Positions 1-45,447 of a DNA stretch of 45,447 nt are shown in pieces. A program made the position numbers and the translations under genes. Source of the DNA: an uncultured Lachnospiraceae bacterium (GTDB lineage Bacteria; Bacillota; Clostridia; Lachnospirales; Lachnospiraceae). The first letter of the stretch is position 1. The number at the start of each line of letters is the position of its first letter. Location: assembly GCA_905234595.1 (NCBI GenBank), contig CAJOID010000037.1:1-45447 (forward strand). Direction: 5' to 3'. A model generated the notes under the pieces. The model worked only from the letters and a program-made list of their open reading frames with translations. It was not told the origin of the DNA and did no database searches.

Positions 1-177
1 TTCGAGAGTCATCCGTGAGCTGTCATATATTTCCGCATCTTCACGGGCCGATCCAAGCAGTCCCGGATTGACCAGGCTCCCGGCATATATCACCACATCC
101 GCCTGTTCTATGAGTTTCTGTCCCCTGACAGTGATCAGGTCCTCCGCTCCGGGACCCGCTCCCACAAAATAAACCAT
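1..177 (-). CDS. cbiF: Cobalt-precorrin-4 C11-methyltransferase CbiF, N-terminal part (runs off left edge)
   Basis: Only the first 59 codons are in the window; the 3' end lies beyond position 1. The protein starts [19 protein letters not shown], the glycine-rich SAM-binding start of the precorrin methyltransferases, followed by a segment [10 protein letters not shown] that is typical of CbiF/CobM. The family methylates C11 of cobalt-precorrin-4 in the anaerobic cobalamin pathway, in the cytoplasm. It starts 8 bases after the cbiD stop region and is the most distal gene visible in the cobalamin operon. Other methyltransferases of the pathway share the glycine-rich start, so the subfamily call rests on the AGSLV segment and the cbiD neighbour. 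Confidence 0.88.
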
Positions 178-185
178 ACGATCTC

Positions 186-1310
186 CTATACCCGGTCAGG
201 CAGACCGGCAGCCCCTGTGCTCCCGACCAGCAGTTCTTCGGCGCCTGCGGTCTTTCCCAGCAGCCCCCATTTGGATGCATATACGATACACTCTGTTGCT
301 ATCCGGCCTTTCACTCTCGCATCCATGTAGAATGCGATCCGGTCCATGATATGTTCCATGCACTTCCCGGCTATACCGGCATCCTCCATGATCTGATAAG
401 CTTCCTCCGTGGATACACAGTCCAGAATGGAATTCAGTAATCCGGTGCCGGCCCCGCTTCTGACAGCCGCTGCGGCCATCAGCTCCATACGGCAGTCGGC
501 TTCATGCGAATGGGTGTTCATGATTCCGCCGGAGAGCTTGACCAGCTTACCGATATGTCCGCACAGAAGCACGCTCTTAAATCCAAGTTCACCCGCGATA
601 TCCAGAGTCTCTCCGATGTAATTGGAGCATTTGACCGCACGGTCCAGATCATATCCGTAATGCTCCCGCATAAAATCCATTCCGTAATTACCCGGTGATA
701 TCACAGCCGTATGCGCCCCTTCGGCCCTGATCTGATTAAGCTCTACCCTGATGGTATCTATCAGTGCTCTCGTACTCATAGGTTCGACTATGCCTGTCGT
801 GCCTATTATCGAGATGCCGCCCTCGATACCCAGTCTGGGATTAAAAGTCTTACGGGCGATCTCCTCGCCGTCGGGAACCGATATGATGACACTCAGTGAA
901 CCGGGGTAATCATATTCGTTCATAACCTTATGTACTTCGTCACCGATCATCTGTCTCGGAACGGAGTTGATGGCTGCGTTTCCGACAGGCTGATCCAGCC
1001 CCGGACGTGTGACCCTGCCTACACCCTGACCTCCGTCGATGCTTATGGCGTTTTTACCGTCATCAACTAAGGAAACCGATGCGTATATCAATGTGTCATT
1101 TGTCACATCAGGGTCGTCTCCGGCGTATTTTCTCACAGCGCAGCTGACCATATCCGATGAGACGGACATATCCTCGATCTCAGGCTTATACTCGATCCCG
1201 GCCGGCGTGATGATCGTCACATTAGTAAGTCTGACTCCGCCCAGAAGCATATATGCGGCAGCCTTGGCAGCAGCCGCTGCACAGCTCCCGGTTGTAAATC
1301 CGTAGTTCAT
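186..1310 (-). CDS. cbiD: Cobalt-precorrin-5B C1-methyltransferase CbiD
   Basis: CbiD methylates C1 of cobalt-precorrin-5B using SAM, a cytoplasmic step of the anaerobic route. The 374-residue protein begins [18 protein letters not shown], the hallmark CbiD N-terminus, and carries the conserved [16 protein letters not shown] segment near residue 265. Length is normal for the family. The ATG is preceded by a strong GGAGG. It lies 37 bases downstream of cbiC. Finding CbiD, CbiC and CbiK rather than CobN/CobG marks the pathway as the early-cobalt-insertion, oxygen-independent type. Confidence 0.95.
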
Positions 1311-1347
1311 TTATCCTCCGTGTCTGATCCGGACTGCTGTATCAGGC

Positions 1348-1983
1348 TCAGCTGTCTCTCATGGAATACAGCACCGCATTGCATATCGCCGCTGCCACGT
1401 TGCTGCCGCCCTTGCGTCCTCTGTTTACGATATGCGGGATACCGGATGCAATGATCAGTTCCTTCGCCGCTTCTACGTTTACAAATCCGACCGGCACTCC
1501 TATGACAAAATCCGGAACATATTCACCGGATCCTGCATGCTCGCTCAGAGTGATCAGTGCGGTAGGCGCATTTCCGATCGCGAATATTACAGGCCTGTCC
1601 AGTTTCATGGCACGTTCCATGCTGATGGATGCTCTGGTGATGCCGCGTTCTTTAGCTTCGGCAGCCACATCATCATCCGCCATAAAACACCGGACATCTC
1701 CCCCGTAGCGTGCAAGTTCCTTTTTGTTGATACCTGAAAGTGCCATATTTGTATCGGTGACTATGGTTGCCCCCGATCTGATAAGTGTCCTGATCCCGTC
1801 CATTGCTCCGTCGGAAAAAACAAGCGTGGAAGCATAGTCAAAATCAGCCGTGGTATGGATACAGCGCTTGATCACCGAAGCAGTATCTCCGGTAAGCACT
1901 ATCCCCATACCGGCAAGTTCTTCGGTCAGTATCCTGAAGCTTTCTTTTTCTATATCAGCAGGCTGAATATGAGAGATCTGCAT
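1348..1983 (-). CDS. cbiC: Cobalt-precorrin-8 methylmutase CbiC
   Basis: CbiC moves the methyl group from C11 to C12 of cobalt-precorrin-8 to give cobyrinate. The protein has 211 residues, as usual for the family. Visible family signatures are IKRCIHTTADFDY near residue 43, containing the histidine that in CobH protonates the substrate, and GRKGGSNVAAAI near the C-terminus. It lies between cobD and cbiD in the same orientation with short gaps, so it is cotranscribed with them. Confidence 0.95.
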   Translation of the reverse strand: MQISHIQPADIEKESFRILTEELAGMGIVLTGDTASVIKRCIHTTADFDYASTLVFSDGAMDGIRTLIRSGATIVTDTNMALSGINKKELARYGGDVRCFMADDDVAAEAKERGITRASISMERAMKLDRPVIFAIGNAPTALITLSEHAGSGEYVPDFVIGVPVGFVNVEAAKELIIASGIPHIVNRGRKGGSNVAAAICNAVLYSMRDS

Positions 1984-2001
1984 TTGATCATCTGTCCTCC
2001 C

Positions 2002-3063
2002 TCAGTGTCTGATATCACGTATTGCAGCGGCAAGCAGTTCATTATCCTCACTGTTTCTGACCGCTGTTCTGTATGATCCCTGTCCTGCACCGGGCATATC
2101 GGCCAGATTTCTGATCAGCATGCCCTTCTTAAGCAGCGGCTCGTAAATATCCGTATCCGTACTGAACATCATAAAGACCGTATCGCTTGCATACACCTTA
2201 CATCCGGCTTCTGCAAGAAGACGGCTCAGATGCTGTCTCTCACCTGCTATCATCTCCAGGGAGCGGGTGATATATCCGCCTTCGGTCATCACCCTTGCAC
2301 AGGCTTTCATCGCATATGCTGCCGGCTGGCTTATATTCCACTCGGGCAGACACATGCGGATCCCCGATATGTTTTCCTCATTCGATATCACATATCCCAT
2401 GCGCAAACCGGGTAATGCAAAAAGTTTCGTATACGACCTGATGATATACAATCCCGGATACCGGTCGGTCAGAGCCTGTATATCCCTGCTTCGTCCGGCC
2501 TCAGACAAGGCCTTATCCGACAGATAATAAAAGCTCTCGTCCAAAAGGACACTGATCCCCGCGTCTGATGAGTATTCGAGGATATCATCAAGTGCGGATC
2601 CGTCGATATTCCGGCCGGTGGGATTCCACGGATCACACAGAAAGATCATATCCGCATCCGCAGGTATACGATCTGTGATACTGCCGTCAATATCCGTCCC
2701 CTGCTCCCGGCTCAACGGAATATCCGTCACCCTGCATCCGGCAAGCGGCTCTAATGCATGTCTGTATCCTCCGAAACAGGGCGTAAAAAGGATCGCATGC
2801 TTCGGCTTTACATAACTTGTAACACCCGTTATAAGTTCACTCGCACCGTTCCCGGCCAGAACATTGCCGGGCTTTACTCCGTCAGAGTAAGCAAGTGCGC
2901 GCCTCAGACTCTCCTGCCGCGGATCAGGGTATTCCCCCAGATGAGCAATGCCTTCCTGTACCGCATCATATATCTCCTGCGGAGTACCCATTGGATTCAG
3001 GCTCACTGAATAATCAATACTGATATTGTGTCTGTATATATCCCCTCCATGAGTCATGGTCAC
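2002..3063 (-). CDS. cobD: Threonine-phosphate decarboxylase CobD (PLP-dependent)
   Basis: CobD decarboxylates L-threonine-O-3-phosphate to (R)-1-amino-2-propanol phosphate, the linker that joins the corrin ring to the lower nucleotide. The 353-residue protein is a fold-type I aminotransferase: the PLP-binding lysine is in SYTKLFALPGLRMGY (about residue 213), after the conserved DPWNPTGR and LLDESFYYL segments. The family is close to histidinol-phosphate aminotransferase (HisC); location inside a cobalamin operon and an ATGA overlap with cbiB decide for CobD. Confidence 0.92.
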   Translation of the reverse strand: MTMTHGGDIYRHNISIDYSVSLNPMGTPQEIYDAVQEGIAHLGEYPDPRQESLRRALAYSDGVKPGNVLAGNGASELITGVTSYVKPKHAILFTPCFGGYRHALEPLAGCRVTDIPLSREQGTDIDGSITDRIPADADMIFLCDPWNPTGRNIDGSALDDILEYSSDAGISVLLDESFYYLSDKALSEAGRSRDIQALTDRYPGLYIIRSYTKLFALPGLRMGYVISNEENISGIRMCLPEWNISQPAAYAMKACARVMTEGGYITRSLEMIAGERQHLSRLLAEAGCKVYASDTVFMMFSTDTDIYEPLLKKGMLIRNLADMPGAGQGSYRTAVRNSEDNELLAAAIRDIRH

Positions 3064-4088
3064 AGACCTTTCCTAATGATCAGATATAATGCGCCGATCA
3101 TGATGAGCATGATGAACTCCGATGCGAACATGAGCCGGTTGGCATACCTTATATGCACTGTCCTGATCTGTCTGTCATCATCGCCAATCACAGGCTTTTC
3201 CACAGGCACCCCGTGATAAAAGGACGTACCTCCGAGCCGGATCATCAGGCTCCCCGCACATGCGCTCTCGGTCTGCGCGGAATTGGGGCTTAAGTGTTTT
3301 CGTCTGTCACGCCTCCAGATCCGGTACGCTCCTGATGCCGAACACTCATGTAAAAAAAAACCCAGTATACCCGAAGATATGATGATCAGCCATGCGCTTA
3401 TCCTTGAGGGTACATAGTTAAACGCATCATCGGCTCTGGCAGCTGTCCGTCCGAAATACTCATATCTGTCATTGTGATAGCCCAGCATGGAATCCATGGT
3501 ATTGACCGCTTTATACATTAACCCCAGAACCGGTCCGCCCAGAGCGGTATACAGGAGCGGAGCCAGCACGCCGTCGGAAGTATTCTCCGCCACGGTCTCC
3601 ACGGCAGCTCTGATCATACCGGACTCATCCAGCCTGTCAGTATCACGCCCCACTATCATGGCCAGATCATGTACGGCTGCATCCGTATCGCCCCGCTCAA
3701 TATCCCTGCATACTTTCATGCTCTCATCATAAAGACTGCGTGCCGCAAGGATATAGCACGTGAGAACCGATTCAACCGCAATACCTGCGTATGGATGTAT
3801 GAGATAGGCTCCTCCCATGACCGCAGCAGTGACCACAGTCGTAGCGACCAATACCGTGATCCACAGCATGGTTCCACGGCGGATCATCCGGGCCGGAGCG
3901 AACGCTTCTTCGGATACCGTATCAGCTTCCGTTCCTTTCTCCGGATACGTTTTTTTCTCCAGAGCGGATATCAGCCTGCCTATGCCTACTACCGGATGCG
4001 GTATCCCGTGAGGATCACCGATGCACAGATCAAGCATGCAGCCTGTCACTAATGCGATCATATGATAACAGATCAATTCTCTCATCAC
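3060..4088 (-). CDS. cbiB: Adenosylcobinamide-phosphate synthase CbiB
   Basis: CbiB is an integral membrane enzyme that attaches aminopropanol phosphate to adenosylcobyrate. Near the N-terminus is the family signature LDLCIGDPHGIPHPVVGIG; a conserved ETVAENTSDGVLAPL lies mid-protein, and several hydrophobic segments follow. The first codon is GTG at 4088, with an ATG immediately after it at 4085, so the gene overlaps the 3' end of cobC by more than 50 bases. A second ATG at 4061 would remove nine residues and fits the usual CbiB start better, so the start is uncertain. The end overlaps cobD by four bases. Confidence 0.93.
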   Translation of the reverse strand: MMRELICYHMIALVTGCMLDLCIGDPHGIPHPVVGIGRLISALEKKTYPEKGTEADTVSEEAFAPARMIRRGTMLWITVLVATTVVTAAVMGGAYLIHPYAGIAVESVLTCYILAARSLYDESMKVCRDIERGDTDAAVHDLAMIVGRDTDRLDESGMIRAAVETVAENTSDGVLAPLLYTALGGPVLGLMYKAVNTMDSMLGYHNDRYEYFGRTAARADDAFNYVPSRISAWLIIISSGILGFFLHECSASGAYRIWRRDRRKHLSPNSAQTESACAGSLMIRLGGTSFYHGVPVEKPVIGDDDRQIRTVHIRYANRLMFASEFIMLIMIGALYLIIRKGL

Positions 4089-4641
4089 TTATCTCTAAAT
4101 CCAGAACGTATCCGTCCAGATTAGGACAGATATTCGCATAAAAATCATTCCCTGCAAGTGTGGACATTACAGACATGATATTTCCGCCGTGACATACTAT
4201 CACGATATCGTTGTCTTCCGGCGTCAGCCTGATCACCTGCTCAAACCCGGACATGCTACGCCTGATCAGATCATCCATTGATTCTCCGCCGGGTATGCGG
4301 TCACGACCGCCTGAGTCTATCCATGCCTGATACCTCGGATCACCGTCCAGTTCGGCATGTGTGTGTCCGTCCATGATCCCGAAATCAAGTTCCTTCAAAT
4401 CACTCATTTCAGTCAGTTCTTTTGTACCGAACAGGATCTGTGCCGTCTCGACAGCTCTGATGAGCGGACTTACATAGAGGCTGAAGTGATTTCCCGCAAT
4501 CTCAGCAATCTTTTCTTTAATGACGCTTGCCTCCTGCCGGCCGTTATCGGACAGCGGCTCGTCGGTACGACATCCCATGAATCTGCCGGTTTCGTTGCCG
4601 TCGGTCTTTGCATGACGGATCAGAATACATCTCTTGTTCAT
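4030..4641 (-). CDS. cobC: Alpha-ribazole-phosphate phosphatase CobC (histidine phosphatase family)
   Basis: This 203-residue protein belongs to the histidine phosphatase (phosphoglycerate-mutase-like) superfamily. It has the catalytic RHAKTDGN near residue 9 (the RHG motif with Ala in place of Gly), a partner histidine in IVCHGGNI, and KELDFGIMDG with the acidic residue. In cobalamin operons such proteins remove the phosphate from alpha-ribazole-5'-phosphate or from adenosylcobalamin phosphate. The sequence alone would support only a generic phosphatase; placement between cobS and cbiB gives the role. It overlaps cobS by ATGA. Confidence 0.85.
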   Translation of the reverse strand: MNKRCILIRHAKTDGNETGRFMGCRTDEPLSDNGRQEASVIKEKIAEIAGNHFSLYVSPLIRAVETAQILFGTKELTEMSDLKELDFGIMDGHTHAELDGDPRYQAWIDSGGRDRIPGGESMDDLIRRSMSGFEQVIRLTPEDNDIVIVCHGGNIMSVMSTLAGNDFYANICPNLDGYVLDLEISDERIDLLSYDRISDRLHA

Positions 4642-5411
4642 GACACTATAAGACTTACCGCAGCGATGGCGATACAGCCTGTCACCTCACTCATAGTCAG
4701 CAGATACCCCGCTGTATCTCCGGTCACACCTCCGAACTGAGAGATGACCATATGCCTGTAATATAATGCAAAAAGGATCAGTGCGGCAGCCACACCCACC
4801 GCATACATATATCCGGTACATGCGATCCCTGCAAGAGATGCGATGAACCATATCCACTGCGATACCAGGATCCCTCTCCTGTTTCCGGCAGTCTCTGCCC
4901 GAAGCATTCCTTTATCTTTTGCTCCCGGCAGAAGCATGGCCAGCAGACCGCTCACAGACCTGGCGGATACATACAGCAATCCCAGCGATATCACCGCACG
5001 CATATCGCGCTGATGAACTATCACGCCTGCTGCCCCGATATATGCAAGAAGCGCAGCGATCACGGATATGACTGCAAAAGATCCTATATGCGGATCGCTC
5101 AGTATCCTGAGTTTCTCCTCTCTGTCCCGATACGAACTGCGGGCATCCATCGTATCCATATATCCGTCCAGATGGAATCCTCCGGTGACCAGGATCGGGA
5201 TCAGTGTAAGCACTGTGCATACTGCAATATCAGGCAGACCGATCCGCACGGATCCGGCATAGGCCGCAACGGATAAAACTCCGATCACGGCTCCGATCAT
5301 GGGGAAAAACACCAGGCTGTGCCCGTAGTCCTCCTCAGTCCACTCAAATCGTGGCATCGGTATTCTGGAATATATGGAAAAACTGACTGCCATCCATCTG
5401 AAAAACTTCAT
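4638..5411 (-). CDS. cobS: Adenosylcobinamide-GDP ribazoletransferase (cobalamin synthase) CobS
   Basis: CobS is the membrane enzyme that joins AdoCbi-GDP to alpha-ribazole, completing the nucleotide loop. The 257-residue protein starts with the family pattern FSIYSRIPMPRFEW and contains FHLDGYMDTMDARSS (about residues 79-93), the acidic metal-binding motif of the CobS family. Multiple hydrophobic segments fit an inner-membrane protein. It overlaps cobU and cobC by four bases on each side, so it is translationally coupled to both. Confidence 0.95.
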   Translation of the reverse strand: MKFFRWMAVSFSIYSRIPMPRFEWTEEDYGHSLVFFPMIGAVIGVLSVAAYAGSVRIGLPDIAVCTVLTLIPILVTGGFHLDGYMDTMDARSSYRDREEKLRILSDPHIGSFAVISVIAALLAYIGAAGVIVHQRDMRAVISLGLLYVSARSVSGLLAMLLPGAKDKGMLRAETAGNRRGILVSQWIWFIASLAGIACTGYMYAVGVAAALILFALYYRHMVISQFGGVTGDTAGYLLTMSEVTGCIAIAAVSLIVS

Positions 5412-5971
5412 GATCTGCTCAGCGCCTCACGTATCTCTTCTGTTCCGTCCACTCTGCCGGCAATCTCCGCCAGCCTCTCATTCACCGTATTGTTCAGCTC
5501 AACATACAGCCTTGTCGTATCATCATAACCTTTTGCATCGGGCTCAAATCTGTTCGCCACGATCACCAGATCCTTGCATCTCTCCGACAGCATCCTGATA
5601 TCGGAAACGACCGCATCCGCCGTATCTTTAAGCCACTCGTCACGCGGACATCCGGCACGGTCATACGCCCTGTCGGGATCATCATACATTTCATTTCCGA
5701 CCAGGTTGGATACACACTCCAGCAATACAACCGACTGCGCGGGTGACGTGATATGTTCAAGTGCTCTGTCTACTCTGTACGGGATCTCCAATGTCACGAA
5801 GCCTTTTCCCTCTCTCATCTGCCTGTGCTTACGCACGCGCGCTTCGGACTCTTCATCGACCACGTTCATGGTCGCGATATAATACAGTTTTCCCGCAGAC
5901 ATCGCCATCACCAGTTCTTCGGCATATCTTGATTTGCCGCTGTCGGGCTCACCCAGTACCAGCACGATCAT
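5408..5971 (-). CDS. cobU: Adenosylcobinamide kinase / guanylyltransferase CobU
   Basis: CobU phosphorylates adenosylcobinamide and transfers GMP to it. The protein has 187 residues. The nucleotide-binding P-loop is GEPDSGKS (7-14). KHRQMREGKGFVTLE (about 49-63) contains the histidine that carries GMP in the family, and the C-terminal part has the conserved NRFEPDAKGYDDTTRLYVEL segment followed by NTVNERLAEIAG. It overlaps cobT and cobS by ATGA. Confidence 0.95.
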   Translation of the reverse strand: MIVLVLGEPDSGKSRYAEELVMAMSAGKLYYIATMNVVDEESEARVRKHRQMREGKGFVTLEIPYRVDRALEHITSPAQSVVLLECVSNLVGNEMYDDPDRAYDRAGCPRDEWLKDTADAVVSDIRMLSERCKDLVIVANRFEPDAKGYDDTTRLYVELNNTVNERLAEIAGRVDGTEEIREALSRS

Positions 5972-7065
5972 TTCTCATCAAACCTCTCATAACGGTCTAT
6001 CCCAGCATCGGATCCGAAGCGCGTGCCACATGTATAGAGTGAATAAGCCATATCGATCAAAGGCATCAGAAGCAGTGCCCCGCTTCCTTCTCCGAGAGCC
6101 AGGTCGGCATCTATGACAGCGTGCAGACCCAGACGATCAAGTATCTCTCCGCATCCTGCCTCACGTCCGTTATGCGATGCGAGCATATACTCCCTGCATC
6201 CCGGAACGATCATATCCGCACACAAAGCTGACGTTGCACTGATCAGCCCGTCTATGATGACGGGGATATGATGATATGCCGCTCCGATAAATACGCCGGC
6301 CAGCCCGGCTATATCCAGACCGCCGAGAGTACGAAGCGCTTTAAATGCCATCTCCTGAGTGCCGGCATCGTCACCGGAACTACCTTCCATGCCGTGCAGT
6401 TTAAGTGCCCGGTTTATCACATCGATCTTGCGTGCCAGACCTTCATCATCAAGTCCGGCGCCACGCCCCGTGACCGCCTCCGCGCTCAGCCCGCACAATG
6501 CACACATCACTGCTGTCGCCGTGGTCGTATTGCCTATGCCCATCTCACCGGTTGCTATCAGAGAGTATCCTTTTTCCTTCAGCTCATGAACCAGCTCCAT
6601 GCCTGTCGTGACCGCCTGAAGGCATTCCTCCTCTGACATGGCCGCTGTCACGGCAATATCTCCCGTTCCGCGCCTGACCTTACGGTCTGTAACACCGGGG
6701 ATCTTATCATCGCTGTCGATACCTATGTCCACCGGAAGTATATCCACGGGATAGGAAGCACTCATGATACCCACAGAACTGTTCCTTTGTCCCATGAGAT
6801 GCGCCACCCTGGCAGTCACCTCACTTCCGGTCTGAGTGACTCCTTCGGCAACCACTCCGTTATCGGCACACATGATGATCAGAGCCTTTTTATCCGTCAC
6901 AAAATCAGCAGTCCCGTGTATCGCTGCGATCCTGCAGAGCATCTTCTCCAGGTCTCCGAGTCCGTCTATCGGTTTGGCTATCGCATCCAGACGACGGCGT
7001 GCTTCCTCATACGCCTGCCCGGACGGCTTATTTAGTTTTAATCCGTATAATCCGTCTGCAGTCAT
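5968..7065 (-). CDS. cobT: Nicotinate-nucleotide-dimethylbenzimidazole phosphoribosyltransferase CobT
   Basis: CobT transfers phosphoribosyl from nicotinate mononucleotide to the lower-ligand base, making alpha-ribazole phosphate (or an analogue). The 365 residues match the family length of about 350. Signatures visible are EMGIGNTTTATAV, TGRGAGLDDEGLARK and, near the C-terminus, LGEGSGALLLMPLIDMA, whose glutamate is the family's catalytic base. No lower-ligand synthesis gene (bluB, bza) is visible, so the native base cannot be predicted. It overlaps the btuD-cbiP fusion and cobU by four bases on each side. Confidence 0.95.
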   Translation of the reverse strand: MTADGLYGLKLNKPSGQAYEEARRRLDAIAKPIDGLGDLEKMLCRIAAIHGTADFVTDKKALIIMCADNGVVAEGVTQTGSEVTARVAHLMGQRNSSVGIMSASYPVDILPVDIGIDSDDKIPGVTDRKVRRGTGDIAVTAAMSEEECLQAVTTGMELVHELKEKGYSLIATGEMGIGNTTTATAVMCALCGLSAEAVTGRGAGLDDEGLARKIDVINRALKLHGMEGSSGDDAGTQEMAFKALRTLGGLDIAGLAGVFIGAAYHHIPVIIDGLISATSALCADMIVPGCREYMLASHNGREAGCGEILDRLGLHAVIDADLALGEGSGALLLMPLIDMAYSLYTCGTRFGSDAGIDRYERFDEK

Positions 7066-9377
7066 GGCCTCACTATCCCCATCATCTCATATATCGAGTC
7101 CATGTCGAGACATTCTCTTAAGTGTGCTGCCAGCTTATCATACATGGCTTCGCTTTCATCGAAATGTCCCCGCATCATGCTCACATCGATATCCTTGCCC
7201 TTATGTGCAGCGATCAGACTTACAAGCCGGGGAGCCACACCCTCTTCATCAAAAATACCGTGTATGTAAGTTCCGTATACATTTCCACTGCAGCATCCGG
7301 TGCCGTCGGGCGCATAGACACAGGCCTCTGCATCGGTGTAATCCGGATCCGACCCGGCCGGTGTCGTGATCCCGTTATGTATCTCATATCCGGTCACCTG
7401 CATCCCGCTCATATCTTCCAGCACACCCTTCCATGACGGAATATGTCCGGTGTATAGGGTACGTGTCTTTTCCCGGGCCATCACAGTCTCAACAGGCAGA
7501 AGACCCAGTCCCGGAGAGGTAACACCGCTCTCCACTCCCTCCGGATCGCTGATGCGCATACCCAGCATCTGATATCCGCCGCAGATACCTATGACCACGC
7601 CGCCTCCGCCTGCGCGTGCATAAGAAATAACGGCATCATCCAGTCCATGCTGTCTCATCCACTCAAGATCACCGCCGGTATTCTTCGTGCCGGGCAGAAT
7701 GATGACATCGGGATCGCCCACACCATCCGGATCATCCACATATCTCACGGATATATCAGGCGCCTGCCCGAAGACATCCATATCCGTGAAATTGGAAATC
7801 CTCGGGAATCTGATAACACATATATCAAATGCTTTCTTACCGCGCACCGAGAATCTGTCCGAGAGTGAATCTTCATCCTCCAGTCTGATATCAAGGTATG
7901 GCACCACACCGGTCACGGGCTTGTGTCCCTTTTCCTCCAGGATCCTTACACCGTCTTCAAACAGCCCGATATCTCCTCTGAATTTATTGACGATCAGCCC
8001 CTTAACACGGGCTCTTTCATCAGGTTCGAGCAGTTCGAGTGTACCTATGAGCTGTGCGAACACCCCTCCCCTGTCTATATCCCCTACCAGGAGTACCGGC
8101 GCATCCGTCATCCGTGCAAGTCCCATATTTACAATGTCATTCTTCTTCAGATTGAGTTCGGCGGGAGACCCGGCTCCCTCGATGACGATGATATCGGCCA
8201 TGCCGGAGAGTTTCTCATAAGCAGACATTATCTCCGGGATCAGCTGCTGCTTGTACCGGAAATACTCGGCGGCGCGCATATTGCCCACGGGGATGCCGTT
8301 TACTATGACCTGCGATCCCTGATCGTCCGTGGGTTTAAGGAGAACGGGATTCATGCATACGAGGGGCTCTCTCTTGCAGCATCCGGCCTGCATTACCTGA
8401 GCTCGTCCCATCTCCAGTCCCTCACTCGTGACGTATGAGTTAAGCGCCATGTTCTGAGACTTAAAAGGTGCCACGCTGTAACCGTCCTGCGTAAATATCC
8501 TGCACAGACCTGCTGCGATCATACTCTTGCCCGCTCCGGACATGGTGCCCTGGATCATGATCGCTCTGGCACCCGTGCGGTGCGTATCCGTCCCGTTTTC
8601 TTCAATACCTGCATGAATATCCGCGGTTTTCTCCATCCACGGTCCCGGACCCAGCAGACTGATATCCCTGTCTTCTATTCCGTATAACCGGCGTATGAAA
8701 CTTTCTTCAAAGACCTCCTGCGGAGTCCCGGACCTTAAGATACGTCCCTCACCGACAGCAACCACGAAATCGGATATCCTCATGGCAGGCTCGAGCTCAT
8801 GCAGCGACATTACCACTGCAACATTATCCCGGTCCGCTATGGTTCTGATCGTATTAAGTATATCCAGCCTGTATCTGATATCCAGATACGAAGTCGGTTC
8901 ATCGAGTATCAGCACACGGGGCTGCTGGCATATCGCGCGCGCCAGCATCACACGCTGTCTCTGTCCGTCACTGATACGGTCAAAGAATCTGTCAGCCACT
9001 TCACGGGATCCCGTCAGATCAAGTGCATGATCCACTGTCTTCTCATCAGACTCCTTAAGCTTGCCGAATCTGCCGGTATACGGGTATCTGCCCATTGCCA
9101 CCACTTCACGGCAGGTCATCATCCTCGGACGCACGGATGAGGTCATCAGCATGGACATGTTCTGTGCTTTATCGAGAGCATTCATTCCTCCCCGGGCTTC
9201 CAGCTGGCCGGTCAGGGTTTTAAGCAATGTCGACTTGCCGCTTCCGTTGGGACCTATGAGCGTCACTATCCTGCCGGGCATAACATCCAGCCCGATACCG
9301 GTGATCAGGTCGGAATCATAACCGATAGCCAGGCCATCCGTATGAAGTATTCTGTCCTGTTGCATATCAGCCCGCAT
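7062..9377 (-). CDS. Fusion: BtuD-type ABC transporter ATPase + cobyric acid synthase CbiP
   Basis: One uninterrupted 771-residue frame encodes two enzymes normally made separately. Residues 1-245 are an ABC ATPase of the siderophore/B12 type: Walker A GPNGSGKS at 42-49, signature SDGQ at 136-139, Walker B LILDEP at 156-161 and the switch histidine in SLHELE at about 193. After a short linker, residues 270-771 are CbiP/CobQ: a DTBS-like ATP site GTMSGAGKS at 277-285, then the glutamine amidotransferase domain with nucleophile Cys599 in GICGGYQMLG and His706 in YGTYIHGIFDE. CbiP amidates four side chains of adenosylcobyrinate a,c-diamide. The gene overlaps btuC by 11 bases and cobT by four. 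Both halves keep their catalytic residues, so both are probably active. The start could also be the ATG four codons in (9365). Confidence 0.95.
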   Translation of the reverse strand: MRADMQQDRILHTDGLAIGYDSDLITGIGLDVMPGRIVTLIGPNGSGKSTLLKTLTGQLEARGGMNALDKAQNMSMLMTSSVRPRMMTCREVVAMGRYPYTGRFGKLKESDEKTVDHALDLTGSREVADRFFDRISDGQRQRVMLARAICQQPRVLILDEPTSYLDIRYRLDILNTIRTIADRDNVAVVMSLHELEPAMRISDFVVAVGEGRILRSGTPQEVFEESFIRRLYGIEDRDISLLGPGPWMEKTADIHAGIEENGTDTHRTGARAIMIQGTMSGAGKSMIAAGLCRIFTQDGYSVAPFKSQNMALNSYVTSEGLEMGRAQVMQAGCCKREPLVCMNPVLLKPTDDQGSQVIVNGIPVGNMRAAEYFRYKQQLIPEIMSAYEKLSGMADIIVIEGAGSPAELNLKKNDIVNMGLARMTDAPVLLVGDIDRGGVFAQLIGTLELLEPDERARVKGLIVNKFRGDIGLFEDGVRILEEKGHKPVTGVVPYLDIRLEDEDSLSDRFSVRGKKAFDICVIRFPRISNFTDMDVFGQAPDISVRYVDDPDGVGDPDVIILPGTKNTGGDLEWMRQHGLDDAVISYARAGGGGVVIGICGGYQMLGMRISDPEGVESGVTSPGLGLLPVETVMAREKTRTLYTGHIPSWKGVLEDMSGMQVTGYEIHNGITTPAGSDPDYTDAEACVYAPDGTGCCSGNVYGTYIHGIFDEEGVAPRLVSLIAAHKGKDIDVSMMRGHFDESEAMYDKLAAHLRECLDMDSIYEMMGIVRP

Positions 9378-10383
9378 TCTTTCTTCTCCCCAGCATCATC
9401 CGGATCACGACAGGAACCAGCAGCACCGCTGTCACTGAACTGATACTCACTTCAGTCGGTGCAAATATGCTCCTGGCTATACAGTCACACATAAGAGTTA
9501 CCACCGCTCCTCCCAGGAAGCATGACGGTATCATTACCGCCGGCGAAGAAGTCCTGACCGTGTTTCCGACCAGATGAGGAACGGCGATCCCCACAAACGA
9601 TATAGGGCCGGCAAATGCTGTCACGGATGCTGCCAGCAGGCTCGAGATCACGATGAGCATCACCTTGAGCAGGCGTATGTTCACACCCATGCTGGCCGCA
9701 TAAGCCTGTCCGAGACGGTATGCGCTTATCGGTTTTGACATACATACCGCGCATGCCAGACAAACGAGAGCTAAAACGGACATTATTGTGACTTGTGTCA
9801 TATTTATGCCGCTAAGTGAGCCCATAGACCAGTTATGCAGATTGACTATATTGGAATCATCGGCAAATGTGACAACGAAATCGGTGATTGCGGAACATAT
9901 ATATCCGATCATTATCCCGCATATTACCAGGAGACTCATGCTGCGTGTTTTGGATGAGATCAGCAGCACGAAAACCATAGCCATCATCGCTCCGGCAAAA
10001 GCCGAGACGATCATTCCGAAAGAGCCTATATTGCGTCCCTTTGACAGCAGAAATATCAAAGTGAGCGCTACAGTCAGTTTCGCTCCGGATGAGATGCCCA
10101 ATACAAACGGTCCGACGATCGGATTATCAAAAAAGGTCTGGAGCAGATATCCGGACAAAGCCAGACAGCCGCCGAGCACAATGGCCGCGATCATCCTCGG
10201 AAGTCTGATGTTCATGATTATATTGGTCCACATCTCATCAGAGGATCTGCCCAATACCGCTGATATCACTTCTCCCGGAGGTATGCTCACGCTCCCGGTC
10301 ACGGCATTGATCCATACCAGCATTGCCAGACAGACCAGCATCAATATGAAGACAATTGTGACTCTCTTACGATCCATGATCAT
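9367..10383 (-). CDS. btuC: FecCD/BtuC-family corrinoid ABC transporter permease
   Basis: This 338-residue polytopic membrane protein is a permease of the iron-siderophore/cobalamin (FecCD) family. It has many hydrophobic segments and the conserved stretches RLPRMIAAIVLGGCLALSG near residue 60, GPFVLGISSGAK, and AFAGPISFVGIAVPHLVG near residue 260, which is the coupling-helix region of BtuC. The start overlaps the stop of the upstream lipoprotein gene by four bases and its 3' end overlaps the ATPase fusion by 11, so permease and ATPase belong to one transporter. Context indicates a corrinoid or a cobalt-tetrapyrrole as substrate; sequence alone would not exclude a siderophore. Confidence 0.92.
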   Translation of the reverse strand: MIMDRKRVTIVFILMLVCLAMLVWINAVTGSVSIPPGEVISAVLGRSSDEMWTNIIMNIRLPRMIAAIVLGGCLALSGYLLQTFFDNPIVGPFVLGISSGAKLTVALTLIFLLSKGRNIGSFGMIVSAFAGAMMAMVFVLLISSKTRSMSLLVICGIMIGYICSAITDFVVTFADDSNIVNLHNWSMGSLSGINMTQVTIMSVLALVCLACAVCMSKPISAYRLGQAYAASMGVNIRLLKVMLIVISSLLAASVTAFAGPISFVGIAVPHLVGNTVRTSSPAVMIPSCFLGGAVVTLMCDCIARSIFAPTEVSISSVTAVLLVPVVIRMMLGRRKNAG

Positions 10384-11900
10384 TCAACCCGGTTAAGATA
10401 AACAAACTCATCACTGCTGCCGGTGAAGGCATTGTGCAGGTCATTCATAAAGTCCGCCATGCCGGTGGTCTTCTGGAAAAAATCCTCGGATGTACAGTAG
10501 ACCCTGCCGTTTTTCACCGCTTTGAAACCGGCAAAAAGCTTATTCTTCGATATCAGTTCATCCAGCGATCCGATCTCTCCGCCGATGGTACTGTTGTATA
10601 TGATGATATCAGCATCCGCAGCTGCGGCATAGAAGTCTTCCATCTGTATGTTCATCGTGGACAGCATATTATCATCATCTTTGCCTGTGATCACATAGTG
10701 ACCCCCGGACATTTCTATCATTTTGGATATATAATCACCCGGCTTACGGACATTGATCATGCCGGATGCGGTCACATGGAAGAAAGCAACGCTGAGTCCG
10801 GTATCCGGCTGCTCCATGACGAACTGCGCCTTGCTTATCTCTTCATCATAATACGAATCCGCTGTCTCCTCGGTCCCAAACAGTGTTCCGTAGAATCTGA
10901 TCCATTCCAGACGGCCGAGAGGATGTTCTTCATAGCTCGACATCTCCACCACAACAGGGATCCCCAGTTCTTCAAGTTTTTCCTTCACTGCAGGCTCATG
11001 ATATATCATGGTATTCTCCACGGCCAGATCACAGCCCTGTCCCATTATCATTTCGTAGTCGGGAGCCTTGTACTTGCCCGCGTATACTATGTCTCCACGC
11101 TCCATGGTTGTCCTGACCTCATCCACATGCCAGTCATCCGCTTCCAGAGATGACATGCTGACCGATCCCAGAGCTCCTGCCTTACTGACCAGATCCATCG
11201 CCGAAGTGGATACGATATAAGAGCTGTCAAGCGGCATCTGCAGGACAGTGATATCATCCGGCACATCCGCAGGCACCGGCACGCCATCGGGAACCAGCAG
11301 GAAATCCTGATCTTCATCGACATGTATCAGCTTATACTCACCATACATTTCCACACTGAATCTCTCTGCATACTTAAGGTCCATGACTCCGGTCTGTTCC
11401 AGCCCGTCATAAGACGGAGCATCGCTGTTTTTCGCGATTTCCGGGGCATTCTTCCCGGCATTCCCTTTCCCGCCTGCCGGATTATCCGGTACATCTGCAT
11501 TTTCTGCATCACTGTTCTTCTGTCCACCCCAATAGATCACGTATTCTATCTCATGAGGAGTGCTCATGGCCACGGTGTCACCTATAACAGTCAGCGGTTC
11601 ATCCAGCCTCTTTACCGGAACGGTGAAAGTCGAGCTCTCTCCGGGAGTCTCATTATCGTACTTTACTCCGTCCACGATCATGTAATCATAATTCGGACTA
11701 CTCCAGACAAGTTTAGCTGTGATCGTGCCGTCAGACTCCGTGATCGTGACCGGTGAAATGATATATGCTTTGCCCGATCCGCCTTCCATCGTGATATCGA
11801 CATCATACGAAGTAACCCCCTGCGATGCGCAGGAGGTCACTGTAAGCATGATCCCTATGAAGATAAATAATAGTTTGATCCTGTGTGATATCTTCAACAT
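10380..11900 (-). CDS. btuF: BtuF-type substrate-binding lipoprotein with extra N-terminal beta-domain
   Basis: The 506-residue protein has a lipoprotein signal: a basic start, a hydrophobic stretch and lipobox VTSC with Cys24. Residues about 30-130 form an added domain (SPVTI..DGTITAKLVWSS..YDYMIVDG..STFTVPVKRLDEPLTVIGDT) with a beta-sandwich-like pattern, followed by a Gly/Asn/Pro-rich linker. The remainder resembles class III periplasmic-binding proteins of B12/siderophore uptake (FGTEETADSYYDEEI in the second lobe region). It should be anchored outside the membrane and deliver ligand to the BtuC permease encoded next. The added domain resembles the C-terminal domain of the adjacent CbiK. 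Confidence 0.87.
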   Translation of the reverse strand: MLKISHRIKLLFIFIGIMLTVTSCASQGVTSYDVDITMEGGSGKAYIISPVTITESDGTITAKLVWSSPNYDYMIVDGVKYDNETPGESSTFTVPVKRLDEPLTVIGDTVAMSTPHEIEYVIYWGGQKNSDAENADVPDNPAGGKGNAGKNAPEIAKNSDAPSYDGLEQTGVMDLKYAERFSVEMYGEYKLIHVDEDQDFLLVPDGVPVPADVPDDITVLQMPLDSSYIVSTSAMDLVSKAGALGSVSMSSLEADDWHVDEVRTTMERGDIVYAGKYKAPDYEMIMGQGCDLAVENTMIYHEPAVKEKLEELGIPVVVEMSSYEEHPLGRLEWIRFYGTLFGTEETADSYYDEEISKAQFVMEQPDTGLSVAFFHVTASGMINVRKPGDYISKMIEMSGGHYVITGKDDDNMLSTMNIQMEDFYAAAADADIIIYNSTIGGEIGSLDELISKNKLFAGFKAVKNGRVYCTSEDFFQKTTGMADFMNDLHNAFTGSSDEFVYLNRVE

Positions 11901-11912
11901 ATTCTTCTATGA

Positions 11913-13577
11913 TCAGCCGGCCAGGGTAACCTTTACCTTATGATCATACCATACGCCCTTGGTACCCACGAGGGCCAGATCAAACTCCTTATCAAGTGCG
12001 GGTACAGGCACGTCAAAACCGTATACATCTTCCGTAGTGCCGTCATCGAATTTCACGGTGTCGGTAACGGGCTCAAGCAGCTTGGCTCCTGCTTTCTGCG
12101 CATCATCGGCCGTTCCCGGAAACAGATTGACGATATTCTTGGATTCCAGGCTTACATGTATAGTCATCTCTCCGTTTTTAACAGTCAGTTCACCGAGATC
12201 ATCAAGAGCTTCACTTACATGGAACATCGAACTGTCGGTTGTAAAAAAAGCAGGATAAGTACCGTCTGCAAGAGCTGACTTACTGTCTGCGGCAGCTGAA
12301 GCACTGATATCACCGAGTGCAGCGATAGCATCTGCGGTGTGAGCCACATACTGCTCCTTAACACTCTCTATACGTCCGAGACCGGCGATCTGGCATTCAA
12401 TGCTTTCAAATGCGCCGGATGCCTCAAACATGCTCTTCCATGAGTCTTCATCATCGCCTGCCATATCATTATTTGCATGATCACCTGCAACTACCATCAG
12501 TGGACGAAGCACGATCCTGGTGTAACCGGCCTCTTTCGCTGCATCTATGATCACTTCGCATGCTGTCTCCTCGGGCTCGCCTTCCACGGTTCCGACAAAC
12601 ACATTCTTATATCCCAGCTTGTCCATCTGTGTAGCCATCTGAGAGTAGCTTACCTTGGCGGTATGAGCGGTACCGTGTCCCATCAGGACAAATGCGGTTC
12701 CGTCCTCCGCTGCTTCATCCGTGGTCTTATATCCGGCTTCTGCTAAGGCTTCTGCTACAACAGCTTCGGCTACGGCTTTCTTATCATCATTGATCACGGT
12801 CGCATCGGAGCCGACTTCACCGAGCAGAGGTTCAGCTACGGCCACTGTCTCGAATTTGTCCCTGTATCCGTCCAAAGCATCAATGATCTCGTCATACTCT
12901 GCACCGTGCATCAGATGTGTGGGCTGCAGAACAAGATTCTTTACACCGTTATCTACAGCTCTCTGAAGTGCCTGATCCACGTTATCGATCTTCTCACCGT
13001 CTCTTGCCAATACATGGTTGATTATGATCTGGGCAGTGAAAGCACGTCTTACAGACCAGTCGGGATTGGCAGCTGCAATAGCTTTTTCAATTGAACTGAT
13101 ATCCTGTGCACGGCTGTCATTAAAGGATGTACCGAAGCTTACGACCAGAATCTCGTTTTCCCCGATATCATCCGAATTGAGCGGATCATCGGCAGACGCA
13201 TCGCCCGTATCTCTTCCGAAATAGTCGGGATCGGCATCTTCGCCTTCGACCATTTCCTTCTGTTCATCGGTCAGAGCATCCCATGCAGCACGTGCCTGTG
13301 CACACAGGTCATCGGTCTCTTCGGTCCACTGCTGTACATATATAGCATCGATGAGATCGGCCACTTCCTTAGCTCTTTCCTCATCACTGCGTGAGTCAGT
13401 CTCCTCTTCAGTCACTGCTGCAGTCTCCTCCTTGCTGTCCTCGGCGGTCGCATCGGCAGTCTCAGTCTCCGTAGTCTGAGCAGGTGTCTCGGGATCGGCG
13501 GTCGTGGTCCCGCAGCCTGCCAGCATAACTACCGAGGCAGCCAGAGCGATCAGTGCTTTTGCAGATCTTTTTTTCAT
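11913..13577 (-). CDS. cbiK: Exported sirohydrochlorin cobaltochelatase CbiK (lipoprotein, multidomain)
   Basis: CbiK inserts Co2+ into sirohydrochlorin, the committed step of anaerobic cobalamin synthesis. The 554-residue protein is twice the usual size. It has a lipoprotein signal with lipobox MLAGC (Cys22), an acidic Thr/Glu-rich linker (23-65), a small helical module (66-112), the CbiK domain (about 140-425) and an added C-terminal beta-type domain (about 433-554). In the CbiK domain, LVVSFGTSF, the metal-site histidines in MGHGTAH (His300) and VAGDHANNDMAGD (His366), and QPTHLMHGAEYDE are intact. ATG 13577 has an ideal GGAGGAG and follows the riboswitch terminator directly. Periplasmic CbiK is known in Desulfovibrio; a surface-anchored form in a Gram-positive is inferred here from the signal. 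Confidence 0.93.
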   Translation of the reverse strand: MKKRSAKALIALAASVVMLAGCGTTTADPETPAQTTETETADATAEDSKEETAAVTEEETDSRSDEERAKEVADLIDAIYVQQWTEETDDLCAQARAAWDALTDEQKEMVEGEDADPDYFGRDTGDASADDPLNSDDIGENEILVVSFGTSFNDSRAQDISSIEKAIAAANPDWSVRRAFTAQIIINHVLARDGEKIDNVDQALQRAVDNGVKNLVLQPTHLMHGAEYDEIIDALDGYRDKFETVAVAEPLLGEVGSDATVINDDKKAVAEAVVAEALAEAGYKTTDEAAEDGTAFVLMGHGTAHTAKVSYSQMATQMDKLGYKNVFVGTVEGEPEETACEVIIDAAKEAGYTRIVLRPLMVVAGDHANNDMAGDDEDSWKSMFEASGAFESIECQIAGLGRIESVKEQYVAHTADAIAALGDISASAAADSKSALADGTYPAFFTTDSSMFHVSEALDDLGELTVKNGEMTIHVSLESKNIVNLFPGTADDAQKAGAKLLEPVTDTVKFDDGTTEDVYGFDVPVPALDKEFDLALVGTKGVWYDHKVKVTLAG

Positions 13578-13593
13578 AGTTGTTCTCCTCCAT

Positions 13594-13629
13594 AAAAAAA
13601 CTCACTCCGAAATATACTTCGGAATGAGT
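13594..13629 (-). terminator. Intrinsic terminator of the cobalamin riboswitch
   Basis: Read on the minus strand, a 12-bp stem (ACTCATTCCGAA paired with TTCGGAGTGAGT, one G-U pair, six-base loop) is followed at once by seven T residues at 13600-13594, and then by the cbiK ribosome-binding site 10 bases further on. Stem plus T-run right after the B12 box is the arrangement of a transcription-attenuating cobalamin riboswitch. Confidence 0.9.
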
Positions 13630-13655
13630 ATGCTTACGCACCAAAAACAAGCTTA

Positions 13656-13668
13656 TCCTGATTCAGGA
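13656..13668 (-). promoter_or_regulatory. Small palindrome in the riboswitch expression platform
   Basis: TCCTGATTCAGGA is a perfect 6-bp inverted repeat around one base, flanked by AAGC/GCTT that extend the pairing imperfectly. A second palindrome, GGAATATATTCC, lies at 13706-13717. Both sit between the B12 box and the terminator, where an antiterminator or anti-antiterminator helix would be expected; which pairing is used cannot be told by eye. Confidence 0.45.
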
Positions 13669-13714
13669 CAGCTTCTGGTTACGTACGGCCAATTACTCGT
13701 GACCCGGAATATAT

Positions 13715-13910
13715 TCCAGTACCGGTAAACGGCAGGTCTCCTGGCTTGAGCATCATCACATACGTACGCCTTCCCGGTATTCCCAGTGACTGTCGTGACT
13801 TCTGTTGATCAGTTATATCACGACCTGTCCGCATGCTCCGCTGTCACAGTGACGAGTTCGCACAGGTTTTGCACCTGTTTCCCTATTATCCCGTACCGAA
13901 ATGCCTGCAA
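13715..13910 (-). promoter_or_regulatory. Cobalamin (AdoCbl) riboswitch
   Basis: On the minus strand the B12 box AAGCCAGGAGACCTGCCG is at 13747-13730, matching the rAGYCMGgAgaCCkGCCd consensus. About 130 bases upstream is the other core element, AATAGGGAAACAGGTGCAAA, followed by a helix that ends in ACCTGT. CGGTA near 13893 can pair with TACCG near 13722 to close the outer stem. It precedes cbiK and the whole cobalamin operon, so it should lower operon expression when cobalamin is plentiful. The intergenic stretch 13,578-14,037 contains only this riboswitch, its terminator and the hairpins listed. Confidence 0.95.
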
Positions 13911-13963
13911 TCCATCAGTCGCATCCCGCATCCCTACGGGCACCGTTTATCATCATATTAAAT

Positions 13964-13989
13964 TGCCGGATCCGTTTCCGGATCCGGCA
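13964..13989 (-). terminator. Strong hairpin, probable terminator between decayed cyclase and riboswitch
   Basis: TGCCGGATCCG and its complement form a perfect 11-bp GC-rich stem around a GAAA tetraloop (minus strand), followed by ATTTAAT. The T-run is weak, so termination is inferred from stem stability and from its place after the last gene of the upstream minus-strand group and before the riboswitch. Confidence 0.6.
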
Positions 13990-14019
13990 TTTATACTATC
14001 ACATCAGACACTCATATGC

Positions 14020-14038
14020 AAACAGACAAGGTCTGTTT
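14020..14038 (-). repeat. Inverted repeat at the end of the decayed cyclase
   Basis: AAACAGA and TCTGTTT form a perfect 7-bp stem with a five-base loop, overlapping the stop codon of the cyclase remnant. There is no T-run behind it. It may be a minor stability or termination hairpin. Confidence 0.4.
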
Positions 14039-15051
14039 CAGGCAAATGTATATGTATGCTTGCCCTGTTTTTTTGACTCATACAGGGCTGCATCAGCCTT
14101 TTCATAGAGATGTTCCTTATCATTTACACTTTTGCCGTTGACTATACCGACACTGATCGACGCAGCCGGCAATCCGTCATCGGGGTTTCCCAGCTCGTCA
14201 TTTATCTGAGTTATCTTGGACTCTATCAACCTCCGCTGCATGCCGGCGGCATGCACCATGAATATAACGAACTCATCTCCTCCCATACGGCATATACAAT
14301 CATCATCCCGGAAAACACCCTGTAGTATACGAACAAGCTTGATAAGTATCTTATCGCCTGTTTCATGACCATATGTATCATTAATACGCTTGAAGTTGTC
14401 CACATCAAGCATCATCATACAAGTGGTGGACAAGTCCAGATGGCTCCGATCTCGGGGATAGGACGGTCAGCCCGTATGCTGTCCGCAGCCTTAAGGATCG
14501 GATTGATCCCCAGATGTGTAGTCAGCCACAGCATAAAGATAATACTTGTCGCATGAATTATGATTATGATCCGTCTGCTCAAAGTAGTCGTCATTCAAGA
14601 CCAGTTCGGTTGCATGGCTCAGTTTATTAAACGGGGAAAGTGCGGCATCTTCCGGAGTCAGTTCAACGCTGTCAAGCACCTCGGGATAATCGGTATAGCC
14701 CTTGGCATCAATCACAAGGCGCATCGCATAGTATTCCTGGTTCATCAGATCCATGGAACTGTCCATGGCGGCCTGGAGACGTGCGACTGCAGCATCGGTT
14801 CCGGTACCGGCAGCCAGTCTGTCCACCGCCTCCTCCCGCCGGTTGAATTCAAATGCCTCTGTAAAATATTGATTAAGAAACCGGATGTCTCCGCTGATGG
14901 TAAATCTCTGTACCTGTTTGGTCAGATAATCCGAAGCATCCATGAGTTCACGTGCGGCATCCTGGAACTCCATGCTTTCCTTATATGCCGCCGTGATCCT
15001 CAGAAAAGAACTTGTAAGATGAAACGTTGCATAAACAACCGTACCGGACAC
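14038..15051 (-). pseudogene. Decayed membrane-anchored diguanylate cyclase (GGDEF), internally deleted
   Basis: Two open stretches in the same frame are separated by an in-frame stop (TAA at 14493-14491). The upstream 186 residues resemble the extracytoplasmic sensor of Lachnospiraceae cyclases (ARELMDASDYLTKQVQRF, then FNRREEAVDRL), but begin without the usual first membrane helix. The downstream 131 residues are the GGDEF domain from LDLSTTCMMMLDVDNFKR onward, with RDDD I-site and RMGGDEF intact. Between them, in another frame, lies LGINPILKAADSI..RPIPEIGA, a segment that normally follows the second membrane helix. The usual linker and the start of the GGDEF domain (the LTGLYNR region) are missing. 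At least one frameshift and deletions of the N-terminus and of roughly 65-85 codons are inferred. The start abuts the hydrogenase-like gene by 21 bases. Confidence 0.82.
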
Positions 15052-15072
15052 CTATATCCTGCATTGTGGGTA

Positions 15073-17004
15073 TCAATGCTGAAGTATCTCCGTCAGACTG
15101 TTCTCAACGTTATCGGCAACATCATTCATCAGACTGATCGAAGCCGTAGTCTCCTCGGCTGAAGCGACCAGCGCAGTAGATCTGGCATTAACTCTCTTCA
15201 CGATCTCACTGAGCTTATCTGATTCCTCTATCAGCTGGGTGATGGTTTCCTGGATATCGGCATTGTTCTTATTACTGTCATCCGCTGTAACCTTGGAATC
15301 CTCGGCCAGCTTCTTGATCTCATCGGCTACTACCGCAAAGCCTCTTCCGGCCTCACCTGCACGGGCTGCCTCGATAGAAGCATTGAGTGCGAGGAGGTTG
15401 GTCTGAGATGATATGGCTATAACTTCCTGGTTATTGGCTCCAAGCTTGGCCAGGCATTCATCGATCGTCTTAAGTACGTCTCTGAGTCTTGCAGTAAAGC
15501 GGTCAACTTCGAGCATTTCCTCCGAGATACCGTCGGTCTGCTGAGCATTATCGGCACTGGCCTGCTCTATCTGTTCGATCGAAGCTTTCAATGTGCTGAA
15601 GTTCTCTTTGATCTCGCCGGACAGGGATTCCTTCTTCTCTCTAAGTTCATCCTGTGCGCGCTGTACTTCATCCGCCAGTTCTACGGCGTGATCCTTCTCC
15701 GCATATGCACGGTCCTTGATATAGTGCACACAGTTATGATAATGGTTGAACCCGTTATGTATGGCCACAGCCATCTCATAACATGAGTCGTATCCGCAGC
15801 ATCCGCAGTCGATATGACGCTTCTCGGGAGTGTCCTTTTCCATGCTCAGATAGATTGCATCAACTTCTCTTTCACTTGGAATCCTGAATGAACACGCTGC
15901 ACTTCTGTCAGTGTACTTTCTCAGGAAGTCGTTCAGGTTCAGGTCTGCGAACTGCTTGTTCAATGCTTCAAGCCTCTTCGCAGGGGTCAGATTTCTTCCC
16001 CATGCGGATTTCTTGGAGCTGTTCTTACTGTCAGCCTTGATCTTCTGGATAGCCATGAATACTTCTTCCTTCATATCGGCACGGGCTTCAGTACCGGGAC
16101 CGTACAGACAGCCGTTGGTACAGTTTAATGCATCCACGAAGAGATACTGTGTCCTGCCGCCCTTGATGAGATCCTGGTTGCGGCGCAGATACTCATACAT
16201 ATGATGCTCGCCTTCCATCTGGCGTACGAGTGCATCCTCTCCGAGGAGCCAGTATACATTCTCCTTCAGACCGCCCGGCATAGGGTAGATGGATCCGAGG
16301 CCGTACTCGATCTCATCCTTATAAGGAGTGGCACCCTGAACCGGATGCTCCTTCAGATACTTAACCAGATGTGAGAAAGTCAGATTATAGGATACATATC
16401 CCTTGTTATTCGGATCGTCTATCTCGTTCTTCTTGGCGATACAGGGACTGATAAATGCCAGTTTGTCGCTGACATGCATGTATTTATTGAGGTAGATGGC
16501 CGCACACATCATAGGCGACTGTACAGGCATCAGCTTGGGCAGAAGTTCGGGCATATAGCGCTCGATATATCCCACTACGGCAGGACACGGCTGTGAGATG
16601 CCGCCGTAGAAGCTGTTCTCGGTGATGTACTTGATATAACCCCAGGTAGTGATATCGGCACCGAAGGAAACGCTGATGAAGCGGTTTACGCCGAGTTTCT
16701 TGAGCATACCCAGATATTTCTCATAGTCACGGGGATAATTGGCAAGAAATGCAGGTGCTATGAGTACGGAAATCTTTACGCCCTTCTTCAGATCCTCAAA
16801 GAAGCTCTCCACATCATCTTCGAACTCTCTTGCCTTATGCTCGCAGGCATCAAGACATGCGCCGCAGGCTATACACCTGTCGGGATCTACATCGATCACA
16901 TTACCGCGGTCTCTCTCCACGGCTATATTGGCCCCGAAGCTGCTGCAGGCTTTGATACAACGGTTACATCCTATACATTTATCGTTCGTCTTAATCAGGC
17001 TCAT
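15073..17004 (-). CDS. Soluble chemoreceptor fused to sensory [FeFe]-hydrogenase-like domain
   Basis: The 643-residue protein has no membrane segment. Order of domains: two [4Fe-4S] ferredoxin motifs (Cys10/13/16/20 and Cys44/47/50/54); an [FeFe]-hydrogenase H-cluster domain (75-310) with ligand cysteines in SQPCPAVV (Cys140), SPCIAKK (Cys188) and NCTNGC (Cys295, Cys299); a further cysteine cluster [10 protein letters not shown] (399-408, plus Cys425); and a methyl-accepting signalling hairpin with the invariant [22 protein letters not shown] core. In catalytic hydrogenases the L1 motif is TSCCP, whose first cysteine relays protons; here it is Pro. That fits the sensory (HydS) type. Inferred role: H2 or redox sensing that feeds the chemotaxis kinase. 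ATG 17004 has a strong GGAGG. Confidence 0.9.
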
Positions 17005-17056
17005 ATATATCCTCCATCATATATGAATTGCTGTCTCTATGCCGTCAGGTCTTATC

Positions 17057-17647
17057 TTACTGTTTATAAAGCACACTCTTCAGTGGTTTCCATACGATGA
17101 AGAAATAGACAAAACCGATAAGTGCAGTAATAAACTGTGTGATTGAAAAGGTTGTCTGGAATACAGGCATCTTTCCCCTGATCGGTGATGCCTCGGGAAT
17201 AAATGTCGGAAGAAGCCAGAGGGAGATGGTCAGACCCATGAAGCATCCCTTGGCCAACGCCGATAAAACAGCCATGATCACGGAGCGGACATTAATAAAT
17301 GAACCCTCACCCGATATGGCCGGTCTGAACAGGAAATATACCATTACTACCAGGACCGCATTGCCCAGCATGATGAGCGGTATGATACCGGGAACCGCAT
17401 TCATCACGGGTGATGCGGCTATGATAAATGCGGTAACAGGTGTTATGATCGCAAGTACGATGCCCCACGTAAGTCCGGCAGTCAGCGTAGCCAGTATCAG
17501 ACACAGATTAACGATCGGCCCCGTAATATATACGCTGAGGGTCTTGAAAATCTGGCTGGCGATACATACCGCCAGAAGAACTGCGGTTATCGCGATCTGT
17601 TTTGTAAGAGTCTGTGTTTTTGTGTCGTTCATTTTTTTGTCGTTCAT
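17057..17647 (-). CDS. ECF transporter S component, substrate unknown
   Basis: This 196-residue protein has about six hydrophobic segments. It begins with a short polar tail followed by TKQIAITAVLLAVCIASQIFK, the pattern of ECF-transporter substrate-binding (S) components, including the small-residue-rich first helix that contacts EcfT. No ecfA or ecfT is in the window, so it would use a shared energising module encoded elsewhere (group II). Ligand is not readable from the sequence. A clear AAGGAG precedes ATG 17647; the first 16 bases of the gene are nearly duplicated in tandem, giving a second ATG six codons in. It lies between the GNAT-EAL gene and the hydrogenase-like receptor, all on the minus strand. 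Confidence 0.85.
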   Translation of the reverse strand: MNDKKMNDTKTQTLTKQIAITAVLLAVCIASQIFKTLSVYITGPIVNLCLILATLTAGLTWGIVLAIITPVTAFIIAASPVMNAVPGIIPLIMLGNAVLVVMVYFLFRPAISGEGSFINVRSVIMAVLSALAKGCFMGLTISLWLLPTFIPEASPIRGKMPVFQTTFSITQFITALIGFVYFFIVWKPLKSVLYKQ

Positions 17648-17677
17648 TTTTGTGTTTGCTCCTTTGCTGTGTTAGTC

Positions 17678-20017
17678 CTATTCATTTACGCTTATGCTCT
17701 GGAGACCACCGGAGAATGACGTGTTCTCGGGCTTCGCACCGTATAAAACGGGCGTTCCGGAAGCAAGCTTGATATTACAGATCGATATGGTAGCGTTCAG
17801 GTCTCTGGTCCCCAGTGCAAGGACATTATTCCCTTCGCCCCGCAGATTTATGGCGGATTCGGTAAATCTGATGACCACATCGCCTTCGGTTGCACCTATC
17901 AGATAGAGTTCCTGGCCGTTGGCAAGTATGGATACCTCACTGTCAGATATCTCTATATTACCGCTGCTCCTGCCTACGCCGCCTATCGCAGCGATATGGG
18001 ATCCCGCACAGAGTATGTTCATATTTACGTTTCTGATGAACGTATGCTGATCACCATCCATACTGCCTATTCCGACACCCTTCTCTATCTTGACGTCCAG
18101 CTGGATCTTGCAATCCATGATCTCTATGAGCGGCTTACCGCTCACTGAGCCTAAAGCAACGGCTTTTCCACTGGCAGGCTCTATCCTGACCATCCCCGAA
18201 AGGATATGTACACCGCAGTCCTTGCCGAAGCAGCCTCCTCCGATTCCTATACCCTCATCTGCTTCGACGAGGATATCAAGTGCTCCGCTGCCCCGCCAGG
18301 TGATATCTCCGACTTCGGAGTTCCATGCATTGCCTATGGCGAAGCTGGATACGCCCTGCGATCTGATCTGCAGATTGCCGTCACCTTCTATGATCAGTTT
18401 ACTGCTGTCCGGTACCTGTATACCGTATTTTTTCATACGGCTCTCACCCTCAAGGACGAGAGTCAGCTCACTGCCTGCGCCGAGCTCGATACACGGAAGC
18501 TGCTGTGTACTCTCAATGAATACATCCCTGATGGTCAGGCGGCACTTCGTACCGTCTTTGATCTTGATGGACATCTCGGCCGAATATCCGGTATTTCCCA
18601 CGAGAGTAAGCTCCTCCTGCTCGATCAGGATACCCGTGTATTTCTCCAGAGCCAGTCTCATGATCGGGAGTTCTCTCTCTCCGTTCATGGTATATATGCG
18701 TCTGACTTCCAGATTAGTACCTTTGACAGAGGAAGCTATGATCTCCGACCTGATCTCGGAATCTATGGATTCCAGTACCTCGAATGAAGGTCTGGCTGTA
18801 TAGTAGCCCTGTATGTAGTCCACTCCCAGTTCGATGACTGCTTTGAGTTCCGCACTGGTCTCAACACCCTCTGCGAGTGTCTTGACTCCGTTTGTCTTGG
18901 CGAATTCTATAATGCTCTTAACGAAATGCTGTTTCTTGGGCTCCTCATGGATATTCGATACGAGCAACCTGTCGATCTTGAGATAGTTCGGCAGATAGCT
19001 TATGAGGCTCGAAGTATTGGAATAACCGGTGCCATAATCATCTATGGCCAGGCCGTATCCGTCTCTGGCGCTTCTCTCGAGCAGGACCGACAGCTCCTGA
19101 TCCTTGAACTCGGTATTCTCGGTGATCTCTATCACCACATTAGACATATACTGACCATATTGTTTAAGTAACTCGCTGTAGTCTTTCTTATCGAGCTGCG
19201 AACCGGGAATACTGTTGATGAATATCATCCTGTCACCGAATGCTGCCAGTCTCTGAACATAGAGATCCATGACGTTGAACATGGTCTGCTTCTCTATGGT
19301 ATAGAGCAGATTCTTGCGTGTGGCACAATCGAGGATTGCCATCGGAGAAACATTGACTCCGGCATCGGTCCTCATCAGGGCTTCATATCCGGCTATCTCA
19401 CCGGATGCGGCATCCACTATGGGCTGCAATACATAACTGAACTGATTGCCGGCTATGATCTCCATGATCATATCATCACCGGCCACCTTCACATCCTCAG
19501 GCTCCGAATCGGCAAGCATCTCGGGGATCATCTCAAGTTCCGATACGCGAAGAGTCCCGCCGGATACCTTCAGTTCATCCGTAAAGCCGGTTTCCGCAAA
19601 CCCCATTCCCTTAAATGATTTCAGCGAGAAATCATTATCGGCGGGCAAAAGGATCGTCACTCCGGCAGCCTTCAACATCTCAAAAGCATATTTGAGCGCC
19701 ATAGATACCATTCCGAATCCGTATCCGTGCCCATAACAGGCCGGATCCAGGAGAAAGAAACCCATCCTGAGTTTGTTCATGTCATCCTGCAGATAACGGA
19801 GTGTAATATATCCGACCGTCTTGTCGTCATCCGCGGCGATCAGCTGAACTATCGACTTATCATTCCATGCCTTTTCCGAAAAAGCTTTGAAAACATCCGG
19901 ATCTGCCGGATAATCACCAAGTTCTCCCAGAGACCATTCGTTAAACATTTTCTCTGAATCGATCCATGAAATAACTGTGGAGGCATCCGTATTCTTATAA
20001 GGTCTTAATCTGAGCAC
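17678..20017 (-). CDS. Three-domain protein: GNAT acetyltransferase + EAL phosphodiesterase + beta-solenoid-like domain
   Basis: The protein has 779 residues and no signal peptide or membrane helix. Residues 1-165 are a GNAT N-acetyltransferase with an acetyl-CoA loop (CYGHGYGFGM, 94-103). Residues 190-430 are an EAL domain with the catalytic motifs kept: EALMR (212-216), NSIP (268-271), EITEN (297-301), DDYGTGYS (326-333), KIDR and AEGVET (382-387), QGYY; c-di-GMP hydrolysis is likely. Residues 440-779 are a repetitive Gly/Ile-rich region with recurring IGIGGG, ALGS, GIGSM and IGGVG turns about 22-30 residues apart, like the parallel beta-helix or carbohydrate-binding repeats of surface proteins. 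It starts at GTG 20017 with AGGGGA upstream and diverges from the FliB-like gene. Confidence 0.88.
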   Translation of the reverse strand: MLRLRPYKNTDASTVISWIDSEKMFNEWSLGELGDYPADPDVFKAFSEKAWNDKSIVQLIAADDDKTVGYITLRYLQDDMNKLRMGFFLLDPACYGHGYGFGMVSMALKYAFEMLKAAGVTILLPADNDFSLKSFKGMGFAETGFTDELKVSGGTLRVSELEMIPEMLADSEPEDVKVAGDDMIMEIIAGNQFSYVLQPIVDAASGEIAGYEALMRTDAGVNVSPMAILDCATRKNLLYTIEKQTMFNVMDLYVQRLAAFGDRMIFINSIPGSQLDKKDYSELLKQYGQYMSNVVIEITENTEFKDQELSVLLERSARDGYGLAIDDYGTGYSNTSSLISYLPNYLKIDRLLVSNIHEEPKKQHFVKSIIEFAKTNGVKTLAEGVETSAELKAVIELGVDYIQGYYTARPSFEVLESIDSEIRSEIIASSVKGTNLEVRRIYTMNGERELPIMRLALEKYTGILIEQEELTLVGNTGYSAEMSIKIKDGTKCRLTIRDVFIESTQQLPCIELGAGSELTLVLEGESRMKKYGIQVPDSSKLIIEGDGNLQIRSQGVSSFAIGNAWNSEVGDITWRGSGALDILVEADEGIGIGGGCFGKDCGVHILSGMVRIEPASGKAVALGSVSGKPLIEIMDCKIQLDVKIEKGVGIGSMDGDQHTFIRNVNMNILCAGSHIAAIGGVGRSSGNIEISDSEVSILANGQELYLIGATEGDVVIRFTESAINLRGEGNNVLALGTRDLNATISICNIKLASGTPVLYGAKPENTSFSGGLQSISVNE

Positions 20018-20156
20018 TTGTAATCCCCTACGATCAGTCTTCGCTGATCATATATCGGCATATATGTCCGATCACTTCAGACACGAAAAGCTGAAAAAGC
20101 AACATAAATTGTATCAGATTTTACGTTTAATTGCCATACGTGATAAACTGATTTTT
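20018..20156. promoter_or_regulatory. Divergent intergenic region between EAL and FliB-like genes
   Basis: This 139-bp region holds two inverted repeats: GATCAG-TCTTCG-CTGATC at 20032-20049, and CATATAT-CGGC-ATATATG at 20050-20067. A weak plus-strand promoter candidate is TTTACG (20120-20125), 16-base spacer, GATAAA (20142-20147), which would start transcription within about three bases of the FliB-like ATG. On the minus strand TACAAT near 20111 could be a -10 box. The repeats lie in the leader of the EAL gene and could be operators or RNA hairpins. Confidence 0.45.
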
Positions 20157-21287
20157 ATGAAGATTAGTCAGATTTCATACTTCGAAAACTTCAAATGTTC
20201 AGAGGGAGAATGCAGAGAAACCTGCTGCAGGGGATGGCTCATTCCGTTGGATGACGATGATGTTGCCCGCTACAAAGGCGAGAAGAGTTTTCTGCTAAAG
20301 ACACGGCTCATGCTGGCCATGTCCGAACACTCCGTCCCCGTGTTCAACTCATCATGCGGCGAGTGTACCTTCCATGGCAAAAACGGGCTCTGCTCTCTCC
20401 AGCTGGCACGCGGTCATGAGTATATACCGGAGACATGCCGCTCATATCCCCGTTTTTATCGCAACTATGGAGATTTCGAAGAGCGATATCTGGACCTGTC
20501 ATGTCTGGAAGCATCACGGATGCTGGTTGCACATGCCGATGATCCGGAGCTGGATATCACCGAAGGTCCCGAAGACTGTGAGAAAACGATGACCAACGAC
20601 GACTCCGCATTCCTGAACACACTGGTGTCCATACGTGCTTCGTTCATTGATGCATTGAAGAAGGTTCAAACCTACGATGAACTCATAACCGTGCTGGATG
20701 CCATCGATTCCTATTCCGCGGATCTGCAGAATGCTTATCTGCACGGGGATGAGGGCTATTACGCTGCGCATCCCTTTGGAGTGGAGGTTTCTTCAGATAA
20801 CGCGTGTCATATATTTCCTCTGTCCGCTGCTGAGATCGATTCTCTGGCGCATACGAGCCTTTATCATGACAGGCTTAAGAAGACCAATCCGGGATTGTAT
20901 GGGCTTTTTCAGCTGTATTTCAGGAAATTCTACAGGGACGTGGCGAGCGAGAACCGCTGGAGAGAGGCATGCCGTGAGCTTACGGAAACATACCCGGAGA
21001 CAGTACGGTATCTCCGGGCATATTATATCTACTATCTGTATCAATACTGGCTGAAAACCTATGAAGACTACAGTTTCTTACGAAACGAACGTACGGGCAT
21101 CATACATACGTCAATGCTCCTGCTCATGACGGTCATGTATGTAAAGAAACACGGGTCCTTAACTCCCGATGAATTCGCTCATGTATGCACGGTCTATAAC
21201 CGTCGCGCTTTCTTTTCGGATGACATGCTGGACGAGATGTACCGGGTACTGGATAACAGGAATATGATCCCCTACACTCCGGGCTGA
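20157..21287 (+). CDS. FliB-family protein (flagellin lysine-N-methylase family)
   Basis: From ATG 20157 (MKISQISYFENFKC) the protein has 376 residues. The N-terminal half carries the cysteine pattern of the FliB family: CSEGECRETCCRGW, then CGECTFHGKNGLCSLQ, then ETCRSYPRF, and a later DLSCLEA. FliB of Salmonella methylates lysines of flagellin; the cysteines suggest a metal or Fe-S centre. No flagellar gene is in the window, and family members outside enterobacteria are mostly uncharacterised, so the substrate is uncertain. The frame is open upstream to 20064, but family alignment favours 20157; no Shine-Dalgarno sequence precedes it. The stop lies five bases from the convergent next gene. 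Confidence 0.85.
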   Translation: MKISQISYFENFKCSEGECRETCCRGWLIPLDDDDVARYKGEKSFLLKTRLMLAMSEHSVPVFNSSCGECTFHGKNGLCSLQLARGHEYIPETCRSYPRFYRNYGDFEERYLDLSCLEASRMLVAHADDPELDITEGPEDCEKTMTNDDSAFLNTLVSIRASFIDALKKVQTYDELITVLDAIDSYSADLQNAYLHGDEGYYAAHPFGVEVSSDNACHIFPLSAAEIDSLAHTSLYHDRLKKTNPGLYGLFQLYFRKFYRDVASENRWREACRELTETYPETVRYLRAYYIYYLYQYWLKTYEDYSFLRNERTGIIHTSMLLLMTVMYVKKHGSLTPDEFAHVCTVYNRRAFFSDDMLDEMYRVLDNRNMIPYTPG

Positions 21288-21292
21288 TACCG

Positions 21293-22306
21293 TCAGTTTA
21301 TGCTCTTAAGATTCTGCATCTCGGTGGCACATTTTGCGCTGACGATGGATGAATACGAGAAAAGCACATATCCGCCCAGCCCGTTCGCACGCAGTTCGTT
21401 CACCTGGGACGACAGGTTATCATCTCTCGTGCTCCATCCGGGGTCTGACCTGGATACTTCACCGACTCTGTATGCAGCCAGACCTATATACATGGGAATG
21501 CCGGCCTTATTGATGGACTTCCAGGCTGCGAGCCTGTCACTGTACATGGTCACATTCCCGACCTTGCCGTATGAATTGCTCCAATAGATCTGCGGACAGA
21601 TATAATCGGTATATCCGGTCGTGGACAGCCATGTGTCCACATCGACTCCGTTCTTTCTGTTATTATCGATATTTCCGGCCGGACTCACGCCGAAGGTCTT
21701 ACCATATCCATGCACGGTCTCATATACTTTCTTAAGCAGTGCATTATGCGTCGACGCCCCCAGCGGAGGGAAATAATCATCAAAATGGATCCCATCCACC
21801 GCATAACTGTTCAGGATCTCCCTGATACCGGCCAGGATATTCTCCTGTGTAGCCAGTGAGCTGTCGCCGCAATACTTGCCGTTACGGTATCCGTAGGGAT
21901 TGATCCACGCATGTACCCTAAGACCGTATGCATGAGCCAGTTCCACGATATCGGCCAGTGGGTCGAATCCGGGATTGCCTCCCAGCATCTCATCACTCCA
22001 CGGATAGCAGGATGACGGGTATACGGCATCATTGTGGGATCTGACATGAACTATGATCGTGTTCAGTCCCCTGTCGGCAGTGTTGCGGCATACCGTGCTG
22101 AAAGTGCTGCGGAAATCACTTTCGTTCTTCCCCTTCAGATATGTCTGCCAGTCACGGAACGAGAACCAGACCGCTCTGAATTCAGCCGGAGCAACCGTCG
22201 CCGTATTCGCTGTACTGCCTGTCTCTGCGCAGTAAGCCTGCATCGGTACACTTGCCATCATTATAAAAGCGCATAATACGCTGAGTATTCGTGTGATCTT
22301 ATTCAT
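21293..22306 (-). CDS. Secreted glycoside-hydrolase-like protein (GHL10/DUF187 family)
   Basis: From ATG 22306 the protein has 337 residues and begins with a typical Sec signal peptide (ITRILSVLCAFIMMASV, cleavage near the following AYCAE). The mature part starts FRAVWFSFRDW and continues with LNTIIVHVRSHNDAVYPS, YGLRVHAWINPYG and GIHFDDYFPP, the TIM-barrel signatures of the GHL10 family, whose members probably act on surface glycans or peptidoglycan. The segment IHFDDYF carries the likely acidic active-site residues. A GTG two codons upstream (22312) is an alternative start. The gene is monocistronic, convergent with the FliB-like gene and divergent from the RND gene. Confidence 0.87.
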   Translation of the reverse strand: MNKITRILSVLCAFIMMASVPMQAYCAETGSTANTATVAPAEFRAVWFSFRDWQTYLKGKNESDFRSTFSTVCRNTADRGLNTIIVHVRSHNDAVYPSSCYPWSDEMLGGNPGFDPLADIVELAHAYGLRVHAWINPYGYRNGKYCGDSSLATQENILAGIREILNSYAVDGIHFDDYFPPLGASTHNALLKKVYETVHGYGKTFGVSPAGNIDNNRKNGVDVDTWLSTTGYTDYICPQIYWSNSYGKVGNVTMYSDRLAAWKSINKAGIPMYIGLAAYRVGEVSRSDPGWSTRDDNLSSQVNELRANGLGGYVLFSYSSIVSAKCATEMQNLKSIN

Positions 22307-22342
22307 GTGCACTATCTTATCAGAATTCCCGCTTTATGAAAA
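22307..22342 (-). promoter_or_regulatory. Candidate promoter of the GHL10 gene, leaderless arrangement
   Basis: Minus strand: TTTTCA (22342-22337), 17-base spacer, TAAGAT (22319-22314), then seven bases to ATG 22306. Each hexamer matches four of six consensus positions. There is no Shine-Dalgarno sequence in front of the ATG. If used, transcription would begin at or next to the start codon. Confidence 0.45.
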
Positions 22343-22359
22343 GTTTATAAGCTGTTTCA

Positions 22360-22388
22360 TTGCTAAAACGTTTTACTGCGTTTATAAT
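22360..22388 (+). promoter_or_regulatory. Sigma-A promoter of the RND gene, leaderless arrangement
   Basis: TTGCTA (22360-22365), a 17-base spacer and a perfect TATAAT (22383-22388) are followed after seven bases by ATG 22396. Expected transcription start falls at about 22395-22396, on the start codon itself, and there is no Shine-Dalgarno sequence. This also argues against the upstream in-frame TTG at 22360 being the start. Confidence 0.7.
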
Positions 22389-22395
22389 TCACAAT

Positions 22396-25300
22396 ATGTC
22401 GAAATTCAGTGTCAAGAAGCCTTTCACCGTACTTGTGGGCGTCATAGTGGCAGTCGTTCTGGGCATAGTCAGCATGGTCAAAATGCAGCTGGATCTCCTC
22501 CCTGATATCTCGCTGCCGTATCTGCTTGTGCTGACCACTTATCCCGGCGCGAGCTCCGAAAAGATCGAGGCCGAAATCTGCGAACCCATGGAGAGCGCTC
22601 TCGGAACCATCACAGGTGTCAAGAACATAAACAGTATATGTAATGAGAACTATGGCATGGTACAGCTCGAATTCACCGACGATACCGATCTGGACAGCGC
22701 CATGGTCAAGGTTTCAGGTGCCCTCAATACTCTCCAGCCCTATCTGCCCGATGATGCAGGCGTTCCTTCTATAATAGAACTCAGCACCGATATGGCGGCA
22801 AGCGTATACCTGGCCGTCAGCATGGACGGTATGGGGATGGATGAGCTGTCGCAGTTCATCCGCGATGATGTGACTCCGTACTACGAGAAGCAGGCCGGCG
22901 TGGCCAGCGTATCCACTCTGGGACTCGTAGATAAGACCATTCAGGTCGAATTAAACCCCGCTAAAGTCGACAAACTGAACGATAAGATCCTGGCATCGGT
23001 CGACGACGCTTTTGCTTCCGCGGTTGAGCAGCTTGAAAAGGCTGAACAGCAGCTCCACGACTCCGAGGATACCATCAGGGATAACAAGGCCAAGCTGGCA
23101 GAATCCCAGCAGGACTTAAACGACAGCAAACAGGATCTGATAGACGGCCAGAACGAGTTAAACGACAACAAGGCAGAACTGGATAAGAACAGGAATGACC
23201 TGGCCAACAGCCGGGCCGACCTCGAGAAGGGCGAAACGGAACTGAATAATAAGAAGGATGAAGCAAACCGCCAGATGGCTGATCTGAGTTATCAGCTCGA
23301 TCAGGCTTCGGCATCACTTGCTTCGCTGCAGACACAGAAGTCACTGGCCGAGACACAGTTAAACGGTCTGAAGAGTGGCATAAGCCAGATTGATTCGCAG
23401 ATCACCAAGATACAGGGGACTCTGGATAATCTCACAGAGCTCAGCAATGCAATAACTGCAGCGGATGCAATAATAAACAGTACAGATCCGGCAGTTACCA
23501 ATGCCCAAAAAGACGATGCCACTGCAGCCAAAGCCACTGCTGAGGCAACCCGTGACGCCATCCTGGCATCCGCCGGTTCCGTAGATGATCTTACTGCCGC
23601 CAAGACAGAGCTTGAAGCCAAAAAGGCCGACCTTGCAACACAGAAAGCAGCAGCCGAAGCTACCGTATCCGGCTTAAATTCCGCCATCGATGCGGCTCAG
23701 GGCCAGGTCGAGAGCGGATATAAGGAACTGGAACGCTCCAAGCTCGATGCAGCGGAATCCCTGGGAAGTGCGGACGCCCAGCTTCAGATAGGCAAAACGC
23801 AGCTTGAATCCGTCCAGGCTCAGCTCGACTCTGCCAAAGACCAGCTCGAATCTGCACAGGAACAGATAGACTCGGGATGGGACCAGATAGCGGACGGCCA
23901 GGAACAGATCAATGACGGCTGGAAATCCATAGCCGACGGTGAAGAACAGCTGAAGGACGGCTGGGATGACTATAACGATGCCGTGAAATCCTACGAGAAA
24001 CAGAAGGCCGAAGCACAGCACAACGCCAATGCCGACCAGCTTCTGACTCTCGAAGCCCTGACCGGCCTTATCTACGCCCAGAACTTCGAGATGCCCGCCG
24101 GCTACATAGACGATAAGCTGGACAATTCCTGGCTGGTCAAAGTAGGTCAGAATTACGAGGAAGTATCCGAACTCGAGGACATAGTCCTGACCAACATCAA
24201 TAAGGTCGGCGATGTCAGGCTCGGAGACGTGGCAGACATCACCGTGATCGATAATTCAAAGGATTCGTATGTACGCCTCGGTAGCCAACCGGCTGTTATT
24301 TTATCTATATTCAAGACCAGTACGGCAGGTACAAACGATGTCAGCAGGACCATAGCGCAGGCATCCGAGGAGATCAAAGCCATGTATCCAGGCGTCAACG
24401 TGACCACTCTCGTTGACATGGGTGATTATATAAATCTGATAGTAAAGAGCATTCTTCAGTCCATGGCTATAGGTGCCGCACTCGCCATACTGATACTCGC
24501 CTTATTCCTCAAAGACTTCAAGCCGACCCTGGTCGTAGCCATAAGCATCCCCGTCAGCGTACTTACTGCTCTGGTATGTATGTATTTCTCGCATATATCC
24601 CTCAACATGCTCTCGCTCTCGGGACTGGCACTGGGTATCGGTATGCTCGTGGATAACTCCATCGTCGTCATAGAAAACATATACAGGCTCAGGAACCGCG
24701 GCATCGAGGCACCGCGGGCAGCCGTACAGGGAGCCAGACAGGTGGCCGGTGCCATCACCGCATCCACTCTGACCACTGTATGCGTCTTCCTGCCTATGAT
24801 CTATACATCCGGCCTTGTCAATGATCTGCTGACACCGATGTGTCTGACCATAGTATTCTGTCTGATGGCTTCACTGCTGATCGCATTGACGGTCGTACCA
24901 GCCGCCGGTTCGACTCTCCTGCGCAGCTCCAAGCAAAAAGAACATAAGTTATTTGACAAGGTCATGGGATGGTATGGCAAGGCTCTGGAGTTCTGCCTGG
25001 CCCATAAATTCATCCCTATACTGACCGCACTGGGACTGCTGGCTCTGTCAGGACTGCTGGTCATCCGCATGGGTATAGTCGTCATCCCCGACATGACCAT
25101 GAACCAGCTCCAGGCTACCATAGAGTACCCTGAAGAAGTGACCCGTGATGAAGCATATGCCCGGACGGACGAGGTCATCAACAGACTGCTCAACATAGAA
25201 GGCATGGGCTCCATCGGAGTGATCTCAGGAGGAGATGAGACCCTGATGGTATCTCAGTCCGCCGATAATCCGGACAATTTCCGAACCATGTCGTTCATGA

Positions 25301-26598
25301 TGCTGACCGAGGATCCAAATGCCGGTGAGGAAGAGATCCGCAGGATCATGTCCGACATAGAAGCCTCTGTCGCCGGTATGGATATCGATTTCAAACTTGA
25401 GACAATGGCATCCGACATGGATCAGCTGACCGGAGGTTCCGGACTCTCGATAAATGTCTACGGCCAGGATATAGATACATTAAAGGAAATCACTCACGAC
25501 ATCTGTGATATGGTCGAATCCGTTGACGGTTATACAAATGTATCCAACGGTGAGGAGGATGCGGATAAGGTATTGCACCTAAGTATAGACAAGAATGCGG
25601 CCATGAGTCTGGGGCTGAACGTTGTACAGATCTATCAGGATATCAACTCGAAGCTGACTCATGAAAAGAGTGCCGTGACCATCACTATAGACGGGATAGA
25701 TATGGATATAGTCGTGGTGAACGATCTGGATCCTCTAACCTATGAAAACATACTGGATCATGAATTCGATGTACAAAAGACCGATGAAGACTATGATACC
25801 GTCACAGAGACACATAAGCTGCGTGAATTCGCAACCGTAGAGATCAACGACAGTTTAAGTACCATAGAGCGCAGGAATCAGTCCAGATATATGACTGTCA
25901 CGGCTGAAGCAGAGGACGGTTACAACCTGACCCTTCTGACCAGGCAGCTGCAGCCGCTGCTCGATTCCTACACTCCTCCGCAGGGTTATACCATAGAGAT
26001 GGGCGGTGAGTATGATACTGTTATTCAGATGCTCAAACAGATGGCTCTGGTCGTTGCTCTGGGCCTCCTGCTCGTATATATGGTCATGGTAGCACAGTTC
26101 CAGAGTTTCCTAAGCCCCTTCATAGTCCTGTTCACCATCCCCCTCGCTTTCACCGGTGGGTTCATAGCTCTGTGGATCACACGCGAGAATCTCTCCGTGA
26201 TCAGTATCATGGGTATAATCGTGCTGATGGGTACGGTCGTGAACAACGGTATAGTATTTGTAGATTATGTAAACCAATTAAGAAAAGAAGGATTAGACAG
26301 GCATACAGCCCTGATAGCTACGGGTAAAGCCCGTATGCGTCCTATATTGATGACCGCTCTCACTACCATACTGGCGGAATCCAATCTGATAATAGGCGAT
26401 GATATGGGCGCACAGCTCGGCCGCGGCATGGCTCTGGTCATAGCGGGCGGTCTGGCTTATGCTACGCTCATGACGCTCTTTGTAATACCGGTCATGTATG
26501 ATATTCTCTTCAAGAAACAACCCGTTGACGTCGATACGGGAAGTGACGACCTGGACGATATTCCCAGCGATGCGGAGGAATATCTCAGTCCCTCCTGA
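22396..26598 (+). CDS. RND-family efflux transporter with large coiled-coil insertion
   Basis: From ATG 22396 the protein has 1400 residues; typical HAE1 (AcrB-like) pumps have about 1040. The frame has an N-terminal membrane helix followed by [19 protein letters not shown], helix 4 with [17 protein letters not shown] (proton-relay Asp), a second periplasmic-type half, and a final membrane bundle with [19 protein letters not shown]. The extra length is a charged, Gln/Leu-rich coiled coil at about residues 200-545, inserted just before [20 protein letters not shown], which corresponds to the AcrB PN2/docking region. Its last part repeats heptads such as [13 protein letters not shown]. No adaptor (HlyD) or TolC gene is adjacent. 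Substrate unknown; export of amphiphiles or lipids is a guess from the family. The stop overlaps ugd, convergent, by 14 bases. Confidence 0.9.
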
Positions 26599-27832
26599 AT
26601 ATATCCCTGGTATATACCTTATCCTGCACATCATCCAGTACAGGTTCGTATCTGTTGGCTATGATGGCGTCACACTCTGCCTTGAACTTCTCCAGGTCAT
26701 TTACGACCAGACTTCCGAAGAATGTGCTTCCGTCTTCAAGTGTCGGCTCATATATGATGACCGATGCACCTTTTGCCTTGATACGCTTCATGATGCCCTG
26801 GATCGAAGACTGACGGAAGTTGTCGGATCCGGCCTTCATGGTAAGTCTGTATACCCCAACCTTGACAGCCTTCTCCTTCGCACTGTTATATGCTTCGCTC
26901 TCCTCATAGTAACCGGCCATATGCAGTACCCTGTCGGCTATGAAGTCCTTACGTGTACGATTGGCGTTGACTATCGCTTCTATGAGATTCTCCGGTACAT
27001 CCGAATAGTTCGCGAGCAGCTGTTTGGTATCCTTGGGCAGACAGTAACCCCCATAACCGAAACTGGGGTTGTTATACTGCGCACCTATACGGGGATCGAG
27101 ACATACGCCGTCTATGATGGACTTCGTGTCCAGGCCCTTGACTTCGGCGTAGGTATCCAGTTCGTTGAAATAACTGACACGCAGGGCCAGATAAGTATTG
27201 GCAAACAGCTTCACCGCCTCGGCCTCGGTCGTACCCATGATGAGTACATCGATATTCTCCTTGATCGCTCCCTGTTGAAGCAGGCCTGCGAACGCTTCTG
27301 CCCACGCTTTCATGGCGGGATCATCGACATCGGTGCCGACTATGATACGTGACGGATAGAGATTGTCATAGAGTGCCCTGCCCTCACGCAGGAATTCCGG
27401 TGAAAAAAGTATATTCCGCGTGCCGAACTTGCGTCTGACGGATTCCGTATATCCGACGGGTATCGTGGACTTGATCACCATCACCGCATCGGGATTGACC
27501 TCCAGTACCAGTTTGATCACTGCCTCGACTGCCGAAGTATCGAAGAAATTCTTCTGGGGATCATAGTTAGTGGGCGCGGCTATCACAACGAAATCAGCTT
27601 CTTTATATGCCTGTGCGCCGTCCAGAGTTGCTGTCAGGTCCAGTTCATGACCTGCCAGGTACTCCTCGATCTCCTTATCGATTATGGGTGACTTGCGGTT
27701 ATTGATCATCTCAACTTTTTCGGGTATTATGTCAACCGCATACACCTTATGATTCTGTGCCATCAGTATGGCATTTGATAATCCCACATAACCGGTTCCT
27801 GCTATGGCTATGGTATATCTGTCTTTTGACAT
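26585..27832 (-). CDS. ugd: UDP-glucose 6-dehydrogenase family protein (nucleotide-sugar dehydrogenase)
   Basis: The protein from ATG 27832 has 415 residues and starts [20 protein letters not shown], a Rossmann NAD-binding GxGYVG. The catalytic cysteine is in [19 protein letters not shown], and [10 protein letters not shown] and [14 protein letters not shown] match the family. These enzymes oxidise UDP-glucose to UDP-glucuronate (some act on other nucleotide sugars), providing precursors for capsule or wall polysaccharides. The short length is that of streptococcal HasB-type enzymes. The start is fixed by a GAGGAGAAG upstream. It lies 17 bases beyond the displaced end of the alpha-galactosidase frame, as the last gene of the long minus-strand cluster. 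Confidence 0.9.
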
Positions 27833-27849
27833 TTCTTCTCCTCGCTGTC

Positions 27850-28038
27850 CTATACCGCTTTGATGCTGATGAGCCTGCCCTTGAAGTCTCCCCATCCCCA
27901 TGGATTGAGAATGAGCAGGCCGGCATTCATGAGCACCTCACCTGTATATGTACGGTCCGGATCATTGCCCGCCTCTGCCTGATCCTCCACATCCACATAT
28001 GTGATGCGGTATTCCGGCGGGAATGGTAATTGATCCTG
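27850..28038 (-). other. Displaced C-terminal end of the GH36 alpha-galactosidase (-1 frame)
   Basis: In the -1 frame relative to the alpha-galactosidase, 62 codons run to a TAG at 27852-27850 and contain [18 protein letters not shown] followed by [11 protein letters not shown], which matches the conserved C-terminal end of GH36 proteins. Joined at the GTTAAAC heptamer (28044-28038), the product would have 733 residues, the usual family size of about 730. The cause is either a one-base loss (mutation or sequence error) or recoding. Confidence 0.75.
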
Positions 28039-30050
28039 TTTAACACCTGTATATATGTCATGAGCGCCTCGGATCTGTCCTTGGTCACCACCATATAGCA
28101 GTCATACTCATGATTGTCATGATATGATGCGATGCGGTAGTAATCACCCATGCGCACTATATCGTTATACTTATGATACATCTCAACCTGCGAAGGGATC
28201 ATCTCACGATCCTCCTCGGGAATACGCGTCACATCAAGCTCATAACCGAAAGTTCCGGCCAGAGCCACATAGCCTCTTGTTCTGAACGGCGTGGTCCTGC
28301 CGAGCGCATGATTCGGACAGTCACTGATGTGTGCACCCATGGTCGAGAGCGGATATACCAGAGATGTGCCTTCCTGGATTGACAGCCTCTCTATGGCATC
28401 CGTGTCATCAGAGCACCAGATCTGCGGGCTGTAATACAGCATACCGGGATCGAAACGTGCTCCTCCGCCCGAGCAGTTCTCAAGGAGCAGATCCGGGAAT
28501 TCGGTGATCAGTCGCTCCTGAAGTTCATATACCCCGAGCATATACCGGTGGAAAAACTCACCCATACGCTCTGCCGGAAGTGTGGCACTGCCGATATCGG
28601 TCAGCTGCCTGTTCATATCCCATTTGACATATTCGATATTCGCACTGTGAAGAATGGTGCTCACCTGGTTATATGTGTAATCCACTACATCGGGTCTGGT
28701 CAGATCGAGCACATACTGATTGCGTGATCGGGCAGGTTCCCTGCCGTCTATGGCGATGGCCCAGTCGGGATGCGCCCTGTAGAGATCGGAGTCGGGTGAT
28801 ATCATCTCCGGTTCGAACCAGATACCGAACTTCATGCCGCGCTTATTTACCTCGTCCACGAGATATTTAAGCCCGCCTTTCAGTTTGGATTCATTTACTA
28901 TCCAGTCACCCAGGGAAGTGTTGTCATCCTCTCTGTATCCGAACCAGCCGTCATCCATGACCAGCATCTCTATGCCGAGCTTCGAAGCCTGGTCGGCGAT
29001 GGCGATCAGTTTGTCTGTGTCGAAATTAAAATATGTGGCCTCCCAGTTATTGATGAGGATAGGCCTCTTGCAGTCCTTATAGGGGCTTCTGATCAGATGC
29101 TGTCTGTACAGATCATGAAATGATCTGGTCATGCCGCCCAGGCCCTCCGACGAGTGGACCATCACCACTTCGGGAGCACAGAACTCCTCACCTGCCTTAA
29201 GCAGCCATGAGAAATCGATGGGATTGATACCCATCATGATACGTACCGAGTCGTACTGGTTGACATAACATTCCGCAAGGAAATTACCCGAATACACAAA
29301 CGAGAATCCGTACACCTCTCCCCGGTCCTGATTTGCATCATGCTCAAGTACTGCCATGAAGGGGTGATCCTGATGACTCGACTCGCCTCTGACGGAGTTG
29401 AGGCCCTGGAATCCCGTGGTGAGCGGTCTTCTGTTGATACGTCTCTCTCTGGCCCATGAACCGTGCAATGTGATCAGATCATAGTTCTCATTATCCATAT
29501 CGACCGAGGCGCTCAGCACTCTGGTTAGGTATATATCATCACTTCCGCTGTTAATGACATTTACCGAACGTGCTATGGCATCGGTATCCTCGAATGCCGT
29601 ATAGCTGAGTATCACATCCAGCTTAAGGTCCTTATCCGTACACTTAAGGAGAAGCGTGGAACATACGTCATCTCCTCCGAATGTGGCCGGAAGTCCGGGA
29701 AGTGAAGGTTTACCCTGTACTATCTCATGGGATACATAGCGAAGCTGAAGTGCGGAATTTCCTCCGACTGTCCTGACAGATATCGCATCATCCCTGAAAT
29801 CACCGACACCGTGAGTCGGATACTCCATCGGAAAAGTATCCAGAAATGAAGTCCTGTCTCTGCCGTTTTTGGAAGGGACAAACGGTCCTTCACCGGTCCT
29901 CATAAGATAACCTATGTTATGATCAGCTATGCGCGGCCCGTAGTATGCATGCCCGATGAATCCCTCATCATCCACGATCCCGATAACATATGTGGATGAA
30001 CCGGTATCCAGTTTGAACAGTCTTTCTTTGTCGTAATATGCTATGCTCAT
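27927..30050 (-). CDS. Alpha-galactosidase, GH36 family (C-terminus out of frame)
   Basis: The frame encodes 707 residues of a GH36 alpha-galactosidase. The catalytic nucleophile is in [14 protein letters not shown] (about residue 470) and the acid/base in [12 protein letters not shown] (about 540); MDDGWFGYR and [16 protein letters not shown] are also family-typical. There is no signal peptide, so it acts in the cytoplasm on imported alpha-galactosides (melibiose, raffinose type). After residue 671 the frame leaves the expected sequence and ends in a basic tail, while the family's C-terminus continues in the -1 frame (separate entry). A GGGAGAAG precedes the ATG. The gene follows the sugar-sensor/GGDEF gene by 18 bases. 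Confidence 0.92.
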
Positions 30051-30068
30051 AGTCTTCTCCCGAAATGA

Positions 30069-32333
30069 TCAGTCCTTGGCTGTCTTCTTGCTTCTCTTCT
30101 GCTTCTCCCTGTAGAGATCTTCATCTGCGAGCGCCAGCGCTTCCTCCAGCGTCATGGCAGAATCCTCTATCCTGAATATACCGACGGATGCGTTGACATT
30201 GTACGGTTTGTCGCTTGACCTGTTAAACTCGTCAAAACTGTTACGCAACATACTCTTGATATTCTCGGGCTCCTCCGATCCGCGTACTATACAGGCGAAC
30301 TCATCTCCGCCTATCCTGCCGATAACTCCCGCGGCATCTCCCAAAGCTTCTTTGAGTGTCGTGGCTATCCTGATCAGAGCGAAGTCACCGTCATCATGGC
30401 CGTATCTGTCGTTTACTATCTTCAGATTATCCATGTCAACATACAATACCAGATAGTTCTCACCCCCGGCCAGTCCACCTTTGAGGAAATCTTCGGCCGC
30501 TTCATAGAACCCGCGTCTGTTATATATGCCTGTCATCTGGTCGATCCTGGACAGGTTATCCAGAATGATATTATTACGCTTCAGTACATCATTGGTCTGC
30601 TCGAGCTGGTCCATGATCTCCTGCGCTCTGGACAGCACGTGCAGCATCCTGTATGCGGCAGAGAGCTGATTGACCAGGATCTCACCGTTATCCAGGACCT
30701 GTGAGCTGACATCACACAGTATATAGCCGTATATCTCATCCGTTGAATACAACGGAAGCATGGTCATGCTGTATCTGTCCTCCCCCATATAGCTGTTGCA
30801 ATACAGATCGTATATGGAAGTCTTCTGGTTGGGTGCGGTTATGTTCCTGACCTCGCCGTCCTTCATCACGGCTTTGAGGAAGAAATACTCCGGCATCTCC
30901 ATCGTCTCGCCGTCCAGATGTACTACCGGCTTCTCAAGCATATACAGATAAGCATTTCTGATGCCCATATAAGTCAGGTTCTTGAGCGGTATCGAATAGT
31001 TCTGGTCATAACCGTTCTCAAACTGCATGATGTCCCGTGCAACCATCTTGATGGAGAAATCCATGGACTGGTTGGTCTCCACGATCTCACGGATAGACTC
31101 CTGCTGCTTGGCTATGAGCATCTTGAAGACATCACCGTATGCCTGACGGACCTCCTTACGGTCCTGCCGGCGTTCCTCGCCTGCCGATATCCTGGCATAT
31201 ATCTCATCCATCACATCCATGAGAGTCTCCATATCGGCATACATGAGTATTCCCGTATCCAGGCCCTCCTGAAAATCCGCCTTCAGCTGTTCGTGAAGGA
31301 ATATATCCTTCTCACGTGCCGCCATCAGCGACATACAGTCACGGATAACCTTTTTATAAGCCTTATACTCTGTGCCTCTGGCACCCTGAAGCCTGTAGAA
31401 TACCTTGTTATACAAAGCTTTGATCCGGTCGGTATCCATATCCTCCAGATCGAAGTGCTCTGCTTCGGGGCCGAACGAGTCCCTCCTGACCAGCATGGTA
31501 TCCAGGGATCTGCTCGGGGTCTTACGTCCTCTGATCAGATTAAGAGCCATATCAAATGCCTGTCTGGACAATTCCATGGGGTCTGCCCAGATACTGGACA
31601 ATGACGGTCTCATCTGACCCGCTACTCTGGAATTATCATATCCGAGTACATATACGTCCCTGCCCGGAGTGAGATCCCTTTCTTCCAGAACCTCATACAG
31701 AGCTACCGCACACTCGTCATTAACGCAGAATATGGCTTCCACATCGGGATTATTGTCAAGCAGTTCTCTGCATTGCTCATGACAGTGTCTGGTCAGATCA
31801 CCTTCTATATAGTTTTTGTCGGTAAAGGTGATCCTTCTCCTCGCCAGTGTCTGAACCAGTGCTTCCCTGCGCTCCACGCAGTCCGTATTGGCCAGAGGGC
31901 CTCCCAGCATGGCGAACTTCGTACATTCCTTTACGTCCAGCAGATACTCCACTCCGGCTTCGATACCCTTGAAATTGTCATAACATATGCAGGATTTGCC
32001 GGACTGTTTGCTCGCGACGAGCACGCAGGGGATCTCGTCATATTTATGCACAAACTCTTCGATCTTGCCGCGACTGGAATAATTGCCTATGCAATCCGCC
32101 GCTATGACCACGGCATCAACGTTGTCCTCTATGACCAGATCATAGAGGGTATTGTACTGAAATTCATATCTCGTCTCGGCAGACTGAGGCCTGTCCATGA
32201 ATTTACCGGGAAGGAATACGAGATTCACATCTTCCTCCTCGGCTCTCTGCAGTGCACCGAGTTCGATCTCCTTGCAATAGTAATCTCCAAGCTCATGGAT
32301 CAGATATGCTATTACATATTTACCATTCTTCAT
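30069..32333 (-). CDS. Cytoplasmic sugar-binding-protein-like sensor fused to GGDEF diguanylate cyclase
   Basis: The 754-residue protein has no signal peptide or membrane helix. Residues 1-280 look like the ligand-binding core of LacI/PurR repressors without the DNA-binding helix-turn-helix (AVVIAADCIGN, then EAIFCVNDECAVALYEVLEERDL, then VLGYDNSRVAGQMRPSLSSI). A long mostly helical and GAF-like middle follows, and residues about 585-750 are a GGDEF domain with QMTGIYNRRGFY and an intact GGDEF at 675-679. The RxxD inhibitory site is absent. Inferred role: making c-di-GMP in response to a cytoplasmic sugar or related ligand. It lies five bases from rsgA and 18 from the alpha-galactosidase gene, so a galactoside ligand is conceivable. 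AGGAG precedes the ATG. Confidence 0.88.
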   Translation of the reverse strand: MKNGKYVIAYLIHELGDYYCKEIELGALQRAEEEDVNLVFLPGKFMDRPQSAETRYEFQYNTLYDLVIEDNVDAVVIAADCIGNYSSRGKIEEFVHKYDEIPCVLVASKQSGKSCICYDNFKGIEAGVEYLLDVKECTKFAMLGGPLANTDCVERREALVQTLARRRITFTDKNYIEGDLTRHCHEQCRELLDNNPDVEAIFCVNDECAVALYEVLEERDLTPGRDVYVLGYDNSRVAGQMRPSLSSIWADPMELSRQAFDMALNLIRGRKTPSRSLDTMLVRRDSFGPEAEHFDLEDMDTDRIKALYNKVFYRLQGARGTEYKAYKKVIRDCMSLMAAREKDIFLHEQLKADFQEGLDTGILMYADMETLMDVMDEIYARISAGEERRQDRKEVRQAYGDVFKMLIAKQQESIREIVETNQSMDFSIKMVARDIMQFENGYDQNYSIPLKNLTYMGIRNAYLYMLEKPVVHLDGETMEMPEYFFLKAVMKDGEVRNITAPNQKTSIYDLYCNSYMGEDRYSMTMLPLYSTDEIYGYILCDVSSQVLDNGEILVNQLSAAYRMLHVLSRAQEIMDQLEQTNDVLKRNNIILDNLSRIDQMTGIYNRRGFYEAAEDFLKGGLAGGENYLVLYVDMDNLKIVNDRYGHDDGDFALIRIATTLKEALGDAAGVIGRIGGDEFACIVRGSEEPENIKSMLRNSFDEFNRSSDKPYNVNASVGIFRIEDSAMTLEEALALADEDLYREKQKRSKKTAKD

Positions 32334-32337
32334 ATGA

Positions 32338-33222
32338 TCAGTATCTCCTGACTCGCTTAAGTTCCTCGTAAAAACGTTTATAACGGTTATAGCGCAGTAT
32401 GGATATCTCTCCGGCCTGTGCTGCCTCCGCTACGCGGCATCCGGGCTCGTGAGTATGCGAACATCCGGAAAACCTGCATTCGGACGCAAACTCTGCAAAC
32501 TCGGGGTACATATCTCCCAGTTCCTCAGGCAGCATGTTATCAATGCTGTAAGAAGTGAATCCCGGAGTATCAACTATGAAACTTCCGGCGGTGATGACCA
32601 GGATCTCGGCATGTCTGGTGGTGTGCCGGCCACGTCCGAGCTTATCTGATATAACGCTCGTTTTCATATCCGCATCGGGACATATCCTATTAATAAAAGA
32701 CGACTTTCCCGCACCGCTTGGTCCAGCTATCGCGGTAGTATGTCCGATCAGAGCCTGTCTGAGTTCAGCAATTCCATCGCCGGTTCTGACACATACTTCA
32801 TATACCGGATATCCGGCCTGCTCAAATCCTTCCCGCTCGCTTACCAGGTCCTGAGCCGAGTCATATTCCAGATCCGACTTATTAAAGACGATGAGTGAGT
32901 CAATGCCGGTCTTTTCCATGGTGATCAGGAGTCTGTCTATCAGACCCATATCCGGCTTGGGATCATTACGTGCGAAGAAAATTAGAGCCCGGTCCACATT
33001 GGCTAAAGCCGGACGGATCAGGCTGTTTGACCGGGGCAGGATATCCTCTATGCTGCCCTCATGTGCTTCTATATCCGTAACACTGATATCGACGTTATCG
33101 CCTACGAGCGGAGTGATACCGCGGCTGCGGAATACACCTCTGGCCTTACACTCGTATAACGTCCCATCTTCACCATAGACATAATAGAAACCGGCTATCC
33201 CCTTGACGATCTTACCCTGCAT
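32338..33222 (-). CDS. rsgA: Ribosome small-subunit-dependent GTPase RsgA
   Basis: RsgA is a circularly permuted GTPase that assists late 30S maturation. In the 294-residue protein the G motifs come in permuted order: NKSD (G4, about 118-121), GPSGAGKSSFIN (G1, about 169-180), DTPGF (G3, about 217-221). An N-terminal OB-fold region precedes them, and the C-terminal zinc site is CRFSGCSHTHEPGC. Position directly after prkC is the standard Firmicutes arrangement. Confidence 0.97.
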   Translation of the reverse strand: MQGKIVKGIAGFYYVYGEDGTLYECKARGVFRSRGITPLVGDNVDISVTDIEAHEGSIEDILPRSNSLIRPALANVDRALIFFARNDPKPDMGLIDRLLITMEKTGIDSLIVFNKSDLEYDSAQDLVSEREGFEQAGYPVYEVCVRTGDGIAELRQALIGHTTAIAGPSGAGKSSFINRICPDADMKTSVISDKLGRGRHTTRHAEILVITAGSFIVDTPGFTSYSIDNMLPEELGDMYPEFAEFASECRFSGCSHTHEPGCRVAEAAQAGEISILRYNRYKRFYEELKRVRRY

Positions 33223-33227
33223 AGGTA

Positions 33228-35525
33228 CTACTCTGCCTCAAAAGTAAGTTCTCTGGTAACCGTCTTCTCGTAATTCTGAGCCGGGGTCGTAGTAGTCTCT
33301 CCGGTCTCGGGATCGGTCACGGTCACTTCCTCCGTGCTGACTGTGAAGATATATGTAACAGTACCCGTTGCCGAATTTATACCCGTATAATTCACATCCA
33401 ACGGGAATGATGTCGTGGTGGTGCTGAGCAGCGATGTCCCGTCAGCCGTAGTGATCATAACCTGGACAAACATACCGCTCTGATACTCCGGATCCTCCGT
33501 AGGCGCGGTAATGGAACCGGAATAATGATATGTGGCCGACTTGGGGCCGATACTTACACGCAGGTCGACAACAGTACCCTTATCAACAAACGAACCCGCG
33601 GCTACAGACTGATAGCACACGTTCCCCTCCAGAGAGGGATCATCATTATTGGTCTCCGAAATGGTACCCATGTTTAATCCGCTCTCCGTCAGGATCGCCA
33701 TGGCGTCCATCTCGGACTTGCCGATAACACTCGGTACACTGATCTTATCGGAAGCAGTGCCTCCGGATGATACCGTGATCATGATGGTACTTCCGGCGGG
33801 AGCATATGTATCACCCTCGGGTGACTGACTGATGACATTACCCTTTTCCACGGTGGCACTCTCCGCCTGCAGGATAGATACCTGGAATCCGTGCTGTTCA
33901 AGATTTGAGCGTGCTTCTGCCTGTGACAGTCCCGTTACGGCCGGTACGAGCACACCGTCGGTGCTCTGTGCCACGGTCAGAACCACCGTATCTCCCTCAG
34001 CAAGCTCGGAACCCGCCGGAACGCTGGCAGATATGACAGTCCCTTCTTCATACTGCAGGCTGGTCTCATATTCTATCTGAGGTGTCAGGCCCAGATCGAT
34101 GAGGACCTTTTTCGCATCATCAAGCTTCGCGCCCACGATACCGTCGGGCATGGTGATAACGGTGCCTGCGCTCTCCTCTGTTTCATCCGCACCTGCGCCG
34201 GATCCGCCTATGAAGCCGGTGACACGTCCCAGTATCAGCAGGACTACCAGACCTACGATCACGGCACCCACAACCACGAGGACAGTGGTCAGTCTGTCAC
34301 CTACACTGCCTTCATCATCATCTTCATCGTCTTCATCCTCATCATATGGATCATCGTCGTACTTCTCCGCTTCGTAACGGCGTCTTCTGAAGTCTTCCTT
34401 CTCCATCCTGTCCCTGGTCGCATCTCTTGACGTCCTGACAGGTGTTTTGGATGATTTCGAACCGGACTTTGATCCGGATTTCGATTTGGACTTGGTGCTG
34501 CCGGACTTTGATCCGGATTTGGAAGATGATTCCTGCTTCTTCCTGCGCTCGCGCTCTTCTTTCTCTATATCTTCCTTAAGGGCTACTCCGCCTACCAGAT
34601 CGGCACGTTCTGCCGAAGCGTTCCTGATCTTCTTCACGTCATCATCGGTGATGTTACGTGTGGCGGCATCTTCATCGGGATCGGTGATCCTGACGAAATC
34701 GCCCTCGGGATCTACAAGTGACTTCTTCAGATCGGCGATGACCTCTCCCATCGACTGATATCTGCGGTCCGGAGACTTCTGGCAGCACTTGAGCACTATC
34801 TGCTCCACACTGTATGGAATGTCATCCGCATAGTCTGACGGGTAAGGCAGAGCCTCCTGGATATGCTTGATGGCTATGGCCACGGTGGTATCTCCGTTAA
34901 AAGGGACCCTGCCGGTCAGCATCTCAAACATGGTGATACCCAGACTGTATATATCGGACCTCTCATCCGAGAAACCGCCTCTGGCCTGCTCGGGAGATGT
35001 ATAATGAACACTGCCCATTACGTTGGAGCTTACGGTGTTGTTGGTTGCTGCCTTGGCTATACCGAAGTCGGTAACCTTGACTTTGCCTTCCTTGGAGATA
35101 ATGGTATTCTGCGGCTTGATATCTCTGTGGATGATATGGTTGTTATGAGCCGCCTCGATACCGTTGGATATCTGGATGGCTATGCTGACAGCCTCTTTGG
35201 CCGAGAGTCTGACCTTTTTCTCAATATACTTCTTGAGAGTGATACCCTCAACGAGCTCCATGACTATATAATGGATGCCGCCCTCGCTTCCTACATCGTA
35301 TACATTGACGATATTAGGGTGCATGAGTCCGGCAGCAGCCTGGGCCTCCGTACGGAATTTGTTAACGAAATTGTTGTTCTCCGAAAATTCCTGTTTAAGG
35401 ACCTTGACTGCTATATTTCTGTTCAGCTTATGATCTTTTGCCTTGTAGACATCCGACATGCCGCCGGTGCCTATCTTCTCGAGGATCTCGTATCTGTCCC
35501 CGAGCATCATTCCTATTTTGATCAT
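33228..35525 (-). CDS. prkC: PASTA-domain serine/threonine protein kinase PrkC/Stk1
   Basis: This membrane kinase senses cell-wall fragments and phosphorylates cytoplasmic targets. The 765-residue protein has a Hanks-type kinase domain (1-275) with IGTGGMSDVYKA, the ATP-binding lysine Lys41, HRDIKPQN and DFGIAKA. A basic and then acidic linker follows: Ser/Lys/Gly repeats (SKSGSKSGS) at about 335-360 and a run of Asp/Glu before the membrane helix at about 410-435. Outside are three PASTA repeats (about 450-650) and a Thr-rich tail domain. It starts nine bases after the phosphatase gene prpC. Confidence 0.96.
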   Translation of the reverse strand: MIKIGMMLGDRYEILEKIGTGGMSDVYKAKDHKLNRNIAVKVLKQEFSENNNFVNKFRTEAQAAAGLMHPNIVNVYDVGSEGGIHYIVMELVEGITLKKYIEKKVRLSAKEAVSIAIQISNGIEAAHNNHIIHRDIKPQNTIISKEGKVKVTDFGIAKAATNNTVSSNVMGSVHYTSPEQARGGFSDERSDIYSLGITMFEMLTGRVPFNGDTTVAIAIKHIQEALPYPSDYADDIPYSVEQIVLKCCQKSPDRRYQSMGEVIADLKKSLVDPEGDFVRITDPDEDAATRNITDDDVKKIRNASAERADLVGGVALKEDIEKEERERRKKQESSSKSGSKSGSTKSKSKSGSKSGSKSSKTPVRTSRDATRDRMEKEDFRRRRYEAEKYDDDPYDEDEDDEDDDEGSVGDRLTTVLVVVGAVIVGLVVLLILGRVTGFIGGSGAGADETEESAGTVITMPDGIVGAKLDDAKKVLIDLGLTPQIEYETSLQYEEGTVISASVPAGSELAEGDTVVLTVAQSTDGVLVPAVTGLSQAEARSNLEQHGFQVSILQAESATVEKGNVISQSPEGDTYAPAGSTIMITVSSGGTASDKISVPSVIGKSEMDAMAILTESGLNMGTISETNNDDPSLEGNVCYQSVAAGSFVDKGTVVDLRVSIGPKSATYHYSGSITAPTEDPEYQSGMFVQVMITTADGTSLLSTTTTSFPLDVNYTGINSATGTVTYIFTVSTEEVTVTDPETGETTTTPAQNYEKTVTRELTFEAE
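34462..34520 (-). repeat. 20-bp direct repeat coding the Ser/Lys/Gly linker of PrkC
   Basis: The same 20-base sequence occurs at 34462-34481 and 34501-34520. It encodes the KSGSKSG linker repeats of the kinase. Being in frame, copy-number changes would only lengthen or shorten the linker. Confidence 0.8.
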
Positions 35526-35534
35526 GAGTATTCC

Positions 35535-36269
35535 TTACTGCTCCGCAAACGGTTCTATCAGAACAACGGAGATGTTATCCCGGCCTCCGTTCTCGTTTGC
35601 CATATCCACAAGTCTGTGGGCACGGTCTCTCAGCGTACCCTCAGAACATATAACGTCTTTGATATCTTCATCATCTGCCATATTGGTCATACCGTCAGAG
35701 CACAGCATTATGACATCGCCCTGTCCTATGCTTACCCTGAACAGGTCCACGTCTATCTCCGCCATGGCTCCCACGGCTCTGGTTATGATGTTCTTATCCG
35801 GGTGATTGCGGGCCTTGGACCTCTCCAGTCCGCCCATCTGAACCATCTCTTCGACCAGGGAATGGTCCACGGATACCTGCTGTATCACATCGGAACAGAT
35901 ATATGCGCGACTGTCTCCGACATTGGCCACGAGCAGGTCATCACCGAGACATGTACAGGCCACGACCGTGGTTCCCATGCCTCTGCAGCCTTCACGAGTC
36001 TGAGCCTGTTGCCATATAGCCATATTGGCAGCCTTGATGGCTGTCTCCATAGCTACTTCGGGTGATACACCCTTCATGCTCTTGAGTTCTTCCTGGATAA
36101 CTCTGACACAGATCGCACTGGCGAGCTCTCCTGCGTTATGTCCTCCCATTCCGTCCGCTACGATATACAGATTGGGAAGGATGCCCACAGGGCCGTCAGA
36201 CACAAAGACTCTATCCTGATTCAATTGTCTACGCCGGCCTTTATCGGTCACACCGTAGGAATCGATCAT
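35535..36269 (-). CDS. prpC: PP2C-family protein phosphatase PrpC/Stp
   Basis: The 244-residue phosphatase reverses PrkC phosphorylation. PP2C metal-binding aspartates are visible in YIVADGMGGHNAGELAS (about 37-53), VGDSRAYI, LCSDGMTN and the C-terminal GGRDNISVVLIE. It overlaps the rlmN stop by ATGA and is followed by prkC, the conserved kinase/phosphatase pair. Confidence 0.97.
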   Translation of the reverse strand: MIDSYGVTDKGRRRQLNQDRVFVSDGPVGILPNLYIVADGMGGHNAGELASAICVRVIQEELKSMKGVSPEVAMETAIKAANMAIWQQAQTREGCRGMGTTVVACTCLGDDLLVANVGDSRAYICSDVIQQVSVDHSLVEEMVQMGGLERSKARNHPDKNIITRAVGAMAEIDVDLFRVSIGQGDVIMLCSDGMTNMADDEDIKDVICSEGTLRDRAHRLVDMANENGGRDNISVVLIEPFAEQ

Positions 36270-37321
36270 ACCTTATCTCCCAGATATCTCTTACGAAGTT
36301 GGCCGCAGGCTCCGTCTATATCCTGCCCCAATTCTCTTCTAATAGTAACATTTATTCCCTGTTTTTCAAGTTTATTTTTGAACGCGCGAACCCCGTCATC
36401 AGCTGTCGGAGCATATCCGCGCCCGGTCACGGGATTGACCGGGATCAGATTGACATGCGCACCCGTACGTTTGCACAGATCAGCCAGTTCAAGCACGCAC
36501 TTATCGGAGTCATTTACATCACGGGCCAGGGCATATTCATAGGTTATCCTCCGCCCCGTTTTGTCAAAATAGTATTTCGCTGCCTCAGTGATCTCGGCTA
36601 TCGAATACCGTTCGGCGATGGGCATCATGGTCTTCCTGATCTCATCATTGGGTGCATGCAGGGATATCGCCAGTGTCACTCCCGTACCGGCATCAGCAAA
36701 CTCTCTGATACGTTCGGTCAGACCGCAGGTGGATACCGTTATACTCCTCCTGCTTAAGTTATATCCTTCTTCGGATGTCAGTATCTGCAGGAAGGTTATC
36801 AGAGTATCGTAATTATCCATCGGCTCACCCATTCCCATGACAACCACATGAGAAATGCGCTCTTTAATATCGTTTGTTATTCTATATATCTGGTCCAGCA
36901 TCTCAGCCGGTGTCAGATTTCTGGTAAGTCCGTCCATCGTGGACGCACAGAACCGGCAGCCCATACGGCATCCCACCTGCGAGCTGACACATACGGTATT
37001 GCCGTACTTATATCTCATCAGGACGCTCTCTATGAGAGCTCCGTCCGGGAGTTTGAACAGATACTTACGGGTACCGTCACGCGACTCGCGGATGTCGACG
37101 GGGATGATCGCTGTTATGTCAACCGGTTCGGGGGCATCTGCATCACTTCCCCCGCGCAGTTTCTCTTTCAGAGCCTTCGGGATATTCGTCATATCATCGA
37201 GCGATGCGACGCACTTCCCATGCATCCACTGATAGAGCTGCTTCGCACGGAAAGCGGGCTCCCCGAGGGATGTGATGTATGTACTTAATTCGGTTATCGT
37301 GTATGATTTGATGTCCTGCAT
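36266..37321 (-). CDS. rlmN: 23S rRNA (adenine2503-C2)-methyltransferase RlmN
   Basis: RlmN is a radical-SAM enzyme that methylates A2503 of 23S rRNA and A37 of some tRNAs. From ATG 37321 (MQDIKSYTITEL) the protein has 351 residues. The Fe-S/SAM motif is CRMGCRFCAS (about 107-116), and the mechanistic cysteine near the C-terminus is in GACGQLR. An upstream in-frame ATG at 37357 would lie inside the structured repeat, so 37321, with GGAG 10 bases before it, is preferred. Confidence 0.96.
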   Translation of the reverse strand: MQDIKSYTITELSTYITSLGEPAFRAKQLYQWMHGKCVASLDDMTNIPKALKEKLRGGSDADAPEPVDITAIIPVDIRESRDGTRKYLFKLPDGALIESVLMRYKYGNTVCVSSQVGCRMGCRFCASTMDGLTRNLTPAEMLDQIYRITNDIKERISHVVVMGMGEPMDNYDTLITFLQILTSEEGYNLSRRSITVSTCGLTERIREFADAGTGVTLAISLHAPNDEIRKTMMPIAERYSIAEITEAAKYYFDKTGRRITYEYALARDVNDSDKCVLELADLCKRTGAHVNLIPVNPVTGRGYAPTADDGVRAFKNKLEKQGINVTIRRELGQDIDGACGQLRKRYLGDKV

Positions 37322-37334
37322 ATTAGTTGATCTC

Positions 37335-37472
37335 CGTGTCTCCAAGCATACATCCACCGCAAGTACGCTCTCGCTGCATACTCGCGTGCAGCGGTACTAA
37401 GATCGCTGAGGAACGCGATCTAAGGACCGGCCGCTCGGATGCTCTTGCGCTGGACATATGCTTGGAGACACG
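37335..37472. repeat. 138-nt structured inverted repeat between rsmB and rlmN
   Basis: Arms 37335-37363 and 37444-37472 pair at 26 of 29 positions: a perfect outer 16 bp (CGTGTCTCCAAGCATA on the left), two mismatches, 4 bp, one mismatch, 6 bp. Inside are two perfect 7-bp hairpins, CGCTGCA/TGCAGCG (37372-37393) and AGATCGC/GCGATCT (37400-37421), each with an eight-base loop. The element fills the gap exactly from the rsmB stop to just before the rlmN ribosome-binding site. As RNA it folds to a multi-branched structure; as DNA it resembles a small palindromic mobile element. I see no other copy in the window. Confidence 0.85.
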
Positions 37473-38834
37473 TCAACACTTTAAAACACATATATAGAAT
37501 CCGTCGGATTTCCATATATCGGGGAGGATCTGCAGGCCGGGACCGTCCCCGGGTTCATGCGCATATCCTTCCGGCGGTGTGATCCGGGACTCTGCAAGTG
37601 CACTGTCAGTGACATCGCGAAACCCGTACTTATGCATGATATAAGCCGCCTGATCCGCATTCTCACTCCGTGATACCGTACAGGTCGAGTATACGAGCCT
37701 GCCTCCGGGACGTACGTATCCGACCGCAGCGTCTATGATGCTTCGCTGAAGCTTAGCCAGCGAACCGATATCCGACGGATCCAGACGATACCTTATGTCG
37801 CTCTTATGCCCCATAACTCCGAGTCCGGAGCAGGGCACGTCCGCTATGACGATATCGGCTTTGTGCTCCATATCGGGGATGAAATCCACAGCATCATGAA
37901 CTTCCACGGTGATCATATCCTCAAGATCCATGTGTCTGATGTTCTCTGTCATCCGATCGCATCTGGATCCGGAGATATCGTAACTATATACCGTGCACCC
38001 CTTATCCGCCATATGTATGCTCTTTCCGCCGGGAGCTGCACACAGATCCATAACCGTATCTCCCGGATGTGCACCGGACAGTTCACTGACAAGCATGGAG
38101 CCTGTATCCTGTACCGTGAAGCTTCCGTCCGCGAATCCTTCCATCTCCGTGACAGATCCGGTATGCATGAGCATGACGGCATCGGGGATATGCGGATTAA
38201 TACGGACATCCATGCCTGCCGCTGTCCATGCTCCGATCAGTGCCTGTCTCCGCGCACCCTCGTCGATCCTGAATCTGACTGACAGGGGCTTTTCTTCCAT
38301 ATAAGAAGCCAGAACAGCCTCAGTACGGTCAGGGCCATACTCATCTGCCAGCTGTCTCACGATCCATTCGGGACAGGAATACATTACTGACAGGTATTCC
38401 ATGCCGTCTTTTTCTTTTGATGGATAACGTATGCTATCTTTGTTCCGGGATATATTACGGAGTACTCCGTTCACGTAGCCCTTCAGACCGCTCAGGCCAC
38501 GGGCCGAGGCCAGTTTGACCGCCTCGTTACATACGGCGGAATCGGGTACGGAGTCCATCCAGATGAGCTGATATACACTCATCCGCAGGATGGCCCGTAT
38601 CATGGGCTTCATACGTGTCACAGGGGTTTTGGAGAACTGATCCAGGATATAGTCTATCCTTAGACGGTACTCACTTGTACCGTCCATGACTTTCTTATAG
38701 AATGACTTATCTCGGGAATCTATATGATCGTATTTATCCAGGACTGCGCTCTCTTCGACAGACAGATAGGTATCCGTCCGCTCCATCTCGATCATGGAAT
38801 CGGCGATCAGAGCACGTATATTGATATCATTCAT
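37473..38834 (-). CDS. rsmB: 16S rRNA (cytosine967-C5)-methyltransferase RsmB
   Basis: RsmB methylates C967 of 16S rRNA using SAM. It has an N-terminal NusB-like RNA-binding domain (about 1-130) and a Rossmann methyltransferase domain with DLCAAPGGKSIHMAD (motif I), DVPCSGLGVMG (catalytic motif IV) and the second cysteine in LVYSTCTVSRSEN. From ATG 38834 it has 453 residues; an upstream in-frame ATG (38882) would overlap fmt by 23 bases. Neither has a good Shine-Dalgarno sequence, so translational coupling to fmt is likely and the start is not certain. Confidence 0.95.
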   Translation of the reverse strand: MNDINIRALIADSMIEMERTDTYLSVEESAVLDKYDHIDSRDKSFYKKVMDGTSEYRLRIDYILDQFSKTPVTRMKPMIRAILRMSVYQLIWMDSVPDSAVCNEAVKLASARGLSGLKGYVNGVLRNISRNKDSIRYPSKEKDGMEYLSVMYSCPEWIVRQLADEYGPDRTEAVLASYMEEKPLSVRFRIDEGARRQALIGAWTAAGMDVRINPHIPDAVMLMHTGSVTEMEGFADGSFTVQDTGSMLVSELSGAHPGDTVMDLCAAPGGKSIHMADKGCTVYSYDISGSRCDRMTENIRHMDLEDMITVEVHDAVDFIPDMEHKADIVIADVPCSGLGVMGHKSDIRYRLDPSDIGSLAKLQRSIIDAAVGYVRPGGRLVYSTCTVSRSENADQAAYIMHKYGFRDVTDSALAESRITPPEGYAHEPGDGPGLQILPDIWKSDGFYICVLKC

Positions 38835-38859
38835 ATTATCATCGGGATATGCGCACTGA

Positions 38860-39798
38860 TCAGCCGAGTCTGTCACCGGCATTCATGTGCTGGCCGAGAA
38901 GGAAATCCCGCACGCTCATCCTCTTCTTGCCTTCCAGCTGGAGCTCGTCGATACGCAGCACTCCGTCACCGGTACTGACATATACGGACGATCTGTCCGT
39001 ACGGATCACGGTACCGGGAGTGGGGAGAGCATCGTTATCTTGAGTTATGTCAACCGAGGTCTTCCATAATTTCAGCTGTTTACCGTTATATGTCGTGTAT
39101 GCGCCGGGCCAGGGATCCATTCCCCGTACCTGACGCTCGATCTCTGCTGCCGGTCGTGTAAAGTCTATCTGTCCCATGCTCTTCTTAAGCATTCCCACAT
39201 GATCGGCCATAGCCTCATCCTGAGGCACCGGGGTCAGTTCACCGCGTTCAATGAGCGGCAGAGCTTTCACTATCAGTCCGGAACCGACCACCGCGAGCTT
39301 ATCAAACAGGGTCCCTCCGGTATCATCATCCGCGATCGGTATTCTTTCCTGTAAGAGGATATCTCCGGTATCAAGGCCCTCATCCATCTGCATGATCGTG
39401 ACACCGCTCTCCTTATCTCCCATCAGGATCGCATGCTGGATCGGGGATGCACCACGCAGATGAGGAAGGAGCGATGCGTGTATATTTACACATCCGAACC
39501 TTGGCATCTTAAGCACCTCCCGTGGTAATATCTGCCCAAAGGCAGCTACCACTATGATATCCGCGGGATATGCACGCAACTCTTCTATTGATTCGGGATT
39601 ACGCAGTCTGACGGGCTGAAGTACAGGTATATCATGCTCTACGGCCACTTCTTTGACGGGACTGGGGATCAGCCTGTCGCTCCTGCCCTTGGGCTTATCG
39701 GGCTGAGTCACCACAGCGGTCACCTCATAGCCTGCATCTATGATAGCTTTCAGAGGTCCCACCGCGAAATCCGGTGTCCCCATATATATTATCTTCAT
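38860..39798 (-). CDS. fmt: Methionyl-tRNA formyltransferase Fmt
   Basis: Fmt formylates Met-tRNAi for translation initiation. The 312-residue protein starts MKIIYMGTPDFAVGPL, and the catalytic region NIHASLLPHLRGASPIQHAI (about 108-127) and the ETGVTIMQMDEGLDTGDIL-like segment are present. It sits between def and rsmB in the classical order and starts 15 bases after def. Confidence 0.97.
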   Translation of the reverse strand: MKIIYMGTPDFAVGPLKAIIDAGYEVTAVVTQPDKPKGRSDRLIPSPVKEVAVEHDIPVLQPVRLRNPESIEELRAYPADIIVVAAFGQILPREVLKMPRFGCVNIHASLLPHLRGASPIQHAILMGDKESGVTIMQMDEGLDTGDILLQERIPIADDDTGGTLFDKLAVVGSGLIVKALPLIERGELTPVPQDEAMADHVGMLKKSMGQIDFTRPAAEIERQVRGMDPWPGAYTTYNGKQLKLWKTSVDITQDNDALPTPGTVIRTDRSSVYVSTGDGVLRIDELQLEGKKRMSVRDFLLGQHMNAGDRLG

Positions 39799-39813
39799 AT
39801 ATAATTACGCTCG

Positions 39814-40347
39814 TTATTCTTCTTTGGGCTCAGCATGGTCATCGAGTACCGCGCTGCCATCCTCCTCATCGGGGTCGCTGTCGGATCCAGCCACATTCAT
39901 CAGTTCACCTTCAACCTTCTCCACATACATATGGCCGTCCAGGTGCTCCAGTTCATGAACTATGGCTCTGGCCAGAAGTTCCTCGCCTTCGAGTTCATAC
40001 TCCTTCATGTCCCTGTCGTATGCCCTGACCTTCACATAGTTGGGCCTGGTCACGATACCGGTCTTACCCGGCAGAGACAGGCATCCCTCCGGTCCCGTCT
40101 GCTCCCCGGCAGTTTCCAGTATCTCGGGATTGATCAGTACATGCGGATCCTCGCCGGTAGTATCTATGACCACGACACGCTTGAGTATACCCACCTGAGG
40201 AGCGGCAAGTCCCACGCCGCAGGCTTCATACATGGTATCAAACATGTCATCTATCAGTTCGTTGATCCTGGGAGTGACTTCCCTGATCTCCTTGCATCTC
40301 TTCTCCAGAACGGGATCTCCCATTATACGTATATTTCTAAGAGCCAT
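39814..40347 (-). CDS. def: Peptide deformylase Def
   Basis: Def removes the N-formyl group from nascent proteins; it is a metalloenzyme. All three family motifs are present: GVGLAAPQVG (about 45-54), EGCLSLPG (about 92-99, metal-binding Cys) and HELEHLDG (HExxH, about 134-141). The 177 residues end in an acidic tail (SDPDEEDGSAV). It lies 51 bases after priA, a gap in which I see no convincing promoter or terminator. Confidence 0.97.
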   Translation of the reverse strand: MALRNIRIMGDPVLEKRCKEIREVTPRINELIDDMFDTMYEACGVGLAAPQVGILKRVVVIDTTGEDPHVLINPEILETAGEQTGPEGCLSLPGKTGIVTRPNYVKVRAYDRDMKEYELEGEELLARAIVHELEHLDGHMYVEKVEGELMNVAGSDSDPDEEDGSAVLDDHAEPKEE

Positions 40348-40398
40348 ATCAGTAACCTCACATATCTGTCAACATCTCCACCTAATATACCATGATAC

Positions 40399-42627
40399 CT
40401 AATCGAAATCAAAGAAGGTAAGTATACGGCGTGACGGATCATTTCTCACATAAGTCTCTATAGCATCCTTGATACGGACAAGTTCCTCCATATCGGTGTG
40501 CTTGATATACAGCACATGACGGAATCTGTCGCGGATCCTGGCTATCGCAGCGGGGGCCGGACCTATCGAATACCCCTGTCCTTCTGCTGTCGCTATACTC
40601 TCATCGGCTATCGTCTTATAGGTCTGAGCCATGCGCATGCCCTCATCCTCATCCTCGGATACAACCAATATCTCCAGCAGATGACGTACCGGAGGATAGG
40701 ACGCAAGAGACCTGAATTCGATCTCTTCATTGTAGAAGGCCCGGTAATCCTGGGATGCAGCTGTCACGATACTGTAGTGCTCAGGCTGATATGTCTGGAT
40801 CACGACTTCTCCGGGATGTTCACCGCGTCCGGCTCTGCCGGCAGCCTGAGTCAGCAGTTGAAATGTCCTCTCCGCGGCACGGTAATCGGATACCGACAGA
40901 GACATATCCGCCGCCAGTATCCCCACCAGCGTGACAAGCGGGAAATCATGTCCTTTTACGATCATCTGTGTCCCTATCAGGATATCGGCATTATGATCTT
41001 TGAACGAGCGGAGGATCTCCTCCATACTGCCACGCTCTCTGGTAGTATCCGCGTCCATCCTGAGTGCCCGGGCCCGGGGATACATACGCGCGATTTCGGT
41101 CTCAATCTGCTCGGTACCCACACGGAATCCTGCTATATACCTTGATCCGCACTCCGGGCAGGTCTTCGGCATGGGTTCGGTATGCCCGCAATAGTGGCAC
41201 ACCAGTCTGCCTCCTCTGTGCTCCGTCATGGATACATCACAATGCGGGCACTTGACCACATATCCGCAGCTCCTGCAGGATATGAAACCGGCTACTCCTC
41301 GTCTGTTGATGAACAGCATGATCTGCTCACCGCGGGACAGTTTCTCATCCATCAGTTCCCTAAGTTTATCCGAGAAAATGGTCCTGTTTCCGCTCCTCAG
41401 CTCATCCCTGAGATCCACGATATGGACCATGGGCAGGGAACCTCCGGTAAGTCTCTCCTCCAGGGTAAACAGCTTATACTCGCCTTTCACGGCCTTGTAG
41501 TAAGACTCCATGGAGGGAGTGGCCGAGCCAAGCACCAGACTGGCACCTCTTACTCCCGCTATATATTCGGCACAGTTGACCGCCTTATATCTGGGCACAT
41601 TCTCGGATCTGTAGCTGGTCTCATGCTCTTCGTCTATTATGATGGCACCCAGGCGTGTAAAAGGAGTAAAGAGAGCGGACCGCGGTCCTATGATGACATC
41701 GATCTCACCTCTTCTGGCCCGCAGATACTGGTCATACCTCTCTCCCTGGGTCATGGAAGAATTGACGACACTGACCCTGTCTCCGAACCGCTTATAGAAT
41801 CTGAGCAGTGTCTGATATGTCAGGGATATCTCGGGAATGAGCACTATCACCTGATATCCGCGTCTGACTGTCTCATCTGCGATCCCGATGTAGACCTCGG
41901 TCTTACCGCTGCCTGTGATACCGTGTATCAGGTACCGGCCGGGACGAGCCGCATCAAAGTCGTTGATAACTGTTGTTATGATATCTCTCTGGCCGGAACT
42001 CAGTTCATATCGTGTATGCGCCTGTTCATCGGTGACCACGGGATTCCTGTAGTATTCGGTCTCTGTCACACGCAGGTAACCCTTATCCTCCAGACTCCTG
42101 ATGGTGGGTGAAGTAACCCCCAGTTTATCCCTGACCAGCTCGTACGGCAGTGTCGGCTCGCTCATGAGAGCCGACAGCAGCCTGAGTCTCGCCGTGTGAT
42201 GCTTCTTCTCGCACTCTTCTATCACAACGCTCAGGGCATCCCGGTCCACAGTGAGGTCGACCCGCTTATGAGTCTTTACGGTCATCTTCTTTTTCACCGG
42301 GATGACAGTCTTAAGCGCCTGTATCATGGTTCCGCCGTAGTGAGACCTCATCCACCATGCCAGGACTATCATATTCCCCTCGGCGCACATCTCACCGGTT
42401 CTGATATCGATGATGCTCTTGAGCTTATCCTCCGGATAATCCGGAGTATCTTTAAGTTCGATGCAATACCCGCTGATGATCTTGTTGGAGCGTCCGAAAG
42501 GAACATTCACGCTGTCCCCGACGCGCAGAACACTCCTGAGTTCATCCGGGACGATGTATTGAAACGGTCTGTCCAGATGCTCATGCGAGATCTCTATGAT
42601 TATGTCGGCATATAAAGGGGAATTCAT
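40399..42627 (-). CDS. priA: Primosomal replication-restart helicase PriA
   Basis: PriA recognises stalled forks and reloads the replisome. The 742-residue protein has an N-terminal DNA-binding region, Walker A GITGSGKTEVY (about 233-243), DEEHETSY (motif II), and the zinc-binding region with CRSCG, CPHC, CHYCG and CPECGS (about 440-490). It starts four bases after the small ORF, with no Shine-Dalgarno sequence of its own, suggesting coupled translation. Confidence 0.97.
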   Translation of the reverse strand: MNSPLYADIIIEISHEHLDRPFQYIVPDELRSVLRVGDSVNVPFGRSNKIISGYCIELKDTPDYPEDKLKSIIDIRTGEMCAEGNMIVLAWWMRSHYGGTMIQALKTVIPVKKKMTVKTHKRVDLTVDRDALSVVIEECEKKHHTARLRLLSALMSEPTLPYELVRDKLGVTSPTIRSLEDKGYLRVTETEYYRNPVVTDEQAHTRYELSSGQRDIITTVINDFDAARPGRYLIHGITGSGKTEVYIGIADETVRRGYQVIVLIPEISLTYQTLLRFYKRFGDRVSVVNSSMTQGERYDQYLRARRGEIDVIIGPRSALFTPFTRLGAIIIDEEHETSYRSENVPRYKAVNCAEYIAGVRGASLVLGSATPSMESYYKAVKGEYKLFTLEERLTGGSLPMVHIVDLRDELRSGNRTIFSDKLRELMDEKLSRGEQIMLFINRRGVAGFISCRSCGYVVKCPHCDVSMTEHRGGRLVCHYCGHTEPMPKTCPECGSRYIAGFRVGTEQIETEIARMYPRARALRMDADTTRERGSMEEILRSFKDHNADILIGTQMIVKGHDFPLVTLVGILAADMSLSVSDYRAAERTFQLLTQAAGRAGRGEHPGEVVIQTYQPEHYSIVTAASQDYRAFYNEEIEFRSLASYPPVRHLLEILVVSEDEDEGMRMAQTYKTIADESIATAEGQGYSIGPAPAAIARIRDRFRHVLYIKHTDMEELVRIKDAIETYVRNDPSRRILTFFDFD

Positions 42628-42631
42628 ATAT

Positions 42632-42847
42632 TTACGGAGTATCCAGATCCTCGGCGGTGAAGATCACGCTGTCCTCAGCAACGGCATTCTGCTCACCGGC
42701 CTCATCTATCATATCATCATATCCCGTCAGAGCCGCAAAAGGGGCAAACTGAGCAGCCCTGTCCGACTGTGACATGTGCAGATGTCTGGTCGATACATGA
42801 CGCGGCAGATCGATAATATCATTGTAATCACGGTTCATTTCATTCAT
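42632..42847 (-). CDS. Small conserved protein associated with Y-family polymerase
   Basis: A 71-residue acidic protein of unknown function, lying three bases after the Y-family polymerase stop and four bases before priA. The core IIDLPRHVSTRHLHMSQSDRAAQFAPFAALTGYDD resembles small proteins found beside Y-family polymerases in Firmicutes (YolD-like in position, not clearly in sequence). Placement suggests a regulator or partner of the polymerase; this is inference only. Confidence 0.8.
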   Translation of the reverse strand: MNEMNRDYNDIIDLPRHVSTRHLHMSQSDRAAQFAPFAALTGYDDMIDEAGEQNAVAEDSVIFTAEDLDTP

Positions 42848-42850
42848 ATG

Positions 42851-44437
42851 TCAGGCTTTATGTCCGCCGACCTGAGCGTTTCTTTCGCGGGCCGTGGCTC
42901 CTTCCTCGAAGTTCATTCCTTTAAGGATCGCGTTCTTGCCGTATTTCTCCTTGATAGCCAGAACCGCTTCCTGCATGCGGCGCTCTTTCTCCAGAGACTC
43001 ATCATGCTCTTTCTGCTCCTGCTGCATGGCACTGTAGTCAGTGAACAGATCCATCTGGACATATTCCGCTTCCTTTTCGCGTACCTCTCTGGCCTTACGG
43101 TCCGACAGTACACGGCAGGCCGCTATGGACAGACGCCTGGACAGGAGGTCAGGGTCGGCTATACGGTCAAAGAGCTCCATCGCCGCATCTATGATGATAC
43201 GTCCCGATGAAGTGTACTCCCCCAGATTGGCAGTGCCATGGGCGTGTTTGGGGACCGGTCTCCCGTAGTAATCCGCCTTCACTTCGCCGTGATAGCTGGC
43301 ACGGCGCTCTGCACTTGTCAGATTCTGTATATCATATCCTATCGTGAGAACGATCTGATCCGTCATCAGATGCTTCCTGACTATGTCGAGCACCAGATTA
43401 TCCGCCATCTCTTTCACTATGAGTCTGGTCTTATCATGCGGATAGGGCTCACTTAAGACCTGGCCGGTACTGATGGAGTTCGCCTCCGGACGGTACGCCT
43501 TGATATCGGCTATGGTCGCACTCTCCCAGCCCCAGGCATGATCTATGAGAAGCTCGGCGTTGATACCGAACATGTCATACAGCAGATCCTCGTTATAATA
43601 ATCCTGCGGGCTTCCCAGAGAACATCTGGCCACATCTCCCATGGTATACATACCCTGGGCTTCGAGTTTGCGGGCATATCCTCTGCCCACGCGCCAGAAA
43701 TCCGTGATTGGCCTGTGCCCCCACAGAAGCCTGCGGTAGCTCATCTCATCGATCTCGGCTATACGCACGCCATACTCATCGGCATCCATATGCTTGGCCA
43801 CGATATCCATGGCTATCTTAGCCAGATACATATTCGTACCTATGCCGGCAGTTGCAGTGATCCCGGTCTGGCCGAACACATCCCTGATCATCGTGATCGC
43901 AAGTTCCCTGGCGGTCATATGATAAGTATCCAGATAATGCGTGACATCGGCAAATATTTCGTCCACCGAGTATACGTGAATATCTTCAGGCGCGACATAC
44001 TTCATATATATATTGAAGATGTCCGTCGAGTACTCCATGTACAGCTTCATCCGCGGAGGAGCCGTGATATATGCAAGCTCGAGTCCGGGATCCGCATCCA
44101 GCTCGTCGGCATCGGTAGCCGAATCACGGAATACTCCTCCCGGAGCCTTCATCCTGCGCAGAGCATTGACTTCACGGACTTTCTCGACTACCTCGAACAG
44201 TCTGGCTCTCCCGGGGATGCCGTAAGCCTTCAGTGAAGGAGTGACTGCCAGACAGATCGTCTTCTCGGTACGGGTAGGATCCGCTACGACGAGATTGGTC
44301 TTAAGAGGATCCAGACCGCGCTCGCGGCACTCTACGGAAGCATAGAAGCTCTTTAAGTCTATGGCTATATACTGCCTGCCTGTACCGGCATGGTGCATGC
44401 CGGTATTTTTATCTGTGTGATCATCGGTATAAGACAT
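42851..44437 (-). CDS. Y-family translesion DNA polymerase (DinB/UvrX-like)
   Basis: The 528-residue protein has the Y-family palm motifs YIAIDLKSFYASVECRERG (about 23-41) and VYSVDEIFADVTHYL (about 155-169), with the metal-binding Asp and Glu, then ATAGIGTNMYLAKIAMDI. QMDLF at 461-465 matches the beta-clamp-binding pentapeptide. The long C-terminal extension ending RNAQVGGHKA is typical of the larger Firmicutes Y-family proteins rather than E. coli DinB. The gene follows a promoter with a LexA box, so it should be induced by DNA damage. The ATG at 44437 has no Shine-Dalgarno sequence and is expected to lie at the transcription start. Confidence 0.93.
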   Translation of the reverse strand: MSYTDDHTDKNTGMHHAGTGRQYIAIDLKSFYASVECRERGLDPLKTNLVVADPTRTEKTICLAVTPSLKAYGIPGRARLFEVVEKVREVNALRRMKAPGGVFRDSATDADELDADPGLELAYITAPPRMKLYMEYSTDIFNIYMKYVAPEDIHVYSVDEIFADVTHYLDTYHMTARELAITMIRDVFGQTGITATAGIGTNMYLAKIAMDIVAKHMDADEYGVRIAEIDEMSYRRLLWGHRPITDFWRVGRGYARKLEAQGMYTMGDVARCSLGSPQDYYNEDLLYDMFGINAELLIDHAWGWESATIADIKAYRPEANSISTGQVLSEPYPHDKTRLIVKEMADNLVLDIVRKHLMTDQIVLTIGYDIQNLTSAERRASYHGEVKADYYGRPVPKHAHGTANLGEYTSSGRIIIDAAMELFDRIADPDLLSRRLSIAACRVLSDRKAREVREKEAEYVQMDLFTDYSAMQQEQKEHDESLEKERRMQEAVLAIKEKYGKNAILKGMNFEEGATARERNAQVGGHKA

Positions 44438-44472
44438 ATTCTCATTATAATAGAGAACATATGTTCCGTCAA
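44438..44472 (-). promoter_or_regulatory. SOS promoter: LexA box inside a consensus sigma-A promoter
   Basis: Minus strand: TTGACG (44472-44467), a 17-base spacer and perfect TATAAT (44449-44444), then six bases to ATG 44437. The spacer contains GAACATATGTTC (44466-44455), a perfect match to the Gram-positive LexA operator GAAC-N4-GTTC. LexA bound there would block RNA polymerase. The stop codon of the upstream EAL gene (TGA, 44471-44469) lies within the -35 box. Confidence 0.9.
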
Positions 44473-45446
44473 TTGATCTGCCCCATGGAAAGAAGCGTAT
44501 CCCTGTCTACCGCAGGACTGTACAGATATCCCTGGTACAGAAGGCATCCGATCTGCTCCAGTGCCTCCTTCTGTTCGGTTGTCTCCACAAATTCCGCCAG
44601 AACCTTGAAATCAAGGGATTTGGACAGATATACGATGGAATTGATGATCTCTTTCGTACGTTCATTGCTCAGTATCGATCTGACCAGATTGCCGTCCAGT
44701 TTCACCAGATCGAACTGATTATGCTGCAGATACTGGAGAGACGTATGCCCCATGCTGAAATCATCCAGCGCAAACGTGTATCCGAACGATCTGATATTCC
44801 GGATCAGTTCTCCGGTCTCTTCGGATGTAACAAGTTCGGTCTCTTCCGTGATCTCGATGCATATATTTCCGGTCTTAAGTCTGTATCTGTCCGCCAGTGT
44901 CTGCAGGAAGCCGGGCAGTTTTTCATCATAGAGACTGTTGACCGTGATATTGACACTCAATTTGAACCCGTCGCCGTAGACTCTCCTCATACTCTCGGAA
45001 TCCCTGACGGCTTTTTCGATGATATAAGTCTCCAGATCATACAGATCCCCGCTCTCTCTGGCCAGATGAACGACCAGCGGAGGATATATGATCCCGTATT
45101 TCTCATGATTCCAGCGAAGCAGTGCTTCCGCTCCGATACACCGGCCATTATTGTCAAACTGCGGCTGGTACTTGATCAGCAGCGGGCTGTCGCTGTAGTT
45201 ATCATCTCCATCGGGCGAAGCGGCAGCCAGTGTCGACTGCAGATCCGTCACGAGAGATTTGGCCAGGCGGCCGGCATTTCCTTCACACTCGGTCAGGACC
45301 ACATCTTCCGTAGTCTCCTCACTCTTTTTGAGTATACCGACCAGTTCCTCCATCGCTGATGAATAAGCATTGACCGATCTCTTTTCATACATGATCACAA
45401 ACGGCGCATAACAGGCAACCGAGATCAGGATATTGAGAAGCTGTAC
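44469..45446 (-). CDS. Membrane-anchored EAL-domain protein, N-terminus beyond right edge
   Basis: The reading frame is open to the window edge. The first visible residues, VQLLNILISVACYAPFVIM, form a membrane helix, so the internal ATG at 45398 is not the true start. A helical linker (about 90 residues) precedes an EAL domain: AEALLRW, NITVNSL, EITEETEL, ALDDFSMGHTSL, KLDG and EFVETTEQ, QGYLYSP. In active enzymes the last Glu-containing loop is usually EGVET; here it is EFVET, and DDF is intact, so c-di-GMP hydrolysis is plausible. Any further N-terminal domain is outside the window. Confidence 0.88.
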   Translation of the reverse strand, partial: VQLLNILISVACYAPFVIMYEKRSVNAYSSAMEELVGILKKSEETTEDVVLTECEGNAGRLAKSLVTDLQSTLAAASPDGDDNYSDSPLLIKYQPQFDNNGRCIGAEALLRWNHEKYGIIYPPLVVHLARESGDLYDLETYIIEKAVRDSESMRRVYGDGFKLSVNITVNSLYDEKLPGFLQTLADRYRLKTGNICIEITEETELVTSEETGELIRNIRSFGYTFALDDFSMGHTSLQYLQHNQFDLVKLDGNLVRSILSNERTKEIINSIVYLSKSLDFKVLAEFVETTEQKEALEQIGCLLYQGYLYSPAVDRDTLLSMGQIN

Positions 45447-45447
45447 G

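Follow-up and report, generated by a model that had tools for sequence, protein, structure and literature searches.

An ABC importer ATPase fused to cobyric acid synthase in a cobalamin operon of Lachnospiraceae

The locus and the fused protein

The window, i.e. the whole 45,447-nucleotide stretch of DNA analysed here, comprises a B12 operon that starts with a surface lipoprotein uniting CbiK with a NEAT-like domain, followed by a NEAT-bearing binding lipoprotein, a permease, and a reading frame that joins a transporter ATPase to cobyric acid synthase, CbiP (Table 1). The ring-building genes upstream of CbiP in the pathway are retained from CbiH onward, and where the contig ends, another contig of the assembly (C88) continues the pathway with the C-terminal part of CbiF and with CbiG, CbiH, CbiJ, CbiET and CbiA. 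The cobalamin riboswitch has the same position in all seven relatives examined and thus in eight of eight operons, the window included.

Table 1. Features of the operon and parts of the fused protein
Feature	Coordinates	Strand	Basis or remark
BtuD-type ABC ATPase + CbiP (cobyric acid synthase) fusion, 771 aa	7062..9377	minus	ORF and profiles
ATPase half, residues 1-~245, FecCD-type nucleotide-binding domain	8643..9377	minus	
Linker, residues ~246-271, unconserved, predicted disordered	8565..8642	minus	
CbiP half, residues ~272-771, ATP-site and Cys/His amidotransferase motifs	7065..8564	minus	
FecCD/BtuC-type permease	9367..10383	minus	only clear FecCD protein found in genome
Substrate-binding lipoprotein, Peripla_BP_2 with N-terminal NEAT-like domain	10380..11900	minus	Pfam, lipobox, fold of homologue
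CbiK cobaltochelatase, a surface lipoprotein, NEAT-like domain at C-terminus	11913..13577	minus	genome's only CbiK
Cobalamin riboswitch, upstream of operon	13714..13962	minus	RF00174, 99 bits
CobT	5968..7065	minus	PF02277
CobU	5408..5971	minus	name by sequence and gene order, no profile scan
CobS	4638..5411	minus	name by sequence and gene order, no profile scan
CobC-like phosphatase	4030..4641	minus	name by sequence and gene order, no profile scan
CbiB, membrane enzyme acting on CbiP's product	3060..4088	minus	TIGR00380
CobD-like aminotransferase	2002..3063	minus	TIGR01140, below cut-off
CbiC	1348..1983	minus	NF006137, below cut-off
CbiD	186..1310	minus	TIGR00312
TP_methylase start, CbiF by sequence, truncated by contig end	1..177	minus	

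The first-pass annotation had proposed that a single frame of 771 residues joins the two proteins, and open reading frame, Pfam and NCBIfam all bear this out; the frame lies on the minus strand, and the plus-strand translation of the same segment is interrupted by stops. Pfam assigns residues 27-163 of the fused protein to ABC_tran (94.6 bits), residues 273-496 to CbiA and residues 518-712 to GATase_3. The cobyric acid synthase model NF001989 scores 622 bits over residues 272-766 (cut-off 273) and TIGR00313 scores 483 bits on the CbiP half (cut-off 310), which gives a full-length CbiP/CobQ match above the curated cut-offs. The motifs that had been described as intact are present, namely Walker A (GPNGSGKS), signature (ISDGQRQR), Walker B (VLILDEP) and H-loop (MSLHEL) in the ATPase half, and the nucleotide site (GTMSGAGKS) and the Cys/His elements of the glutaminase (GICGGYQ, GTYIHG) in the CbiP half. 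The ATPase domain as a whole, however, is not complete in the window copy, as 11 residues are missing after residue ~64 due to a 33-bp in-frame deletion, and the term "intact" would apply to the motifs rather than to the domain. The other aligned fused orthologues keep this stretch, so the loss is private to the window copy, and the structure model of the window protein is of low confidence at residues 63-82.

According to its motifs and the ABC_tran match, the ATPase half is an ABC ATPase of FecCD-type importers. To this extent the earlier assignment to a corrinoid importer stands, but the corrinoid specificity is not borne out by the profiles: the BtuD-specific model NF007082 reaches 162.6 against a cut-off of 537, and no corrinoid-specific NCBIfam model exceeds its cut-off for the fused ATPase or the operon permease. 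The names BtuD and BtuC should therefore be read as family-level names only. In structural comparisons, BtuCD, HmuUV and BhuUV are the best matches of the ATPase half, with the heme importers BhuUV/HmuUV nearest and BtuCD-F also among the Foldseek matches. The system shares with these importers the FecCD permease, the Peripla_BP_2 binding protein and the full set of ATPase signature motifs, but here a complete biosynthetic enzyme follows the ATPase in the same chain, on its C-terminal side. Likewise, the CbiP half shares the full-length match above cut-off and the amidotransferase and nucleotide-site motifs with S. typhimurium-type CbiP/CobQ, from which it differs by the N-terminal ABC ATPase; elsewhere CbiP is stand-alone or joined to CobD, the latter in Leptospirales, Desulfovibrio, Planctomycetota, Spirochaetes and others. 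When the assembly was searched for separate copies, CbiP was found in the fusion only, and no alternative ATPase matched above about 35% identity.

Distribution, selection and origin of the fusion

The same ATPase-CbiP joint is present in 18 genomes including the window, and the 17 others all belong to the Lachnospiraceae, among them the isolate XBB2008 (L041) and a 99%-complete genome in 2 contigs (G593). The carriers are gut and rumen bacteria. As the single-frame fusion recurs in 17 further genomes, a one-base read error that merged two genes, which had been named as a possible cause, is ruled out, and so is a misassembly. At the thresholds used, no fusion was detected in 392 genomes sampled from the order and 391 from the class, a count from which distant or low-scoring cases could escape. 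The nearest match outside the family (G971) has btuD and cbiP separated by one stop. Long CbiP frames in G119, G074, G112, G111 and other genomes are not BtuD fusions; they looked long because the computed open-frame value can pass through a stop. A literature search found no description of an ATPase-CbiP fusion, in line with the first-pass annotation, which knew of no characterised example.

Purifying selection acts strongly on the two halves but not on the linker: dN/dS is 0.06 for the ATPase half and 0.10 for the CbiP half (both compared with XBB2008), but 1.14 for the linker (compared with L038). The linker is unconserved, predicted to be disordered, and varies in length from 20 to 54 residues among the fused proteins. 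A scan of the linker for a stop, a conserved internal start or a Shine-Dalgarno sequence found none of these, which led us to reject an internal restart that would yield free CbiP; L013 alone has a weak candidate for an internal start.

In unfused relatives, the gene order btuC-btuD-cbiP-cobT is unchanged, and in five of them (L033, L034, L046, L107, L195) btuD and cbiP share a frame with a single stop codon between them. The fusion therefore originated from these neighbouring operon genes. How often this happened depends on the tree considered, as the CbiP tree recovers a fused clade with a support of 82 and one lone CbiP within it, the joint tree has a weak support of 24, and the ATPase tree does not recover a single origin, yet does not reject it (AU p 0.176). 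As judged from these trees, one or two fusion events are likely, and a single origin is favoured by the CbiP tree.

The surface module and the early tetrapyrrole genes

The CbiK of the operon matches PF06180 with 232 bits (cut-off 26) and has the lipobox LAGCG. Its catalytic residues are kept: MGHG, VEGEP and VAGDHA align with the His, Glu and His that form the active site in the S. typhimurium enzyme. Its C-terminal region scores 18.4 bits with the NEAT profile PF05031, under the cut-off of 32.8, and the N-terminal region of the binding lipoprotein, whose lipobox reads VTSCA in the XBB2008 orthologue, gave no match to this profile. A NEAT fold is nevertheless predicted, with IsdH, IsdB and IsdX1 as best Foldseek matches of a homologous two-domain lipoprotein (of L047); a PDB sequence search with the NEAT-like protein and the binding lipoprotein found nothing. 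Every fused genome has exactly one CbiK, which is the operon lipoprotein wherever inspected. The two small CbiK proteins without lipobox that were inspected (G102, G1010) are from genomes that have HemB.

The early tetrapyrrole genes covered by the genome-wide searches are HemB (ALAD) and SUMT. HemB is absent from all 14 fused genomes tested and SUMT from all ten, and CbiL is missing from most fused genomes, while the remaining corrin pathway is kept. With these early genes missing and corrin genes in the operon, the fused genomes fit a tetrapyrrole precursor salvager. The absence of HemB is not tied to the fusion, since the unfused G169, G269 and G971 also lack it. Nor does the absence of CbiL prove an import after the CbiL step, as CbiL is also lacking in G268, where HemB and SUMT are present.

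Possible cargo and role of the tether

We consider it somewhat probable that the fused protein is a conserved bifunctional ATPase-CbiP that tethers the enzyme without handing off a substrate, and that the cargo of the importer is a cobalt-loaded tetrapyrrole precursor. A surface cobaltochelatase with predicted NEAT folds points to a flat tetrapyrrole that would enter long before CbiP. A scavenged flat tetrapyrrole would be gathered by the NEAT domains and loaded with cobalt by the lipoprotein CbiK at the cell surface, and the binding lipoprotein together with BtuC and BtuD would import the cobalt-loaded ring, possibly cobalt-sirohydrochlorin or cobalt-factor III, about nine steps ahead of CbiP, whereupon the cytosolic Cbi enzymes would complete the corrin. 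The N-terminal half would serve as ATPase of the FecCD-type importer of the operon. As previously suggested, this would place the fused chain next to the BtuC-type permease, which is encoded by the neighbouring gene and is the one clear FecCD protein of the genome. The C-terminal half would be an ordinary CbiP that amidates corrin side chains, with adenosyl-cobyrinic acid a,c-diamide as its expected substrate, and the loose linker would tether two CbiP units to each BtuC2D2-type complex. Such a tether could fix the ratio of CbiP to importer by co-expression and could keep CbiP at the membrane, which is also the location of CbiB, the enzyme of the following step; against such a benefit, CbiB is elsewhere also at the membrane without any fusion.

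The first-pass annotation had suggested instead that imported incomplete corrinoids are passed directly to amidation, and importer ATPase and CbiP are indeed physically fused. We regard this as hardly credible, since salvaged corrinoids such as cobinamide, cobyric acid and cobamides usually enter the pathway after CbiP, import of cobyrinic acid a,c-diamide would make the retained ring-building genes needless, the surface module points to a flat tetrapyrrole as cargo, and the variable, unstructured linker shows nothing that suggests a channel. It is also very improbable that, at least in this strain, the ATPase half has lost its activity or is retained chiefly as a membrane anchor: the deletion and the low model confidence around it would agree with this, but the other aligned fused copies retain the stretch and all motifs, selection on this half is strong, and the genome offers no other good candidate for a partner ATPase. 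BtuFCD imports cobamides, and the importer could accordingly serve ordinary B12 or cobinamide salvage, with CbiK and the ring genes independently serving de novo synthesis. The BtuFCD-type gene order, the riboswitch and the BtuCD-F match agree with this possibility, but we consider it unlikely, as corrinoid-specific models all stay below cut-off, the only CbiK bears a lipobox and a NEAT domain, and in the absence of HemB and SUMT de novo synthesis cannot begin.

A purely neutral operon fusion, in which the loss of a stop codon left the function of either half unchanged and the tether is without effect, is a more serious alternative, even if we hold it to be rather doubtful. The one-frame, one-stop arrangement in several relatives, the unconserved linker, and the CbiP-CobD fusions of other groups, by which CbiP seems to tolerate any upstream partner, all speak for it. 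Against it, the fusion is kept over about ten genera and down to about 50% identity, re-splitting was not seen, and the sole member with stand-alone CbiP (L017/G068) also lacks CbiK. The surface module, finally, might be a system for heme or iron acquisition unrelated to cobalt, for which the NEAT folds, the similarity to FetB and the nearest structural relatives of the ATPase could be quoted; its location in one operon with B12 genes and a cobalamin riboswitch in all relatives examined makes this improbable.

A more general route of B12 entry is conceivable, for which we see slightly less than even chances: an isobacteriochlorin, by the same tentative reading free sirohydrochlorin or factor III, would be scavenged, loaded with cobalt outside the cell, imported by a FecCD system and completed to the corrin by users without HemB, SUMT and often CbiL, with ATPase and CbiP joined in one lineage. 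The joint links importer and pathway physically in a natural protein, and in that case import would be coupled to the late steps of the pathway. With NEAT collectors, surface cobalt insertion, importer and remaining pathway, the operon presents a complete candidate precursor route and addresses the question where bacteria that have the corrin pathway but not its first steps obtain their precursor.

Parts of this route have parallels in other systems, as the surface CbiK matches the CbiK of Desulfovibrio vulgaris (PDB 2xvx) and FetB of Porphyromonas gingivalis (PDB 9b86). The D. vulgaris enzyme, according to Lobo et al. in 2008, is reportedly exported; it is likewise a class II cobaltochelatase, periplasmic in this case, but has no NEAT fusion, whereas the operon CbiK accompanies importer genes. 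FetB/IhtB is a CbiK-family surface lipoprotein with an ABC importer as well, and a surface exchange of the metals in scavenged porphyrin has been reported for it (PMC13402209); here, in contrast, the organism is Gram-positive, and a CbiK-NEAT fusion is encoded in a B12 operon with a cobalamin riboswitch. Tetrapyrrole precursor salvagers, mainly Firmicutes, have been defined by Shelton et al. (PMC6461909), who verified only the ALA-requiring type. The fused genomes share with them the missing early steps and the kept corrin pathway, but in contrast to the verified cases they also lack HemB and SUMT, and the operon offers a candidate system for the uptake of a late precursor.

The fusion protein and its maintenance

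Pfam and NCBIfam assign residues ~10-235 of the fusion to the ABC ATPases of FecCD-type importers and residues 272-766 to a full-length cobyric acid synthase CbiP, which scores above the curated CbiP cut-offs. The joint is not private to the window: 17 further Lachnospiraceae genomes carry it in a single frame, including the isolate XBB2008 (locus L041), the two-contig genome G593 (L105) and the nine-contig genome G628 (L106), which rules out a sequencing error as its source and shows that the single frame described in the first-pass annotation is real. The catalytic motifs, which that annotation had regarded as intact, are indeed present in both halves, but the ATPase domain as a whole is not intact in the window copy, as it carries a 33-bp in-frame deletion within the strand region that follows the Walker A helix. 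The missing stretch is present in L038, whose protein is 96% identical to that of the window, and in the other aligned fused proteins; the deletion could reflect either a lesion of this strain or a fault in the assembly. The window's fusion also carries a private 6-bp insertion before GICGGYQ. General conclusions are based on the relatives and not on the window copy alone. The assignments as BtuD and BtuC hold at the family level but not as corrinoid-specific ones: no corrinoid-specific NCBIfam model reaches its cut-off for the ATPase half or for the permease, and the label “BtuD” is therefore only a family-level one.

Features of the window discussed in the text
Feature	Position	Strand	Remark
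BtuD-type ABC ATPase-CbiP fusion	7062-9377	minus	one 771-codon frame
Deletion in the ATPase half	~9183-9184	minus	11 residues missing after residue ~64
Binding lipoprotein	10380-11900		
Lipoprotein CbiK	11913-13577		
Cobalamin riboswitch	13714-13962		heads gene cluster; 99 bits
Membrane protein, 196 aa	17057-17647		matches the ECF-transporter S-component model PF12822 below its cut-off (21 bits vs 30.7)

The linker comprises 20-54 residues, differs between all subgroups, is predicted to be disordered (residues 237-268 at pLDDT under 50), and contains no internal start that is conserved across the fused proteins. Its dN/dS is 1.14 in comparison with the close relative L038, and values of 0.06 for the ATPase half and 0.10 for the CbiP half were obtained with XBB2008. 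Both halves are being maintained, and the linker is a mere string.

A surface module in front of the importer

The riboswitch is found in the same position in all seven relatives compared. In the window, it is followed by genes for the lipoprotein CbiK, the binding lipoprotein, the permease, the fusion, CobT, CobU, CobS, CobC, CbiB, CobD, CbiC, CbiD and CbiF, and C88, another contig of the same assembly, carries the continuation of the pathway (CbiG, CbiH, CbiJ, CbiET, CbiA). The operon CbiK carries a lipobox (LAGCG), and the His/Glu/His site known from S. typhimurium CbiK is conserved in it. Among PDB entries it is related to CbiK (1qgo), FetB (9b86) and a Desulfovibrio chelatase (2xvx). The C-terminal domain of the operon CbiK and the N-terminal one of the binding lipoprotein match the two domains of a lipoprotein that is separate in relatives (L047:4813-5673). 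The predicted structure of the latter consists of two beta-sandwiches with NEAT domains of IsdH, IsdB and IsdX1 as best PDB matches, and the Pfam NEAT model gives a sub-threshold match only. Heme is one of the flat porphyrins that NEAT domains bind. The two-NEAT lipoprotein of relatives is split in the window lineage (10380-13577), where CbiK carries one of its domains and the binding protein carries the other, and L046, L068 and L190 show still other groupings.

Missing early steps and the probable entry of a precursor

HemB (ALAD) is missing from all 14 fused genomes searched for it, and uroporphyrinogen-III methyltransferase (SUMT) from all 10, with off-operon TP_methylase hits of ~290 aa counted as RsmI by size; the extra TP_methylases of G593, G080 and G190 are CbiL. 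CbiL was not found in six of nine fused relatives (G628, XBB2008, G290, G193, G156, G1007), nor in the window's own assembly, which is itself incomplete. Each fused genome tested has exactly one CbiK, which is the operon lipoprotein wherever its context or start was read. HemB is present in G102 and G1010, the two relatives read that have a small CbiK without lipobox. The unfused G169, G269 and G971 likewise lack HemB, so that its loss is not unique to fused genomes, and as G268 has HemB and SUMT but no CbiL, the absence of CbiL alone cannot fix the entry point.

The ring-building steps from CbiH onward are retained and controlled by a B12 riboswitch, but the first part of the pathway has been lost, so that a precursor must be supplied from outside. 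Ahead of the operon's one importer lie a surface cobalt chelatase and NEAT domains. Economically interpreted, a free isobacteriochlorin would be collected, receive cobalt at the cell surface, pass in through the operon importer and be completed to the corrin inside the cell. The first-pass annotation had suggested, as one of two possibilities, that imported incomplete corrinoids are handed straight to amidation, which disagrees with this reading, since the CbiP step would follow some nine steps after import. The fusion would then have no role in direct transfer; it would set a fixed ratio of CbiP to transporter and keep CbiP at the membrane, where the next enzyme CbiB also sits, and such a tether may be beneficial or neutral. 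CbiB and CobS are membrane enzymes.

Our search of the open-licence literature turned up no description of an ATPase-CbiP fusion, nor one of this surface CbiK/NEAT module as entry of precursor-salvaging pathways. P. gingivalis FetB, which belongs to the same chelatase family as the operon CbiK, is a surface chelatase for which metal exchange in scavenged porphyrin has been reported (PMC13402209). Shelton et al. defined a group of tetrapyrrole precursor salvagers, composed mostly of Firmicutes, and confirmed for three species that they depend on ALA (PMC6461909). A rumen organism that has BtuFCD and 8 of the 10 corrin steps but no tetrapyrrole-precursor genes has been classed as cobinamide salvager in a metagenome study (PMC12654859).

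Origin and spread of the fusion

The gene order btuF-btuC-btuD-cbiP-cobT is common to unfused relatives, and at five loci (L033, L034, L046, L107, L195) btuD and cbiP share one reading frame with a single stop codon between them, so that a single stop loss would be enough to fuse them. In many split relatives, btuD encodes an extra C-terminal domain of ~130 residues without any Pfam match even at E 10, which is missing in the fused proteins and in L046-L048; it was seen (VFVIAGGGSG...) in the unfused L016, L018, L019, L033, L034 and L068. In the CbiP tree, the fused proteins form one group that encloses one lone CbiP, and the ATPase tree is compatible with two origins. The family sample comprised 299 genomes, almost every one from a different genus; CbiP was matched in 181, and 8 of the 181 have the fusion. 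The window's congener G041 (92% complete) gave no CbiP match at E 1e-60, and the operon may be absent there.

A different neighbour, CobD, is fused to CbiP in Leptospirales, Desulfovibrio, Planctomycetota and others, which weakens any inference from a fusion as such to substrate channelling. This second, unrelated kind of fusion places CobD at the N-terminus of CbiP (L073, L076-L080, L082-L084, L086, L090; several phyla). At two further loci, L192 and L193 (genomes G119 and G074), the CbiP frame is ~750 aa long, lacks BtuD and is extended at the C-terminus.
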